NCBI GenBank assembly: GCA_005116745.1
Contig: SWDS01000001.1
Span: forward strand, 124,001-188,000
Direction of reading: 5' to 3'
DNA: 64,000 nucleotides
DNA from: Nitrospira sp.
Lineage (GTDB): Bacteria > Nitrospirota > Nitrospiria > Nitrospirales > Nitrospiraceae
Positions 1-64,000 of this stretch are shown here, in pieces. The notes under the pieces are model-generated. The model was given only the letters and a program-made list of their open reading frames with translations. It was not told the origin of the DNA and did no database searches. The stretch's first letter is position 1; each line of letters opens with the position of its first letter. The position numbers and the translations under genes are program-made.

Positions 1-68
1 ACGTGGGCGATGATGGCGATATTCCGAATATCGCTTCGACGGTCTTGAGGGGCGCGTACGATGGACAT
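1..68 (-). CDS. typA: TypA/BipA translational GTPase, N-terminal fragment
   Basis: This is the first 22 codons of a minus-strand gene running off the left edge. It starts at an ATG at 68 and reads MSIVRAPQDRRSDIRNIAII followed by AHV. The RNIAIIAHV stretch is the start of the GTPase G1 region in the TypA/BipA family; LepA has IRNFSIIAHI instead. TypA is a ribosome-associated GTPase used in stress adaptation and 50S assembly. A GGAAG stretch about ten bases upstream could serve as ribosome-binding site. Only the N-terminus is visible, so TypA over another translational GTPase rests on about ten residues. Confidence 0.75.
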   Translation of the reverse strand, partial: MSIVRAPQDRRSDIRNIAIIAH

Positions 69-91
69 GGTGACGGTGCTTCCTTGATGAC

Positions 92-118
92 AAAAAAAGA
101 CGCCTCGGTAGTGAGGCG
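92..118 (-). terminator. Rho-independent terminator after the response-regulator genes
   Basis: Read on the minus strand, a perfect 6-bp stem (CGCCTC/GAGGCG, 6-nt loop) is followed after two bases by seven T. It lies between the end of the receiver gene at 305 and the start of typA at 68, so it would end the phosphorelay transcript. Confidence 0.75.
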
Positions 119-304
119 CAAACTCAGCAGTATACTCGAACTGCATTCTCCTGCACAAGCTAGGGTCGAGAAATAATATGGAGGGGAGTTTCAGAGGCAG
201 GGAACGCTGGAAAACCACGGGGAGGTCTTCGTGATGCCATGGAGCCGGCTTTTCGCGTCACCGTGTGGTCGAAGGGTATGGAGCAGGATGGCTGTGCGTG
301 CTGA

Positions 305-733
305 TCAGACCTGTTTGAGTTGCGGCGCTTGTTGATCGGTTGGTCTTGGCAAAAATAGCTCCACCGCCTTCATAAGGCGTTCCTGCGAGAAGGGTTTCTT
401 CAAATATTCTGTGGCTCCAAGGGTCGTCGCTTCGGTTATCGTTTTCTCGCGGTTGTCCGCACTGAGGATGATCACGGGAATCCACTGCCATTCCGGCGTC
501 GTTCGAATGGCGCGTAAGACCTCCAGTCCTGACAGGGAGGGTAGAGAAATGTCGAGCAGGACCAAGTCCGGCGGCTCGGTTGTTTCCGTCAGACGTTTCG
601 CGTTCCACCCGTCAGGAGCATGCCGGACGGTATAGCCATTCCGTTCAAGGATGAACCGGACCAAGCAGGCGGTGTCGTCGTGATCCTCAACCATCAGCAC
701 GGTCGGTCCAGAAGAGGTCCTAGCTTTATCCAT
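305..733 (-). CDS. Stand-alone response-regulator receiver protein
   Basis: A single CheY-like receiver domain of 142 residues with no output domain. Acidic pocket residues lie at E16/D17, the phospho-acceptor is D61 in the LLDISLP motif, the switch Ser is S91 and the conserved lysine is K113 in KKPF. The ATG is preceded by AAGGAG at good spacing. It is the last gene of a minus-strand group with two more receivers, an HPt protein and a hybrid kinase, and is followed by a terminator. It probably receives phosphate in that relay and acts by protein-protein contact; the partner is unknown. Confidence 0.9.
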   Translation of the reverse strand: MDKARTSSGPTVLMVEDHDDTACLVRFILERNGYTVRHAPDGWNAKRLTETTEPPDLVLLDISLPSLSGLEVLRAIRTTPEWQWIPVIILSADNREKTITEATTLGATEYLKKPFSQERLMKAVELFLPRPTDQQAPQLKQV

Positions 734-851
734 TCGGTCTCCTTAAAGGGGATTCATTGAACCGTAGGAGCCAGTTCGATGACGGCGCGCATCTTCTGTA
801 GAGACAGGTCTCTTCTTTTCCTCACGTATGCACGGAACCTACGGGAATGGG

Positions 852-1334
852 TCACGCGGCTCGTTTCCTTCTCTGGTTGCTCTGATGGCGACGGCGCACC
901 GAAGCCTGGTGTGTTGGAGGCGCCGCGCTGCTCGGGTGGGTGACGATCTGGTCTTGCGGTGGCGTGGCAGGCAAAAGTCGTTTCACCGCCTGCAGCAGAG
1001 CAGTTGACCCCTTCTGCTTCGTCACATAAGCAGTGGCTCCTTCGCGCAGGGCTTGCTGAATATCCGGCTCGTAGTTATCGGCGCTGAGCATAATAATTGG
1101 CGTGTGTTGCCAGTCAGGATGACGGTGGATGATCCTCAGTAGCTCGAATCCGCTCACATAGGGGATCACCATGTCCAACAAGACGAGCGAGGGTGGGCGT
1201 ATGGTGTCGATCAGGGTACGGGCCTGGCGTCCATCGCCTGCATGGAGTACCGAAAACCCTTCTCGCTCCAAGAGGCGCTTCAACAGCTCAGCGGTATCCT
1301 GTTCATCTTCCACAACCAGCACTGTGGTGTTCAT
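852..1334 (-). CDS. Response-regulator receiver protein with basic C-terminal tail
   Basis: A 160-residue protein with one receiver domain (about residues 1-120). Acidic pair E9/D10, phospho-acceptor D54 and switch Ser S84 are present. The usual Lys-Pro after beta-5 is Lys-Gln (K106-Q107), which is uncommon because the cis-Pro shapes the active-site loop. The last 25 or so residues are rich in Arg, Lys and His and look disordered, possibly nucleic-acid or membrane binding, but no DNA-binding domain is recognisable. It is in line with the HPt gene and the other receivers. Confidence 0.87.
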   Translation of the reverse strand: MNTTVLVVEDEQDTAELLKRLLEREGFSVLHAGDGRQARTLIDTIRPPSLVLLDMVIPYVSGFELLRIIHRHPDWQHTPIIMLSADNYEPDIQQALREGATAYVTKQKGSTALLQAVKRLLPATPPQDQIVTHPSSAAPPTHQASVRRRHQSNQRRKRAA

Positions 1335-1361
1335 GGGCTCGCTCTTTCTGCTCCAAGGACC

Positions 1362-1694
1362 CTACTCGTAGACCACCTTGACCCGGTCCAAATATGAACC
1401 CAGCGCAGGGAGATCACGTTCTATCGTCGAGGCGTCTCCCGTCTTTGCCGCTTGTTCGATGCTGGCGGCGATCTCAGTGATCCGGTCGAAGCCGTAACTT
1501 CCTCCGGCCCCTTTTATGCCGTGTGCTACTTTTCGGACCGTGTCAAAATCCTTGGCGGTCAGAGCCTCCTGCATCACGACCACTTCTTTCTTGCGGTTGG
1601 TCATGAATTTCGGCACAAGCGGCTCGAAAGAGGCATCGACGTGCACAAGCTCTTCGTCTTCAGCGACTGCCCCTTCGGGCTGCGTGTGTTCCAT
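1362..1694 (-). CDS. HPt histidine phosphotransfer protein
   Basis: A 110-residue all-helical Hpt-domain protein. The phosphorylatable histidine is H58 in AHGIKGAGGSYGF, the canonical HxxKG pattern with the following Gly-rich turn. HPt proteins shuttle phosphoryl groups between receiver domains. It lies between receiver genes and 0.6 kb from a hybrid kinase that has two receivers but no HPt of its own, so it is the obvious missing step of that relay. A GGAGA ribosome-binding site lies about eight bases before the ATG. Confidence 0.88.
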   Translation of the reverse strand: MEHTQPEGAVAEDEELVHVDASFEPLVPKFMTNRKKEVVVMQEALTAKDFDTVRKVAHGIKGAGGSYGFDRITEIAASIEQAAKTGDASTIERDLPALGSYLDRVKVVYE

Positions 1695-1862
1695 TGGTCA
1701 GTCTCCGATCGATCCGGTATCGGTCGTTTTCTAAGGATACTTGACAGGGATGTTTAGAGTAGGGCCTCCGCACAAGCCTTCGGCAGCAATCGAACGTTGA
1801 CGCAAGGATTGGGGCCTGTGCCATCCTGGGATAGTGCAACAAACTCATTGAGGAAGCTGGGA

Positions 1863-2270
1863 TCATTGCGGTCGGGCTGGCGTCCTGTGAGATTGGTCAA
1901 CAGATCGGAGCAAGGTTTCCCGTCTGAACGGCTTCAGCACATAACCCTGAACGGTGAGGGACAACACCTTGCGGATCTGTTGCTCATCAGACACGGCGGT
2001 CAGCATAATCACCGGTACGTTCTGCCAGTCGGGTGTGGCCCGGATCGTCTCCAGAATCGTGATGCCGTCGACGTCCGGCAATTGAATATCCAGCAAGACG
2101 AGTGAAGGGGGTGGCATCAAGGCGATCTTATCCAGCGCTTCAGAGCCAGTCGCAGCGTGCAAGACCTCATATCCTTTCCCTTCCATGATCAGCTTCACGA
2201 GACTTGCCGTATCTGGTTCGTCTTCGACAAGCAGTAGGGGCGGTTTGTTTCCTGAGGGCCGGTCGACCAT
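1863..2270 (-). CDS. Stand-alone response-regulator receiver protein
   Basis: A 135-residue single receiver domain with acidic residues E16/D17, phospho-acceptor D61 in LLDIQLP, a TA switch motif and K-P-F at the end of beta-5. No output domain. The start ATG has AAGGA eight bases upstream and sits 15 bases after the hybrid kinase stop, so the two are almost certainly co-transcribed and this is the likeliest direct partner of the kinase. About 170 non-coding bases separate it from the HPt gene. Confidence 0.9.
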   Translation of the reverse strand: MVDRPSGNKPPLLLVEDEPDTASLVKLIMEGKGYEVLHAATGSEALDKIALMPPPSLVLLDIQLPDVDGITILETIRATPDWQNVPVIMLTAVSDEQQIRKVLSLTVQGYVLKPFRRETLLRSVDQSHRTPARPQ

Positions 2271-2285
2271 GGGGAAGTCCTTGTC

Positions 2286-5200
2286 CTAGGCCGCCCGTTC
2301 GGCCAGGGCGTTCGCATAGTGGGTGATTGCCGCGAGGAGGGTCTTCTTCTTGATTGGTTTTGTTAGATGGGCCGTGCAGCCTGCGCCCAGACTCTTTTCC
2401 GATTCTTCCTTGAATGCATTCGCGGTGAGGGCCACGATCGGCGTCGGTCTGCGCTGTTGTTCGCGCTCCCATTGGCGCATGACCATCGTCGCCTGGAGAC
2501 CGTCCATGACCGGCATCTGCATGTCCATCAACACCAAATCGTAGGTGCCGGTCTGGAACTTCTGGAGGGCCACTGCCCCGTTTTCCGCCATATCCAATTG
2601 ATACGAGGTCTCTCTCAGAAAAAGGGCGATCACATCGCGATTATCTTCTAGGTCTTCTACCAATAGAATGCGACAGGACGGCAGCGTGGACCGCTCCGGC
2701 ACTGCCTCCGGTTGTTGCCAAGACGGTCCGGGCATCGCTGAGTTTAATGCGGTAGCCAGTGATTCCATCAGGCGCCGCCGACTGAGCGGCTTGTAGAGGT
2801 AGCTTGTGATCCCCAATGACCTGGCTTGGCGGGTGTCGTCGCGCTGAAGGTCCGAGACATGCATAACTAGAGGCAGTGTCGCAAACTCTTGTCGGTCACG
2901 GATGGCCTCTGCGAGTTCCAGCCCATTCATGCCGGGCATATGGTAGTCCACAATTGCCAGATGGAAGGGTTCGCCACGTTGGTGGGCGTCATGCAGTGCC
3001 GTCAGCGCCAAGAGTCCATTGGGAACTTCACGACAGTGAGCATCCAGGCGTACTAAGTGTTCCCGGACGATCATGCGATTCATGTCGTTGTCATCCACAA
3101 TAAGGATGCGGTGATCCCGCAGTGTGGTCAAAGTCTGAATGGGGCGGACCTCTGGTGCATCGGTCGCAGGCACACGGAGGACAAAGGAGAACGTACTGCC
3201 CTCTCCTTCCGTGCTAGAGACATCGATTGTGCTCCCCATCAAGGTGATCATCCGCTTACAGATACTCAACCCAAGGCCGGTACCTCCGTATTTTCTCGTC
3301 GTCGAGGAATCAACTTGAGAAAAATCTTCGAAGATCGTCTGCAGCCTATTCGTCGGAATTCCGATGCCGGTGTCTCGGACCGAAAAGCGCACGGCGGTCG
3401 GGTCATTCGGGTCATTGCCGGGGTCGATGCGCAGCACCACCTCGCCCCGCTCTGTAAATTTGATGGCGTTCCCGACCAGATTGACGAGGATTTGCCGTAA
3501 ACGGGTGGGATCGCCCAAGACATACTGGGGCACGTTGGAGTGGACGAAGCACATGAGCTCGATGTTCTTCCTGATAGTTCGGGAGGCCAGCAGCTCCACT
3601 GTCCGCTCGGCGAGGTCATGGAGATCGAGAGGGATCGATTCCAATTCAAAATGACCTGCCTCGATCCGTGAAATGTCCAGAACGTCGTTGAGTAAGTCCA
3701 GAAGGCTCGTGGCGGCTCGGGAGAATCGCAACACATATTCCTGCTGATCTCTCGAAAGCGTCGTTTCTTGCAGCAGATCAGCCATGCCGATAATCGCATT
3801 CATCGGTGTCCGAATTTCATGGCTCATCGTTGCCAGAAACTCGCTCTTCGCCCGCGTCGCTGCGAGGACGGTTTGGTTCGCTTCCAGCAGCTTGATATTC
3901 TTCGATGCCAATTCTTGCGCGATCACTTTCAACTTCTCTTCGGCCTGCTTGCGGGCGGTGATGTCATAGTTGATCCCAATCATCCGAACTGCCTTGCCCC
4001 CTTCGTCTTTGAGGACGATCGCGGAGGCTTTGATATGGCGGACAGCCCGGTCTGGAAGCACCACACGATATTCGGTGTCGAATTGATGTCGTCCCTCGAT
4101 GGTTGCTTGGAGGGCGGCTTCAGCATGCGATTTATCCTCGGGATGTAAGCGGCTGTTCCAGGCTTCATGGGCGGCAGGAAAGTCCTCAATCGTGTACCCG
4201 TAGAGGTGGTACATCTGTGCGTCCCAGACCATTTTATTTTCGGGAATGTAGAAGTCCCATACACCGATGCCACCAGATTTCGTGGCCAGCTCCAGCCGCT
4301 GGATGGTGTCGTACAGGATCTGCTCAAGAGCCTTTTGCTCGGTTATATCCTGAACGGTGCCGGTCATGCGTGTCGGGCGGCCCTCGGGATCGCGTGTCAC
4401 GGTCCCGCGACACAAAATGTGCCGCAGTTCTCCGTGCGTGCGAATAATCCTGCAGATCATCTCATAGGGGTGATTCTGTTCGAGCGCGTCTTCAACGGCC
4501 TTGAACACCTTGGCTCGGTCCTCGGGATGGATCGCCTCGCGGAAGGTGTCGTGCGTGGGCGTGATCGCTCGCGGCGCATAGCCGAAGATTCGAAATTGTT
4601 CATCTGACCAGATCTCGGCACCCGTTGTAATGTCCCATTCCCAACTGCCGACATGGGCGATGGCCTGAGCTTGAGCCAGGCGTTCCCGATGAGTTTCCAG
4701 CTGACGCTGCACGGTGACACGCGTTGTCACATCCCGGCAGGTGCACATGAGCCAGTGAGCGGGATCCTGTCCCTCTTGCGAGAGGACGAGGGAGATTTCG
4801 GCACAGATCTCCCGGCCTGATTTGGTGAGGCCTTGCACCTCGCCGGACCACTGTCCGACATGTAGTAGGATCGGAAAATACTGCTGTTCGATCTTGGCAA
4901 CCCACTCTGGCGCGTACAAGGTTTTCCAGGAGCAGCCGATCAACTCCTCTGGCTTGTACCCGTAGATGGTGGCATGTGCTGGGTTCATGTAGGTGAAGCG
5001 GCCTTCCTTGTCCAGGAACGCCAAGCCCTCCAACCCGTGATCGAGCGCCCGAATGATGTCGGCTTTTGACCGTTCGCTCTTTTGGTGCACTGCAAGGCTA
5101 CATTCGAGTTCGTGCTGACGCCTCCGTAGCTCAAGTTGAGTGACGACTTGCCGGCTTAAAATACGGAGCGCGTTCATTTGATCGCTCGTCAACTGTTTGG

Positions 5201-5606
5201 GTGCTCGATCGATCACGCAGAGGGTGCCCAGTGCGTAGCCGGCGGGAGTGACGAGGGGCATGCCGGCATAGAATCGAATGTTCGGGTCAGTGGCGACGAG
5301 AGGGTTGCCGGCAAATCGTCTGTCTTGGGTGGCATCCGGTACCACGAACAGATCGTTGCCATGGATGGCGTGGGCACAGAACGCGATGTCGCGCGGGGTT
5401 TCCTGGGCATCAATGCCCACCTTGGCTTTGAACCACTGGCGGTGGGCATCGATGAGGCTGACCAGCGCAATCGGTGTTCCGCAGATCTGAGCAGCCAGCG
5501 CCGTTAAGTCATTGAACGCTGTCTCCGGTGGTGTGTCGAGGACGTGGTATTGGTGTAAGTCGCGCAGACGGGACGCTTCGTTCTCAGGCAACGGTGCACT
5601 TTGCAT
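2286..5606 (-). CDS. Hybrid sensor histidine kinase (GAF-PAS-PAS-PAS-HisKA-HATPase-REC-REC)
   Basis: An 1106-residue cytoplasmic-looking hybrid kinase; I see no membrane segment. In order: N-terminal GAF (about 20-165), three PAS/PAC segments (about 185-555), a short coiled coil, HisKA with phospho-accepting H596 in [10 protein letters not shown], an ATPase domain with N box (NLVGNAIKF), G1 DTGIGIP and G2 GGTGLGL, then two receivers with phospho-acceptors D887 and D1028. There is no HPt domain; a separate HPt gene lies downstream. The ligand of the GAF/PAS modules cannot be read from sequence. Head of the minus-strand phosphorelay group. Confidence 0.93.
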
Positions 5607-5908
5607 TGCTCGCTCTTTCGTCGCTTACCCGGAAAGATCCAACGTGCTAATCCACTCGAACTTGGTCTTCGATGTGCCGTGATGGTGTGCAGGCACCTGT
5701 ACCGATGCCAGCGAGTTCGTGTGTCGGAGGTTTCCTCCGCCACTATATGTCTGAAGTAATCGGTACTTGAGGTGGAAACCTTGAGGAAAAAGCAGAACCT
5801 GGGAGACGCCGGAGGGCTGCGCGCGGTCGGCATCTTGCTTGAGTTTTGGAAGGGCACATTGTAAGGTTTTGCTGACTCGATCTCACCTTCACGAGGATTG
5901 CATACCCG
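5607..5908. other. Divergent intergenic region between kinase and PBP1A genes
   Basis: About 300 bases between two divergently transcribed genes. It must hold the promoters of both, but I see no convincing -35/-10 pair, repeat or small gene in it. Confidence 0.5.
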
Positions 5909-8311
5909 ATGCCGAACGACGGGCGGTTTGTGGAAATTCAGAAACAGTCACGCCGCCGCCTGCGCTGGTGGCAGGTCGCCCTGATCGGTATGTTGGCCTG
6001 TAGTATCGTCGGAGCGACGACGGTCGCAGGAATCATCTGGTATTTTTCCCGAGACCTTCCCTCGCTCGATCTGCTCCAAAACTATCAACCGAGTTTGGTC
6101 ACCACCGTCTATTCCGATGATCGGCAGCCCATTGGCCAGTTCTTTATCGAGCGCCGCATTCTCACGCCGCTCCCGGAGATTCCCAAAACGCTGACGCAGG
6201 CGGTGATTGCGACGGAAGATGCGAGGTTTTTTGAGCATCCGGGTCTGGATTTTATCGGAATGCTGCGAGCGGCTTGGACGAACATTCGGCACGGAGGGAG
6301 GAAGGTTGAAGGAGCTAGCACCATCACGCAACAACTGGCTCGTGCGCTCTTTCTGTCGTCCGAACGGTCCTATGAACGGAAAATTCGGGAACTCGTCTTG
6401 GCCTACAAGATGGAAGTGGTCTCCGGGAAAGAGCAGATTCTTGAAACCTATCTGAATCAAATTTATTTCGGGCAAGGCGCCTACGGAGTCGGCTCGGCGG
6501 CGCAATCATATTTTGGAAAAGATATCAGAGGCCTGACCCTTGCCGAATCCGCGTTCTTAGGCGGTCTGCCGAAGTCGCCCAGCCGGTATTCTCCGTTCAG
6601 CGCCTATGAATCAGCGAAGAAGCGCCAAGAGCATGTGCTTGCCAGAATGGAGGAGGTTGGGTTTATTACTGCAGCGGAACGAGAAGCGGCCGTTCGCGAA
6701 AAACTGAACTTCCATCGGCCTGGGAGCGAGCATCTGGCGCCCTACTTCGTCGAATACGTCCGTCAACTGCTCATGGCGAAGTACGGGGAGACGATGGTGT
6801 ACAAGGGCGGGCTCCAAGTTTACACGACCTTGAATGTGGAGATGCAAAAAGCAGCGGAGTCGTCGTTTTTGAACGGGGTTCGCGAGCTCGATAAACGAGA
6901 GGGGTGGCGAGGGCCTCGGCGAACCGTTGATGTAGCAACGTTCCAACCTTCGGAACTTTCCTCCAGGGATCCACTGCTCAAGCCTGGGTATCTGGGTGAA
7001 GGGGTCGTCTTACGGGTTGCCAAAGATCACTATCTCGTTCAGGTCGGGCCGTTCAGCGCGAAGCTGGCGTTTGATGACATGGCCTGGGCCAAGCGGATGC
7101 TCAAGGGGCCTGATCCTACCGTGGATTTTGTGGTGAATCCGAATCTCAAATTACTTCTCAAGCCTGGGGATGTCATCGAAGTCGGTGTGAAACGGATTAC
7201 GAAGGATGGCGTGCAACTCACCTTGGAGCAGACGCCGGTCGTCGAGGGAGGTCTGATTGCGATCGATCCCAAGGGGGGTGCGATTCGTGCGATGGTGGGT
7301 GGGTATGATTTCACCCGCAGTGAATACAACCGCGCGGTGCAGGCCCACCGGCAACCGGGGTCCGCGTTCAAACCCCTCATTTATGCGACAGCGATGAGTC
7401 AAGGGTTGAGCCCTGCCACACAGATCCTCGATGCCCCAGTCGTCTATGAGCAGGCGGAGGATGAAAAGATCTGGAGGCCGGAGAACTATGGCCGGAAGTT
7501 TCACGGCATGGTGAGTCTTCGGGATGCGCTGGCTCAGTCGCACAATCTTGCCACGGTTCGGTTGTTGGATAAGGTCGGCGTGAAAAACGTGATCGAGTTC
7601 TCGCGTACGGTCGGGGTCACGAGTCCACTTCCTGCCGATCTCTCCCTCGGGCTTGGCACATCGTCAGTTGGCTTGCTGGAGTTGACCTCAGTCTATGGGG
7701 TGTTCCTGAACCAGGGAAGTCGAGTGGAACCCTTTGCTGTTAAATCGGTCAAAGACAATACAGGGAAGGTCCTTGAAGTGACCGAGCCCGAGTCCCATGA
7801 AGTCATCGCCAAAGAAGCCGCATATTTAATTACCAACATGATGGAAGATGTCGTGCAGCGGGGAACCGGGCAGGCGGCGAAGGTACTGGAGCGTCCAATC
7901 GCTGGCAAAACCGGCACGACGAACGACTACATCAATGCCTGGTTTATCGGTGGAACTCCAAATCTGGTCACCGGCGTCTATGTCGGCTTTGACGACCGCC
8001 GCTCGCTTGGAGAGAGTGAAACGGGGGCTCGTTCAGCCTTGCCAATTTGGATCGGGTTCATGAAAGAGGCGCTCAAGCAGCTTCCTGTCGTGCCGTTCGA
8101 GATTCCAGACGGGGTGACCTTTGTGAAGGTTGATTCCTCGACAGGACTTCTAGAGTCCGAACAGGAAGGAGACGGGCGCAAGGGAACGGTTGAGCTCTTT
8201 ACGAAGGGGAGTGAGCCGACTCAGGCAGTGCAGCGTCGGCAGGACCCGACGGATTTCTATAAGTTGGACCAGATTCCGGAGGGACAACCAGCAGGGGACG
8301 GGAATTTGTAA
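5909..8311 (+). CDS. mrcA: Penicillin-binding protein 1A (bifunctional peptidoglycan synthase)
   Basis: An 800-residue class A PBP that polymerises lipid II glycan strands and cross-links them in the periplasm. One N-terminal membrane anchor (about 21-46) follows a basic cytoplasmic start. The GT51 glycosyltransferase domain has catalytic E103 in ATEDARFF and the Q-Q-LAR and NQIYFGQGAYG motifs. An OB-like insert precedes the transpeptidase with nucleophile S485 in SAFK, SHN at 544-546 and KTGT at 667-670. All catalytic motifs are intact. It stands alone, convergent with the ISC operon. Confidence 0.95.
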   Translation: MPNDGRFVEIQKQSRRRLRWWQVALIGMLACSIVGATTVAGIIWYFSRDLPSLDLLQNYQPSLVTTVYSDDRQPIGQFFIERRILTPLPEIPKTLTQAVIATEDARFFEHPGLDFIGMLRAAWTNIRHGGRKVEGASTITQQLARALFLSSERSYERKIRELVLAYKMEVVSGKEQILETYLNQIYFGQGAYGVGSAAQSYFGKDIRGLTLAESAFLGGLPKSPSRYSPFSAYESAKKRQEHVLARMEEVGFITAAEREAAVREKLNFHRPGSEHLAPYFVEYVRQLLMAKYGETMVYKGGLQVYTTLNVEMQKAAESSFLNGVRELDKREGWRGPRRTVDVATFQPSELSSRDPLLKPGYLGEGVVLRVAKDHYLVQVGPFSAKLAFDDMAWAKRMLKGPDPTVDFVVNPNLKLLLKPGDVIEVGVKRITKDGVQLTLEQTPVVEGGLIAIDPKGGAIRAMVGGYDFTRSEYNRAVQAHRQPGSAFKPLIYATAMSQGLSPATQILDAPVVYEQAEDEKIWRPENYGRKFHGMVSLRDALAQSHNLATVRLLDKVGVKNVIEFSRTVGVTSPLPADLSLGLGTSSVGLLELTSVYGVFLNQGSRVEPFAVKSVKDNTGKVLEVTEPESHEVIAKEAAYLITNMMEDVVQRGTGQAAKVLERPIAGKTGTTNDYINAWFIGGTPNLVTGVYVGFDDRRSLGESETGARSALPIWIGFMKEALKQLPVVPFEIPDGVTFVKVDSSTGLLESEQEGDGRKGTVELFTKGSEPTQAVQRRQDPTDFYKLDQIPEGQPAGDGNL

Positions 8312-8320
8312 CACCGGAGA

Positions 8321-8533
8321 CTAGGCTTTCGTGTCCTGATATTCCTCGTGCCACGCCATCTGAATCATTTCTAGAATTTTCTCATTCGATTTCTTCGGAT
8401 CGTCCTTAAATTCAGGCAGGGCCACGATCCAGGTATGCATCTCGGTGAAGCGCACGGTGAGCGGATCTGTCTCAGGGTGTTGTTCGACCAGCCGGATGGC
8501 GATCTCTTCGGCATCTTGCCACTTCAAGTCCAT
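8321..8533 (-). CDS. iscX: IscX (YfhJ) Fe-S assembly accessory protein
   Basis: A 70-residue acidic protein matching IscX along its whole length: MDLKWQDAEEIA, DPLTVRFTEMHTWI and the acidic SNEKILEMIQMAWHEE end. IscX binds IscS and iron and modulates cluster assembly on IscU. It is the last gene of the ISC operon, 16 bases after hscA, where E. coli also places it, although there fdx lies in between. Confidence 0.92.
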   Translation of the reverse strand: MDLKWQDAEEIAIRLVEQHPETDPLTVRFTEMHTWIVALPEFKDDPKKSNEKILEMIQMAWHEEYQDTKA

Positions 8534-8549
8534 CGGTACTCCTCCACGA

Positions 8550-10370
8550 TTACGATACCTCCGATACTTTCTTTCCTTGCAGACTTTGCTTGAGTGAATG
8601 ATCGAGCATCATGACATTCAACTGCTTCGCGGTCTGTTCGAGTTCCGCCATACGCGCACGGATGACACGAGAATCTATGCCGTTCTTTGCGGTGGACAGC
8701 TGAGATAATGACGTCCGAATACCGTCAGCTTCTTCCGCTGCAATTAGGTGTCCAGCGTCCACGAGGGATTTGTCGGTGGTCTTAATCAAAGCTTCGGCGT
8801 CCAGCCTGGCTTCGATCAATTTTCTGGCAGTCACATCTTCTGCCGCAAACTTGAACGAGTCTTCGATCATCCGCTCCACTTCTGTGTCGGACAATCCGTA
8901 GGAGGGTTTGACCTCGATCGACTGGCTTGTGGCCGTCCGCATGTCTGTTGCCGTCACGTTCAAAATTCCATTGGCATCGATCAAAAAGGTCACCTCGATA
9001 CGCGGAACGCCGGCGGGGAGAGGCGGTACTTTCAGACGAAATTGCGCTAAGCTCCTGTTATCTTTCACGAGTTCGCGCTCACCTTGCAGAATGTGAATGT
9101 CTACTCCGGTCTGACCATCAACATAGGTCGTGAACATCTCCTTGGCGCTTGCGGGGATGGTCGTATTTCGGCGGATCAGGCTGCTCATGACCCCACCCAT
9201 TGTTTCAATGCCGAGAGACAAGGGCGTGACGTCCAACAGCAACATATCTGTCGTCCCGCCACTGAGAATATCGGCTTGCACCGCAGCTCCAAGCGCGACG
9301 ACCTCATCCGGGTTCAAGTGGCAATGTGGTTGCTTCCCAAAGAGCGCTTCGACTCGCTGCCGGACCAATGGCATCCGGGTAGACCCGCCCACGAGCACGA
9401 CTTCATCAATGTCCTTTGGAATGAGCCCGGCGTCTTTTAACGCGATGCGACAGGGCGCTAAGGTGCGTTCGATGATCCCTGCCACGAGAGACTCGAGCTG
9501 ATCACGCGTCAGCTCTCTGGTAAAGCGTCCTTTGTCCTCCGGGAGCTCGATGGTGATCTCGGTCTTGATCTCATTGGAAAGGCGGATCTTGGCCCGCTCC
9601 GCTTCCAACCGGACGGTCTGCATGTGATCGGGGTAGCGGCTGACGTCGATCCCGTACCGGTCTCGGATGTCTCCGATGAAGAGGTCGACCAACACACGAT
9701 CGAGATCGTCTCCGCCAAGATGGGTATCGCCGCTGGTCGCCAGCACTTCAAAGATGCCGTCTTTCAACTTTAGAATTGAGATATCGAATGTCCCACCCCC
9801 GAAGTCATAGACGGCGATGGTCCCTTGGGTTTTTTGTTGAAGTCCGTAGGCCAGCGACGCGGCGGTCGGCTCATTGATGATGCGCAACACCTCCAGCCCG
9901 GCAATGAGGCCGGCATCTTTGGTGGCCTGCCGTTGGCTGTCGTTGAAGTAGGCCGGCACCGTGATGACGGCCTTGGTGATACTTTCGCCGAGGGAGGCCT
10001 CCGCACGCAGCTTCAGTTCCTTAAGGATCATGGCGGAGACTTGTGGTGGTGAATAGCTTTTCTGGCCAAGGCGGATCCGGATCACACCACCGGTCTCAGT
10101 GACATGGTATGGAAAATAGACCAGCTCGTTCTGGACATCGGCCAGCCCCTTACCCATGAATCGTTTCACGGAGTAGACCGTCCGTTCCGGATTGCGTGTT
10201 AAATGCTCTTTCGCCGAATCTCCGACGATCAAGCCATTATCCGTCAAGGCGACGACCGAGGGCACCATGGTCCGACCGTTGCGGTCTGGGACGACGCAGG
10301 GCTGCCCATCCTTCATGTACGCAACCAGTGAATTGGTGGTCCCGAGATCGATACCGACTATTCGTGCCAT
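8550..10370 (-). CDS. hscA: HscA, Hsp70-type chaperone for Fe-S cluster transfer
   Basis: A 606-residue Hsp70. The N-terminal ATPase domain has DLGTTNS (7-13), a NEPTAAS segment and YDFGGGTFD; the substrate domain follows with VTPLSLGIETMGG and ends in a helical lid. No DnaK-type C-terminal EEVD-like tail is apparent. HscA binds the LPPVK motif of IscU, present in the neighbouring iscU product, and drives transfer of the new cluster to apo-proteins. Context between hscB and iscX makes HscA certain over a general DnaK. Confidence 0.95.
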   Translation of the reverse strand: MARIVGIDLGTTNSLVAYMKDGQPCVVPDRNGRTMVPSVVALTDNGLIVGDSAKEHLTRNPERTVYSVKRFMGKGLADVQNELVYFPYHVTETGGVIRIRLGQKSYSPPQVSAMILKELKLRAEASLGESITKAVITVPAYFNDSQRQATKDAGLIAGLEVLRIINEPTAASLAYGLQQKTQGTIAVYDFGGGTFDISILKLKDGIFEVLATSGDTHLGGDDLDRVLVDLFIGDIRDRYGIDVSRYPDHMQTVRLEAERAKIRLSNEIKTEITIELPEDKGRFTRELTRDQLESLVAGIIERTLAPCRIALKDAGLIPKDIDEVVLVGGSTRMPLVRQRVEALFGKQPHCHLNPDEVVALGAAVQADILSGGTTDMLLLDVTPLSLGIETMGGVMSSLIRRNTTIPASAKEMFTTYVDGQTGVDIHILQGERELVKDNRSLAQFRLKVPPLPAGVPRIEVTFLIDANGILNVTATDMRTATSQSIEVKPSYGLSDTEVERMIEDSFKFAAEDVTARKLIEARLDAEALIKTTDKSLVDAGHLIAAEEADGIRTSLSQLSTAKNGIDSRVIRARMAELEQTAKQLNVMMLDHSLKQSLQGKKVSEVS

Positions 10371-10401
10371 ATCAAAGATGAAGATGTTGGAAAAGAGTTG
10401 C

Positions 10402-11148
10402 TTAGGCGATTGTTGCTGCCAGATCGGTCACGATATTGTTGACGTATGTGCGATGAGAAAGGAGATCGCGCATCTGTTTCAGAATTCTGTCCCGTTCCAC
10501 CCTCGCCAGGCTCGTGGCTTCTCCCGCGTCTTGTAGCTGGTCCCAGTCGGCGAACAATTGCTGCAGTTGAGCTTCCATCTCGTGCTTGCGCCGCTCCAAC
10601 GCCTCTTGCTCAGTCTGGAGGGTGGCGCGGAGTCGATGGCCCTGATCTGAGTCACGATCCGATGCCCGGTACTCCTCCAGAGTATCTTGGAGTTCCAGAA
10701 TCTCTTCAAAGAGATCGGCTGGCGGAGAGGTTCGAATGTCTTTGACCGATCCGGTTTCTAGGGCCAAGAGGTATTCGGCTCGTTGAATGGGGTTACGGAG
10801 CGTGCGATAGGCGGTATTGAGAACTGCGGCATTGCTGAGGCTGATCGTCTGTTCATCTGCGCTCTTGGTCTGATAAAAGTCCGGATGGAATGTGCGACTC
10901 AGTTCGTAGAACTTGGCTTCCAGCTTCTGCGGATCGAGCAGGAGGCGACGCGGAACCCCAAAGCAAGTGAAATAGTCGGTTTCTTTTGAAACCGGCTGGA
11001 CTTTCACACATCGGTCACAGAAGTATTCTCCTGTCACTTCTGACTGGCAGTGCCAGCACATGCTCCGGGCCATCTGCAGCCCGCGTGCACGCTCAGGCTG
11101 TGGTGTGTGTTGATCCATGAGTAAAAACGGGCATGGTCTGCAGGCCAT
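10402..11148 (-). CDS. hscB: HscB, J-domain co-chaperone with N-terminal zinc-binding cysteines
   Basis: A 248-residue protein as drawn. Two CxxC pairs (C31/C34 and C44/C47) precede a J domain with HPD at 88-90, then a three-helix IscU-binding domain. The cysteine-bearing N-terminus is the form known from human HSC20 and some bacteria, not E. coli HscB. The start is uncertain: ATG at 11148 has GAGGAG about 12 bases upstream, while ATGs at 11118 and 11073 lack any ribosome-binding site but sit closer to the cysteines. It stimulates HscA ATPase and delivers IscU. Confidence 0.92.
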   Translation of the reverse strand: MACRPCPFLLMDQHTPQPERARGLQMARSMCWHCQSEVTGEYFCDRCVKVQPVSKETDYFTCFGVPRRLLLDPQKLEAKFYELSRTFHPDFYQTKSADEQTISLSNAAVLNTAYRTLRNPIQRAEYLLALETGSVKDIRTSPPADLFEEILELQDTLEEYRASDRDSDQGHRLRATLQTEQEALERRKHEMEAQLQQLFADWDQLQDAGEATSLARVERDRILKQMRDLLSHRTYVNNIVTDLAATIA

Positions 11149-11178
11149 ACCCGGTCGGTGTCTCCTCTACGGTTCGCA

Positions 11179-11529
11179 TCAAGCTGAGAACGATTCTCCG
11201 CAGCCACACGTTTTGTTGGCATTGGGGTTGAGAAACTTAAAGTTTCCGCTCAGCATGTCTTTTTGATAATCCAGCTGTGTGCCCTGGAGATAGATGGCGC
11301 TTTTCGCATCGATGATCACTTTGACACCATTGATCTCATGGACTTGATCGAACTGTCCGATCTTGTCATCGAAGTTAATCGTGTAGCTGAGGCCGGAACA
11401 CCCGCCGCCTTTCACACCAAGGCGAAGGCCACCTTCTTCAATGCCTTGTACGTTGATGAGCCGCTTAATTTCCTTTACGGCTGCATCGGTGAGCGAGATG
11501 ATCGGAGTCTCGACATTCGTAGTGTCCAT
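11179..11529 (-). CDS. iscA: IscA-type iron-sulfur carrier
   Basis: A 116-residue A-type carrier with the three ligand cysteines in place: C44 in GGCSGL, and C108 and C110 in the C-terminal TCGCG. These bind Fe or a cluster between subunits and pass it to client proteins. It lies between iscU and hscB as in classical ISC operons. ErpA is a close relative; the operon position favours IscA. Confidence 0.93.
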   Translation of the reverse strand: MDTTNVETPIISLTDAAVKEIKRLINVQGIEEGGLRLGVKGGGCSGLSYTINFDDKIGQFDQVHEINGVKVIIDAKSAIYLQGTQLDYQKDMLSGNFKFLNPNANKTCGCGESFSA

Positions 11530-11550
11530 GAGGCGCTCCCTTCGTGGCTA

Positions 11551-11949
11551 TTACTTGGTGCCGGTTGGTTGCCCGTCTGTCTTCTTTTGATAATCAGCCA
11601 ACGCGGCTTTGATGGCATCTTCCGCCAGAACTGAGCAGTGAATTTTTACAGGAGGGAGATTCAACTCCTGTACGATGTCCGTATTCTTGATCTTTTGGGC
11701 TTCTTCGATCGTCTTCCCCTTGAGCCATTCAGTGGCCAAGCTGGAGCTGGCGATCGCTGACCCGCAACCGAAGGTCTTGAACTTCGCATCAACGATCGTA
11801 TCGTTCTGGACCTTGATCTGCAGCTTCATCACGTCACCGCACTCCGGGGCTCCCACCATTCCGGTACCCACGTCGGCATCGTCCTTCTTAAAGCTGCCCA
11901 TGTTGCGGGGATTGTTGAAATGATCGACGACTTTATCGCTGTATGCCAT
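11551..11949 (-). CDS. iscU: IscU Fe-S scaffold protein
   Basis: A 132-residue scaffold on which the cluster is built from IscS sulfur and iron. Ligand residues are C37 (PECGD), D39, C62 (FGCGSA), H104 and C105, and the HscA recognition motif LPPVK sits at 98-102. The ATG has an AGGAGG-type ribosome-binding site. It is preceded by a 75-base spacer after iscS that carries overlapping inverted repeats (separate entry). Confidence 0.96.
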   Translation of the reverse strand: MAYSDKVVDHFNNPRNMGSFKKDDADVGTGMVGAPECGDVMKLQIKVQNDTIVDAKFKTFGCGSAIASSSLATEWLKGKTIEEAQKIKNTDIVQELNLPPVKIHCSVLAEDAIKAALADYQKKTDGQPTGTK

Positions 11950-11962
11950 AGAAACCTCCTTG

Positions 11963-12014
11963 GTATCTCGTCGTTCGTGAAGCGCCGCTCGTTGGCTGTG
12001 AGATACGCTTCACG
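11963..12014 (-). promoter_or_regulatory. Overlapping inverted repeats in the iscS-iscU spacer
   Basis: Two perfect inverted repeats lie in the spacer. GTATCTC (11963-11969) pairs with GAGATAC (12000-12006), and CGTGAAGCG (11976-11984) pairs with CGCTTCACG (12006-12014). The pairings cross, so the mRNA could form one hairpin, the other, or a pseudoknot just upstream of the iscU ribosome-binding site. No T tract follows, so this is not a plain terminator. Role in differential iscS/iscU expression is inference. Confidence 0.5.
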
Positions 12015-12024
12015 TCTGCCGTCA

Positions 12025-13242
12025 TTAATGCGCGGCCCACTGAACGGATTTCAGGTCCACGCCTTCTTTGGCCATCTCATACAGAGGGGACATTTCCCGC
12101 AACTTGGTGACGACCTCAATAACCTTTTTGGTCGTATAGTCAATCTCATCGTCGGTATTGAAACGGCCCAAACCGAAACGAATCGAGGAGTGAGCGAGCT
12201 CGGTCCCGACCCCGAGTGCGCGCAACACATACGAGGGTTCCAGGGTGGCCGATGTGCAGGCCGAACCGGACGAGAGCGCGATGTCTTTCATGCCCATGAG
12301 GAGTGACTCGCCTTCGACGTAGGCAAAGGAGATATTGAGGTTGCCCGGCAAACGGTTTGCCGGATGGCCGTTAAGATAGCTTTCTTCGAGGGCCGCCATG
12401 ATATCGGTCTGGAGACGGTCTCGCATCTTGATCAGCCGGGCCGTTTCCGTCACCATCTCCTGTTCACACAGTTCACAGGCTTTCCCAAAGCCGACGATCA
12501 ACGGTACTGGCAAGGTCCCGGACCGCATGCCGCGTTCATGTCCGCCTCCATCTATTTGGGCTGCGATCCGAACGCGAGGATTTCTTTTCCGAACATAGAG
12601 GGCACCGACTCCCTTGGGGCCGTAGAGTTTGTGGGAGGTGAATGACATGAGATCAATGCCCATGGCCTGGACATCGACGGGAATCTTGCCAACGCCCTGC
12701 GTGGCATCGCAATGAAACAGGATGCCTTTCGCTTTTGCGATCTTGCCAATCTCTTGAATGGGATTGATCGTGCCAATTTCGTTATTGGCCAGCATGATCG
12801 AGATCAGGATGGTCTTGTCGGTGATGGCATTCTGGACGTCCTGCGGATTCACCATGCCGTATTTATCGACCGGCAAATAGGTCACGGTCGCCATCCCTTT
12901 GGCTTCAAGGGATTTGGCTGTATCGAGCACGGCCCGATGTTCCGTGGTCGATGTGATGATGTGGGTGCCTTTCTCCTTGTACATCTCCAAGACACCCTTC
13001 AGCGCCAGGTTGTCCGATTCCGTGGCACCGCTGGTGAAGACGATTTCTTTTGCGTCGGCGGTAATGAGCTTTGCAATCTGTTTTCGGGCCTGTTCCACTG
13101 CTTCTTCCGCGGCCCAGCCAAATGCATGGTTGCGACTGGCGGCGTTGCCGAACTTCTCCACGAAATATGGGAGCATCGCCTCCAACACTCGCGGATCCAT
13201 GGGCGTGGTGGAATGGTTATCGAGGAAAATGGGAAGCTTCAT
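12025..13242 (-). CDS. iscS: IscS cysteine desulfurase
   Basis: A 405-residue PLP enzyme that strips sulfur from cysteine and supplies it to IscU and tRNA thiolation. The PLP lysine is K205 in [12 protein letters not shown], the pocket histidine is H102 in STTEHRAV, and the mobile catalytic cysteine lies in SSGSACTS. Length and motifs match E. coli IscS closely. The start codon overlaps the iscR stop by ATGA, indicating translational coupling. Confidence 0.97.
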
Positions 13243-13712
13243 CGTTCGACTCCTTGTGCCGAGGGAGACTGAATCATAATAAGAGGCGTGCCCCCCATCA
13301 TGTCTCCCAACGTCATGTTATTCAGTAACTGATAGATGCTGTCTTGGATTTTCAGGAGCGGCGTGCGGATGTTACAATGCTCGCGCTGCATGCAGAAGTC
13401 GCCATCTTTTTCGTGGGAGCAGTCGGTGATGCCTAAGGGGCCTTCTATGCTTTCAAGAATCTGCGCGATGGTAATCTGTCTGGCGCTCCGCGCCAGGAGA
13501 TAGCCTCCCTTCGGACCGTTGTGGCTTTCGATCAGACCATTCTTTGAGAGAACTTGTAGGACCTTCGCCAACAATTCCAAGGGAATGTTGTACTCCTCGG
13601 CGATTTCTTTCGTATTCACCACGCGGCCAGGAGTGATATCGCCGAATTGGACTGACGCAATGTGCTGCAGCGCCATGAGCGCGTAATCAGCTTTTTTTGA
13701 AATCTTCAGCAT
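13239..13712 (-). CDS. iscR: IscR, Rrf2-family Fe-S-sensing repressor
   Basis: An Rrf2-family regulator. The reading frame is open to a TTG at 13760, but the ATG at 13712 ([12 protein letters not shown]) matches where IscR proteins begin; the upstream TTG would place the start inside the candidate operator. A winged helix-turn-helix (about 1-70) is followed by cysteines at 98, 107 and 113, the three-cysteine cluster-binding loop of IscR. It senses Fe-S status through a [2Fe-2S] cluster and represses the isc operon it heads. Confidence 0.93.
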
Positions 13713-13733
13713 TGCTATTGCCGATTCCTTAGG

Positions 13734-13756
13734 TCGGAGACTATAATGGTCTCCGA
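13734..13756. promoter_or_regulatory. Candidate iscR operator palindrome
   Basis: A perfect 8-bp inverted repeat, TCGGAGAC and GTCTCCGA, separated by seven bases. It overlaps a TATAGT hexamer on the minus strand that could be the -10 of the isc promoter, and sits in the 135-bp gap between divergent iscR and fdx. The position fits autorepression by IscR, possibly also controlling fdx. The sequence does not match the E. coli IscR type 1 consensus, so the binding protein is inferred. Confidence 0.5.
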
Positions 13757-13847
13757 TCAATTTGGTCGTACTAAGGTTAGCATGTAGGTTTCTCTGCTGT
13801 CAACACGACAGGTGGAGTCGAGTGATCTCTCAGAAAGGAATCGACAC

Positions 13848-14264
13848 ATGGGTGGCACAAATCCCTATATTGAACAGGCCGAATATGAACTTCCAAAAAC
13901 TTCCTATGCCGTGACATTTATCCATCCAGATGGCAGATCCACCACGGTCGAAGTCAATCCAGAAAAGATTCCCCATGGGCCCACTGGGCTGCCGGGGAGC
14001 CTTTTAGATATCGCGATGGGACACGGAGTAGATTTGGAACATGTATGCGGCGGGGTCTGCGCCTGTTCGACCTGTCATGTGATCGTGAAGCAGGGGCTGG
14101 AGACCTGCAATGAAGGCACGGACGATGAGTACGATCAGTTGGATGAGGCTCCCATGACGACACTACAGTCTCGTCTGGGATGCCAATGCGTGCCGAATGG
14201 AACCAAGGATATCGTTGTCGAAATTCCAGCCGTGAATAAAAATCTTGTGCGGGAGGGGCATTGA
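13848..14264 (+). CDS. fdx: ISC-type [2Fe-2S] ferredoxin
   Basis: Starting at the ATG at 13848 (AAAGGA nine bases upstream) this is 138 residues; an in-frame GTG at 13812 is less likely. The motif C-x5-C-x2-C within VCGGVCACSTC, with a fourth cysteine in RLGCQ, is that of adrenodoxin/Fdx, which donates electrons during Fe-S assembly. An additional cysteine lies inside the first loop. The gene is divergent from iscR instead of inside the operon, so both may be read from one regulated region. Confidence 0.9.
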   Translation: MGGTNPYIEQAEYELPKTSYAVTFIHPDGRSTTVEVNPEKIPHGPTGLPGSLLDIAMGHGVDLEHVCGGVCACSTCHVIVKQGLETCNEGTDDEYDQLDEAPMTTLQSRLGCQCVPNGTKDIVVEIPAVNKNLVREGH

Positions 14265-14337
14265 TCGGGGTCATTTCTCACACGCGACTGAGTAAACACT
14301 TCGGCGTGTTCTGAGTGAACCGTGCCGACCGACCATT

Positions 14338-15042
14338 CTAATCGTACGTCTCTATCTTCACGTCCTTTCGGTCGTACCCTTCCTTTATAAAGTAGGCACG
14401 CAGGGGACGGACGAACGCTTTGGTTCCACAAATCATGGGAACGACTTTGGGCTGTCCGTTGACTAGCGGCGTGAGCATGGACAAGGTCTTTTCCACAGCC
14501 TCCGACTCCCCGTTCTGAGCGACCAGCGGAAGATAGCGGAACGAGGGATATTGCATGGCCATCGTGAGCCATTCCTGATGGAACAAGACCTCGTCTTCGC
14601 TGGGTGCCACGGCAATCAATAAGATAGGAGTGTGGATTTTTGAGGAAAACATCTGCTTGAGGAGACACCGCATCGGAGCAAGGCCCGTGTAGCGCGCAAT
14701 CAGTAGCAGCTCTTGATCGAGGGGATGCGGGAGGACGAAATTCCCATAGGGGCCTGACAGGGGAACTTCATCTCCAGACCGCAACCCATAGAGATAATCG
14801 GAAGCCAGCCCACCGGGAACACGATCAAATACCAGCGTTAATTCCCCATACGGAGACGAAGGATCGGCCATGGAGTAGGCGCGGTTGAGCGGCGGCTTAG
14901 GGCCCACAGGCAGTTTGAGGGAAACCCACTGTCCCGGTTGGAATGAAATCTTCCTGGTCTTGGGTTTGACGACGAGTTGGCGAACGTGGGGCGTGAGATC
15001 GGAGACCGTAAGTACCGTGGCAGCTTGCGTAAGTTCCGCCAT
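14338..15042 (-). CDS. FAD/NAD(P)-dependent ferredoxin-reductase-like protein
   Basis: A protein of about 234 residues of the ferredoxin-NADP reductase superfamily. The N-terminal barrel carries the FAD motif RAYSMADPS; the NAD(P) domain follows with a TGLAPMRCLL nucleotide loop and ends in a short C-terminal KIETYD. There is no fused iron-sulfur domain, so it needs a separate electron carrier. Its convergent neighbour is the ISC ferredoxin, making a reductase-ferredoxin pair plausible. The ATG at 15042 is preferred over TTG at 15048; neither has a clear ribosome-binding site. The electron donor and true partner are inferred. Confidence 0.75.
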   Translation of the reverse strand: MAELTQAATVLTVSDLTPHVRQLVVKPKTRKISFQPGQWVSLKLPVGPKPPLNRAYSMADPSSPYGELTLVFDRVPGGLASDYLYGLRSGDEVPLSGPYGNFVLPHPLDQELLLIARYTGLAPMRCLLKQMFSSKIHTPILLIAVAPSEDEVLFHQEWLTMAMQYPSFRYLPLVAQNGESEAVEKTLSMLTPLVNGQPKVVPMICGTKAFVRPLRAYFIKEGYDRKDVKIETYD

Positions 15043-15169
15043 AATCAATTCGCGGCACCGTCATAGCAGAAGCCGTCAAGAGATGGAAGTGGCAAGGCGA
15101 TGTACAAGGATTTTCACAGCATGGTATAGATGATTGGGTTGTCATGTGTGACGAAGGGACGGCACGGTC

Positions 15170-16591
15170 ATGAGTCAGGTTCGCGTTCGGTTTGCCCCCA
15201 GTCCGACGGGGTTTCTCCATATAGGGGGAGTGCGTACAGCTCTGTTCAATTGGCTCTTTGCACGCCAGCAACAGGGTGTGTTCATTCTTCGCATCGAGGA
15301 TACCGATCAAAGTCGGTCAACCGATGAATCGATTCAGGCGATCATCGAAGGTATGAAATGGGTTGGACTTGATTGGGATGAAGGGCCATTCCGCCAAACA
15401 GAGCGGATGGATCTCTATCGCAGTCATGCGATGAAACTTCTTGAGACTGGACAGGCGTACTGGTGTCTGTGCAAGGCGGAAGAGTTGGAGGCTCGGCGAA
15501 AAGAGGCCGAAGCCAAAGGACTGTCGCCTCGCTATGATGGTCGCTGCCGCAACTTAGGGATCACCAGTCCACCAAGCGAGGCCGCCCTTCGATTCAAGGC
15601 TCCACAAGAGGGGCAGATCGTCGTTGATGACCTGATCAAGGGCAGCGTCGAGTTTGACCACGCGGTCGTGGATGATGTGATCATTCTCCGGTCCAACGGG
15701 TATCCCACCTACAACTTTTCCGTGGTGGTCGACGATGCGCTGATGGGGATCACGCACGTGGTGCGGGGAGACGATCATCTGACCAACACCCCGCGCCAGA
15801 TCCCCATTTTCCAAGCCCTGGGGTTTGCCGTCCCTCGCTTTGGACATTTGCCGATGATCTTAGGGTCGGACAAAACCCGGCTGTCCAAACGCCACGGGGC
15901 CACCTCAATCATGGCCTACAAAGATATGGGGTATCTTCCCGACGCGATGATCAACTATTTGGTTCGACTCGGCTGGTCCCATGGGGATCAAGAGCTCTTT
16001 ACTCGTCAGGAATTGATTGAGAAGTTCTCATGGGATCATGTGCAAAAAGCAGCGGCGGTCTTCAACCCCGATAAGTTGCTGTGGATGAATGCCGAATACA
16101 TCAAGACCAGTCCATCGAGCGAAGTCGCCAAGGCGCTTGTGCCACTGCTTGAACAGGCAGGCATGCAAGACGAATTGCGCACCGTGTCAGCCGAATGGCT
16201 CGCGCGATTGGTTGTGTTGGTCAAAGAACGAGCCAAAACCTTAGTCGATATGGTTGATTGGGTCAGACCCTATTTTGGGCAAGAGGCCCCGTTCGAGGTA
16301 GACGCAGCCAAGAAATTTCTCACACCAGCGACCGCACCGTTGCTTCAGAAGCTTCTGACACGATTCGAGGCGATTCCGAGCTTTTCCAAACTGGTGTGGG
16401 AAGACAGCTTCAAGAAACTCGTCGAAGAAGAAGGTATCAAGATGGGTGCGTTAGCCCAGCCAGTTCGCGTCGCCTTGACTGGACGGACGGCAAGCCCAGG
16501 GCTCTTTGAGGTCATGGAGGTTCTTGGACGCGAACGTACCCTCGTTCGGCTGAAGGCAGGAATTGAGCACGCAAAAACCAACCAGGCTTGA
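15170..16591 (+). CDS. gltX: Glutamyl-tRNA synthetase
   Basis: A 473-residue class I synthetase that charges tRNA-Glu. The HIGH-type motif is FLHIGG in PSPTGFLHIGG near the N-terminus and the KMSKS-type motif is RLSKRHG. The C-terminal helical anticodon-binding region is full length. Two tRNA-Gln genes follow immediately. Because glnS is also present in the window, this GltX can be a discriminating enzyme, although that cannot be shown from sequence alone. Confidence 0.96.
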   Translation: MSQVRVRFAPSPTGFLHIGGVRTALFNWLFARQQQGVFILRIEDTDQSRSTDESIQAIIEGMKWVGLDWDEGPFRQTERMDLYRSHAMKLLETGQAYWCLCKAEELEARRKEAEAKGLSPRYDGRCRNLGITSPPSEAALRFKAPQEGQIVVDDLIKGSVEFDHAVVDDVIILRSNGYPTYNFSVVVDDALMGITHVVRGDDHLTNTPRQIPIFQALGFAVPRFGHLPMILGSDKTRLSKRHGATSIMAYKDMGYLPDAMINYLVRLGWSHGDQELFTRQELIEKFSWDHVQKAAAVFNPDKLLWMNAEYIKTSPSSEVAKALVPLLEQAGMQDELRTVSAEWLARLVVLVKERAKTLVDMVDWVRPYFGQEAPFEVDAAKKFLTPATAPLLQKLLTRFEAIPSFSKLVWEDSFKKLVEEEGIKMGALAQPVRVALTGRTASPGLFEVMEVLGRERTLVRLKAGIEHAKTNQA

Positions 16592-16627
16592 CGGATTGAG
16601 CGGTCCTATATTACGTTGAACGCCGGT

Positions 16628-16701
16628 TGGGGGATCGTCTAGCGGTAGGACGTCAGTCTCTGGATCTGACTACCTAGGTTCGATTCCTAGTCCCCCAGCC
16701 A
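16628..16701 (+). tRNA. tRNA-Gln (anticodon CTG)
   Basis: A 74-nt cloverleaf with acceptor stem TGGGGGA/TCCCCCA, T-arm GGTTCGATTCC and encoded CCA. The anticodon loop CTCTGGA gives CTG, reading CAG. Lies 36 bases after gltX. Confidence 0.95.
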
Positions 16702-16748
16702 AAAATTTCTCTCTCGTGCCACTTCCACGATTTGCTTCCGTACCGCGC

Positions 16749-16822
16749 TGGGGGATCGTCTAGCGGTAGGACGCCGGCCTTTGGAGCCGGCTACCTAGGT
16801 TCGATTCCTAGTCCCCCAGCCA
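16749..16822 (+). tRNA. tRNA-Gln (anticodon TTG)
   Basis: A 74-nt cloverleaf identical to the preceding tRNA outside the anticodon arm. The loop CTTTGGA gives TTG, reading CAA. CCA is encoded. It is the last core element before the restriction-modification island. Confidence 0.95.
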
Positions 16823-17006
16823 TTTTCAATTGAAGCGAAAGATATCTTCCTAACCGTACTCCTCTTTGTTCAACGCCAGCCCGATCGCAAGTAGCGCTTC
16901 ACGTTTTACAACTCGGTGATGGGTGATTTCCCATTGGGAAAGGGGTATTCTTTAGCCGCAGACGTAGATCTCAGAGGATTTCATTGCGCCCGATGTCATC
17001 ACGCAA

Positions 17007-19406
17007 ATGAGCCAGCCTGAAGCCTTCTCCCGCATCCTCATCGACAAAGCATTAGAGTTCAGTGGATGGGATTTGCTGAACCCTCAGCAGATTCAATTCG
17101 AACTGCATACGGGGAACGGACGAACAGACTACCTGCTCAAGGATAGCCTCGGTCGGGTGCTCTGTGTACTTGAAGCGAAACGAGAAGGTCTCGATCCCTA
17201 CGACGCCAAAGAGCAGGCTCGTGGTTACGCGGAAAAACTCAACGCTCCGTTTATCATCCTGTCCAATGGCCGTGAACATTGGTTTTGGAACTATGAGCGG
17301 GCCGACCAGCGCGATGCTTACCGTATTGAGCGCCTGCCTTCGAGAGAAGATCTCGAACGGGTCCGGCTTAAGAATCTTCAGCCGCCCCATTCTCTTTCAA
17401 GCGAAGTCGTCACTCCTGAGTATCTTTGCCAGCTCAAGCACGACCTCACGCTGAGGCGCTATCAGATTCGCGCCATGGATGAGATCGCCCGGCTGTTCGA
17501 TACCCAAGGACTGCGGAAGTTTCTCCTCGAAATGGCCACGGGAACCGGCAAGACGCTGCTCTGCGCGGCTCTGATTCGCCGTTTTTTGATGAGCCGTAAT
17601 GCCGAACGGGTGCTGTTTATTGTGGATCGCATTGAGCTGGCCAAGCAGACGATCGAAGATTTCGCGGTAGTGTTGCCCGAGTTCAAGCCGGTGATCTACA
17701 AGACTGCTCGCCGAACCGGTGAGCTGCTTGGGTCGTCCGTCGTCATTGCCACAATTCAATCACTAATGACCGATCGCCGTTACCGTGAGGAGTTCACGCC
17801 GTTTTACTTCGATCTGGTCATCAATGACGAAGCCCATCGTTCCATCTATGGCGATGCCCGCGAAGTCGTCCAATTTTTTCAGGCCACGCGCATCGGTCTT
17901 ACGGCGACACCCAAGGCTTATCTCAAAAACGTCGATGTGGAAAAGTTAGCCGAGGAGAATCCCAGGGCACTGGAAGCCCGTCAGTTGCGCGACACGTACC
18001 ATTATTTCGGATGCAAGCCGGGTTTTCCCACATTCCGCTACGACATTATTGATGCTGTCAAAGATCCTGAAGGCCCATTCCTCTGCCTGCCGAAGATCTT
18101 CGACCTCCGCTCGGATATCACGACTAAGGCTTTGGCCGAGTCTGGTTGGGCAGTCGTCGTCAATGAGAAAGAAGAGAGTTTTAAGATTCAAGATCTGGAA
18201 AAGAAGATTTTCACGCCGACACGGAACCGGCTGATGTGCGAAGCCTTTCTGAAGGAGGCACAGAAAGACCCGGCAGGGGCCATCGGCAAGTCCATCGTGT
18301 TTGCTGTGAACCAGACGCATGCCACGAACCTGACGAAGATCTTCAACGAGCTACAGCCCGGCATCGCCTTGACCATCACCTCACGCATCACCGAGGCATC
18401 AGTGTTGGCGAAAGAGTTTCGCGACGGGAAACGCAGCGAGCGCATTGCCGTCTCCGTGGATATGCTCTCGACTGGGTATAATTGCCGAGATCTGCTGAAT
18501 GTCGGTCTCTTTCGCCCGGTCTTTTCTCCGACGGAATATATTCAGATCAAAGGCCGTGGGACCCGCCGATATACGTTCATGATCGGCCAGACTGCGTACG
18601 AAAAGTCGTGCTTCTACCTCCTCGATTTCTGCGCGGTCGCGGAATACTTCGAGGACCAATACGACTACTCGGTCCCGTTGAAGGTTCCGCGCGAAAAGAA
18701 ACCTTCCGCCGAAACGGCCTCGTATGCTGTGGGCGACGGCGGCAATAGCGTGGCGGCGGAAGGCCTGTCGGATTCTCCGCGAGGGGGAAAACCGCAGCGC
18801 GTAATTCCGACCTGGGAGGGAATCGACACCCTCGTGAGTCAGGAGGTTCGGATCGTCGGGCCCAATGGCGAGAAGGTCGATGTTATGACGTTCCGTGGCG
18901 GTTATGAGCGGGATATCAAGGAATTCGTTGCGCAGACGCCCACACTCAAAACGGCAGTAGAAGCCGAGGATGATGACGCCATCGAAACTATTCTCAACGA
19001 GCGGTTCTACCATCGTCCGGAGATGTACTATTCGCCGGACAAGCTTATTGTCTCCTATAGAGTTCCGGCGACCACACCGGCATTTGTCTATAATGCCCTT
19101 GGTCGGAAGCCGTTACCGACACGGGAAGCCATCGTGACGGATACGGTTGATTCCATTGCAGCCCGGTTCAATCTCCGATACAGCGAACAAAAGTGGGTGG
19201 ATGCCACGGCTCAGTTGCTGGCCGAAGATCCTACAGCGCTGCATCGATTCATGAGCGGGGATATGACGTTGTTTACTGCCAGCCAGTTTAACCAGCTTGG
19301 CGGCGTCTCTGCGCTGGCCCGCTTTGAGGATCGAGAACAAGTGTTTGAAGCCTTGCGCCAGTCCACGCTTGTCAGGCAATCATTGATCGCAATATCACCC
19401 TCATAA
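17007..19406 (+). CDS. hsdR: Type I restriction enzyme R subunit
   Basis: A 799-residue motor and nuclease subunit. The N-terminal PD-(D/E)xK nuclease has D41 and E56-A-K58; the SF2 translocase has Walker A ATGTGKT at 177-183, a DEAH box in INDEAHRS and motif III GLTATP, then a helicase C domain with GRGTRR. The C-terminal region binds the methylase core. It cuts DNA remote from an unmethylated recognition site after ATP-driven translocation. First gene of the island, 184 bases downstream of tRNA-Gln. All key residues are present, so the subunit looks functional. Confidence 0.94.
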   Translation: MSQPEAFSRILIDKALEFSGWDLLNPQQIQFELHTGNGRTDYLLKDSLGRVLCVLEAKREGLDPYDAKEQARGYAEKLNAPFIILSNGREHWFWNYERADQRDAYRIERLPSREDLERVRLKNLQPPHSLSSEVVTPEYLCQLKHDLTLRRYQIRAMDEIARLFDTQGLRKFLLEMATGTGKTLLCAALIRRFLMSRNAERVLFIVDRIELAKQTIEDFAVVLPEFKPVIYKTARRTGELLGSSVVIATIQSLMTDRRYREEFTPFYFDLVINDEAHRSIYGDAREVVQFFQATRIGLTATPKAYLKNVDVEKLAEENPRALEARQLRDTYHYFGCKPGFPTFRYDIIDAVKDPEGPFLCLPKIFDLRSDITTKALAESGWAVVVNEKEESFKIQDLEKKIFTPTRNRLMCEAFLKEAQKDPAGAIGKSIVFAVNQTHATNLTKIFNELQPGIALTITSRITEASVLAKEFRDGKRSERIAVSVDMLSTGYNCRDLLNVGLFRPVFSPTEYIQIKGRGTRRYTFMIGQTAYEKSCFYLLDFCAVAEYFEDQYDYSVPLKVPREKKPSAETASYAVGDGGNSVAAEGLSDSPRGGKPQRVIPTWEGIDTLVSQEVRIVGPNGEKVDVMTFRGGYERDIKEFVAQTPTLKTAVEAEDDDAIETILNERFYHRPEMYYSPDKLIVSYRVPATTPAFVYNALGRKPLPTREAIVTDTVDSIAARFNLRYSEQKWVDATAQLLAEDPTALHRFMSGDMTLFTASQFNQLGGVSALARFEDREQVFEALRQSTLVRQSLIAISPS

Positions 19407-19425
19407 TCATGTGTTAGGACTACCC

Positions 19426-21003
19426 ATGCGCACGCCTCCCGTACAGTCCGATTCCGTTGCTGCACAGACCCTCGCCACGCCGTCGAATTTCTTTTCCTCC
19501 GGCCTCCGGCAGAAGGTCGATCAGCTCATGAACATCCTCTGGGCCGGGGGCGTGAACAATCCGATGGATTCCATCGAGCAGATTTCTTATCTGCTGTTCC
19601 TGCGATTGCTGACGGAGAAAGACAATGTTCTCGCCAGTCTCGACAAGAAATATGTGTGCATCTTCTCCGGCAAGTGGGCCAAATACGCCTGGGGCAACTT
19701 CGTCACGCTGACCGGCGATCAGATGTTCAACGCCGTCCGCGACGCCATCGAAAAGCTACACGAGCTGCCCGGCCTGACCGACACCGGCAAGCTGCTGTTT
19801 AGCCGCGCCACCCTCAAGATCTATGACCGCCCGACGTTGCGCGCTGTCGTCCAAGCCATCCATGGGATGGACCTGTCTGCTCATGACGGCCATGACCTCA
19901 AGGGCGACATGTACGAATATCTGCTAAGCAAGCTGTCGGCCTCTGGCACCAACGGCCAGTTTCGCACGCCACGACACATCATCGACCTGATCGTGGCACT
20001 TGTGAACCCGCAGCCGAAACACCGGATTTGCGACCCTGCCTGCGGCACAGCGGGCTTCCTCATTTCAGCGTTTACCCACATTCTTCGGCAAAACACCAAG
20101 CCGGCTGATCTCAAACGAGGCCTTGCGGACGGCGGTCAGCTCAAGCCCGTGCAGTGGAAGTTCCTCGAAGAGCAGGCTTTCACCGGCTTCGACAACGACG
20201 CCAACATGGTGAAGATCGCGATCTTGAATCTGTACTTGCACCAGTTGGAAAAAGCACGCGTCTCCATGCTGAACCCGCTCACCACCGGCTTCGGCGGCGC
20301 CTATCCAGGTCAGCAGTTCGACATCATCCTCGCCAACCCGCCGTTTGCCGGAAAGGTGCAGGACGAGAGTATTCTGGCCGATCTCAACTACAAGCTGAAC
20401 ACCCGCGCGACGGAACTGCTCTTTCTCAAATGGTTCATCGACCACCTTGCGCCTACTGGACGAGCAGGTGTCATCGTGCCCAACGGCGTACTCTTTGGCT
20501 CGACCAACGCCGCAACCAGCCTGCGCGCGCTGCTCCTGACCGAGTGTGACCTGCAAGCCGTCATCAGTTTGCCGAGTGGTGTGTTCAAACCCTATTCCGG
20601 CGTCGGCACCGCCGCGCTTATCTTTGCGCGCCCCTTCGCCCCCGTTGCGGGGGAGAGGGCTGGGGTGAGGGGCGAAGTGAGCGGGACAGCGACGAAGTCC
20701 GTCTGGTTCTACGATCTCACTGCCGACGGCTACAGCCTCGACGACAAACGCACGCCGATTGACGCCAACGACATTCCCGACGCACTGAGGAAATGGCCGA
20801 CCCGCGACGAAGGGCCGAATAGCTACCGCGTGCCGATTGAGAAGATTCGGGAGAACGACTGGAGCCTCGCCGCAGGACGTTACAAGCCCGTGACAGCGGA
20901 ACCGGTGCATCACGACACCCCCCAGCGCATCGTGGCTGAAGTTCTGGCTATTGAAGCGCGCATCACAGAGAAGCTTACTCGTTTGCAGGGTATGGTAAAG
21001 TAG
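19426..21003 (+). CDS. hsdM: Type I DNA methyltransferase M subunit
   Basis: An N6-adenine methyltransferase of 525 residues from the ATG at 19426, which has AGGA six bases upstream; an in-frame GTG at 19411 is less likely. The helical N-terminal domain precedes the catalytic domain with SAM motif DPACGTAGF and catalytic NPPF. Around residues 401-420 a GC-rich REP-like palindrome is translated in frame (PFAPVAGERAGVRGEVSG), replacing the short turn before the conserved WFYDL segment. The motifs around it are intact, so it probably still methylates with HsdS. Confidence 0.93.
   Translation: MRTPPVQSDSVAAQTLATPSNFFSSGLRQKVDQLMNILWAGGVNNPMDSIEQISYLLFLRLLTEKDNVLASLDKKYVCIFSGKWAKYAWGNFVTLTGDQMFNAVRDAIEKLHELPGLTDTGKLLFSRATLKIYDRPTLRAVVQAIHGMDLSAHDGHDLKGDMYEYLLSKLSASGTNGQFRTPRHIIDLIVALVNPQPKHRICDPACGTAGFLISAFTHILRQNTKPADLKRGLADGGQLKPVQWKFLEEQAFTGFDNDANMVKIAILNLYLHQLEKARVSMLNPLTTGFGGAYPGQQFDIILANPPFAGKVQDESILADLNYKLNTRATELLFLKWFIDHLAPTGRAGVIVPNGVLFGSTNAATSLRALLLTECDLQAVISLPSGVFKPYSGVGTAALIFARPFAPVAGERAGVRGEVSGTATKSVWFYDLTADGYSLDDKRTPIDANDIPDALRKWPTRDEGPNSYRVPIEKIRENDWSLAAGRYKPVTAEPVHHDTPQRIVAEVLAIEARITEKLTRLQGMVK
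20629..20685. repeat. REP-like GC-rich palindrome inside hsdM
   Basis: An imperfect palindrome with the pattern CGCCCC...GGGGGAGAGGG...GGGTGAGGGGCG, capable of a long hairpin. It is in frame inside hsdM. A related copy is at 21615-21656; over the 25-base right half the two differ at only four positions. Such elements are normally intergenic. Confidence 0.7.
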
Positions 21004-21011
21004 GAGGGCCA

Positions 21012-21236
21012 ATGGACTACAAGCACATCATCACAATCGAATCGGGCAAGCGCAGCGGACGTTCTTGTATACGTCGAATGCGCATCGCCGTTGCCGATGT
21101 GCTCGGCTGGCTGGCGTCAGGCATGACGCACGAACAAATCCTGAGCGATTACCCCGAACTTACTGAGGAAGACATTCGTGCCTGTCTGGCCTATGCCGCC
21201 GACCGTGAACGTCGGCTGGTGACCGCCGCTCCATGA
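21012..21236 (+). CDS. DUF433 family protein, antitoxin-like
   Basis: A 74-residue DUF433 protein: a short beta start, then a helix-turn-helix-like segment containing ILSDYPELTEEDIRACLAYA, the family hallmark. DUF433 proteins commonly precede DUF5615 PIN-like proteins and are predicted antitoxins. It sits nine bases after hsdM and its stop overlaps the start of the next gene by four bases. Toxin neutralisation is family-based inference. Confidence 0.8.
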   Translation: MDYKHIITIESGKRSGRSCIRRMRIAVADVLGWLASGMTHEQILSDYPELTEEDIRACLAYAADRERRLVTAAP

Positions 21237-21565
21237 AGCTGTTGTTCGATCAGAACCTCAGCTTCAAACTCTGTCAACGACTGGCCGACCTCTTTCCCGG
21301 CTCAAGTCAGGTTCGCCTGCTCGGTCTGGCGGAAGCCGACGATCACGCGCTGTGGCACTATGCCCAAGCCAATGGGTTCACGCTGGTTTCGCAGGACTCG
21401 GACTTTGCCGACATGGCCGCGTTGTTTGGACCTCCGCCCCGAATCATCTGGTTGCGCTGCGGCAATCAGCCCACCGCGCATATCGAAAAACTGTTTCGCG
21501 ACCACGCCCAGGTCATCCTCTCGTTTGAGCACGACCCTGCTGCCGCCTGTCTGGAGATCTACTGA
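21233..21565 (+). CDS. DUF5615 PIN-like protein, toxin-like
   Basis: A 110-residue PIN-like (Mut7-C-like) protein. The acidic residues expected of the fold are visible: D7 in LLFDQNLS, then QDSDFADMA in the middle. Such proteins are predicted RNases paired with DUF433. It is embedded between hsdM and hsdS, an odd place for a toxin-antitoxin module, and may make loss of the restriction operon costly. A diverged second pair exists at 56.3-56.9 kb. Activity is not proven by sequence. Confidence 0.78.
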   Translation: MKLLFDQNLSFKLCQRLADLFPGSSQVRLLGLAEADDHALWHYAQANGFTLVSQDSDFADMAALFGPPPRIIWLRCGNQPTAHIEKLFRDHAQVILSFEHDPAAACLEIY

Positions 21566-21614
21566 GGCCATGAACCGCCGGGTAGCTATCGCACCCTGCG
21601 ACGTGCTCATGAAT

Positions 21615-21656
21615 TCCCTCGCCCCTCTTAGGGGAGCGGGGAAGGGTGAGGGGCGG
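21615..21656. repeat. REP-like GC-rich palindrome upstream of hsdS
   Basis: CCCTCGCCCCTC followed by a run ending GGGTGAGGGGCGG; related to the copy inside hsdM. It lies in the 108-base spacer between the DUF5615 gene and hsdS, where it could form a hairpin in the operon mRNA. Confidence 0.65.
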
Positions 21657-21673
21657 AAACCGAGCGGCAAGAG

Positions 21674-22888
21674 ATGAAACGTTGGCCGACAAAACTGCTG
21701 GGCGAAGTTTGCACCGTCAATCCGAAACTTGCTGCATCTGATGCTCCTCATTCTGACACCGAAGTTACATTCGTTCCGATGGCTGCCGTTGATGAAGTCA
21801 GTGGCAGCATCGTTCGACCAGAAAACCGGCGATTTAAGGAAGTTGCCAAAGGCTATACACCATTCGGAGAGAACGACGTTCTGTTTGCGAAAATCACGCC
21901 CTGCATGCAAAACGGTAAGGCAGCAGTAGCTAACAACCTTTGCAATGGTTTTGGTTTTGGTTCCACCGAGTTTCATGTCCTACGGTCAACCGGAAGTGTT
22001 TTGCCGAGATGGGTATTCGCATTCATTCGTCAGCCGGCATTTCGTTCAGCGGCGGAAGCTAGTTTTACCGGTAGCGCAGGGCAGCAGCGTGTGCCCGCTG
22101 ATTTCCTAAAGACATTCCCAATCCCTGTGCCACCGCTGCCGGAGCAGGAGCGTCTGGTGAGGCTGCTGGACGAAGCGGACGAGTTACAGAAGCTGCGCGC
22201 CCAAGCCACCCGCCGCACCGCCGCCCTCATTCCCGCCATTTTCCAGGAAATGTTCGGCCCTGGCGCTCCAAGTTCAGCCGCCTGGCAGATTGCGACTGTG
22301 GCAGAACTTGCTGCGACACGCGAAGGTGCCATTCGCACTGGACCATTTGGAAGTGACCTGCGCCACTCGGAATTCGTCGAGGAGGGAATTCCCGTCCTTG
22401 GGATTGATAATGTGGTGGAGAATGAGTTCCGCTGGACGAAATCTCGGTGCATCCCGGAAGCCAAGTTCCAAGAGATGAAGAGGTTCGTCGTTTTTCCTGA
22501 TGATGTCCTCGTGACAATCATGGGCACAGTTGGAAGGTGTTCCGTTGCCCCTGAAGAGCTACCAGTTTGCATCAGCACGAAGCACCTGTGCACAGTTACA
22601 CTTGACCGGACAAAAGCACATCCCCGATTCATTTGGGGAGCGTTTTTGCACGACGCATCCATTAAACAACAAACCCGGTCAGTTGGAAAAGGTGCAATCA
22701 TGGAAGGCTGGAACTCGACCATCATCAAACGCCTCAGATTGCGAGTTCCTCCGCTTTCTTTACAAAATGAGTTCGCTGCTCGCGTATCCGAAATCCGCGC
22801 CATGCAAGCCGAACAAGCCATTTCCCGCCGCCGCTTGGATGATCTCTTTCACTCCATGCTCCACCGTGCGTTCCAGGGAGAGTTATGA
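21674..22888 (+). CDS. hsdS: Type I specificity subunit S
   Basis: A 404-residue HsdS with two target-recognition domains (about 1-150 and 205-350), each followed by a helical spacer. The central spacer contains PLPEQERLVRLLDEADELQ and the C-terminal one LQNEFAARVSEIRAMQAEQ. It reads a bipartite DNA site for both methylation and restriction; the site cannot be predicted by eye. The ribosome-binding site is weak. Full length, with no sign of TRD loss or inverted repeats for phase variation. Confidence 0.93.
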   Translation: MKRWPTKLLGEVCTVNPKLAASDAPHSDTEVTFVPMAAVDEVSGSIVRPENRRFKEVAKGYTPFGENDVLFAKITPCMQNGKAAVANNLCNGFGFGSTEFHVLRSTGSVLPRWVFAFIRQPAFRSAAEASFTGSAGQQRVPADFLKTFPIPVPPLPEQERLVRLLDEADELQKLRAQATRRTAALIPAIFQEMFGPGAPSSAAWQIATVAELAATREGAIRTGPFGSDLRHSEFVEEGIPVLGIDNVVENEFRWTKSRCIPEAKFQEMKRFVVFPDDVLVTIMGTVGRCSVAPEELPVCISTKHLCTVTLDRTKAHPRFIWGAFLHDASIKQQTRSVGKGAIMEGWNSTIIKRLRLRVPPLSLQNEFAARVSEIRAMQAEQAISRRRLDDLFHSMLHRAFQGEL

Positions 22889-23445
22889 CAAGCGAGAAGA
22901 AGCCCACCGGATGGTCAGCCATTCGCCGGAGCTTGAACGCGCAGTCAAAGACGTTTCTGCTGGCGCTGGTCAAAGACCTCTACGACGCATCACCCAGCAC
23001 TCGCGATTTCCTGCATGCTCGTGTGCAGGACGAGGCAGGCGATGGAATGGCCGTGGAACGGTACCGGCGCACGATCATCGAGCAATTCTTCCCCTCACGA
23101 GGATTCGGAAAGCTCAAACTGGCTGAGGCGCGCAAAGCCATCCGTGATTACCGCAGGGCCACGGGCAACCTGGCAGGCACGATTGACCTGATGCTGACCT
23201 ATGTGGAGAACGGCACGCAGTTCACGCGAGAGTTCGGCGACATCAACGAGGCCTACTACAACAGTCTCGAATCCGTCTTGCATGAGATGACGCAGCTATT
23301 GCGGAAGAAAGATCCGGCATTGTATCCGCAGTTCCGTGAGCGGATTCAGCGCCTGGAAGATCACGCCGACCACATCGGTTGGGGGTATGGCGATTATCTT
23401 CGGGATCAAGTCGGATTGCTCGAAGCGGAGCTGGCAGGAGAATGA
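22885..23445 (+). CDS. DUF6155-like hypothetical protein
   Basis: A 186-residue, mostly helical, soluble protein. It overlaps the hsdS stop by four bases (ATGA), so it belongs to the same transcript. It resembles the DUF6155 family by general pattern (basic LKLAEARKAIRDYRRATGN segment and a helical C-terminus); no catalytic motif is visible. Function unknown. Its place behind hsdS suggests an island-borne accessory role, which is inference only. Confidence 0.6.
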   Translation: MTSEKKPTGWSAIRRSLNAQSKTFLLALVKDLYDASPSTRDFLHARVQDEAGDGMAVERYRRTIIEQFFPSRGFGKLKLAEARKAIRDYRRATGNLAGTIDLMLTYVENGTQFTREFGDINEAYYNSLESVLHEMTQLLRKKDPALYPQFRERIQRLEDHADHIGWGYGDYLRDQVGLLEAELAGE

Positions 23446-23714
23446 CACCGCCCTACACAGAACGGCAGGGGCAGTTTCTGGCGTATCTCTATCAGTACAG
23501 TCTACTGAACGGCTGCGCGCCGTCCGAGGCGGATATGCAACGGTTCTTTCAGGTAACCCCGCCGACCGTGCATCAGATGGTGCTTACGCTGGAGCGGCGC
23601 GGCTTCATTCAACGTGTTCCCGGCCAAGCGCGTAGCATCACCTTGATGGTTCCACCCGAGGCATTGCCTCCTTTGCGGCGTCCCCAAGACCGTGTCTCCA
23701 AGCAAAGAATCTGA
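23442..23714 (+). CDS. LexA-type winged-helix DNA-binding protein
   Basis: From the ATG at 23442, overlapping the previous stop, this is a 90-residue protein with only a winged helix: YTERQGQFLAYLYQYS, then VTPPTVHQMVLTLERRGF as recognition helix, then a basic wing. It resembles the LexA N-terminal DNA-binding domain but has no autoproteolysis or dimerisation domain. It could be the local regulator of the restriction island. Confidence 0.7.
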   Translation: MTPPYTERQGQFLAYLYQYSLLNGCAPSEADMQRFFQVTPPTVHQMVLTLERRGFIQRVPGQARSITLMVPPEALPPLRRPQDRVSKQRI

Positions 23715-23729
23715 TATCGCTATTCTGTC

Positions 23730-24287
23730 ATGCGAACGAACGTTCCTGAACAGCTGCTGAAAATCATCGACGAGATTGACGAGCATGGTCAGGCAAATCT
23801 GACACGACTGACGGTGTTGAAGAAGTGGTTTGCGCGTCCGGAGCGGCTGTCAGCCTTTGCTCTCTGGGCCGCCGGAAGGGCTGTTTCTCGCAGGGGCAAA
23901 ACGAGTGGAGCGGCTGCGACATTGTTCCTGGAAGCGCGCACCTTGCTGTCCGATTTGGAGGAGATAACACCAAAGCTGAACCGCCAGGCGGCACAGCGGT
24001 TGCACGACCGTTTGCGGGACTTTCAAAATGAATATAAAAGCCAGCAGTGGGGATCAGTACGCATCGTTCACAACTGGAACCTGCTGCTGGTAGAGGAAGC
24101 GTTAAGCCTGTACCTCTGGCACGATCAGTCGCCGTCGCACGGCTACAAGCTGGCGGCAGACTATTGCAGGCACTACGACCCCCGATACGGTGAGAGCTTG
24201 AATGGCCCCAGCCGGACAAAGCTTAACGAAATCGTTCGGTTCATGTTCACTGTCGAAGCTCTGGAGGATGACCCGACATCAATTTGA
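23730..24287 (+). CDS. Hypothetical protein at the end of the restriction island
   Basis: A 185-residue soluble protein I do not recognise. The first half is basic and helical; the second is rich in Trp and Tyr (VHNWNLLLVEEALSLYLW). No nucleotide-binding or metal motif is seen. It follows the LexA-like gene by 15 bases, so it is likely the last gene of the island operon. Functional assignment is not possible from sequence. Confidence 0.6.
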   Translation: MRTNVPEQLLKIIDEIDEHGQANLTRLTVLKKWFARPERLSAFALWAAGRAVSRRGKTSGAAATLFLEARTLLSDLEEITPKLNRQAAQRLHDRLRDFQNEYKSQQWGSVRIVHNWNLLLVEEALSLYLWHDQSPSHGYKLAADYCRHYDPRYGESLNGPSRTKLNEIVRFMFTVEALEDDPTSI

Positions 24288-24411
24288 TAAAACGCCGATG
24301 ACAGAAACTCTCCACAGTCCTGTCTGGATTACCGGCCAAGTGGCGCGTGGAAGTTCAGAAAACGGGCTACAGCATAGCCTGCCGAGTAGCTGCTTGGTTT
24401 GCTGTCGGTGA

Positions 24412-25455
24412 TTACTTCAGTGACGCCATGTCGATCACAAATCGAAACTTCACATCGCCTCGGAGTACTCGTTCGTAGGCTTCGTTGACCTGTTGGATCG
24501 GAATCACCTCCACATCCGACTCGATCTGATGTTGCGCGCAGAAGTCGAGCATTTTTTGCGTTTCCTTGATCCCGCCGATGAGCGAGCCGGCCAAACGCCT
24601 CCGTTTGAAAATGAGGGAGAAGGCCTCAACGGGAGTGGGCGTTTCTGGTGCACCCACGAGAATCATAGTGCCGTCCGTCTTCAGGAGGTTCAAATAGGCG
24701 TTGTAATCGTGTGGAGCCGAGACTGTGTCGAGGATGTAGTGGAAGTACCCCTGGAGTTTGGTAAAGGCCTGAGGATCTGATGTGACGACAAAGTTCGCCG
24801 CGCCCAGCCGTTTCGCGTCCTCCCGTTTTTTCTCCGATGTGCTTAATACCGTGACCTCGGTTCCCATCGCCCTGGCAATCTTCACCGCCATATGGCCAAG
24901 CCCACCGAGGCCGACGACGGCCAGTTTGTGATAACGCCCGACACCCCATTGGCGCAGGGGCGAGTAGGTCGTAATGCCGGCGCAGAGCAGCGGGGCCGCT
25001 CCCGCTGGGGAGAGTGTCGTGGGAATTCGGAGGACATAGTTCTCGTCCACGACGATCTGGGTCGAGTAACCGCCCTGAGTAATCTGGCCAGCTTTATCCT
25101 GGCCACTGTAGGTCCAGAGTGTTCCGCGGTCGCAGTATTGCTCTAGACCTTCACGGCAAGACGTGCACGTTCGGCAGGAATCCACGAAGCAGCCGACGCC
25201 GGCTCGATCACCAACCTTGAAGGCTGTCACTGCGGTGCCGACTTGCGCCACGGTTCCGACGATCTCGTGTCCTGGTACCATTGGGAAGAGGGAGATGCCC
25301 CACTCGTCACGGGCCTGGTGGATATCTGAGTGGCAGATGCCGCAGTGCGAGATCGTGATCAGGATGTCCTGGGGGCCGACTTCGCGTCGTTCGAAGGAAA
25401 AAGGTTGTAGGCTCTCTTTAGCGGCCATCGCCGCGTAGCCGTTAGTCGCAAGCAT
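24412..25455 (-). CDS. Zinc-dependent NAD(P) alcohol dehydrogenase (YahK/cinnamyl type)
   Basis: A 347-residue medium-chain dehydrogenase. Catalytic zinc ligands lie in CGICHSD and PGHE; structural zinc cysteines in CRTCTSCREGLEQYC; the Rossmann loop is GLGGLGHMAVKIA. Such enzymes reduce aldehydes to alcohols, usually with NADPH and broad specificity. The ATG has an AAGGAGA ribosome-binding site. It is monocistronic, with no neighbour that fixes its substrate. The island ends just downstream. Confidence 0.92.
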   Translation of the reverse strand: MLATNGYAAMAAKESLQPFSFERREVGPQDILITISHCGICHSDIHQARDEWGISLFPMVPGHEIVGTVAQVGTAVTAFKVGDRAGVGCFVDSCRTCTSCREGLEQYCDRGTLWTYSGQDKAGQITQGGYSTQIVVDENYVLRIPTTLSPAGAAPLLCAGITTYSPLRQWGVGRYHKLAVVGLGGLGHMAVKIARAMGTEVTVLSTSEKKREDAKRLGAANFVVTSDPQAFTKLQGYFHYILDTVSAPHDYNAYLNLLKTDGTMILVGAPETPTPVEAFSLIFKRRRLAGSLIGGIKETQKMLDFCAQHQIESDVEVIPIQQVNEAYERVLRGDVKFRFVIDMASLK

Positions 25456-25615
25456 GGAATGTTCTCCTTCAGGAGGTAAGTAGACAATACGACCTTAGCA
25501 AGTTCAACGGGACTTGCCAACAGCAAAGGCAGCCTATTGTTGGTGTCACCGATAGCAGCGGTTCATTTGGGTGACGTTGGACTGCGGGGATAAGGTGGAA
25601 TTGGAGGGGGTGTAT

Positions 25616-25810
25616 TTAGGTGCAGTCGTTCACCTTGCCGTCGTCGGTCGATTCAGACATACCGGTGTCCGAGGTGAGTGGCGAACCGGGAATGCGGTAC
25701 AGTTCTGCGGCCCATGTTCCTAAGTCCGTGACCTGACAGCGTTCAGAACAGAATGGGCGCCAGGTGTTTTCTTCCCAGGTGGTTGGTTGGCGACAGGTCG
25801 GGCACAGCAT
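25616..25810 (-). CDS. yacG: YacG, DNA gyrase inhibitor zinc-finger protein
   Basis: A 64-residue protein with zinc ligands C3, C6, C21 and C25 and the family motif RPFCSERC. YacG binds GyrB and blocks DNA binding by gyrase in E. coli. The C-terminal third is acidic and probably disordered. It follows glnS by nine bases and is likely co-transcribed with it. Confidence 0.9.
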
Positions 25811-25819
25811 GAAAATCGT

Positions 25820-27526
25820 TTAGCGCTGAGGGGCTTGCTGGGTTTTCTCGATCTTGGCCCAGGCATCCTTGAGCGAGACGGTCCGGTTGAAAATGAGTGT
25901 CTCGGATGAGGAATCGGGGTCCACGCAAAAGTATCCCTGCCGTTCGAATTGGAAACGGGACCCGGGTGCGGCTGACCGGAGGCTTGGCTCAACCACACAG
26001 CCGCTGAGGAGTTCAAGTGATTGAGGATTCAAGGAGCGAGTCCAGTCCTGATCAGCCGGAAGCTTAGCCTGGTCAGGAAGAAAAAGCGGGTGATAGAGCC
26101 GGATGGCTGCTCGGGCTGCATGTGGCGCCGACACCCAATGAATAGTGGCTTTCACCTTACGCTGTTCCTGCGACGATCCGCTTCTGGTCTCCGCATCGTA
26201 GGTGCAATGCAGTTCGGTGATCGCACCGGTTTGAGAGTCCTTGGTCGCGCTTACACACTTGATGATGTATCCATAGCGCAGCCGGACCTCGCGGCCAGGC
26301 GCCAGGCGGTAGAACTGTTTTGGTGGATCCTCACGGAAATCGTCTTGTTCGATGTAGAGCGTCCGTGAGAAGGGAACCTTCCGAGTTCCAGCGGCAGCAT
26401 CTTCAGGGTTATTCACGGCATCAAGTTCTTCAACAACGCCTTCCGGATAGTTGTCGATCACCACTTTTAACGGTCGGAGCACCGCCATCACGCGTGGTGA
26501 CCGTTTGTTCAAGTCCTCTCGGATGAAGTGTTCGAGCAGCTGCATCTCGACGATGGCGTCCCGCTTGGACACACCAATGTGCTCGCAAAAGGCCCGGATC
26601 GCTTCAGGCGTCACGCCTCGTCGGCGGAGGCCTTTCAAGGTGGGGAGGCGCGGATCATCCCAGCCGGTCACGAGTTGCTTCTGGACCAATTCGAGCAGCT
26701 TCCGCTTGCTCATCACCGTGGAGGTGAGATTCAGTCTGGCGAATTCGATCTGCTGTGGACGATGGAGAGCATTGGTTTCAGCAATGACCCAATCGTACAA
26801 GGGGCGGTGGTCTTCAAATTCGAGGGTGCAAAGGGAATGGGTGATGCCCTCGATGGCGTCGGACAACGGGTGCGCGAAATCATACGCGGGATAGATGCCC
26901 CACGCGGTGCCGGTCCGATAATGCGTGGCATGTCGGATGCGATACAGAATCGGGTCCCGTAGATTAATGTTGGGCGAGCCCATATCGATCTTTGCGCGTA
27001 AGACATGCACCCCGTCGGCAAACGCTCCCGCTCGCATGCGCGCGAACAGATCCAGGTTGTCTTCGATGGACCGAGTTCGAAAGGGACTCTCGCGCCCTGG
27101 TTCGGTCAGGGTGCCGCGGTACACACGGATTTCATCGGCCGTGTGACTATCAACGTAGGCCTTCCCTTTCCTGATCAAGGTCACGGCGAACGCGTAGAGT
27201 TGGTCAAAATAGTCCGAGGCGTAGAATATCTTGTCGTGCCAATCAACTCCCAACCATCGGACGTCTTCCTGAATGGCTTGGACATATTCAGGGTCTTCAG
27301 TCGTTGGATTGGTGTCGTCGAATCTCAGGTGGCACATCCCGCCGGGGGTGTTCTGTGCAATCCCGAAATTGAGGGCGATGGACTTAGCATGCCCGATATG
27401 GAGGTACCCATTGGGTTCAGGGGGAAATCGCGTGACGACCCGTCCATCATGTTTACCGGCGGCACGATCGGTCGCCACAAGATCCCGAATGAAATTCGAT
27501 GAATGGGAGGACTCTGGTATGCTCAT
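25820..27526 (-). CDS. glnS: Glutaminyl-tRNA synthetase
   Basis: A class I synthetase of 568 residues from the ATG at 27526, which aligns with the E. coli start (SNFIRDL just after); a TTG at 27568 would add 14 residues. HIGH motif in [20 protein letters not shown]-type motif VMSKRKL, then the two-barrel anticodon-binding domain. It charges tRNA-Gln directly, and both tRNA-Gln genes of the window are candidates. Bacterial GlnS is patchily distributed and was acquired by lateral transfer in many lineages. Confidence 0.96.
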
Positions 27527-27621
27527 GAACTTTTGAGGGAACGGTTTAGCCTGGTCATTGTGAGTCAATTCCAGAAAGGAGTTCTACCATAGACGGGCCG
27601 ACGGGAGGAATGGGGGGACGG

Positions 27622-28047
27622 CTAAGCAGAAGGTTCTGGGGTGGAGCGGTCTGATGCCTGCATGACATGGAAGTCCTTTTGGGCGATGAGATGCCCATCC
27701 ATTCGCAAGCGGAATTCATACCGACCAGGTGCGGGAAAGATTAATAGCGGAATGTTGATCCCGAAGTCAGAAATCTGAAGACGATCGCTGATCTCGATGT
27801 TGGGAAGCGCGGCCCGGCAGATGAGTTGTTCGGAGTTGAGGTAGGTCAACTCAATGTCAAAATGGTACAGGCCTTCCGCATCGGTGAGGCAGAAATAGAG
27901 GCCCATTTGCTGATGCTGGAAGGGGAAGGCAGCTGTCTGCAGATGTGTGAAAATTCCGATCAAGCTTTTCTTTTTTGTGAAACTGTCTTCGATGACTTGG
28001 TCGCAGACGAGAAATGCTTGGACGGTGGGTGTGGGGATATCGGTCAT
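27622..28047 (-). CDS. Conserved hypothetical protein, DUF6941-like
   Basis: A 141-residue beta-rich protein. The start pattern, A-F-L-V-C-D-Q-V followed by a short gap and KKSLIGIFTHL, and the later PAPGRYEFRLRMDG match the DUF6941 family as I recall it. No signal peptide or enzyme motif. It lies between glnS and another hypothetical on the same strand. Function unknown. Confidence 0.6.
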   Translation of the reverse strand: MTDIPTPTVQAFLVCDQVIEDSFTKKKSLIGIFTHLQTAAFPFQHQQMGLYFCLTDAEGLYHFDIELTYLNSEQLICRAALPNIEISDRLQISDFGINIPLLIFPAPGRYEFRLRMDGHLIAQKDFHVMQASDRSTPEPSA

Positions 28048-28191
28048 AGGGACATTCTATGAAAAACGTGAGGAAGGGTACAACGGTTCCCACTTTTCCG
28101 CACAAATAGGCAGAGGACGTTGTGTCCAAGGGGAGGGCTGGAAGCATGAACGGTATGTATGAGTCGATGAGGTGAGTGGATGACAATTGCA

Positions 28192-28725
28192 TCAACCGAG
28201 GACGGCTGGGCCACCTTGGGCTTCGATGATTTCCTGAAACAGGGTTGCCTGGGAGCCGATCCGGCAGTAGTGAGAGGTGATTTCAACCGGTATGCCCTTA
28301 TGCGAGTGCAATCTTCCGCAGATGAGGTCGACTCTGGAGTCCGATGCCATTCGTGCCTCGAACACGAGGTGGCCAGATTGTAAATCTCTCAGACGAACAG
28401 AGGGCATGTCGGACGGCGACAGACCTTGTCCGAGCCGGACATCGACGGCGAACTGTCCGCGGTCATTCAACGTGATGATGTTTCGACGTAGGTGCGCGAT
28501 GCGGGTGCCGTGCTCGTTATACAGATCGAGCGTGGCGAGAAGTAGGCCTTGCTCTGACTTGGCTTCAATGACGAGTTGCTCTTTCCCATGAATCGTGACC
28601 ACACCGTTGGTGCGACGAAAAATGTTGGATCCGATCCGCAGTTCGAGTCCTGGCCTGGAGAGTACTCCCGCCGGTGCCGTACGACCAAAGGATTCGGTCC
28701 TGCGGAACGCCGCCGGATCATCCAT
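28192..28725 (-). CDS. Hypothetical protein, beta-rich
   Basis: A 177-residue protein I do not recognise. The middle (about 30-145) is a series of short beta strands (LELRIGSNIFRR, LLLATLDLYNEHG, VRLRDLQSGHLVFEAR); a CGRLHSHKG segment follows. No membrane segment or signal peptide. It may be a beta-sandwich binding protein. It is read towards the DUF6941-like gene, so they may share a transcript. Confidence 0.6.
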   Translation of the reverse strand: MDDPAAFRRTESFGRTAPAGVLSRPGLELRIGSNIFRRTNGVVTIHGKEQLVIEAKSEQGLLLATLDLYNEHGTRIAHLRRNIITLNDRGQFAVDVRLGQGLSPSDMPSVRLRDLQSGHLVFEARMASDSRVDLICGRLHSHKGIPVEITSHYCRIGSQATLFQEIIEAQGGPAVLG

Positions 28726-28981
28726 GTGAGCCTCAAGTCACAGTTATTCCAGGTCCTGTGGAGCTTCGCAGACCCCACAGGGAGTGTTACCAAAACATTC
28801 GGGAGGCTAGGCTTTTTGCGTAGATCTGTCAAGGGTATGCGACGCGAGGACCTGGGCATATTATGGCCATGTGCAGTAGGCCCGAATGGACGCTCTCAAA
28901 AGCTCTTGCTCAACGAGTGGCGCTTCGTTGCAAACAGAAAACCGCTTATGCTACGGTTCAGCGTTCGGACAGTTCCCGGAT

Positions 28982-29059
28982 GGTCCCATCGTCTAGCCTG
29001 GCCTAGGACGGAGCCCTCTCAAGGCTTAAACACGGGTTCGAATCCCGTTGGGACCACCA
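28982..29059 (+). tRNA. tRNA-Glu (anticodon CTC)
   Basis: A 78-nt cloverleaf with acceptor GGTCCCA/TGGGACC, D-arm CGTCTAGCCTGGCCTAGGAC, anticodon loop CTCTCAA giving CTC, T-arm GGGTTCGAATCCC, discriminator A and encoded CCA. Confidence 0.95.
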
Positions 29060-29437
29060 CACCGCACTTCGTGAGAGCCGGTCCATTTTGAAAGAAGCAT
29101 CGCAACTGCGACGACTGGCTAAGCATCTCGAGTAGTTGTGCCCTTCTCCGAATCTCGCTCGTGTGTGCGGAAACCTCTTTATCGTGGTATCGAACTTGAC
29201 GGCGGCTGGATAAGGGCCTCCAGCGGCTCGGTTAGGATGCCGTCCTTCGCGCCCGTTGCCCATCCACTAATTGCTGATGCAGCGGGACAATTCATTTCAC
29301 GTTCCGAATTCAGAGAGACTGAACATGCATGTCCTGCAAGCTTGTGAGAACAGACTGAGCCAGCCAACCTTTCATTGACGCTCCTATTCGAGGTTGTGTA
29401 TAACGAAAGCGTTTGTGAATTTCTTTAGAGGATCGCT
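29060..29437 (+). other. Intergenic region before the polyamine-type gene
   Basis: About 380 bases after tRNA-Glu. I see no gene in it. Its last 65 bases hold the promoter described separately. Confidence 0.5.
29375..29404 (+). promoter_or_regulatory. Sigma-70-type promoter of the deoxyhypusine-synthase-like gene
   Basis: TTGACG at 29375-29380 and TATAAC at 29399-29404 are separated by 18 bases. Each hexamer differs from consensus by one base. The ATG follows 33 bases downstream with an AGAGGA ribosome-binding site. Confidence 0.7.
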
Positions 29438-30544
29438 ATGTATGCACGTGAATTTCGTGACGGTGCAAAAGACGGCTTAGAAGCGCTCGAGCCGCTGGAC
29501 CCAGACAAGATTACCTCGTTCAGCGGCCTGCTCGAAGCCATGGGCAAGACCGCGTTCGGAGGACGGCATCTCGGCCACGCGTTCGATGTGCTGTGGGAGA
29601 TGATCGAGGACCCTGACTGCCATGTGGTAATGACCTTGTCCGGTGCGATGACAATTGCCAAGATGGGGAAGATCATCACGAAGATGATCGATGAAGGCAT
29701 GGTGCAATGCATCATTTCGACCGGGGCTTTGATGGCGCATGGGCTCACTGAGTCGGTCGGCAAGACACATTATCGCCACGATCCTGCGATGAGTGACGAA
29801 GAGCTTTTTCGAAAAGGGTACAATCGCGTCTACGACACGCTTGAGATGGAATCGAATTTGAATTATGTCGAGCACGTTGTCGCGCAAACATTGAAGCGCC
29901 TCGATCAAGATCAGCCACTGTCGTCGGCTGTCATCACAAGAGAGATTGGGAAGACGCTGGCGGAGGAGATAGACAGCGACGGAATTTTGAAAAGCGCCTA
30001 TTTGAAAAAGGTGCCGGTCTATATCCCGGCGTTCACTGATTCGGAAGTGGGGCTGGACATGGGAACCTGGGCGATGGCTCGGGAGGTTGATCGAGCCCGA
30101 TCGCAGGTCGAGCCCGGGAGAGATCTGGACATTTTACGAGCGATCCATCAATCGTGTCCTTTGTTCAATCCTTACCTCGATCTCAACAGCTATGCCGACC
30201 ATGTCCTTTCCGCTAAACGACTTGGAATTTTCACGATCGGTGGAGGGGTTCCTCGGAATTGGGCGCAACAGGTGGGCCCATACATTGAAATCAGTAATCT
30301 CCGGTTGGGTCTGAACGTGAAGCCGCCTCGATTTCATTACGGGGTGCGAATTTGTCCTGAACCGGATTACTGGGGAGGGCTCAGCGGCTGTACGTATCAA
30401 GAGGGGCTGTCTTGGGGAAAATTTGTGACTCCCAAAGACGGTGGGCGATTTGCTGAAGTCTTAAGCGATGCCACGGTTGTCTGGCCTTTGTTGATGATGG
30501 GGATTCTTGAGCGAAAGAAGGCTGGCGCGGTGCGTCGCCCATGA
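29438..30544 (+). CDS. Deoxyhypusine-synthase-like protein
   Basis: A 368-residue member of the deoxyhypusine synthase superfamily. NAD-site features (TLSGAMTIAKMG, STGALMAHGL), a DSDGIL segment and the C-terminal GLSWGK are recognisable. Bacteria lack eIF5A; some bacterial homologues are reported to make homospermidine. The glycine motif reads GGGVPRNW, so the position of the eukaryotic imine-forming lysine (GGGVVKHH) is Arg273. With arginine decarboxylase and agmatinase genes 3 kb downstream, a polyamine role is plausible, but the altered residue leaves the reaction open. Confidence 0.88.
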   Translation: MYAREFRDGAKDGLEALEPLDPDKITSFSGLLEAMGKTAFGGRHLGHAFDVLWEMIEDPDCHVVMTLSGAMTIAKMGKIITKMIDEGMVQCIISTGALMAHGLTESVGKTHYRHDPAMSDEELFRKGYNRVYDTLEMESNLNYVEHVVAQTLKRLDQDQPLSSAVITREIGKTLAEEIDSDGILKSAYLKKVPVYIPAFTDSEVGLDMGTWAMAREVDRARSQVEPGRDLDILRAIHQSCPLFNPYLDLNSYADHVLSAKRLGIFTIGGGVPRNWAQQVGPYIEISNLRLGLNVKPPRFHYGVRICPEPDYWGGLSGCTYQEGLSWGKFVTPKDGGRFAEVLSDATVVWPLLMMGILERKKAGAVRRP

Positions 30545-31182
30545 ATCGAGTGGTAGATCGACGATCGGTTCAGCTGTTCGTGTGCGGTGTTCTTCTGTGG
30601 TCCTCCTCGGTCCTGGCCGGGCCTTCACCTGAAACCGACGTGCGGATCAGGGGGCAAGCCAACGCACCTGTGACCTTGATCGAATATAGTGATTTCACAT
30701 GCGGGTATTGTGTGAAATTTTTCAAACAGACGTGGCCACGGATTCAAGCGCGTTATGTCGACACGGGGAAAGTTCGATTTATCTACCGCGATTTTCCACG
30801 CGGGGATCAAGGTTCCGGGGTCGATGCCGCGATGGCTGCCCGATGTGCTGGGGTACAAGGGCAGTATTGGGCGATGCATGATCGATTGTTTGCCGAAGGG
30901 GGCCAATTGGGCAAGCACGTCTATCTTCGCCATGCTGTGGCGCTTAGTTTGGATCAGCCTGCGTTTGAACGGTGCGTGAGCGAGGGGCGGTATACAAAGG
31001 CGATTTTTGAAGATCGTCAGGAGGCCAACCAATGGGGGTTTCACGGAACTCCTGGGTTTATCCTTGTGCGAACGGCCAGTGAGCCGACGGACAAAGAGCC
31101 GGCGATCGCGATCCCTGGAGCTTTCCCATTCGAGAAGTTCGCAGAGGAAATCGATCGGCTTCTGGCGGGTGAGAAAAAATAG
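30541..31182 (+). CDS. DsbA-like secreted thiol-disulfide oxidoreductase
   Basis: A 213-residue protein with a signal peptide (cleavage near A26) and a thioredoxin-like domain with the redox pair C54-G-Y-C57 and cis-proline loop GTPGF. Such periplasmic proteins of the DsbA/DsbG/BdbD type oxidise or shuffle disulfides. It overlaps the previous stop by ATGA, so it is translationally coupled to the deoxyhypusine-synthase-like gene, a pairing with no obvious logic. Redox direction cannot be read from sequence. Confidence 0.87.
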   Translation: MNRVVDRRSVQLFVCGVLLWSSSVLAGPSPETDVRIRGQANAPVTLIEYSDFTCGYCVKFFKQTWPRIQARYVDTGKVRFIYRDFPRGDQGSGVDAAMAARCAGVQGQYWAMHDRLFAEGGQLGKHVYLRHAVALSLDQPAFERCVSEGRYTKAIFEDRQEANQWGFHGTPGFILVRTASEPTDKEPAIAIPGAFPFEKFAEEIDRLLAGEKK

Positions 31183-31279
31183 CTGAACTGCGCCGGAGCC
31201 GCGTGGATCTTTGCGCGTGCTGTTGACATCCGCACGCAGGTACGATAGTCCTCTTCGACAATAAAGGTAGGGTACCTCT

Positions 31280-31552
31280 ATGGATTCAATACAATCGTTC
31301 TGGCCCGTTTCCCATCGCGCTGACGACTTCTGGGTTTGTATGTCGTGCCTGACCGAAGTCTTCCATAGAAAAGTTCCGATGCCGGACTGTCCGTCGTGTC
31401 ACGGGGTATCGACCTACGAGGGTTTTACCTTGGAGTCGATTCGCGATTGGGGCACGGAAGAACTGATCGGCAAGGCGGTTGCCGCACAAGACGCAGCCAT
31501 GGTTGCTCAACCTGTCGCTGAATCCGCTGCGTCGGTTGAAGCCGTGGACTAA
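31280..31552 (+). CDS. Small zinc-ribbon protein
   Basis: A 90-residue protein with CxxC pairs C20/C23 and C37/C40 forming a zinc ribbon, followed by a helical segment and an Ala-rich tail. I do not recognise a named family. It precedes the aldehyde dehydrogenase gene by 35 bases and may be co-transcribed. The absence of a catalytic motif suggests a structural or regulatory role. Confidence 0.65.
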   Translation: MDSIQSFWPVSHRADDFWVCMSCLTEVFHRKVPMPDCPSCHGVSTYEGFTLESIRDWGTEELIGKAVAAQDAAMVAQPVAESAASVEAVD

Positions 31553-31587
31553 CACCAACCTCGTCACAGACTCCAGCGAGTCCTCCA

Positions 31588-33042
31588 GTGCAAACATCCC
31601 GTCCGTTCCTCGTGCATGGCCAATGGAAGTCAGGCGAGCGCTTGGCCCCGGTCGTTGATCCGTTCACCGGAAAACTCGTCGCCCAGGTCACCCAAGCGAC
31701 GGAATCGGATGTCGAGGAGGCCATCGCGTCTACGTGCAGTGCGGCGACCACCATGGGTCAGCTGCCGGCGCATGCCAGATATAATCTGCTCCAGCAGATC
31801 GCGGCCCTGCTCTATCGACGGCGAGATGAGATCGCGCAGACCATCACGGCGGAGGCCGGTAAGCCGATCACCGATGCGAAGCGGGAAGTCAGCCGGGCAA
31901 TCCAAGTCTTCACGGTCGCCGCCGAAGAGGCACGTCGCATTCCCGGAGAGGTGGTCCCGCTGGATTGGACACCCGGCTCCGATACGCACCTTGGCATGCT
32001 CCGCCGATTTCCAATCGGCCCGATTCTTGGCATTACGCCCTTCAATTTTCCGCTGAACCTCGTGGCGCACAAAGTGGCGCCGGCGCTCGCCGCTGGGAAT
32101 CCAATTCTGATCAAGCCGGCGCCTCAAACTCCGTTGACGGCGTTGCTCCTCGGAGAGATCGCGCTCGAAGCAGGACTTCCTCCAGGTGGGCTCAACGTGG
32201 TGCCTTGCGACAATGCCCTTGCCGAGCGGATGGTGGTCGATCCGCGATTCACGTTGCTGAGTTTCACCGGAAGTGCCTCGGTGGGATGGATGCTGAAGGC
32301 AAAATGTGGGAAGAAAAAAGTCACGCTCGAACTTGGCGGGAACGCCGGTGTGATCATCGAGCCCGATGCCGACCTTGAACTGGCGGCCCAGCGTTGCGCG
32401 GCGGGCGGATTTGGGTATGCCGGTCAGACGTGCATTTCCGTACAGCGGGTGTATGTGCATCATTCGGTCGCCGATGTGTTTACGACCAAGTTGCTCATGT
32501 ATGTCGCTCGATTGAAGGTGGGAGATCCTGCCGATGAAACGACCACCGTCGGTCCTCTCATCGATCATGCGACTGCTCAGCGTGTGGAAGGCTGGATCGG
32601 GGAAGCGGTTGCGGAGGGCGCGCGCGTGTTGTTGGGAGGAAAGCGGAGGGGCTCGCTCATCGAAGCGACGGTGTTGTCCAATGTGAAGCCCGATATGAAA
32701 GTCTCGTGTCGGGAGGTGTTCGGGCCGGTTGTGACCGTGACGCCGTATCGTCAGCTCAGCGAAGCCGTGGCGCTGCTCAATCAATCGGACTATGGATTGC
32801 AGGCCGGTCTGTTCACGCAGGATATCAACAAGATTTTTTACGCCTTTCGGCATCTGGAAGTCGGTGCGGTCTTGGCGAATGAGATTCCCACGTTTCGGGC
32901 AGATCATATGCCCTACGGCGGGGTGAAAGACTCCGGCTTGGGCCGCGAAGGCGTGCGTGCCGCGATCGAAGATATGACCGAGCCGCGCATGCTCATCTTG
33001 AATTTAAAAGACCCCCCTAAATTACCTGAAAAAAGTGCCTAG
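31588..33042 (+). CDS. NAD(P)-dependent aldehyde dehydrogenase
   Basis: A 484-residue ALDH-superfamily enzyme. The general base is E248 in TLELGG and the nucleophile C282 in GQTCIS; the NPILIKPAPQTP coenzyme segment and C-terminal PYGGVKDSG are present. It oxidises an aldehyde to its acid. General pattern is close to lactaldehyde/glycolaldehyde and succinate-semialdehyde dehydrogenases. Location beside putrescine-forming genes raises aminoaldehydes as possible substrates, which is inference. The start is a GTG at 31588 without a clear ribosome-binding site. Confidence 0.9.
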   Translation: MQTSRPFLVHGQWKSGERLAPVVDPFTGKLVAQVTQATESDVEEAIASTCSAATTMGQLPAHARYNLLQQIAALLYRRRDEIAQTITAEAGKPITDAKREVSRAIQVFTVAAEEARRIPGEVVPLDWTPGSDTHLGMLRRFPIGPILGITPFNFPLNLVAHKVAPALAAGNPILIKPAPQTPLTALLLGEIALEAGLPPGGLNVVPCDNALAERMVVDPRFTLLSFTGSASVGWMLKAKCGKKKVTLELGGNAGVIIEPDADLELAAQRCAAGGFGYAGQTCISVQRVYVHHSVADVFTTKLLMYVARLKVGDPADETTTVGPLIDHATAQRVEGWIGEAVAEGARVLLGGKRRGSLIEATVLSNVKPDMKVSCREVFGPVVTVTPYRQLSEAVALLNQSDYGLQAGLFTQDINKIFYAFRHLEVGAVLANEIPTFRADHMPYGGVKDSGLGREGVRAAIEDMTEPRMLILNLKDPPKLPEKSA

Positions 33043-33195
33043 AAGATATTGCGAAGCCAGTCCAATCTTGCTACAACAAACGCCCGATGTTGCAGTTGAT
33101 CTGGTCCGGTTTGTTTGTCTGGCTAGCGGATTGGAAATACGCCACCAAACAACCTCCGAATAACCAGACAGGCCGATTACCAGACGAAAGGGGAG

Positions 33196-33768
33196 ATGAT
33201 GGTACCGAAGCATATGTTTTTAACGAGAGGAGTGGGGGTCCACAAGGAAAAGCTGACCTCCTTCGAGGAAGCGCTGCGCAGTGCCGGTGTGGCCTACTGC
33301 AACCTCGTCAGCGTGTCGTCCATTCTTCCGCCCCATTGCAAGGTGGTTCCCAGAAAGCGTGGGGAGCAACTGTTGAAGCCTGGAGAGATTACGTTTTGTG
33401 TCATGGCCCGATCCGAAACCAACGAACGCAATCAGCTGGTGTCAGCCTCCGTCGGTCTTGCGAAGCCCACCGACCTCGGCACGTATGGCTATCTCTCCGA
33501 GCACCATGCCCATGGTGAGACGGACGAGGAGACCGGAGAATATACGGAAGATCTCGCGGCACAGATGCTGGCGACGACGTTAGGCGTCGAGTTCGATCCG
33601 AATGTGGCGTGGAAAGAGCGTGAACAAGTATTCAAGATGGGTGGGAAAATCGTCAAGACCCAGAATATCACCCAGTCGGCTGTCGGGAAGAAGGGGAAGT
33701 GGACGACGGTCATTGCATTGGCGGTCTTCATCCCACCGGAAAATGTGCCCACCCGGTCTCGCAGGTAG
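33196..33768 (+). CDS. pdaD: Pyruvoyl-dependent arginine decarboxylase
   Basis: A 190-residue PvlArgDC proenzyme. It self-cleaves between S41 and S42 in SVSSILPP, turning S42 into the pyruvoyl cofactor that decarboxylates arginine to agmatine. The active-site segment [15 protein letters not shown] and the Ala/Gly-rich SVGLAKP are conserved. The start is one of two adjacent ATGs at 33196/33199, with AAAGGGGAG abutting them. The agmatinase gene follows after 66 bases. Confidence 0.94.
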
Positions 33769-33834
33769 GGGCGTATCGGTCTTGGCAGCATTCATACCGC
33801 TTCAGCCATTGGTTTCGCCAAGAGAAGCATACCC

Positions 33835-34767
33835 ATGACGCTTCCAGTTGGTTGGGAGGGGCCCGACCACAACTTCCTTGGCGTTGATGAACCCTGGTGT
33901 CATCCGGACCACGCGGGTGTCTACGTGTTGCCTGCTCCCTACGAGCACACCTCCAGCTATATCCGCGGATCGGACCATGGCCCCTCCGCCATTTTGGAAG
34001 CCTCGTCTCAGGTTGAATTCTACGACGAACAACTCGGGACTGAACCGTTCCGAGAATGGGGCGGAATCGCGACGGCTTCACCGCTCGATCTCAAGGGGAG
34101 CGTCGACCGCGCAGCCGTCGACGCCATTGAAGCGTTTGTTTCCCCGCATGTTGGAATCGGACGGTTTCTCATCACGCTGACGGGTGAGCACACCGGCGCC
34201 TTGGGAGCGATCCGGGCCCATGCGAAGCGATATCCGCAGATGACCGTGGTGCAGATTGATGCCCATGGAGACCTACGGGAGGCCTATCAAGGTAATCCGT
34301 TCAGCCATGCCAGTGTCATGGCGCGGGTCGTGGACGATGGATTACCACTGGTGCAGGTAGGCATCCGATCGATCAGCCGGGAAGAGGTCGCTCGTATCGA
34401 CGCCACGGATCGGATCAAGACATTTTTTGCGGCGACGATCCTTGATCCATCCGGTCCGTACGAAGGCAAAGCATCGAACTGGATACCAGATGTGGTCGCG
34501 GCCTGCCGAACGCCTGTGTACCTCACATTCGACTGTGATGGGCTGGATGCGTCCATCATGCCCGCTTTAGGTACTCCTGAGCCGGGTGGTCTCGGGTGGT
34601 ACGAGACTATCAGCCTCATCACCGCGCTGGCCAACGGGCCTGGCATCGTCGGGATGGATGTCAGCGAGATCGCTCCCATCGAAGGATTCGTGGCGCCGCA
34701 ATTTTCCATTGCACGGTTGATCTATCGCATGCTCGGACGGATCAAGGCCGGTCGTCGCGTCCACTAG
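33835..34767 (+). CDS. speB: Agmatinase
   Basis: A 310-residue ureohydrolase that converts agmatine to putrescine and urea with a dimanganese centre. Metal ligands are H119 (TGEHTG), D142/H144/D146 (DAHGD) and D233/D235 (FDCDGLD). With the preceding arginine decarboxylase it gives a two-step arginine-to-putrescine route. The family includes other guanidino hydrolases, but the neighbour supports agmatine. The stop codon touches the left arm of a large inverted repeat. Confidence 0.93.
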   Translation: MTLPVGWEGPDHNFLGVDEPWCHPDHAGVYVLPAPYEHTSSYIRGSDHGPSAILEASSQVEFYDEQLGTEPFREWGGIATASPLDLKGSVDRAAVDAIEAFVSPHVGIGRFLITLTGEHTGALGAIRAHAKRYPQMTVVQIDAHGDLREAYQGNPFSHASVMARVVDDGLPLVQVGIRSISREEVARIDATDRIKTFFAATILDPSGPYEGKASNWIPDVVAACRTPVYLTFDCDGLDASIMPALGTPEPGGLGWYETISLITALANGPGIVGMDVSEIAPIEGFVAPQFSIARLIYRMLGRIKAGRRVH

Positions 34768-34891
34768 CCGGATACTGAAACAGGCCGCCCGCATCGTTCT
34801 CGCCTCGCTCAGACGCTCGACGTACATCGAACCGTACGACTCGCGCCTTCGCTTGCTGCGGCCTTGCTGACAGCCTGTTTGAGTATCCGGC
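34767..34891. repeat. Large inverted-repeat element between speB and rluF
   Basis: Terminal arms of 19 bases (34767-34785 and 34873-34891) match as an inverted repeat at 18 of 19 positions and enclose 87 bases. The whole 125-bp unit fills almost all of the gap between speB and rluF. A diverged partial copy of its right half lies at 47071-47116. This looks like a non-autonomous dispersed repeat (MITE- or REP-like); transcribed, it could fold into a long stem and stop transcription. Confidence 0.65.
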
Positions 34892-34908
34892 GGCGAGACT
34901 AATTTCCT

Positions 34909-35622
34909 GTGGCTCACACCATTCGCATCAATAAGTTTTTCACGGAACATGGGATCTGTTCCCGACGTGAAGCAGACCGGCTAATTGAGTCGGGCGTCGT
35001 CACGATCAATGGCCGGGTCGCCACACTCGGTGACCAGGTCGAGACAAGCGACGTTGTTGCCCGAGCGGGCCGTGTCATTCCGTGGGGGAAGCCGAACCTC
35101 TATATCAAGTATCACAAGCCGGTCGGCGTGACGACCACGAGCGAATCGCATGTCGCCCGCAACATCATTGCGGAAATCGGACACCCGGAACGGATTTTTC
35201 CCATCGGACGGCTGGATAAGGATTCATCCGGCCTCATCTTGCTGACGAACGATGGGAACATCGTGAACGAGATTCTCCGCGCCGAATTCGGACATGAACG
35301 GGAGTACCTCGTGCAGGTCGATCGTCCGTTCGACCAAGCATTCCTGGATCGCATGGCCTGCGGAGTCGTCATTCTCGGACGCATCACGAGGCCTTGTCGG
35401 ATGACGCGCGTCGGGCGTGATCAGTTTCGCATCATCCTGACCGAGGGACGGAACCGGCAGATCAGGCGCATGTGTCACGTGCTTGGCTATCGTGTGATCA
35501 CGCTGCACCGGACGAGGATCATGCACATTACGGTGATAGGGTTGAGGGCCGGGGAGTGGAAAGAGCTCACGAGTGAAGAGCGGGAGCCGTTGTTCGCGGC
35601 GGTTGGGCGGGGTTCTGGCTGA
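34909..35622 (+). CDS. rluF: 23S rRNA pseudouridine synthase, RluF type
   Basis: A 237-residue S4-domain pseudouridine synthase. S4 domain in RINKFFTEHGICSRREADR (about 5-60) and catalytic D103 in GRLDKDSSGL. LNRQIRRMC-like GRNRQIRRMC and the TRIM ending match RluF, which modifies U2604 of 23S rRNA in E. coli, better than RluB or RluE. It lacks the long basic C-terminal extension of E. coli RluF. The start is a GTG with no obvious ribosome-binding site. Confidence 0.87.
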   Translation: MAHTIRINKFFTEHGICSRREADRLIESGVVTINGRVATLGDQVETSDVVARAGRVIPWGKPNLYIKYHKPVGVTTTSESHVARNIIAEIGHPERIFPIGRLDKDSSGLILLTNDGNIVNEILRAEFGHEREYLVQVDRPFDQAFLDRMACGVVILGRITRPCRMTRVGRDQFRIILTEGRNRQIRRMCHVLGYRVITLHRTRIMHITVIGLRAGEWKELTSEEREPLFAAVGRGSG

Positions 35623-35715
35623 GGCTGCTCTGGGTTGTGGTGAGCGTGCGAGTGAGGGAATGATGTCTGCACACTGCGCTGGGGATGAGGGCCGTTCCGG
35701 TCAGGGGAAGAGCCG

Positions 35716-36615
35716 CTAACTCAGCAACTCCTGCCGGGCGGTCCGGACGAGAGCAAGAACGGCCGGGTGCTTCAGCCGTCGCTCCACCGTGATCGCATAG
35801 AAATGTTGCTTGAGCCCATCAAGCCGTCCGAGCACCTGCACTCGGTATTGGCGGCAGATCTCCTTTTCGATCACCGACGCGCCGGGGAAGATGCCATATC
35901 CGTCCTGGCCGAACGCCTTCAAGGTTGCGCTGTCGTCGAACTCTCCCACAATGTTGGGCCGCAGCCCATGGTTGACCAGCCATTGGTCGAGCAGTCGTCG
36001 AAGCACGGCGTTGGGTGTTGGGAGGAGCAAGGGGGCGCTGGTTAATGACTGCGGAAATTCTCGACGATATTGTGCCGTCAGCTTCGCCGTTGCAAACAAC
36101 GTGACTCCTGATTCACCCAAGGGATGGCTGTAGGCGTGCTCCTTGATGGTTGATGGGGGTGGTGTGTCAGCGATCACGAGATCCAATCGATGGGCCGTCA
36201 GATCGGTCAAGAGTTGGAGTAGTTTGTCTTCTTGGCAGATCAAACGGGTTGGTCGGTACAGTTTCAGAGCCGACTTGAGGAGTTGGGTCGCCAGCGGTTT
36301 TGGAACGGCGTCTGCGATGCCGACGACCAGTCGGGCAGGATGCCCATTCACCTGCCCTTTGACCGTATTCATCAGCTCCTGCCCGGTCGAAAAGATGTCT
36401 TCGGCGTACTTGAACACCAGATGTCCCATCTCCGTCAACGCCAGCCGTCGCCCTGTTCGGATGAACAACTTTTCGCCCAAGGTATTTTCCAACTGTCCGA
36501 TCTGTCCGCTGATCGTGGGTTGAGCCAAGCGGAGTTCTTCGCACGCTTTCGTCATGGTGCCGTGCTTCGCGACAGACCAGAAATACAAGAGATGATGGTA
36601 ATTCAACCAATCCAT
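35716..36615 (-). CDS. nhaR: LysR-family regulator, NhaR type
   Basis: A 299-residue LysR regulator. The N-terminal helix-turn-helix (about 18-40) starts with LNYHHLLYFW, and the effector domain has VGIADAVPK and GEFDDSATLKAFG, both diagnostic of NhaR. NhaR activates the sodium-proton antiporter NhaA in E. coli in response to sodium. Here no antiporter is adjacent; the gene is divergent from the TolC/ABC/HlyD export cluster, which it may control from the 140-bp shared region. Confidence 0.88.
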   Translation of the reverse strand: MDWLNYHHLLYFWSVAKHGTMTKACEELRLAQPTISGQIGQLENTLGEKLFIRTGRRLALTEMGHLVFKYAEDIFSTGQELMNTVKGQVNGHPARLVVGIADAVPKPLATQLLKSALKLYRPTRLICQEDKLLQLLTDLTAHRLDLVIADTPPPSTIKEHAYSHPLGESGVTLFATAKLTAQYRREFPQSLTSAPLLLPTPNAVLRRLLDQWLVNHGLRPNIVGEFDDSATLKAFGQDGYGIFPGASVIEKEICRQYRVQVLGRLDGLKQHFYAITVERRLKHPAVLALVRTARQELLS

Positions 36616-36758
36616 GCGGCCCTCTTTGGTACGTTGGAGGCTCCACTATACATAGAAATTACCGATATCTCCAATCCGCTTTATCTATTTTTAAAAAAGA
36701 AGGGGAGGTTGTTAGTGTTGGCGCCGTCCGCCGAATGTATACGAGAGGAGCATCCTTT

Positions 36759-38312
36759 ATGATCGCTCTGGTATTGGCCCTTATAACTCTCCTGCCAATG
36801 GCCGCACTGGCGGAACCGACTCATGATTCCAGCGCATTGAAAGCGCAGTCGACTCGCACTGCTCCACTGAGCATCGGTGAAGTACTGGCTCGCATCGAGT
36901 TGACGCATCCTTTGCTTCAGGCGGCAGGAGCCGAGCGAGCGAGGGCCCGGGCGAAAATCCTCAAGGCGCTCGCGGCCTGGGAACCGACGTTCAAGAACAC
37001 TACAAGGACCCAACGTTTTCAGACGTGGAATCTCACGACGTCTCCCACGATATTTGACACGCACAATGGGGGATTTGCCGACACCAAGCTTGAGGTTGGG
37101 CATCCCTGGGGCTTCCGCGTCCAGGGCGGGTTGCGCAGTGGCTATGGAGATCGCGGCAATCAAGGTACTATTGCTATTATCCCTGATCTACAGGCCTTCT
37201 ATGCTCAGCAGCAATTCATCGTCGGTGGGTCGTTCGAGCTGCTGCGCGGCCTCATGATCAACGAAGAGTATGCCGAATTTCAACAGGCCGAACTCGCGGC
37301 TCCGCAAGCGGAGATCAAGGTAGCGCAGAAGCGACAAGATCTCTATCTCGCCGGAGCCGTGCAGTACTGGGATTGGCAGGTTGCCGTTAAACAAGCCGAG
37401 ATTGTGAAGCGCGCCTTGGCCGTGGCCGAAGACCGTCTGGTCCAGGTCGAAGGGTTGGCTAAGAGCGGGAAGGTCTCGCCGCTCGATGTGATTGAGGTGA
37501 ACCAAGAGGTGCAGAAGCGGCGAGAGGCCGCCATCTACGCCCAACGGAATGTGGAGTATGAACAGTACAAACTGTCTCTCTATCTCTGGGAGAACGGCGA
37601 GCCTGTGACGCCACGACCTGAATGGGCGCCGGAATTCCAGGGCGAAACGCCACTCCCGACCAGCGCCGAAGTTGCGGCCTATAAAGTGGAGGCGAAAGAA
37701 GATCGGCCGGAAGTGCGGGACCTCTACATCGAAGCCAAGATGAACAATATCGACATTAAGCTCGGCAAGAACAAACTGCTCCCGAAGTTGAATCTTGAAG
37801 GGGGGCCGACCGACGGCGCCACGGACTGGATTGTGGGAATCGGGTATCGGGTCGGCCTGCACGCTGAGATGCCGCTGTTCCAGCGGGAAGGGCGTGGGAA
37901 GGTTATGGCCGCGGAAGTGGGACAGCAACAATTGATGTTGAAACAGCGATATACAGAACAACAAGTTAACCTCGACGTGGATAACTGGCTGTCGGCCCAA
38001 GTGCGCGCCCGAGACCGGGTGGTGGCGTCGACGGAAGCATTGCGGTTGGCCAAGACTCTGGAAGAAGGCGAGCGGACCCGGTTCAATATGGGGTCGACCA
38101 CCGTGCTGTTCGTCAACCTCCGTGAGCGCAATGTGGTGGAATCAGCGTATCAGCTCTATCGGGCGCAGGCCGACTACGCCGTAGCGCGTGGAGGCATGCT
38201 GTGGGCTAGGGGCCTGTTGTCGAAGCCCTGGCCAACGGAGTCCTTGACGAAGTATGGGAATCCGCTGACGGCGGCAGGCATGAACGGCTACAAACAACCG
38301 GGCCGCGATTAA
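36759..38312 (+). CDS. TolC-family outer-membrane efflux protein, copy 1
   Basis: A 517-residue TolC-type protein from the ATG at 36759 (GAGAGGAG upstream). A signal peptide ends near ALA-E, then the two-fold helical-hairpin and beta-strand repeats of the outer-membrane-factor family follow. Most distinctive is a long conserved block with QKRQDLYLAGAVQYWDW. TolC trimers form a channel-tunnel through the outer membrane, docking on an inner-membrane pump via a HlyD-type adaptor. First of three tandem paralogues sharing a near-identical ribosome-binding context, GGAGCATCC. Confidence 0.88.
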   Translation: MIALVLALITLLPMAALAEPTHDSSALKAQSTRTAPLSIGEVLARIELTHPLLQAAGAERARARAKILKALAAWEPTFKNTTRTQRFQTWNLTTSPTIFDTHNGGFADTKLEVGHPWGFRVQGGLRSGYGDRGNQGTIAIIPDLQAFYAQQQFIVGGSFELLRGLMINEEYAEFQQAELAAPQAEIKVAQKRQDLYLAGAVQYWDWQVAVKQAEIVKRALAVAEDRLVQVEGLAKSGKVSPLDVIEVNQEVQKRREAAIYAQRNVEYEQYKLSLYLWENGEPVTPRPEWAPEFQGETPLPTSAEVAAYKVEAKEDRPEVRDLYIEAKMNNIDIKLGKNKLLPKLNLEGGPTDGATDWIVGIGYRVGLHAEMPLFQREGRGKVMAAEVGQQQLMLKQRYTEQQVNLDVDNWLSAQVRARDRVVASTEALRLAKTLEEGERTRFNMGSTTVLFVNLRERNVVESAYQLYRAQADYAVARGGMLWARGLLSKPWPTESLTKYGNPLTAAGMNGYKQPGRD

Positions 38313-38335
38313 TCCGGCACAAGGAGCATCCTGCA

Positions 38336-39880
38336 ATGGCCGCTCTCTTACTCGTGATTCTGATCTTGCTTCCCGTGACGGTACTGGCGGAACCGGTGCA
38401 CGATTCCAGCGCATTGAAAGCGCAGTCCGCCCGCACCGAGCCCCTAACCATCAGCGAAGTACTGGCCCGTATTGAGTTGACGCATCCGCTGCTTCGGGCG
38501 GCTGGCGTTGAACGGATGCAGGCCAGAGCAAAGATCCTGAAGGCCCTCGGAGCCTGGGAACCGACGCTTAAAAACATTACAGAGGCCGCTCGTTTCCAGA
38601 CCTTTAATTTCCTGAGTACTGTTGATCAGAATACCGGGGGATTTAACGATACCAAGCTTGAGGTCGGGCATCCCTGGGGCTTTCGGGTCGCTGGTGGAAT
38701 CCGCAACGGTATTGGGGATCAGTATACGCAACACGTCCATGCAAAGATCCCTGATGTCCTGCTCTTCTATCCTCAGCAGCAAATGATCTTCGCTGGGTCG
38801 GGCAAGCTGCTGCGTGGCCTCATGGTCAACGACGAGTACGCGGAGTTTCAAAAGGCCGAACTCGCAGGGCCGCAGGCGGAGATCGCGGTGGCGCAGAAAC
38901 GACAGGATCTCTATCTCGCCGGGGCTGTGCAGTACTGGGATTGGCAAGCGGCCGTGAAGCAGGGTGAAATGGTGAAGCGCGTGTTGGCGGTGGCCGAAGA
39001 ACGCTTGGTCCAGATCCAAGGAATGGCCAAGGGTGGAAAGGTGGCGCCGCTCGATGTCATTGAGGCCAGTCAAGAAGTGCAGGGCAGGCGAGAGGCCGCC
39101 ATCTACGCGCAACGGAAGATAGAGTATGAGCAGTACAAACTGTCTCTCTATCTCTGGGAGAACGGCGAGCCAGTGACGCCGCGCCCGGAATGGGCACCGG
39201 AATTCCAGGGTGAAACGCCGCTCCCGACCGGAGAGCAGATTGCTGCGAACAAAGTAGCGGCGAAAGAAGATCGGCCGGAAGTGCGGGACCTCTACATCGA
39301 AGCCAAAAAGAACAATATCGATCTCAAGCTCGCCAAGAACTACCTCCTCCCACAGTTTGATTTTAAGGGGGGGCGAATGGATGCTGCTGCGGACTGGCTG
39401 ATGGGAGTCGGCTATGGGTTCGAAACCAAGTTCGCGATGCCGCTCTTCCAGCGAGAAGGGCGTGGGAAGGTCATGTATGCGGAGGCGGACCAGCAACAAT
39501 TGGCCTTCAAACAGCTGTACACCGAGCAACAAGTCAGTATTGACGTGGATAATTGGCTTTCGGCCCAAGTGCGGGCCAGAGACCGGGTAAAGGCAGCGAC
39601 GGAAGCCCTACGGTTGGCGAAGACGCTGGAGGAAGGCGAGCGGACCCGGTTCAATATGGGCGCGAGCACAGTCCTCTTTGTGAACCTCCGTGAGCGCAAC
39701 GTGGTGGAATCAGCGTACAAGCTGTATCGGGCGCAAGCCGACTACGCCGTCTCGCGTGGAGGCATGTTGTACGCCACGGGTGCCTTGGCGAAGCCATGGC
39801 CTGAAAGCGAATTGGCCAAGTACGGGAACCCCCTGACGGCGGCAGGCGCGTACGGGTTTAAACAACCGGGCCGCGATTAA
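38336..39880 (+). CDS. TolC-family outer-membrane efflux protein, copy 2
   Basis: A 514-residue paralogue of copy 1, 23 bases downstream. The blocks around QKRQDLYLAGAVQYWDWQ, LYLWENGEPVTPRPEWAPEF and the C-terminal RERNVVESAY are nearly identical to copy 1, while segments at about residues 85-130 differ strongly. The signal peptide is short and hydrophobic (LLVILILLPVTVLA). Identity concentrated in blocks suggests recent duplication or gene conversion. It could form its own trimer or mix with the other copies. Confidence 0.88.
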   Translation: MAALLLVILILLPVTVLAEPVHDSSALKAQSARTEPLTISEVLARIELTHPLLRAAGVERMQARAKILKALGAWEPTLKNITEAARFQTFNFLSTVDQNTGGFNDTKLEVGHPWGFRVAGGIRNGIGDQYTQHVHAKIPDVLLFYPQQQMIFAGSGKLLRGLMVNDEYAEFQKAELAGPQAEIAVAQKRQDLYLAGAVQYWDWQAAVKQGEMVKRVLAVAEERLVQIQGMAKGGKVAPLDVIEASQEVQGRREAAIYAQRKIEYEQYKLSLYLWENGEPVTPRPEWAPEFQGETPLPTGEQIAANKVAAKEDRPEVRDLYIEAKKNNIDLKLAKNYLLPQFDFKGGRMDAAADWLMGVGYGFETKFAMPLFQREGRGKVMYAEADQQQLAFKQLYTEQQVSIDVDNWLSAQVRARDRVKAATEALRLAKTLEEGERTRFNMGASTVLFVNLRERNVVESAYKLYRAQADYAVSRGGMLYATGALAKPWPESELAKYGNPLTAAGAYGFKQPGRD

Positions 39881-39905
39881 TTCAGCAACAAAGGAGCATC
39901 CTTCC

Positions 39906-41495
39906 TTGATCCTTCTATTGCTGTTCTCGTTGATGATGGTGCCGGCGACCGCACTGGCGGAACCGATTCATGATTCCAGCGTATTAAAGGCTCAGTCTTC
40001 CCGCACGGCTCCTCTAACCATTGAGGAAGTGCTGGCTAGGATTGAGTTGACCCATCCGCTGCTCAGGGCCACCGGGCTCGAGCGGGCACAGGCTCGGGCG
40101 AAAGTCCTGAAGGCGTTGGCTGCGTGGGAGCCGAAGTTTCGGAACGAGCTCGAGGTCGACCGGTATCAAACGTATAATCTGACGAACGTTGTTGGCCCGA
40201 ATATCTTGATCGCTGGCTATAACGATACCATGCTCAAGGTTGGGCACCCATGGGGCTGGGAAATCTACGGCGGGATCCGTAGCGGCCTTGGGGATAGAAG
40301 TACTCTCGGTGGCTTCGATGGTGTCAGGCTCCAACGTGTTGTGAGTCCAGGGGTGGCGATCCCGCAAGATCTGCAAGGTTTCTATCCGCAGCAAATGTTG
40401 ATCATCGGCGGAGCCTTTAATCTCCTGCAAGGATTCATGGTCAACGAAGAGTATGCGGAGTTTCAACAGGCGGAGCTCGCCGGGCCGCAAGCCGAGGTAA
40501 AGGTGGCCCAGAAACGGCAAGATCTTTATCTCGCCGGGGCTGTGCAATACTGGGATTGGCAGGTCGCCGTCAAGCAGGCCGATGTAGTGAGGCGTGCGCT
40601 GGGGGTCGCGGAGGAGCGCTATCGCATGGTGGAAGGCAGATCCAAAGCTGGCGCGGTGGCTCCGATCGACGTGGTCGAAGCCAAAGAAGAAGTTCAGCGG
40701 CGTCGGGAGGCGGCTATTGCCGCGCAACGGAAGGTTGAGTACGAACAGTATAAGCTGGCACTCTTTCTCTGGGAGGACGGAGATCCGGTGACACCGAGAC
40801 CTGAATGGGCCCCAGAGTTTCAGGGGGAAACGCCGTTGCCGAGCGAAGAGGATGTGGCGGCCTTCAAGGTGGAAGCCACGGAGGATCGTCCAGAAGTGCG
40901 CAATCTCTACATTGAAGCCAAATTGAACAATGTTGAACTGAAATTGGCGAAGAATAAGCTACTTCCAAAGCTCACGATTTCGGGGGGGCCGGTGACGGGC
41001 GGTATCTACTTTTTCGGAGGGTTCGCCTACCATATGAATGCTCTCTTCAGTATGCCCTTGTACAATCGGGCAGCCCGAGGGAAGGTTCTTCATGCGGAGG
41101 CTGAGCAGGCTCGGTTGGCCTATAAGCAGGCCTACACAGAGCGTGAGGTTCAGATTGACGTGGACAACTGGCTTTCGGCCCAAGTGCGGGCCAGAGACCG
41201 AGTGAGGGCTGCAACGGAAGCGTTACGCTTGGCAAAGACATTGGAAGAGGGTGAACGAGCTCGATTCAATATGGGGGCGACCAGCATTCTCTTTGTCAAC
41301 ATGCGTGAACGCAACGTCGTTGAGGCATCCTATGAACTCTACCGGGCCCAAGCCGACTATGTAGTGTCCCGTGGTGGGATGTTGTATGCAAGAGGGGCGC
41401 TGGCGAAACCAGTGGGTGAGAAGGTACTTGCCAAATATGGTGATCCGTTACAGGCAGCAGGAGCCTCAGGCCGTAAACTACTTGGACGTGACTAA
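39906..41495 (+). CDS. TolC-family outer-membrane efflux protein, copy 3
   Basis: A 529-residue paralogue, the most diverged of the three, with a longer loop near residues 85-130. The start is a TTG at 39906 that aligns exactly with the ATG of the other two copies behind the same GGAGCATCC context, so a weak start codon may lower its yield relative to them. The core QKRQDLYLAGAVQYWDWQ block is retained. The ABC-type gene follows after 130 bases. Confidence 0.87.
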   Translation: MILLLLFSLMMVPATALAEPIHDSSVLKAQSSRTAPLTIEEVLARIELTHPLLRATGLERAQARAKVLKALAAWEPKFRNELEVDRYQTYNLTNVVGPNILIAGYNDTMLKVGHPWGWEIYGGIRSGLGDRSTLGGFDGVRLQRVVSPGVAIPQDLQGFYPQQMLIIGGAFNLLQGFMVNEEYAEFQQAELAGPQAEVKVAQKRQDLYLAGAVQYWDWQVAVKQADVVRRALGVAEERYRMVEGRSKAGAVAPIDVVEAKEEVQRRREAAIAAQRKVEYEQYKLALFLWEDGDPVTPRPEWAPEFQGETPLPSEEDVAAFKVEATEDRPEVRNLYIEAKLNNVELKLAKNKLLPKLTISGGPVTGGIYFFGGFAYHMNALFSMPLYNRAARGKVLHAEAEQARLAYKQAYTEREVQIDVDNWLSAQVRARDRVRAATEALRLAKTLEEGERARFNMGATSILFVNMRERNVVEASYELYRAQADYVVSRGGMLYARGALAKPVGEKVLAKYGDPLQAAGASGRKLLGRD

Positions 41496-41624
41496 AGTGT
41501 GTATAGGTTGGTAGTAGTAGATAGTTCGTTCGGTGGATTGGAAATAAAGTCTCGAACATGATCTAGTTTCGTAGGGGGATAAGGGGCCGATGATTCACAT
41601 TTTGACTTATTACTGGGGGTGGTC

Positions 41625-43301
41625 ATGAAAGAACCTCAGGGCGAAGGTTCCAAGGGGCTGTTCGAAGCGCTGATGAAGCAGCTGTCCGTGGCCATGAAGG
41701 CTGAGAAAAAAATCATGAGTTTGATTTTTTCTTATGCGCTGGCCGTCGGGTTCTTTTCTCTTATCATCCCGTTGACCGTGCAGGAATTGGTCAGCACCTT
41801 TTCCTATGCGGTTCAGCCGGTCATGATCTGGACGTTGACCGGCATTATGCTATCGGTGCTGTTGTTTGTCGGCCTGTTCAAGACGTTCCACTTCTACGCA
41901 GTGGATGTCGTGCAACGCCGCATCTTTGCACGAGTCACGGTTGCGATGGTGGACCAGCTTCCTCGGAATCGCTTTAAAGGTGCACGGCCTGAAATTGCGA
42001 ACTACTTTATGGAAACGGTCTTCATGCAACGTGCTCTGTCCACGCTGCTGATCGACCTGATCAATGTCGTGGTGGGTGGTACGGTTGGCATGGTTGTGCT
42101 GGTCGTCTATCATCCCTATTTTCTCATGTACAACCTTGTGCTCATGGCTGGGTTTGGCATCACGTTCTTCGTGCTGTCCCGTGGTGCCCTCAAGAAGACC
42201 CTCGCCATGTCTCATGCGAAATACGACGTCTTCAATTTTGTTCAAGAGGTTTCAAACAATGCACTGCAGCTGAAGGCCACTGACAGCCGCCCGTTTCTCA
42301 TGCACAAAACAAACGAGCTTGTCGGTCGGTATGTTGAAGCTCGAAAGGCAAGGTTTGCGGTGCTCGTGCGGCAATATATTGGATCCGTGGGTGGACAAGC
42401 CATCGCACAAGCCGGAGCGCTTGGTATCGCCGCCTCACTCATGGCATCAGGGCAGTTGACTCTAGGGCAGTTAGTCGCCGTTCAAGCGGTCGTGAGCGCA
42501 CTCGTCATCAATTTCGACTCCTTAATCAAGAACATGGGGTTTGTATACTATTTCTTCGCCTCCCTGACCCACCTTGATGAGGTCTTTAGTCAGGAGCAAG
42601 ATCAGGTCACAACTGAATCAACGGTGGCGTTGCCCAAGCATTTGGCTCAAGGAGTTCGGGTTACCTGCAAAGGGGTCAGTTTGGTTCATAGTGGGGTGTC
42701 GGTATTCGATGGCTTCAACCTGGATGTTGCGCCTGGTGAGAAGCTCGGTATCTACGCTCGGAGCACGGGGGCCAAAACAGCTCTGGCCAGAGTATTGGGT
42801 GGCCTGGAAGTTCCAACGAATGGCGTCGTTCAGTACAATGGGGTCGACCTCCGGTATATTGACGGCAATGCCATCAACCAATGCCGCAGTGTCATGATCG
42901 ACTCTCAATTGTCGTTGGTGAAGGGAACGGTCGAAGAAAATATCGTGATGGGACGTTCCTATGTCACGTATGACGACCTCAACTGGGCCCTCCGTTTCGT
43001 CGAACTTGAAGAAGACGTCGAAGGCTTGCCACGCGGAGTCAAGTCCGATGTCTTTTCGCTGGGAGAATCCCTTTCGCCGACGCACATTGTGCAGATCCTC
43101 CTGGCTAGAGCCATTTTGGGACGTCCGCAAGTTCTGATATTTGATGGCCTCATTCACTCATTCGAGCCGTCGTTGCGTGAGCGTATCTTGCGTCGGCTGT
43201 GCTCGAAAGATGAAGCCTGGTCCGTGATCTTCGTGTCGACGGATCCCAATCTTACGGATCATGCGGATCGTCGCATCATGCTACATCATGCTCATTCGTA
43301 A
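41625..43301 (+). CDS. ABC exporter-like protein with degenerate ATPase domain
   Basis: About 558 residues from the ATG at 41625. The N-terminal half (about 25-320) is a type I exporter membrane domain. The C-terminal half aligns with an ABC ATPase but its catalytic motifs are altered: the Walker A loop reads ARSTGAKT (lysine K384 kept, leading Gly lost), the signature LSGGQ is LSPTH (483-487), the Walker B carboxylate D507 is followed by Gly instead of catalytic Glu, and the H-switch position is Thr539. ATP may bind but hydrolysis is doubtful. It sits between three TolC genes and a HlyD adaptor. Confidence 0.85.
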   Translation: MKEPQGEGSKGLFEALMKQLSVAMKAEKKIMSLIFSYALAVGFFSLIIPLTVQELVSTFSYAVQPVMIWTLTGIMLSVLLFVGLFKTFHFYAVDVVQRRIFARVTVAMVDQLPRNRFKGARPEIANYFMETVFMQRALSTLLIDLINVVVGGTVGMVVLVVYHPYFLMYNLVLMAGFGITFFVLSRGALKKTLAMSHAKYDVFNFVQEVSNNALQLKATDSRPFLMHKTNELVGRYVEARKARFAVLVRQYIGSVGGQAIAQAGALGIAASLMASGQLTLGQLVAVQAVVSALVINFDSLIKNMGFVYYFFASLTHLDEVFSQEQDQVTTESTVALPKHLAQGVRVTCKGVSLVHSGVSVFDGFNLDVAPGEKLGIYARSTGAKTALARVLGGLEVPTNGVVQYNGVDLRYIDGNAINQCRSVMIDSQLSLVKGTVEENIVMGRSYVTYDDLNWALRFVELEEDVEGLPRGVKSDVFSLGESLSPTHIVQILLARAILGRPQVLIFDGLIHSFEPSLRERILRRLCSKDEAWSVIFVSTDPNLTDHADRRIMLHHAHS

Positions 43302-43346
43302 ACGATTGGCACGGCAAATCAACACCGGTAAATTAATGGAGGCTCC

Positions 43347-44792
43347 ATGGCTAGCCTAGGTCGCGGTCTGGAAAACAGTGGAGAACGTGCGCTGGTCCGG
43401 CGAGGGGTCGGCTTAGAGGCGATCACCATCGATCAGGGGTCGGCATTGGCCAAGATGCCATGCTGGGAGGCAGTACAAATTCCTCGCGGAATGTTCACGG
43501 CTTCTCGCGCTATTCTGACGATCCTCTTACTTTTTCTGATCATCCTTGAATTCGTACCCTGGACACAAACGATCCAGGCGTCTGGAAAAGTGTCCGCCTA
43601 TACGCCATATGACCGGCCACAGCAGATTGAGTCTCGGATTACAGGCCGCGTCAAAGCCTGGCATATTTATGAGGGTGTCAAAGTCAAAAAGGGCGAACTT
43701 GTCGGCGAGTTGGAAGATTACGATCCAACCTTTATGGCGCCCGAGATCCTCCCCCTCTTCGAACAGCGCAAGGTAGCGTTGGAACAAACGCGCCAGGCAG
43801 CTATGTCCAGGGCTGATCAGCTGACAAAAAGAATTGGCGAGATGAAAAAGTTGGTGCAGGCTGCCGTGCCCTCGGCGGAAGCTCGCGTAGTGGAGGCAGA
43901 CAATAAGGTGGGTGAGGCTCAACAGAAGGTTGAGCAGTACAAGATCGATGTGCACACGGCACAACTCAATGTCGACCGTCATCGGCAGCTTGTCCGGGAC
44001 GGACTGGTTTCCCAGCGCGAACTTGAGCTCACAATTCAGACCGAGATCGGCACCAAAGCCGGTTTGCAGGCAGCACAAGCCGCTTTGTCGGCTGCCGAGC
44101 AGTCTCGGTCGGCTTTGAGCTTCGGTCGTGATCAAGTGTCAGCTGATGTACATCAGAAACTGATGGACGCCATTGCATCACGTGATTCCGCCGTCGCGGA
44201 AGCTGCCAAAGCAACTGAATCATTGGCTGAGATCTCCTATAAACAACAGGGAGTTCAACAACGTATTGAGGCCGCAAAGCTATATGCACCGATGGATGGC
44301 ACGGTCGTCAAGATGGCTAAAGTCGGTCTCAATGAGACAGTCAAGCAGGGAGAAAACCTGGTCACTATTTCTCCAGTCGCCTCTGATCCAGCTATTGAAA
44401 TGATGGCCGAAGGATTGGATTCCCCACTTTTGAAGCCTGGGAGAAAGGTTCGGATCCTCTTTTTCGGAGTCCCGGCCATCCCACTGCCGGCTTGGCCTGG
44501 GTTGATGGCAGGCACTCGCGGGGGTGTGATCAAGGTGGTTGACCAGATTGACGATGGAAAGGGGAACTACCGATTCTGGGTCGTTCCTGATCCAGAAGAT
44601 TCTCAGCCATGGCCTGATCAGGCTCAGGTGAGGCAGGGAACCAAGGTATTGGGTTGGGTGATCATGAATCGCGTCCCTCTGTGGTATGAACTGTGGCGGC
44701 GATTTAACTTCTTCCCACCGGACTACCTGGAGCGGGAGCCCAGTGTGTTTGAGATGTTCGCGCCTAAGGTGGCTGCCCCGGGCGGTAAATAG
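43347..44792 (+). CDS. HlyD-family membrane-fusion (adaptor) protein
   Basis: A 481-residue periplasmic adaptor. It has a cytoplasmic N-terminus of about 50 residues, one membrane segment (about 52-72), a split biotinyl-lipoyl-like domain (SRITGRVKAWHIYEGVKVKKGE and APMDGTVVKMAK), a long coiled-coil hairpin (about 135-310) and a C-terminal beta-barrel. It should bridge the ABC-type inner-membrane protein and the TolC-type channels. The gene is 45 bases after the ABC gene and ends the cluster at tandem hairpins. Confidence 0.9.
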   Translation: MASLGRGLENSGERALVRRGVGLEAITIDQGSALAKMPCWEAVQIPRGMFTASRAILTILLLFLIILEFVPWTQTIQASGKVSAYTPYDRPQQIESRITGRVKAWHIYEGVKVKKGELVGELEDYDPTFMAPEILPLFEQRKVALEQTRQAAMSRADQLTKRIGEMKKLVQAAVPSAEARVVEADNKVGEAQQKVEQYKIDVHTAQLNVDRHRQLVRDGLVSQRELELTIQTEIGTKAGLQAAQAALSAAEQSRSALSFGRDQVSADVHQKLMDAIASRDSAVAEAAKATESLAEISYKQQGVQQRIEAAKLYAPMDGTVVKMAKVGLNETVKQGENLVTISPVASDPAIEMMAEGLDSPLLKPGRKVRILFFGVPAIPLPAWPGLMAGTRGGVIKVVDQIDDGKGNYRFWVVPDPEDSQPWPDQAQVRQGTKVLGWVIMNRVPLWYELWRRFNFFPPDYLEREPSVFEMFAPKVAAPGGK

Positions 44793-44797
44793 TCGAT

Positions 44798-44822
44798 CGT
44801 GCCGCACCGATGGTGCGGCACG
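44798..44822 (+). terminator. Perfect 11-bp hairpin after the HlyD gene
   Basis: CGTGCCGCACC and its exact complement are separated by three bases, immediately after the stop codon. No T tract follows. It may act as a 3'-end stabiliser together with the next hairpin. Confidence 0.55.
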
Positions 44823-44841
44823 TCAGTACTCTCCTTCTTGA

Positions 44842-44875
44842 AGATGGCTCAGGGTATCCCCCTGGGCCATCTTTG
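44842..44875 (+). terminator. Terminator-like 13-bp hairpin
   Basis: AGATGGCTCAGGG pairs with CCCTGGGCCATCT with a single G-T wobble and a five-base loop, followed by TTGTCT. Probably the true transcription terminator of the export cluster, 20 bases after the first hairpin. The following 245 bases up to purE contain no gene I can see. Confidence 0.6.
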
Positions 44876-45120
44876 TCTCCGTCGATTTTTTGGTGCATAT
44901 TCATTGCTCCAACGCACCGTGATCGGCAACCACAGCTCCTACAGTGGTCTCGTTGTGTGTGCAGACCAGCGAATTGCTGTGAGCGCCGTATCTCGCTCAA
45001 TTGTTCGAAGGGGTCATTGTCACCAATCCAATCTCCTTGACCCCAATAGTTGGACTCGCTAAGGTGCCACTACTTTTTCTCTGGAAAAAGACTGCATGAT
45101 GGACATAGAAGGAGAGGTAG

Positions 45121-45714
45121 ATGATGGCCAGAATACTGCAGACAGCGAACCGCTCTCGGCAACGAGCGAGCCAAGAGGTCAAGAACCGCAAGCCGCTTGT
45201 CGGGGTCTTGGGGGGGAGTAAATCAGATTTTCCCATTTTGGAAAAGGCCGGAGTGATTTTGGACGAGCTCAATATTCCCTATGAGCTACTTGTCGTTTCT
45301 GCACATCGAACACCGGACCGCCTCTTCGAGTACGCCGCCAGTGCTCCAGGGCGCGGGATCAAAGTCATCATTGCGGGGGCTGGAGGAGCGGCTCACCTTC
45401 CCGGCATGCTGGCAGCAAAAACTCATCTTCCGGTCATCGGTGTCCCGATTCCTACAGAAAACCTTCGCGGCCTCGATTCCTTGTTGTCCATCGTTCAGAT
45501 GCCCAAAGGCATTCCCGTGGCTACCGTCGCGATCGGAGGTGCCGAAAATGCTGGCCTCCTCGCAGGACAGATTTTGGCGGGAAGCCATCCTGACATTGCG
45601 CAAAACGTTAAGCGCTATCGGGCGGCTCAAACGAAGCGTGTTCTCAATTCTCCCGAGGCCAAGGGCACCGGTCGTGGTAACCTCGGGGCGGACGAGATGA
45701 GCCGACGCCCGTGA
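45121..45714 (+). CDS. purE: N5-carboxyaminoimidazole ribonucleotide mutase
   Basis: A 197-residue class I PurE, the mutase that moves the carboxyl group in purine biosynthesis after PurK. Motifs [14 protein letters not shown] and [11 protein letters not shown] are intact. There is an N-terminal extension of about 25 basic residues before the usual start; ATGs at 45121 and 45124 follow AAGGAG. The stop overlaps the purK start by four bases. Confidence 0.95.
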
Positions 45715-46874
45715 CGGAACGAGTCCTTGAGCCTGGTTCCACGCTCGGAGTATTGGGTGGGGGACAATTGGGGGCGATGTTCACTGCGGCTGCCCACCGC
45801 ATGGGCTATCAGGTGGCTGTCTGGGATCCAGATGCCGACGCGCCAGCTCATCGGCTTGCCACCCACTCATGTACTGCGCCATTCTCAGATCTTGGTGCCC
45901 GTGACCGATTTGCCAGTCTCGTCGATGCCGTGACTTTGGAATGGGAAAATGTGCCGGCTGCGCTCTGTGAATGGCTGGAGATGCGTTGCCCGATGCGACC
46001 TACGGGAGCTGTGCTGAAGATCCTCCAAGACCGGATTGAACAGAAGCAATACCTATTGTCACGACACCTCTCTGTCCCCGCGTTCGCCATCGTCGAATCG
46101 GCATCTCAACTCGTCTCAGCTGTCGACCGTCTCGGCCTTCCCGCTGTTTGTAAGACCGCAAAAAGTGGGTACGACGGAAAAGGTCAGTGGCTACTTCGAA
46201 AGCCCTCGGATGTCCAGGAGCTTGAACAGATCTTGGGAGCAGTCAAGACCGGTCAACGATGGATTCTCGAACAGTTCATTGAATATGTCCGAGAGCTCTC
46301 GGTGCTCGTCGTGCGAAGCGAATGTGGGGCGTCCTGTGTGTATCCAGTGGTCGAGAATCGGCATGAGCTGGGCATCTTACGAGAAACGTGGGTGCCTGCT
46401 GCTATTCCACTTGACGTTGCTGAGCAGGCAACAGAACTTTCGAAGCGAGCCGTCACGGCGTTACAGGGTGTAGGTGTATTTTGTGTGGAACTCTTTCAGG
46501 CCAAGGATGGGTCTCTGCTTATTAACGAGATTGCACCTCGTCCTCACAACTCAGGCCACTATACGCTAGATGTCTGTACGGTATCCCAATTCGAGCAACA
46601 GGTACGAGCGACCTGTGGGCTTCCATTGGGAGAAACGAGGCTGTTGAGTCCTGCGGTTATGGTCAATCTCATTGGTGAGGAAATGAGAGCTGTGGCATCC
46701 AGCGAAGGATCCTATGCACTCCATTCAACCGCAGGGGCTGTGCTTCATCTGTACGGAAAGCGGATGATTCGTCCTGGGAGGAAGATGGGGCATGTGACCT
46801 TTACCGCTCCTCAAGTGGCGACAGCAGCAGAAACGGCTCGTCAGTTCATTGCACGCGTCCGACGACCTGCCTAA
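45711..46874 (+). CDS. purK: N5-carboxyaminoimidazole ribonucleotide synthase
   Basis: A 387-residue ATP-grasp enzyme that carboxylates AIR with bicarbonate and ATP. It starts with GTG overlapping the purE stop. N-terminal [12 protein letters not shown] binds substrate; the ATP-grasp core has [13 protein letters not shown], and the metal-binding segment [15 protein letters not shown]. It forms the standard purEK operon. Confidence 0.95.
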
Positions 46875-47204
46875 GCTCGTTCCAATCTTTCACACCTCGT
46901 TGCGCAAAAGACTCCCAGCAGACTATTGACAAAGTTCGTCAGCGGCGCCCACTGCCTCGCCGAAGCGCGTCGCGCAGGCAGATCGCATTGCGCAGAGGCT
47001 CAACGCACGGCTTGGGCAAATGCCTATTCCTACAGGTGCTGGGTGGGCCGGGCGAAAACTATCTACGGTTCGCCCCTTCGCGTGCTGCGGGTACTGGAAG
47101 GCCTTTGTGCGTATCCCTACTGCCGGCGTGGATCAGGCAAGAAGGTCAGAGAGATGTTGGATGCTGCATGAGCAGCCTTCTCGGTTCAGGAAGGGAGGTC
47201 CTCA
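46875..47204. other. Intergenic region with a diverged copy of the dispersed repeat
   Basis: About 330 bases between convergent purK and the rhomboid gene. The segment 47071-47090 matches 34842-34861 at 18 of 20 positions, and 47101-47116 matches 34873-34888 at 13 of 16, with nearly the same spacing. This is probably a decayed member of the inverted-repeat family seen after speB. No gene is convincing here. Confidence 0.5.
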
Positions 47205-47903
47205 TTAAGACCACGTCGACCGGCCAGGCGAAAAAAAACGCACATCCTTCCGTTTGAAAAGACCAATCAGTGCCATGCCTGCGATGAATCCACCGATATG
47301 AGCGAAAAAGGCGACGCCCCCTCCTGTCGCGCCCACGCTCATGCCTCCACTGATCAGCTGCGTGACAAACCACATGCCGAGGACGATGCCTGCTGGTACT
47401 CGGGTCATCCCGATCGCGGGCAGCAAGACCAGCACGTGAGCGCGTGGAAATAACAGCAGATAGGCACCGAGCACAGCTGAGATGGCCCCGCTGGCGCCCA
47501 CCATCGGGATTTGGGAGGAAGGGTCAGTTAAGGCATGGCTCAGCGCAGCCAGGATACCGGCTAGGAGATAGAAGACGACGAACTTCGCATGACCCATCGC
47601 ATCTTCGATGTTATTGCCGAAAATCCAGAGGTAGAGCATGTTCCCAAGTAGGTGCATCCAGCCTCCATGAAGAAACATGCTAGTCACCAGGCTGAGAGAT
47701 GCTGGAAAGGCAACGGCTTCCTCGGGAAGCGAAGCCTGGCCGAAGACAATGGCAGGGATGGCGCCGTATTGAAATGCGAAGAGGTTGGCAGCCTCCTGGG
47801 GAAGATTCACTTGATAGAGAAATACCGCGACACAGATGCCGATAAAGATCATCGTGACGATGGGAGTCCGTTGAGTGGGATTATCGTCGTGGAGAGGAAT
47901 CAT
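47205..47903 (-). CDS. Rhomboid-family intramembrane serine protease
   Basis: A 232-residue protein with six or seven membrane segments. The catalytic dyad is S138 in VGASGA and H202 in FFAHIGGF; the HLLGNMLYLW segment supplies the conserved His and Asn of the family. Rhomboids cleave transmembrane segments of client proteins within the bilayer. The substrate is unknown. It is transcribed in the same direction as, and downstream of, the DHH gene with 12 bases between, so they are co-transcribed. Confidence 0.92.
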   Translation of the reverse strand: MIPLHDDNPTQRTPIVTMIFIGICVAVFLYQVNLPQEAANLFAFQYGAIPAIVFGQASLPEEAVAFPASLSLVTSMFLHGGWMHLLGNMLYLWIFGNNIEDAMGHAKFVVFYLLAGILAALSHALTDPSSQIPMVGASGAISAVLGAYLLLFPRAHVLVLLPAIGMTRVPAGIVLGMWFVTQLISGGMSVGATGGGVAFFAHIGGFIAGMALIGLFKRKDVRFFSPGRSTWS

Positions 47904-47915
47904 GAGGGTCTGCGG

Positions 47916-48788
47916 CTATGCTGTTTGGCGATGTGCTCGGAACACACGAGGCAATCTAGGATCACTCGGAGGAGTTCCATCCGTCTCCAGAGGAACGGAA
48001 AAGCCGGCTGCATGGGTATGGCCCCCGCCGCCAAACGAGGCGGCAATAGTCCCAACATCAGTCCCGTCGGCTCGGGACCGCATGCTGAAATAGCGACGAC
48101 CATCGCGGTCATGCCAGATCAGACAAAAAGGATGATGCGGCGAGAGCCGTTCGCCGATTTGGCTCGTGAGAATGGCGCTTTGCACGGAGGGAACGACCAC
48201 CCCCTGAAATTCAACCAGAGCAGCCTGTGCCGCGAGTTTGCCGACCAGTTCCTGTTCATACCGCAAGATGGCTCGGCCTTCCTGCTCGAGCGTCGACTGA
48301 GTAAAGCGATCCCATACATTGAAATCAAATGGGTAGGATGCCAAGGCCGCGTTAATTTCGCGACTGTTCGGCAAAGCCCAGGTCCATAAATCCTTGTCTT
48401 GAATGTATTGAAGCAGCCAGGGAGCTGGCGAGCGGTGGGCCCATTCCCAGCTTAGGACGGCGCCGGACTTTGTTTGATCGAAGTATGCATTTGAAAAGCC
48501 GTCCAAGGTCCGCTCAGCGGTGATATGGTGATCGAGAACCAGAAGTTCTTTGGTCTCGGAGGCCATGGTTTCTAGTATCGGCCGAGCGTAGCTGAAATCA
48601 ACGATCACGACACGGTGATCCTTGAGATCGGGAGGGGGCGGGTGGCCGTGTTTGACTGGTAAAAAACTCGCACTCGGAAACTTTTTCCAGAGAGCCCAGG
48701 CTGCCCCGAACCCATCGGAACATTCGGCATGGTACAGGACAATGTCCGGAGAACCCTGGAATGGAGGCGCTGAAGATACATTACCCAT
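47916..48788 (-). CDS. DHH/DHHA1 phosphoesterase
   Basis: A 290-residue phosphoesterase. The metal-binding DHH domain shows H20 with D25 (YHAECSDGFG), D64 and D86-H87-H88 (LDHHIT); the C-terminal DHHA1 domain has GGGGHTHAAGF. Family members include oligoribonuclease NrnA/NrnB, pApA phosphatase and cyclic-di-AMP phosphodiesterases. The compact layout without extra domains favours a nanoRNase or oligonucleotide phosphatase, but the substrate is not settled by sequence. Confidence 0.86.
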   Translation of the reverse strand: MGNVSSAPPFQGSPDIVLYHAECSDGFGAAWALWKKFPSASFLPVKHGHPPPPDLKDHRVVIVDFSYARPILETMASETKELLVLDHHITAERTLDGFSNAYFDQTKSGAVLSWEWAHRSPAPWLLQYIQDKDLWTWALPNSREINAALASYPFDFNVWDRFTQSTLEQEGRAILRYEQELVGKLAAQAALVEFQGVVVPSVQSAILTSQIGERLSPHHPFCLIWHDRDGRRYFSMRSRADGTDVGTIAASFGGGGHTHAAGFSVPLETDGTPPSDPRLPRVFRAHRQTA

Positions 48789-48867
48789 AAGAGCTGGGAG
48801 AGAATAGCATGCCCAAGTCAGGACTAAAAGACATCTGTCGCGTTCATGCCGACCTATACGGCCTGGC

Positions 48868-49923
48868 TCACAACTCGTTCAGGTGACAGATCAATTGGCG
48901 AAGTCGGCCAGCATTGCGTCGATTAAAAGTGAACACGAGTCGAGGGAGATCACGCAGGGCCGGTTCGTCCAATTCTTCCGCGAGTGGGCCACGAAGTTCG
49001 AACGTGCCTTCCGATAGGAGATCGGAGAATCGGTCTCGGAGCTGTTCGAGTTGCTCAGGCGTAATGGTCTGCTTGAGCCGCATCACGAGCTCTCGTCCCA
49101 CAAAGCGCATGGAATGATAGCGGCGATAGAATCTGAGGATCTGGCTCACGGCTGCATCTGCAGAATTGACGATGGTGAAGAGGCTCATGTCCTCTTCATT
49201 GATGAGCTTACGCGTCAGCAGTTGCCGCGTCACAAAGGCCGACCAATCGTCCCAATAGTCGCAGCCAGGGGCCTGAATGCAGATGATTGGTTGTGGATCA
49301 CTTTTGCCTGTCTGGGCGAGCGTGAGGATTTCAAAACCTTCGTCATGTGTGCCGAACCCACCAGGGAAGAGCGCGATGGCGTTGGCTTCCTTTTGAAACA
49401 TCAACTTGCGGGTGAAAAAGTATTTGAAGGTAATGAGCTTTGGGTCATCGGCGATTGTGGAGTTCGGACCTTGTTCGAAGGGCAGCATAATGTTGACGCC
49501 AAAGCTGTTCTCGCGTCCGGCACCCTCTTGAGCCGCACGCATGATCCCATCTGCCCCACCGGTGATGACCATGAACCCTTCCCGGACGATGGCTTGGGAG
49601 AATTGGTGGGCGAGTTGATAATTGGGATCGGTGGAGGGGGTGCGAGCCGAGCCAAAAATGCTGACTTTCTGCCGGTCCCGATAACCGTTGAAGACGCCGA
49701 ATGCATGACGCAGTTCTTTAACGGCGCGGTTCACAATTTTCACATCCAAGAGATCTAAGTGTGCGTCATGGAGTTTCAACATGCCCGTCAGGAGCTCTCG
49801 CATGAGTGCGGCATGCAGGTCATCCTCTGGGCTATCAAGAAGGCTGCTGACCTGATGAAGAATCTCATCTCGCGATAAAACGGGGCGGGATCGACCCTGC
49901 GAAGACTTACCGGTTGTATTCAT
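48868..49923 (-). CDS. LOG-family (TIGR00730) Rossmann protein
   Basis: About 351 residues from the ATG at 49923, which has GGAAAGGG five bases upstream; an ATG at 49950 has none. A helical N-terminal region (about 20-85) precedes a Rossmann fold with SIFGSART, TGGADGIMRAAQEGA and the family motif PGGFGTHDE. Proteins of this family, often misnamed lysine decarboxylases, hydrolyse nucleoside monophosphates at the N-glycosidic bond. The extra N- and C-terminal domains recall PpnN, whose activity responds to (p)ppGpp, but that match is by layout only. Confidence 0.8.
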   Translation of the reverse strand: MNTTGKSSQGRSRPVLSRDEILHQVSSLLDSPEDDLHAALMRELLTGMLKLHDAHLDLLDVKIVNRAVKELRHAFGVFNGYRDRQKVSIFGSARTPSTDPNYQLAHQFSQAIVREGFMVITGGADGIMRAAQEGAGRENSFGVNIMLPFEQGPNSTIADDPKLITFKYFFTRKLMFQKEANAIALFPGGFGTHDEGFEILTLAQTGKSDPQPIICIQAPGCDYWDDWSAFVTRQLLTRKLINEEDMSLFTIVNSADAAVSQILRFYRRYHSMRFVGRELVMRLKQTITPEQLEQLRDRFSDLLSEGTFELRGPLAEELDEPALRDLPRLVFTFNRRNAGRLRQLICHLNEL

Positions 49924-50005
49924 AGCTACCCTTTCCATTGAGTGAGACATAAAATTGTATCAATGGATCAGACGTTGGTCAAAGATTGTCGGGATTATGT
50001 GCGGT

Positions 50006-50782
50006 CTAGGAGGACTCGAACGTCTTAGGGAGATTGGCCAGTACCCAGGCTTTGATTCTGGACTGGTCTGCAGGAGAGAGATCGACGAATTGTATCTCTA
50101 TACCCCGAGGCACGGCTATGAGGGAACCTGTGCTGCCAGATATCCGCTCAACTTGCGTGGTATTCAAGATACTCCCTCGGATGGTCAAAGGGCTCATTAT
50201 CTCAGAGAGGCAAAAGCTCAATAGGACTCTGGCCCCCGGCAGTAACGGCGAGAGCGACTCCACTGAAGCGCCGGCATGACTGAGTTGTGAGATGACGACC
50301 TGATGCTCATCTCCTACGCCACCTCCCTCTAGGACACTGATGGTGGCTGAGATCTTCGTCGTGCATCGTTTTGGAGAAAGGATCAGGTCTCTCGCAGTGA
50401 TGACGCCGACCGGTTGATTTTGTTTCGTGACGATGAGGATCGGTGTCCCGGTGGACATCATGAGCGCTGACGCCTCGTCCATCGCACGATCATACTCGAT
50501 AAATTGGACCGGCCGTGTCATGATGGCGCGGACCTCAATGTCATCCGGTTTGAGACCCTGTGCGACGACCTTTTTGACGATGTCGGTCGGTGTCATGAGT
50601 CCGAAGCGAGACTCAGTATCCTTGACCAAGAGGCAGGGCGTGCGTTCGCGTTCCAAAAGCGACGCGGCTTCAGTGACCGAGACGTCTCCCGGCACTTGGA
50701 CTACGCCGGGTGTCATCATGTGTGCAACCAGTATGGTCTGGTGATCCGTGGCTTTTGGCTCTTGACTGTCCGTGTCTGCCAT
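50006..50782 (-). CDS. CBS-pair protein fused to a PilZ-like domain
   Basis: A 258-residue protein. Two CBS motifs (about 18-72 and 84-138; MMTPGVVQVPGDVSVTEA and IMTRPVQFIEYDRAMDEA) form a Bateman module that usually binds adenine nucleotides. The C-terminal part (about 140-250) has PilZ-like spacing, but the c-di-GMP motif is degenerate: RCTTK for RxxxR and QLSHAG for D/NxSxxG. It may link nucleotide sensing to c-di-GMP or have lost ligand binding. No membrane segment. Divergent from the DUF692-like gene. Confidence 0.7.
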   Translation of the reverse strand: MADTDSQEPKATDHQTILVAHMMTPGVVQVPGDVSVTEAASLLERERTPCLLVKDTESRFGLMTPTDIVKKVVAQGLKPDDIEVRAIMTRPVQFIEYDRAMDEASALMMSTGTPILIVTKQNQPVGVITARDLILSPKRCTTKISATISVLEGGGVGDEHQVVISQLSHAGASVESLSPLLPGARVLLSFCLSEIMSPLTIRGSILNTTQVERISGSTGSLIAVPRGIEIQFVDLSPADQSRIKAWVLANLPKTFESS

Positions 50783-50926
50783 TCCTCAGCGAGGTCCCTT
50801 TTTCTCACGAATCTGCCCCCCTCCTGGCCGCAATGTATGCCAAGTATAGCAGAAGGTCCACGGGGGCCATGAGAGGTTGAAAGCCTTGTCATTCAATGGT
50901 TTGCCGGCATACACTAGGAAGGAATT

Positions 50927-52438
50927 TTGACTGTCGGCAAGAGAGAAATGATGGTGTTGAGTGGGCCTTATCATAAGGAGTTCATTCGTCGGCTCAGGAC
51001 CATTCCGGTGCATGGGTTAGGGCTTTCCGTCGATATTCATGCTCCGGACCTTGCTAGCTTGCGGCGAAGTCTACAAGAACGTCAAGTGCCGCTTGCCTAC
51101 CTTGAAGTGTTCCGTACGACATCGACGGCCTTGGCATCCACGAGGAAAGAGGTCGGCGACGGTCTACTGACATATCATGGCGAAGGGTTGTGGGTCACGC
51201 AACCCGAGATGGCCGATTCGACGGCGTTTGGACAAGAAATCTCCGAGGCTGCAGAACAACTGGTAATCTTGCAGAGTGCCTGGCTGAATCATGAGTGTGC
51301 AACAAAATATCTTGCCGGCTATCACTACGGGACCTACCTCCCCCCGCTCTATACGCCGTTAAGCGCGAGCGTGGTGGCTGATAATACACGATTGATCCAA
51401 CGTCTGCTTGATCAACAGTGTCGTTTGGCCAATGGGAGCACACCGTTGGTGCTGCTCGAAATGCCGCCTCTCACGTACTTTGTTGCAGGGACGATGTCCA
51501 TCCCAAGGTTTTTTCAGATCGTTAGCGAACAGGCTCCCTGTGGACTGGTTTTGGACGTAGGCCATCTCTGGACGGTGTTTCGCTATTCCGGCGTGCATCG
51601 GACCATGTCACTCACACGATTTATCGAAATATTTCTCAACGAGTTTCCCATGGACCGTGTGGTTGAGATTCACGTGGCGGGTCTGGCCATTCATGAATCA
51701 CACCGAGCCCTCACATTACGGCTGAATGATGGTTTGGACGATGACGCGCTTCCTGCCTGGATCGATGCCCATGCCGCCCCCATCCCGACCGTCTTATTCG
51801 AGATGCTCGATCAGATTCTCTGCCATCCACAGCTCACCAGCCTCAAAGGTCTTGCCTTGGAGGTGGATACAAAACCGGTGGCATTGATCGTGGATGAATT
51901 CGCAGAGTTCTCCCGGCGCTATGGGGCACTGTTCCGCCAGCTGAGCAACACCGAACAGGTCGTGCCGGATTCCGAGGCATGCGCACTGTCGGAAGGGCTG
52001 ATGTCGACATCGAGCACACAAAATCTTACAGAGGCCTACGATCGATATGCCCGAGTTATGGCGGGGACAATGGAGCCAGCGGGAGCAGAGTGGAACCAAG
52101 ACACCGCCAACAGCCAAGAACTGGACCTCTATCGTTCCGTCTATCTCCCGTATGAGATTCTTCACTGGGGAGGAAAGGTAGAGGACATGTTTGTAGAATC
52201 CTGTCGTCGGCTTAGAGAGCGTGATGTGTCGCTTGATGGGTTTGTGGCATTCTGGTTCCGTGAGCCACGGATTCTCGTCGGCACCTACGATTTTTTCTTG
52301 CTGAAGGTCGACCGGTTTGTAGAATTTGTCCATGAGGTGGTGCCAGAGTTGCACAGCATTGCTAAAAGAGAAGCCGAGGAGCTTCGGCGAGCGTACCGCT
52401 TTGCCAACGAACCCGGTGTGCCAGTGTGCGAGAGCTGA
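50927..52438 (+). CDS. DUF692-like (MbnB/TglH superfamily) enzyme with C-terminal extension
   Basis: A 503-residue protein if the TTG at 50927 is used (AGGAAGG just upstream); ATGs at 50948/50951 would shorten it slightly. Residues 28-330 form a TIM barrel with the DUF692 pattern: GLGLSVD, E60 in YLEVF, H84 in YHGEGLW, E178 in LLEMPP, D210 in LVLDVGHLW, H249 in EIHVAG, H282 and E312 in LEVD. Characterised relatives are multi-iron oxidases modifying cysteines of ribosomal peptides. The C-terminal 170 residues are extra. No precursor peptide gene is evident nearby. Confidence 0.7.
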   Translation: MTVGKREMMVLSGPYHKEFIRRLRTIPVHGLGLSVDIHAPDLASLRRSLQERQVPLAYLEVFRTTSTALASTRKEVGDGLLTYHGEGLWVTQPEMADSTAFGQEISEAAEQLVILQSAWLNHECATKYLAGYHYGTYLPPLYTPLSASVVADNTRLIQRLLDQQCRLANGSTPLVLLEMPPLTYFVAGTMSIPRFFQIVSEQAPCGLVLDVGHLWTVFRYSGVHRTMSLTRFIEIFLNEFPMDRVVEIHVAGLAIHESHRALTLRLNDGLDDDALPAWIDAHAAPIPTVLFEMLDQILCHPQLTSLKGLALEVDTKPVALIVDEFAEFSRRYGALFRQLSNTEQVVPDSEACALSEGLMSTSSTQNLTEAYDRYARVMAGTMEPAGAEWNQDTANSQELDLYRSVYLPYEILHWGGKVEDMFVESCRRLRERDVSLDGFVAFWFREPRILVGTYDFFLLKVDRFVEFVHEVVPELHSIAKREAEELRRAYRFANEPGVPVCES

Positions 52439-52439
52439 T

Positions 52440-53615
52440 ATGAGCTTTTGGTTGAATCTCCCACGTCCGATCATTGGATTGTCTCCAATGGATGGTGTCA
52501 CCGATGCGTGCTTTCGATCGGTCATCGCCCAGCAGGGAAAGGCGGACGTCAGCTTCACGGAATTTACGCATGTCCATGACGTCTGTCACGGACCGGAGAA
52601 GTGTTTGGAGACGCTTCGGTACAGCGAGGGGGAGCGTCCCATCGTGGCGCAGCTCTATGGGAAAGACCCGGAGCGTTTCTATGTGGCGGCACAGGTGGTG
52701 TGCGAGCTGGGCTTTGATGGGTTGGACATCAACATGGGGTGTCCGTCGAAGAGCGTGGCGTCATCGGGATCAGGCGCCGGGCTGATCCGCACGCCGGAAC
52801 TGGCGCGCGCAATTATGCAGGCAGCCAAACGGGGCATCGAGGATTGGGCCGACGGACAGACGCTTGAACAAGCAGGGTTGAAGTCCGCGCGCATTGCCAT
52901 GTTTGAACGTCTCAATCAACAGCGCGGCGACACGAGTCCTCCCCCACGGCGGCGACTGCCGCTGTCCGTGAAGACGCGGATTGGGTACGATTCGGTCACG
53001 GTTGAAGACTGGGTCGAACAACTTTTACTGGAAGCGCCGGCCGTGCTCTCGCTCCATGGACGAACGCTCCAGCAGATGTATCGCGGCACGGCAGATTGGT
53101 CGGCCATTGCCCGCGCTGCCGCACTCGCGCGGGGAACTACGACATTGGTATTGGGGAATGGGGACATTCAGAGCCTTGACGACATCGCCGGCCGAGTGTG
53201 TGACACCGGAGTCGATGGAGTGTTGGTCGGGCGGGGGGTGCTTGGCGCGCCGTGGTTCTTTCGCGCAAAGGAGCGGGCTCGCATAGGAGTCGGTGGTGTG
53301 CGCAATCCTGAGGTTGGATCGAATGTCTGTGCGCGTCCGCTGCACGAACGGTTCGCGGTTTTAGTCGAACATGCCTGTCAGTTCACGCAGTTCTTTGGCG
53401 CACAGCAATTTCACCGCATGCGCAAGCATCTGGGCTGGTATTGCAAAGGCTTTCCGCATGCCGCCTCCCTGCGCGCGCAGATGGTGCGAGTCTCGTCCGT
53501 CGAAGAGCTCCAGGCCCTCCTCGCAGAATTTCACGATCGTCCCGCAACCGTCATGGACCTGCCCCAGACCGAATCAGACGACGAGTCGAGCGTACTGGTC
53601 TCACGATGCAGCTAG
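52440..53615 (+). CDS. tRNA-dihydrouridine synthase family protein
   Basis: A 391-residue FMN-dependent Dus enzyme starting at the ATG at 52440, one base after the previous stop. Motifs: SPMDGVTDACFR at the N-terminus, catalytic cysteine in NMGCPSKSV, LSVKTRIGYD, LHGRTLQQMYRG and the FMN-phosphate loop GNGDI with VGRGVLGAPWFF. It reduces uridines in tRNA. An insertion of about 30 residues precedes the LSVKTRIG strand. DusB/DusC type by sequence; the modified position is unknown. Confidence 0.92.
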   Translation: MSFWLNLPRPIIGLSPMDGVTDACFRSVIAQQGKADVSFTEFTHVHDVCHGPEKCLETLRYSEGERPIVAQLYGKDPERFYVAAQVVCELGFDGLDINMGCPSKSVASSGSGAGLIRTPELARAIMQAAKRGIEDWADGQTLEQAGLKSARIAMFERLNQQRGDTSPPPRRRLPLSVKTRIGYDSVTVEDWVEQLLLEAPAVLSLHGRTLQQMYRGTADWSAIARAAALARGTTTLVLGNGDIQSLDDIAGRVCDTGVDGVLVGRGVLGAPWFFRAKERARIGVGGVRNPEVGSNVCARPLHERFAVLVEHACQFTQFFGAQQFHRMRKHLGWYCKGFPHAASLRAQMVRVSSVEELQALLAEFHDRPATVMDLPQTESDDESSVLVSRCS

Positions 53616-54238
53616 TGCTGGCGTCGAGTTCGCCACGCCGCCAGGAACTCCTGGCACTGCTGGGCCTTTCCTTCGAGGTGTGCCCGTCGGAGTTCGATGA
53701 ACACCCCACGGTCGGGCTATCACCCATTGAACAGGTCAGGCGTTTCGCGCGCGAAAAGGCGAGATTCGTGGCATGTGTGAGGTCACGAGCCCTTGTGCTT
53801 GGCAGTGATACCGTGATCGATCTCGATGGCCAACTGCTCGGGAAGCCGGTCGACCTTGCCGATGCACGCACCATGCTGGCACGTCTGGCTGACCGTTCCC
53901 ATCAGGTCCATACGGCCGTCGCCTTATGCGATCAGGCGCGGCATATTGAATCAGTGGAGGTGGCCACGGCGGAAGTCTGGATGAAAGCGGACTTCGAGCA
54001 CGCATATGAACGGTATCTTGCATCGGAGGAGTCGTTAGGCAAAGCCGGAGCCTATGCGATCCAAGGACTCGGTGGAGATCTAGTGGAACGGATCGCCGGC
54101 GACTATACGACCGTGGTGGGATTACCGCTGAAGCTTGTGGCGCATCTGCTTCGGTCAGCCGGTTATCCGCTTCTCGTGAACGTCGAGGACCTGTATCGAC
54201 GTCAACCCTATGCGAACTGGAATCGGGTCAGCTCCTAA
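53606..54238 (+). CDS. maf: Maf nucleotide pyrophosphatase
   Basis: A 210-residue Maf-family protein from the ATG at 53606, overlapping the dus stop by ten bases. Motifs: ASSSPRRQELL, the FDE/HP segment, SDTVIDLDGQLLGKP with catalytic Asp, and YAIQGLGG. Maf proteins hydrolyse dTTP/UTP or modified nucleotides such as m7GTP and are linked to division arrest and pool cleaning. A C-terminal extension of about 15 residues is present. Subfamily (YhdE or YceF type) not resolved. Confidence 0.93.
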   Translation: MQLVLASSSPRRQELLALLGLSFEVCPSEFDEHPTVGLSPIEQVRRFAREKARFVACVRSRALVLGSDTVIDLDGQLLGKPVDLADARTMLARLADRSHQVHTAVALCDQARHIESVEVATAEVWMKADFEHAYERYLASEESLGKAGAYAIQGLGGDLVERIAGDYTTVVGLPLKLVAHLLRSAGYPLLVNVEDLYRRQPYANWNRVSS

Positions 54239-54303
54239 TTGCAAAGGCATGAGGGTTCACCTACAATACACGCCATTCATCGGATTGTGCCGAATACGTT
54301 GGG

Positions 54304-54322
54304 TCTCGCCATAGCGGCGAGA
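54304..54322 (+). promoter_or_regulatory. Hairpin just upstream of a ribosome-binding site
   Basis: TCTCGCC and GGCGAGA form a perfect 7-bp stem with a five-base loop, three bases before AAAGGAAGG and the ATG at 54335. It could affect translation of the secreted hypothetical protein. Confidence 0.4.
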
Positions 54323-54334
54323 TAAAAGGAAGGC

Positions 54335-54982
54335 ATGACTGTTCGCAAACGGATTGCGTCGCTGGCGGGCTTGATTGGAGTCCTTGTAGCAGGGAACAGT
54401 GGCGTGTGGGCGATTGAGGTCAATCTATCGCCAGACGAGGCGCATAAAGCGCTGGAGATCGGGCGCATTCCAATGGAAAAGGCTAATTCCCCGGAAGACG
54501 TCAAGAAAGTCCTTCAGCAAGCGTCCTTAGCGACTCGCGTGGGGGCTGACCCGGAGAAAGAGCCCTGCGGCGCGAGCGCCGTCCTTCGCACCAAGCGGTA
54601 TCGCCTGGAAGCCTTTGGTCGCCAAGAGGCGGCAGAATCGAAGAAGCGGAAGACAGACGTGCGCATGCCCGAGGAGTTCATTCAGAAAGTGATGGACATG
54701 CCCAACATGGAAATGGAAGTGCAGCTGTGCGGCGATGATGAGTACTTCGCCGAGGGCGCATTGATTGAGTTGCAGCAAGGATCGAAGCGAGTCAAGCCGA
54801 TCGACATCGGGAAGGCCGAACGGGGGAGAAAAAACGAAACGAGCGGCCCAGTCTTCCGATCCCGGTTTACCGCAGTGTTTGCCTATGAACAGTTTGACCC
54901 CAACGCCACATCGGTGTTCGTCGTCAATCTGCAAGACGGACAAGAGATCAGAGTTCCCGCCGAATTGTCCAAAGTAAAGTAA
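54335..54982 (+). CDS. Secreted hypothetical protein
   Basis: A 215-residue protein with a signal peptide (cleavage after VWA, near residue 26) and a mature, charged, mixed alpha-beta domain. Two cysteines (C78 in KEPCGAS and the one in VQLCGDD) could form a disulfide. No lipobox and no family recognised. A strong ribosome-binding site precedes the ATG. Periplasmic location is inferred from the signal peptide; function unknown. Confidence 0.65.
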   Translation: MTVRKRIASLAGLIGVLVAGNSGVWAIEVNLSPDEAHKALEIGRIPMEKANSPEDVKKVLQQASLATRVGADPEKEPCGASAVLRTKRYRLEAFGRQEAAESKKRKTDVRMPEEFIQKVMDMPNMEMEVQLCGDDEYFAEGALIELQQGSKRVKPIDIGKAERGRKNETSGPVFRSRFTAVFAYEQFDPNATSVFVVNLQDGQEIRVPAELSKVK

Positions 54983-55199
54983 GCTTCACCATTCTTCGAC
55001 TGCTGCGCCCTCAAGCCAAATGCTCCATGCTCTGCCAAAATGACCATTCTCTTGGGATGCTCGATGCGACGGCCAGCTGTCAGCTGAAAGAGCTAGGTCA
55101 TGATCCACCCATTTATGGGTCTGCCGTTCGTATCCTCACTTGCGACATTGGTGCAAGGTCTCCTACAATTCACCAAAATTCGCGGGAATTAGGCGATCT

Positions 55200-55868
55200 A
55201 TGTGGGATTTCATTGGCGGGCCGGCTTTTGCAGTCCTTATTGGCTCGTTGCTGGTTGCATGGGCTACTTTCTGGTTCCGTTCACCACGGAAGAAGAGGAA
55301 GCGAGAACTTCTTATCTTCCTCGGAGCCACTGTCTCAATAGTGGCAGCATTTTTGGCATCAGCTCAGCAAGCAGCACAGGAACGACGAATTGCAGAACTA
55401 AACGAGCACATAGCCTCGTCCATCACTGGCGGTAATAGTTTTGCCTATATAACCGTTCTTTTACAATTTAACCCGCCGAGGCTCATTCTACTCCATCAAG
55501 GGGAATATCCACTTTATGATGTTACTGTGAGAATCGTTGATCTGGAAAAAACGAAACAGAAAGGCTATTCCATTTCGGACTTGGAAAATGAGGTCCAGTT
55601 TTCTATCGGCAATCTTGCACCGCATCAATCGCAAGTGCTCAAGCCCATTTCACTCTCTAATGACTCGCTCAGATGGAACATTTTCTTTAGTGCGAGGAAT
55701 CAATTTTTCACAGAGTTGCTTCGAATGAGACGAATAGATAATCAATGGAAGACCGCACTCAAGGTCATAAATCTTCCCGTGGAAGGAGAACAGTCTAAGA
55801 CACTGCTGGAGAAAATTGATCCAGGCTTTCCACTTGAGAAAAGCGGTCACGTCGATTGGGAAAATTGA
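55200..55868 (+). CDS. Hypothetical membrane-anchored protein
   Basis: A 222-residue protein from the ATG at 55200; the frame is open further upstream, but a membrane segment begins at once here. Two N-terminal membrane helices (about 4-22 and 36-55) flank a basic RSPRKKRKR loop; the rest is a soluble beta-rich domain (LLQFNPPRLILLHQGEYPL). The DNA is visibly richer in A and T than its neighbours, suggesting recent acquisition. No family recognised. Confidence 0.6.
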   Translation: MWDFIGGPAFAVLIGSLLVAWATFWFRSPRKKRKRELLIFLGATVSIVAAFLASAQQAAQERRIAELNEHIASSITGGNSFAYITVLLQFNPPRLILLHQGEYPLYDVTVRIVDLEKTKQKGYSISDLENEVQFSIGNLAPHQSQVLKPISLSNDSLRWNIFFSARNQFFTELLRMRRIDNQWKTALKVINLPVEGEQSKTLLEKIDPGFPLEKSGHVDWEN

Positions 55869-55989
55869 TCAGTAAGCTAGGTCTGAGTTAAACCTAAAAG
55901 GGAGCCGGATCTTGCGTTGACACATTGAGTATTCTGTCCGAAGACCGTCTACCTATGCATAACATAGGACTGGGCACCTTGCTTCACAT

Positions 55990-56262
55990 TCATTCCCAGG
56001 CCTGCTTTCCTCGTTTCAGCAACGCCTTGAACAGCGGTTTTATCTCTTTGCTGACATTGCGGCAGCGTTGGCGCTGGCGTTCAGCCATGCGTCCTGCGAC
56101 GAATCCGGCGCGGACACTCGTCGAGTATTTGAGGAACTGTCGGACGTGACGTTCGGCTTGGATCGCATCCTGATGGATGCCTAGTAGATCCTGGACCGCA
56201 TGCGCGGACTTGATAAACCGGCTGGCTGGTTTCCCTACCGAGCTGCGAGCTGGTTCCCCCAT
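55990..56262 (-). pseudogene. Truncated CHAD-domain 3' end, duplicate
   Basis: A fragment encoding the last 85 or so residues of a CHAD protein (KPASRFIKS, LKYSTSVRAGFVAGRMAE, ending at a stop). It is a close copy of the 3' end of the CYTH-CHAD gene at 57005 and has nothing in front of it but unrelated sequence. It is not a functional gene. The two copies bracket the DUF433/DUF5615 pair. Confidence 0.85.
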
Positions 56263-56319
56263 ATAGCGTGTGCATAACATTACCTTGGCATCGTTGGGCA
56301 GGAGCTGTAGAATGGCTCC

Positions 56320-56559
56320 ATGTCTCGCGACAATTTACTTTCACGTATCACCGTCGATCCGGAACTCTGTCACGGGAAGCCCTGCATTCGTGGTTTGAGG
56401 TATCCTGTGGAAAGCATTCTCGAGTATTTAGCCGGGGGAGATTCCGTGGAGCAGGTGTTGGCTGAGTTCCCTGATCTGGAGCGAGACGATATTTTGGCCT
56501 GCCTGGAGTTTTCCCGAAAGATGTTGGCTGCCAAAAGTGTTCATCTGGCCTTGAAGTGA
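56320..56559 (+). CDS. DUF433 family protein, antitoxin-like (second copy)
   Basis: A 79-residue DUF433 protein with the full family pattern: ITVDPELCHGKPCIRGLR, the VESILEYLAGGDS turn and VLAEFPDLERDDILACLEF. It is a better match to the family than the copy in the restriction island. The stop overlaps the next start. Predicted antitoxin of the following PIN-like protein, by family association. Confidence 0.85.
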   Translation: MSRDNLLSRITVDPELCHGKPCIRGLRYPVESILEYLAGGDSVEQVLAEFPDLERDDILACLEFSRKMLAAKSVHLALK

Positions 56560-56909
56560 AGTTTCTCCTCGATGCGCATCTGCCACGCCGTCTCTGTGTT
56601 CTTCTCGAAGAACGTGGACATGATGCGATCCACACGCTGAATCTCTCGGCGGGTAATCACACGAAAGATTCAGTGATCAGTGAGATATCTGTGAGTGAAC
56701 AGCGAGTCGTGGTCTCCAAAGACTCGGATTTTGTGTATTCCCATGTGTTACATGGACGCCCATGGAAATTGCTTTTGATCAAAACAGGTAACATAGCTGC
56801 TCATGACTTGAGAGCCTTGCTCGGTCGCCACTTGCCTGCCATTGAGCGGCTTCTCGAAACCCACACCTTGGTCGAAGTCGATCGATCATCCGTCACTCCC
56901 GTGATCTAG
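56556..56909 (+). CDS. DUF5615 PIN-like protein, toxin-like (second copy)
   Basis: A 117-residue PIN-like protein starting with a GTG that overlaps the DUF433 stop. Acidic residues of the fold are at D7 (LLDAHLPRRL), the NHTKD region and KDSDF. LLLIKTGN marks the last strand. Predicted RNase toxin. Together with DUF433 it forms a compact module between two copies of the CHAD 3' end. Confidence 0.83.
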   Translation: MKFLLDAHLPRRLCVLLEERGHDAIHTLNLSAGNHTKDSVISEISVSEQRVVVSKDSDFVYSHVLHGRPWKLLLIKTGNIAAHDLRALLGRHLPAIERLLETHTLVEVDRSSVTPVI

Positions 56910-57004
56910 CCAAGATCCTTGATTTTTCAGCCAATGCAGATGGAGACAATGCGGCCTGTCCTGCGCTGACGAAGCGACCGTTCTGTGGGCAACTTCCTCC
57001 CTGT

Positions 57005-58554
57005 TCATCCCCACGCTTTCTTCCCTCGTTTCAGCAGCGTCTTGAACAACGGTTTTATGCCCTGGCGCACGAGTTTACGCCGTTGTCGTTGGCGTTCGGC
57101 CATGCGTCCTGCGACGAATCCCGCACGGACACTCGTCGAGTATTTGAGGAACTGTCGGACGTGACGTTCGGCTTGGATCGCATCCTGATGGAGGCCCAGG
57201 AGGTTCTGGACCGCACGCGTGGACTTGATAAACCTGCTGGCTGGTTTCCCTACTGAGCTGCGAGCAAGTTCCGCTGCGTAGCGGGCGCGTTTAGCCTTGA
57301 TGCGGATCTTGTGCAGTGCGGTATCCGACGAGGAAGGAGTGAGTCGGCTGATCGCTTTGCGCAACTTCGTGAATTCCCGTCTGGCGAGGTCGCGCACGGT
57401 CAGAGGAGACTCCATGACCGAGGGGGCCTGTGTCGCTTGTTGAAGCCGACGGATCAGTTCCACGTAGCGAGCGCCTGTGAGTTCGCTAATCACCATCTGC
57501 TGAACGGCCTCCCGTTGCGTGTGTAGATGGGCGATGAATGGTGCCAGCAGCTTGCGATCTCGCGCATCTAAATTGGCAGATTCTTCCGTGAAATGGGCGA
57601 TCTGGACGTCGAGATCGCGGGCCGGGCCCAGCAGCTTGCTGAGCCATGTGAGCTCCTGTTCCAGTGTCGTGACCCATGCGGGAAGGAGGATCGGCCGGGC
57701 TGTGCGGAGTACTGCGCGCAGACGCCTGGTCGCGACGCGTAGTTGATGCAGGCTCTCAGGCTCGGTGCCGAGTCTCGTGCCGGGATCATAGGCCAGAAGC
57801 CATCCGACGTGCTGTGCAAGTGCCCACTTGAGATAGTCGACCACCGGGGCCTTTGGCTCAGGCGGTGCAGAGGGGGTGGGGGCTGGGAGCGAGAGGGCCC
57901 GAAAGAACTTTGGCCGTCCGTCATGATCGGACGCTCCGGCCTCGCGCATCTGCTGTTCAAGGGAACGAAGCGAGGCCTCGTCGCCCTGCCGCTGTTCGAT
58001 TTCAAGTTCGCGAAAGCGTTGGATGATACCGCCGTTCTTCTCAACAGCCACTGTGTCGAGGGCAATCTCTCCGCGATGGGCACTCGGCCATGATGCACCA
58101 AGAAGCCCCGTCGCCAGACACGCAGGGTCACGACCGGCACCAGTTTGCGATGGCTGAGATAGAGCATCAGCAGCTGGCGCAAGGAGTCTGGTGGATTGGC
58201 TTGGGTGCCAGCCACTTCTATCTCCTGCCGATCATCACCCAACGGGAGTTTCAGCTGCCAGGCCCTTTTCCCCCGGTCGATTCGATAGCGCAAGGTGATC
58301 CGTGCGTGGGCCAGATCATAGGCCGTGGTGTCGTAATAGGTGGAGATCACCAGCTTCCGAGGCAGCGACACCCCGGGCAGCCGAGGCAGACGGAAATCAG
58401 GTGTGACGGTCAGCTTCCGTTCGCGTTCTCGTTGTGAAGAGATCGGGGAGGAGCGACCATGAGGAGCGAGGTGGGTGTCCAATCGAGACAAGGTGGAATC
58501 CTCACGGCAGAACCGGCGCCTGTAAGTATCAACGCAGGAGAGAGGGAAACGCAA
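57005..58554 (-). pseudogene. CYTH-CHAD protein gene with frameshift
   Basis: The 5' part (down to about 58072) encodes a CYTH domain with the ExExK-type signature ERERK; the 3' part (from about 58072 to 57005) encodes a CHAD domain with LHQLRVATRRLRA and the duplicated C-terminus. They are in different frames. Removing two bases from the AGAGAG run at 58066-58071 joins them as VPIAEIALDTVAVEKNG, the expected bridge. CYTH domains act on triphosphates; CHAD binds polyphosphate. A genuine mutation or an assembly error are both possible. The start is taken as TTG 58554 and is uncertain. Confidence 0.85.
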
Positions 58555-58674
58555 CTCCCGGTGGGTTGTCAGGAAATGCCGGGGGAGATCGCCCGTGCGA
58601 ACTGGCGATGTGGAAGAGAGGGGGCGAGGGGCTGCCTATCTGAGCAGGCAGCCGGCTCATGAAAGGCAGGGTCG

Positions 58675-59058
58675 TTAGAACTCGTCGAGGGAGACTGGAC
58701 GAAGAAAGTCCCGAACCGACAGCAATCCGATGAGTGCACCGGCTTTGGTGACTCCCAGGTGGAGTGTGCGTTGCTTGTCCATGAGATCAGCGGCTTCCGT
58801 CAACGGCCGCCGCTCTTCGATGCCTGGCACCGGACTGCTCATGATGTCCTCCACCGGCACGAAGTACGCGGCTTTCTCCGCGCCCACAAACTTCTTGACG
58901 ACATCCGACTCGGTCACAATGCCGATGATCTGCGCTTGGCGGACCACCAGCACACTTTCCACGTTACAGGCTTTCATCAATTTCGCCGCCTCGACGACCG
59001 ACGTGCCTGCGTCTACTGTCACTGGTGCCTTCTGCATTAAGTTGCCGACTGTGACCAT
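58675..59058 (-). CDS. CBS-domain pair protein
   Basis: A 127-residue protein from the ATG at 59058, which has GGAGG eight bases upstream; earlier in-frame starts lack one. It is just two CBS motifs (MQKAPVTVDAGTSVVEAAKL and IMSSPVPGIEERRPLTEAADL), the stand-alone Bateman module that binds adenosine nucleotides and often regulates other proteins. Hibernation-like or enzyme-control roles are known for such proteins, but no partner is adjacent. Confidence 0.88.
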   Translation of the reverse strand: MVTVGNLMQKAPVTVDAGTSVVEAAKLMKACNVESVLVVRQAQIIGIVTESDVVKKFVGAEKAAYFVPVEDIMSSPVPGIEERRPLTEAADLMDKQRTLHLGVTKAGALIGLLSVRDFLRPVSLDEF

Positions 59059-59131
59059 AATCTGATCCTCCATTTTATTGTTGTAGTGGATCCAGGCTAT
59101 CAATGACGTGTTGCGTTGGCGTTAGGCGGGG

Positions 59132-59149
59132 ATTACAGAAAGGTAACAT
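59132..59149 (-). promoter_or_regulatory. Possible Pho-box-like direct repeat
   Basis: On the minus strand ATGTTAC, four bases, then CTGTAAT, an 11-base period as in PhoB sites. It is 74 bases upstream of the CBS gene start. No good -10 follows at the expected distance, so this is weak. Confidence 0.3.
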
Positions 59150-59379
59150 TTGTGGGGTTGTACGGAAGATTGTTCACGCCATATTAACGATTCGGCAATG
59201 AAGCGGTGATGCGAAAAATATAGATTCCTGCTCAGTGCAGCAAGACGTGTACTCAGGATTCATCACGGAGCCCGTTCATGATGAATCGAAGTATCGCGAC
59301 ACATCTCCTGTGTAGGGGGTCGTGACGTCGATGGAGGGGAAACATGTTTAGGTCTGTACCAGAGAAGGGGGGAGGCACC

Positions 59380-59493
59380 ATGGCTGCTGAATTGCGAGCG
59401 GGGTTTTTGCTGATGAAGTCACTCATGGTCTGTTTGGCAATCATTACGATGCGCGCCAGCAGCGTGTTCATAAGGCTAAGGTCGGTTCGGTGA
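59380..59493 (+). CDS. Possible 37-residue hydrophobic peptide
   Basis: An ATG at 59380 preceded by AAGGGGGGAGG at a spacing of four opens a 37-codon frame. The product has a hydrophobic core (LLMKSLMVCLAIITM) flanked by Arg, like a single-pass membrane peptide or a signal-like segment. No family known. The strong ribosome-binding site is the main support. Confidence 0.35.
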   Translation: MAAELRAGFLLMKSLMVCLAIITMRASSVFIRLRSVR

Positions 59494-59788
59494 AGGGATC
59501 GAACCTAACCTATAGTCAGGAAGCATCCAGTCGTATGCTGAGCGCTTGCGAGATTGGTGGAGGTGCGTCCCTGCAAGGCGACGAATGACGAGACTCTATA
59601 TTGACGCGACCTCAGGGCGCATCATCAAGTTGATACGGAGGTCGCAGTAATGAAGTTGGGTCTTGTCTATTGCCGAAAGCGAATTCTTCCTCCTGACGAG
59701 AGCCGGTGGGTTGAGTATCTCCCCCTCCGGCTTTCGTCTTCTCCTTTCCCCTCACAGCCGTATCTCCACTTCTTTCTAGTCGCATCAT

Positions 59789-59872
59789 CTACTTGCGTCC
59801 CAGGGATAACACGGTGTATGTGAGTCCCAGAATAGCGCTCAATAGTAACGCTTCGATGATCCACTGTGTCAT
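59789..59872 (-). CDS. 27-residue single-pass membrane peptide
   Basis: An ATG at 59872 follows AAGGAGGTGA, complementary to the 3' end of 16S rRNA, at a spacing of six. The peptide begins MTQWIIEALLL, continues with a hydrophobic run and ends TVLSLGRK, the layout of small membrane-complex subunits such as KdpF or CydX, though no partner operon is next to it. Too short for family assignment. The near-perfect ribosome-binding site argues strongly that it is translated. Confidence 0.6.
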   Translation of the reverse strand: MTQWIIEALLLSAILGLTYTVLSLGRK

Positions 59873-60147
59873 GGCTTGTCACCTCCTTCCGGCTTAGTGT
59901 TCGACAGTGATAATTACCGACCCCACTGATCAACATGGTGGAAGTCTACAGGGGCACTGTTTCGCGGCCATTACAGAGGTGCTAATTCTGTGTGAAAGGA
60001 TGGTGTGATGATCGTAACGGGAGGATTCTGACGCGAGATATGGCCAAGCAGGATGTGGTTACCTTCCCTATTCGTTCGCCCTGACAGCTGCGTGTGTGGC
60101 CAGGTGGGTAGCTGTGAACACAATCTGGCAAGAGTAGGCGAGTACCG

Positions 60148-60798
60148 TTACTCGAATTCCTCCCATCCGCTCAAACGACTGCCGAAGACCAGCGTTCGCT
60201 TTGTGGTGGAAACGAGAATGAGCCCATTGTCATTCTCCACACCCACGATGCGCTCATGCACATCCAACAACTTCGATGCGAAGCCGCCGAGCAGTGGTGT
60301 GAATCCAACCACACGCTCATTGGTGATGAAGACTGCTCCATAGTCGTTGCTGTGAAAGCGAGTCACTTTTTCACGTACACCTAATGCTTCTTCGAGCCAT
60401 AGGCCGTTGACGCCCCGAAATCCGTACAGATGTCGATCCGTCCTGATGAGACTGAAGCTTGGGAGGATTGTCCGCTCGAGAACCTTTTCATTCACGTCCA
60501 GTTCTTTCTTGCTCCAGGTCAGGGCACGGCTTGAAAACCCTAAGAGCCGACGAGACGTCACCATGATGCCATTGATCCCATTCGTGCCTGAGCTGATGAC
60601 CACTTCCTGAGCTCCCAACGGTATTTCCCTCCGGCCGCTCAATTGACTGGTCGCGACAGCTTGACCAGACTCCAGCCACACCGTTACTTCAGGCTGGAGC
60701 TCTGCTCGGGTGATACTCTGTGAAAGGAGCCAGCTCAAAGAAAGGCAGGCGATGAAGCATAGCCGATTTGCTGCGGACGCGGTTCCAAAAGCATTCAT
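60148..60798 (-). CDS. Secreted repeat protein, hypothetical
   Basis: About 216 residues from the ATG at 60798; a GTG at 60813 is also possible. An N-terminal signal peptide (cleavage near TRA-E) is followed by four degenerate repeats of about 40 residues, each with a hydrophobic strand, R-x-L-x-GF and a later L-D-V-x-E-x-V: for example RRLLGFSSR with LDVNEKV, RVVGFTPLL with LDVHERI. The pattern suggests a small beta-propeller or beta-solenoid in the periplasm. Not recognised as a named family. Confidence 0.65.
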   Translation of the reverse strand: MNAFGTASAANRLCFIACLSLSWLLSQSITRAELQPEVTVWLESGQAVATSQLSGRREIPLGAQEVVISSGTNGINGIMVTSRRLLGFSSRALTWSKKELDVNEKVLERTILPSFSLIRTDRHLYGFRGVNGLWLEEALGVREKVTRFHSNDYGAVFITNERVVGFTPLLGGFASKLLDVHERIVGVENDNGLILVSTTKRTLVFGSRLSGWEEFE

Positions 60799-61076
60799 GA
60801 TTTGTCTAAACACACTAACATACGAAGTACCACGGCTGATTACTCTATCCGGTCGGAGAAGGCTATGTCAGGCTAAGCGACCTTCAAGGCACACACGAAA
60901 TCGAAGATTGACTGTCGGCAGTCTCTCGGCGTAATGGCTCTCACTCGAGAATCAGTAGGAGATAATAGGCGAGCTGGCTCTTACGCCACGAATGTTCCTT
61001 GAAACCAACGCATTGATTTCACGAACACCAGTAGTTGCCAGCGGTATGTACGGCACGAGATCTAAATGTTACAGAT

Positions 61077-61122
61077 CTGTAACGCTCCTGTAATGATGTT
61101 GTGATCGGATGCGGGATAAACT
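61077..61122 (+). promoter_or_regulatory. Pho box and -10 element upstream of ppk
   Basis: Three direct repeats with an 11-base period, CTGTAAC (61077), CTGTAAT (61088) and TTGTGAT (61099), are followed after 11 bases by TAAACT (61117-61122), a good -10. This is the layout of PhoB-activated promoters, where the Pho box replaces the -35. The ppk start codon is 174 bases further on. It predicts induction of ppk under phosphate limitation. Confidence 0.7.
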
Positions 61123-61295
61123 CTCACGATTTGCCGGTTGGTAGCTTGATCAGAATCGAAGTGGCATCTGTTGGCAGCGTCACGGTGTGTGTTTTCCCAG
61201 ACCGTGGCGGCGTGCCTTTTCTGAACAGGATCAGTCCCTCCATGTAGAATGCGAAAGAACAGGTGCAAGAGAGTGTTCATCCTCAAGGAGGTTCC

Positions 61296-63434
61296 ATGAT
61301 CGATCAGTCTGCTGGGTCTGGAGAATCAGCAGCCGAGCCAGAGCAGGGTATCGATGAGTCGCGCCATCTCCTGAATCGAGAGCTCAGCTGGCTGCGATTC
61401 AATCTGCGGGTCCTTGAAGAAGCCGAGGACAAGCGGCACCCTCTCTTGGAACGAGTGAAGTTTCTGGCGATCTTCGCCACGAATCTGGATGAGTTTTTCA
61501 TGATTCGAGTCTCAGGTCTCCATCGTCAGGTGGCTGGCGGAATCGTCGGAACGACGCCAGACGGCATGACTCCATCAGAGCAAATACTGACGATCAACCG
61601 AGAACTGATGGTCCACTATGAACGATACGATACGTGCTGGAAACAGGATGTGTTGCCAGGGTTGGCAGAGGCAGGCATTCGCATTCTACATTATGCGGAG
61701 TTGGCGCAGCGGGAACGAGAGGCGATCCAAGGGTACTTTCAGCGAGAAATATTTCCAGTGCTGACTCCGCTCGCCTTTGACCCGACCCATCCGTTCCCTC
61801 ATATCTCGAGTCTGAGCTTTAATCTTGCCGTATTGGTAAAGGACCCTGATCACGGTGACTGTTTCGCGCGCGTCAAAGTGCCTGATGTCTTCCCGCGACT
61901 GGTGCCGATCCCCACAGATGAGGATGTTGCCCGTCACCAGATGGGCTTGGGCGGAGCTGGAGGAGTGCAGCAATTTGTCTGGCTGGAAGAGGTTATTGCG
62001 CACAACCTGGACAATCTCTTCCCTGGTTTGGACGTTGTCGCATCCTATCCATTCCGTGTGACGCGAGATGCCGATGTTGCGATTGAGGTAGACGAAGCAT
62101 CGGATCTTATCGAGGCGGTGGAAGCACAGCTCGATCAGCGACAGTACACGTCAGCCGTTCGCTTGGAATTGGATGTGGCGACACCCAGTCCCATCCGCGA
62201 AATCCTGACAAGAAACCTTCAGCTCCCATCGTACCTTGTCTATGCAGGACACAGCCCGATCGGGATGGCTGGGATTCGTGAACTGCATGCACTTGAGCGT
62301 CCTGACCTAAAAGATCAGCCGTTTGTTCCGGCCGTCCCTCCCTGCGTGAGTAAATCAGGCAGTCTTTTGGCTGCCATTCGTCAGCAGGACGTGCTGTTGT
62401 ATCATCCGTATGACAGCTTCATGCCGGTTGTGGAGTTTCTGCGAGAAGCCGCAAACGACCCAGACGTCCTCGCCATTAAACAGACCCTCTATCGCGTCAA
62501 TCCAAAATCACCCATTGTCGATGCGCTGCTGGAAGCTCGCGTCAACGGTAAACAAGTTGCGGTCTTGGTTGAGCTCAAGGCCCGATTCGACGAAGAAAAT
62601 AACATTGAATGGGCCCGGAAGCTTGAAGACGAAGGTGTGCACGTTGTGTACGGTGTGCGCGGGCTCAAGACGCATGCGAAGGTCTGTCTCATCGTCCGGC
62701 GCGAACCGGAGGGGATCCGCCGCTATGTCCATCTCGGCACCGGAAATTATAACGTGGTCACCAGTCGTATCTATACCGATGCGAGCTACTTTACGTGTGA
62801 TCCTGCCATTAGCCACGATGTATCCAATCTGTTCAACTCACTGACTGGGTACTCCCGCAAAAACATGTATTCCAAGTTGCTCGTTGCACCGACAACACTC
62901 AGGCAGCAACTACTCGATCGGATCGAGCGAGAGACCTGCCGCCACCGGCAGTATAGTGATGGGTATATCGCCTTCAAGATGAATGCATTGGTCGATGCGC
63001 AGTGTATCCAGGCTCTGTACCTTGCATCGCAAGCCGGAGTCAAAATTGACCTTCAGGTGCGGGGTATTTGTTGCCTAAAGCCGGGTCTTCAAGGGATCAG
63101 TGAGACCATCACCGTCACGTCAGTAGTTGGGCGTTTTCTGGAACACGCGCGGATCTACTATTTTCGCAACGGCGGGCACGACGATATGTTGATGGGGAGC
63201 GCCGATCTGATGCCTCGAAATCTGGACCACAGAGTGGAAGTGCTGTTTCCTGTAGAAGATCCTCAGTGGCGCGAGGTCATCATCAATGACATCCTCGGTG
63301 TTGGGCTACGAGACAATGTGCAGGCAAGGCGGTTGCTTCCCGACGGGACGTATGAGCGTAAGCAGCCGGCAAACGGTGAAGCTGCATTTAATTCTCAGCA
63401 ATGGATTTTGGAGCACTGGAAACCTAGATTATAA
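61296..63434 (+). CDS. ppk: Polyphosphate kinase 1
   Basis: A 712-residue PPK1 from the ATG at 61296, which has AAGGAGG five bases upstream. The N-terminal domain (LNRELSWLRFNLRVLEEAED), the head domain and both phospholipase D-like catalytic domains are present; the autophosphorylated histidine is H460 in GLKTHAKVC, and HLGTGNYN follows. It makes polyphosphate from ATP reversibly. It stands alone behind a Pho box, with the CYTH-CHAD gene 3 kb away. Confidence 0.95.
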   Translation: MIDQSAGSGESAAEPEQGIDESRHLLNRELSWLRFNLRVLEEAEDKRHPLLERVKFLAIFATNLDEFFMIRVSGLHRQVAGGIVGTTPDGMTPSEQILTINRELMVHYERYDTCWKQDVLPGLAEAGIRILHYAELAQREREAIQGYFQREIFPVLTPLAFDPTHPFPHISSLSFNLAVLVKDPDHGDCFARVKVPDVFPRLVPIPTDEDVARHQMGLGGAGGVQQFVWLEEVIAHNLDNLFPGLDVVASYPFRVTRDADVAIEVDEASDLIEAVEAQLDQRQYTSAVRLELDVATPSPIREILTRNLQLPSYLVYAGHSPIGMAGIRELHALERPDLKDQPFVPAVPPCVSKSGSLLAAIRQQDVLLYHPYDSFMPVVEFLREAANDPDVLAIKQTLYRVNPKSPIVDALLEARVNGKQVAVLVELKARFDEENNIEWARKLEDEGVHVVYGVRGLKTHAKVCLIVRREPEGIRRYVHLGTGNYNVVTSRIYTDASYFTCDPAISHDVSNLFNSLTGYSRKNMYSKLLVAPTTLRQQLLDRIERETCRHRQYSDGYIAFKMNALVDAQCIQALYLASQAGVKIDLQVRGICCLKPGLQGISETITVTSVVGRFLEHARIYYFRNGGHDDMLMGSADLMPRNLDHRVEVLFPVEDPQWREVIINDILGVGLRDNVQARRLLPDGTYERKQPANGEAAFNSQQWILEHWKPRL

Positions 63435-63454
63435 AGAGCCGTATGGAAGGCAAT

Positions 63455-63473
63455 GATGACGGTCCTCGTCATC
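63455..63473 (+). terminator. Hairpin after ppk
   Basis: GATGACG and CGTCATC form a perfect 7-bp stem with a five-base loop 20 bases after the ppk stop. No T tract follows, so it is only a weak terminator candidate. Confidence 0.35.
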
Positions 63474-63549
63474 CATGAGGAGCGGCGCATAACATCAAGT
63501 CTTCACGAGCATCTGCCTCACGCGACATCGCCTAATTGCCAGGCAGCCT

Positions 63550-64000
63550 ATGGAACCATCGACATCATCTACCACGAGTGACGTATGCGAGGAGACTGCG
63601 CTCGACCGCAGCCTTGTTGTTAGGCATTTCCGACAGATAGTACTCTGGCCACTCCAGCTAATGCCGATACGCGACGATCTGCCGATCCAGAAACACTGCG
63701 ACTTTATTCAGACGCAGGGGTTCAATAATCTCTGGCGAGAGGTGGAAGATGAGTTTACCGGCGACCCATCTCAGTTTCAGGAACGGCACTACGGCGAATT
63801 CATCACCTTCCTCCCCTCCATCCAGCGATTTCTCTACGGTGAGGGTACAGGGCGGGGACCTGGCATTAATCAGGAATCACCGATTCGTGTGTTCCGTCGC
63901 ACCGATATCGCGCGGGTGCGGATGACCTACCTCGATCCAAAGTCTGTGCCGGTCATATTCGAGGTCGCACATATTGATTTGTACTTTTTCTATGACATTG
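63550..64000 (+). CDS. Hypothetical protein, N-terminal part (open at right edge)
   Basis: An ATG at 63550 opens a frame that runs off the window after 150 codons. The visible part has a Ser/Thr-rich start, then FRQIVLWPLQLMPI, FNNLWREVEDEFTGDP, a FLPSIQRFLYGEG segment and AHIDLYFFYD near the edge. It resembles large bacterial membrane-associated hypothetical proteins but I cannot name a family. The ribosome-binding site is not obvious. Identity needs the rest of the gene. Confidence 0.7.
   Translation, partial: MEPSTSSTTSDVCEETALDRSLVVRHFRQIVLWPLQLMPIRDDLPIQKHCDFIQTQGFNNLWREVEDEFTGDPSQFQERHYGEFITFLPSIQRFLYGEGTGRGPGINQESPIRVFRRTDIARVRMTYLDPKSVPVIFEVAHIDLYFFYDI

Follow-up and report, generated by a model that had tools for sequence, protein, structure and literature searches.

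MgrB, a 47-residue PhoP-induced protein, belongs to the regulon of PhoQ and inhibits PhoQ itself (PMC8404706, PMC2789325), and small DUF1127 proteins act on PhoR in Agrobacterium (PMC12501420). Here, we describe a peptide gene from Nitrospira that shares with MgrB the plan of a tiny single-pass peptide under two-component induction (predicted in our case) and with the DUF1127 proteins a small product tied to phosphate control. Unlike MgrB, the Nitrospira peptide has 27 rather than 47 residues, no periplasmic domain, no cysteines and a different regulon, and it shows no sequence match to MgrB, including in Pfam and NCBIfam. Nor does it match DUF1127, a different sequence family whose members are not established as Pho-induced transmembrane peptides. 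In having one transmembrane helix and fewer than 50 residues, it also resembles KdpF and AcrZ; there was no Pfam or NCBIfam match to KdpF and no kdp synteny, and one paralogue matched AcrZ at E = 0.17, below the cut-off, with no efflux synteny. Some family members carry a short IExxLxxxIxGL stretch like that of the cytochrome b6f subunit PetG (PF02529), for which the best match (E = 0.008, 16.4 bits against a cut-off of 23.7) spans 14 residues, with no cytochrome-complex linkage.

The gene lies on the minus strand of the window, by which we mean the whole 64-kb stretch of DNA analysed (positions 124,001 to 188,000 of contig SWDS01000001.1, assembly GCA_005116745.1). It runs from an ATG at 59872 to the end of a TAG codon at 59789, encoding the single-transmembrane peptide MTQWIIEALLLSAILGLTYTVLSLGRK, and its Shine-Dalgarno sequence, AAGGAGGTGA (59879..59888, minus strand), stands six nucleotides before the ATG and occurs just once on the two strands of the window. 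Genome-wide, the perfect Shine-Dalgarno pattern AAGGRGGTGA-N3-9-ATG was found at seven distinct sites in 3.86 Mb, with none for the reversed pattern used as a control; four of these precede single-transmembrane peptides of 26–29 residues, the window’s peptide among them, and the other three precede an rpsB-like ORF of 257 residues, a 51-residue ORF and a five-codon ORF. An initial annotation, made from the letters of the window, had proposed an unannotated 27-residue peptide gene with an ideal ribosome-binding site six bases before the ATG; both elements were located and are conserved, and the product is, as proposed, a single-pass peptide with a basic C-terminus.

Peptide length, start codon and Shine-Dalgarno sequence are kept across Nitrospira, the last as (G)AAAGGAGGTGA in relatives of the window’s form (type A), and a search of the type-A orthologues for stops or frameshifts within the 27 codons found none. 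The exceptions are a copy interrupted by a run of N (L028) and an unlinked paralogue that has lost the start codon aligned with the others (L062). Among the diverged pairs listed, pN was 0.02–0.16 against a pS of 0.25–0.89; one example pair of loci showed 14 synonymous against 2 non-synonymous changes, and 20 pooled type-A loci gave a pS of 0.57, a pN of 0.24 and a pN/pS of 0.42. Because length and frame are conserved and pN lies well under pS, the ORF goes beyond chance and, on this comparative evidence, is a genuine gene under purifying selection.

Of 79 same-genus genomes, 35 gave the peptide in a search with the single sequence and 57 gave the family with a profile built from 30 members (E ≤ 1), at up to 14 copies per genome. 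The species scan used patterns from a narrower type-A alignment, the 30-row alignment having no conserved stretch for back-translation; among 84,980 named species, it returned 14 loci, of which 13 were titled Nitrospira or Nitrospiraceae and the fourteenth, titled ‘uncultured Nitrosospira’, is the same contig as one of the same-genus genomes. At the sensitivity used, these patterns had no match in viral contigs or, at the DNA level, in plasmids. Matches of the peptides in Pfam, NCBIfam and PHROGs were all sub-threshold, Rfam gave nothing near a gathering score at the locus, and a limited literature search found no report of such peptides in Nitrospira. The family appears from these searches to be specific to the genus, the profile giving no convincing member beyond it among 295 phylum genomes sampled, a set that contains the same-genus ones. 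E7 is invariant in types A, B and P (the last two described below), and I6, G16 and Y19 are nearly so.

Upstream of the gene, on the minus strand, we found a tandem 11-bp repeat resembling a Pho box, TTCACACAGAA TTAGCACCTCT GTAATGGCCGC GAAACAG (59957..59996), with a conserved −10-like hexamer, TAGACT, recognised by eye downstream of it within TGTAGACTTCC (59940..59950); type-A loci have TTCACACAGAATTGGCACGTTCGTAACGAAAAGGAAACA in common, then TAGACT. Pho-type tandem repeats also lie upstream of ppk1 (TGTTACAGATC TGTAACGCTCC TGTAATGATGT TGTGATC, 61067..61106, plus strand) and of a gene for a CBS-domain protein (59110..59147, minus strand; exact pattern match G000:C1:183110-183146), where the half-site form is a tandem 11-bp GTAACGNNNNN. 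A matrix whose training set was the ppk1 and CBS promoters alone gave the window’s promoter a score of 11.7, against −9.3 ± 5.0 for shuffled sequences (0/200). Over 23 type-A loci, 11 stood at 0/200 shuffles and 15 at no more than 2/200, and none of 12 type-B control loci matched. The weak type-A promoters (14–27/200) include L035, L037, L039, L043 and L049; the best-scoring repeat registers in the matrix scan vary between species, and the promoters of L038, L040 and L044 are set farther upstream, ahead of another small ORF. A strict four-half-site pattern matched four sites in the genome and its reversed control none, the matches including the CBS promoter and a site just upstream of an ORF identified as PstS by TIGR02136, above cut-off. 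On the strength of these two matches, the repeat is very probably a Pho box, and tandem 11-bp half-sites are common to the promoters of the peptide gene, pstS and ppk1. Since ppk1 and the CBS gene have this promoter repeat too, as does pstS in this genome, we predict that the peptide gene is a member of the Pho regulon, with several orthologues scoring weakly. As a separate observation, a tiny peptide, MMTSSVVIVGTFVLGSLLGVLFKAFHAGRE, and others similar to it are placed behind a type-A promoter, in some cases followed by a type-A peptide and in others not (L149, L040, L044, L046).

The next gene downstream is that for the CBS-domain protein (PF00571; 58675..59103, minus strand), with its own Pho-type promoter. 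A 221-residue protein with no family assigned (60148..60813, minus strand) is the same-strand upstream neighbour in close relatives, and ppk1, encoding polyphosphate kinase (61263..63434, plus strand), is the divergent neighbour in 17 loci. CBS and CYTH-CHAD proteins are further neighbours in relatives, and PhoX, PsiE, PstS-like, CorA-like and histidine-phosphatase-family proteins recur nearby. Judged by its gene content, the neighbourhood is a phosphate and polyphosphate island. The peptide had originally been placed near a Pho-regulated gene, a claim that the repeat in its own promoter exceeds. The suggestion that it might be an overlooked subunit of a membrane complex fared less well and, though possible, suits the data less than a link to two-component systems does. 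The gene is syntenic with phosphate and polyphosphate genes, and its paralogues are syntenic with two-component systems. The suggestion is unsupported because there is no synteny with a respiratory or transport complex and because, unlike a fixed subunit, the family has a patchy distribution (57/79 genomes) and up to 14 copies.

Within the same region, the CYTH-CHAD gene (57005-58554, minus strand) is split into two overlapping ORFs of 348 and 328 residues in different frames, compared with a single ORF of about 494 residues in a relative, which suggests a frameshift or an assembly error. At 55925-57164, the C-terminal stretch of CHAD is duplicated (plus-strand reading ...RSAMRPATNPARTLVEYLRNCRT), and between the CHAD copies lie two small genes (56320-56559 and 56556-56909) that resemble a DUF433/DUF5615-type toxin-antitoxin pair; the arrangement is an apparent insertion with a duplicated target.

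About 50 nucleotides past the stop codon, the gene strand carries a hairpin with a conserved 12-pair stem, GACGAAAGCCGG..CCGGCTCTCGTC (59695..59738, minus strand; covariance-model match G000:C1:183687-183740). In 20 sequences, stem positions pair in 93% of cells, against 37–50% for slid versions, and 18 stem cells have changed on both sides, where shuffles give 5.7 (0/500). The G-U pairs point to the gene strand in most relatives, although the window’s copy has its one A-C mismatch there. The covariance model finds the hairpin beside type-A peptides in nearly all carriers, and it led to new loci (L148, L149, L152-L154), each with a perfect-Shine-Dalgarno peptide upstream, such as MMMLMLLNIGVLVIGAVFLMYGALGPDRK. 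We rejected a factor-independent terminator, as no T-run follows the hairpin and a terminator scan found none. Between the stop codon and the hairpin, a second motif like a Shine-Dalgarno and start, GGAG-N8-GTG (59753..59771, minus strand), is conserved; a conserved protein read from the GTG at about 59755 was rejected because its frame is broken in relatives, by a stop in L012 and by frameshifts in others. Predicted RNA folds gave no consistent picture of sequestration of the peptide’s Shine-Dalgarno sequence.

The window’s genome has three further such peptide genes, of types B, C and D. In most loci, type B (MISFIEVFLLAAIFGVLYAMLQLASR) comes immediately after a gene pair for a kinase and an OmpR-family regulator that are closest to CopR/CopS models, below cut-offs, and type C (MMTIFFALLALTAVLGVMYKAVYLDRE) follows about 550 bp after type B. 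The promoters of the two have a common element of their own, TCA at 11-bp steps, and a matrix built from B promoters matched 5/5 C promoters tested and 11/11 B copies outside the training set, including copies without an adjacent regulator; type-A and P-type promoters gave no match. Type D was examined in eight genomes. In seven, a HAMP/GAF kinase and a sigma-54-activating (NtrC-type) regulator precede it at a distance of about 450-530 bp, and in the eighth it follows the same pair with minor differences; a scan found a sigma-54-like GG-N10-GC site upstream of it in at least five of the eight. Judging from promoter elements and gene positions, three types of peptide thus appear to belong with three different two-component systems, of the Pho, OmpR and NtrC types. 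Homology of all four types is not certain, that of C and D with A and B resting on the gene plan more than on sequence. P-type copies (MMPWIIEPxLVGxIVGLxYxVVSAWRK; L051-L055, L064, L065, L069) are numerous in two genomes and make up many of the 14 copies in one; they lack both the A and the B promoter elements and show no two-component linkage.

Several other features accompany these genes. Type-D genes have, ahead of their hairpin, a GTG similar to that of the GGAG-N8-GTG motif of the window’s gene, and just upstream of type D, in most of the eight genomes, is a small membrane ORF, MLSDEMAMLTISGAICFAVTMLAMLMRKT (L163, reverse complement, ~4303-4396, with equivalents in L164-L170), which is broken in L166. 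In L053 and L054, a P-type copy is preceded by a second small membrane ORF (MMRAKSPLxQQTLAGITL...). Small membrane ORFs with perfect Shine-Dalgarno sequences, for example MPGMNDALSYIFLGIFVFAIIVFALFSAG, also occur in L207, L208, L210 and L213, from two Nitrospira genomes; these are apparently unrelated small membrane proteins, possibly respiratory subunits.

We tentatively favour the view, as plausible if somewhat short of probable, that the window’s gene is a monocistronic Pho-regulon mini-gene whose response-regulator-induced peptide modulates a partner in the membrane (a sensor kinase is the likeliest) by feedback like that of MgrB. The sequence supports the regulation well; the partner we infer. 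Under phosphate limitation, phosphorylated PhoB would turn the gene on and translation would be strong. The peptide would insert in the inner membrane with its basic C-terminus in the cytoplasm, and its helix, with the invariant Glu near the N-terminal end and the conserved Gly and Tyr, would dock on the partner’s transmembrane helices; a 27-residue helix with these three residues is most simply read as a helix-helix interaction module. The kinase of the inducing system is the most likely class of partner, which for the window’s copy would be PhoR, because each of the three sister genes is tied, through its location and its promoter element, to a two-component system; it is also the most economical, since what the types have in common is two-component control and not any one effector. 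By analogy with MgrB acting on PhoQ, the peptide may feed back on signalling, and the likeliest role of the stem-loop is to protect or delimit the short mRNA at its 3′ end. Against kinase feedback, membership of a regulon does not by itself make a peptide its regulator, MgrB serving as an analogy; P-type copies have neither A/B promoter elements nor two-component linkage; and no PhoBR genes were identified in the genome and no peptide was seen beside them. Placement in regulons is supported by promoter sequences for types A, B/C and D, and kinase modulation is predicted.

Small single-transmembrane modulators of transporters, such as AcrZ and KdpF, are common, and the peptide might instead serve some Pho-induced membrane protein as a modulator or small accessory subunit, candidates being the Pst permease, PsiE, a channel of the CorA type or polyphosphate machinery bound to the membrane. 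Its place in the phosphate island and the promoter type that it has in common with its neighbours would suit such a role, which we nevertheless think rather unlikely: the same family also sits beside unrelated two-component systems without phosphate genes, no single transporter accompanies all copies, and the profiles of KdpF and other subunit families gave nothing above cut-off. One family under three different regulators, with great sequence freedom beyond I6, E7, G16 and Y19, could suggest a general envelope-stress peptide, called on by several two-component systems to alter the membrane without a specific partner. The conservation of Glu, Gly and Tyr speaks for specific contacts, and purifying selection is strong across the 27 codons, making this distinctly unlikely.

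A type I toxin like Fst, Ldr or TisB, membrane-depolarising and controlled by antisense RNA, with a structured and stable mRNA, is suggested by the short hydrophobic helix, basic end, multiple copies, strong Shine-Dalgarno sequence and 3′ stem-loop, and P-type members weakly resemble Fst (PF13955, E = 0.022). That match, at 15.1 bits against a cut-off of 36, is far below the Pfam gathering score, and no match to Fst/Ldr families (PF13955, PF13940) reached its curated cut-off. The conserved promoters look like response-regulator targets, the Shine-Dalgarno sequence is not consistently sequestered in predicted folds, and viral contigs and plasmids gave no match at the sensitivity used. No antisense gene was detected, nor any sigma-70-like promoter on either strand between 59500 and 60200, in a scan that also misses the proposed promoter. 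We regard a toxin as improbable. That the RNA alone matters, as a small regulatory RNA with an incidental ORF, would account for the covarying hairpin; it is very improbable given the clear coding constraint and the conserved Shine-Dalgarno sequence, start and stop.

Returning to peptide feedback on a kinase, we propose, still more tentatively, that Nitrospira possesses a genus-specific toolkit of 26–30-residue single-transmembrane peptides that are wired to separate two-component systems, namely Pho, a CopRS-like pair and an NtrC-like pair, and serve as interchangeable modulators of kinases in the membrane. They would be built on one gene plan, of response-regulator promoter, perfect Shine-Dalgarno sequence, peptide and, in types A and D, 3′ stem-loop. 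The combination of a perfect Shine-Dalgarno sequence, a short hydrophobic ORF and a response-regulator box provides a simple search rule for such genes in Nitrospira. The finding gives this nitrifier of central environmental importance a class of genes that had gone undetected, and peptide feedback on kinases, known from single cases like MgrB, may here be the work of a multi-copy family across the regulons of one genome.
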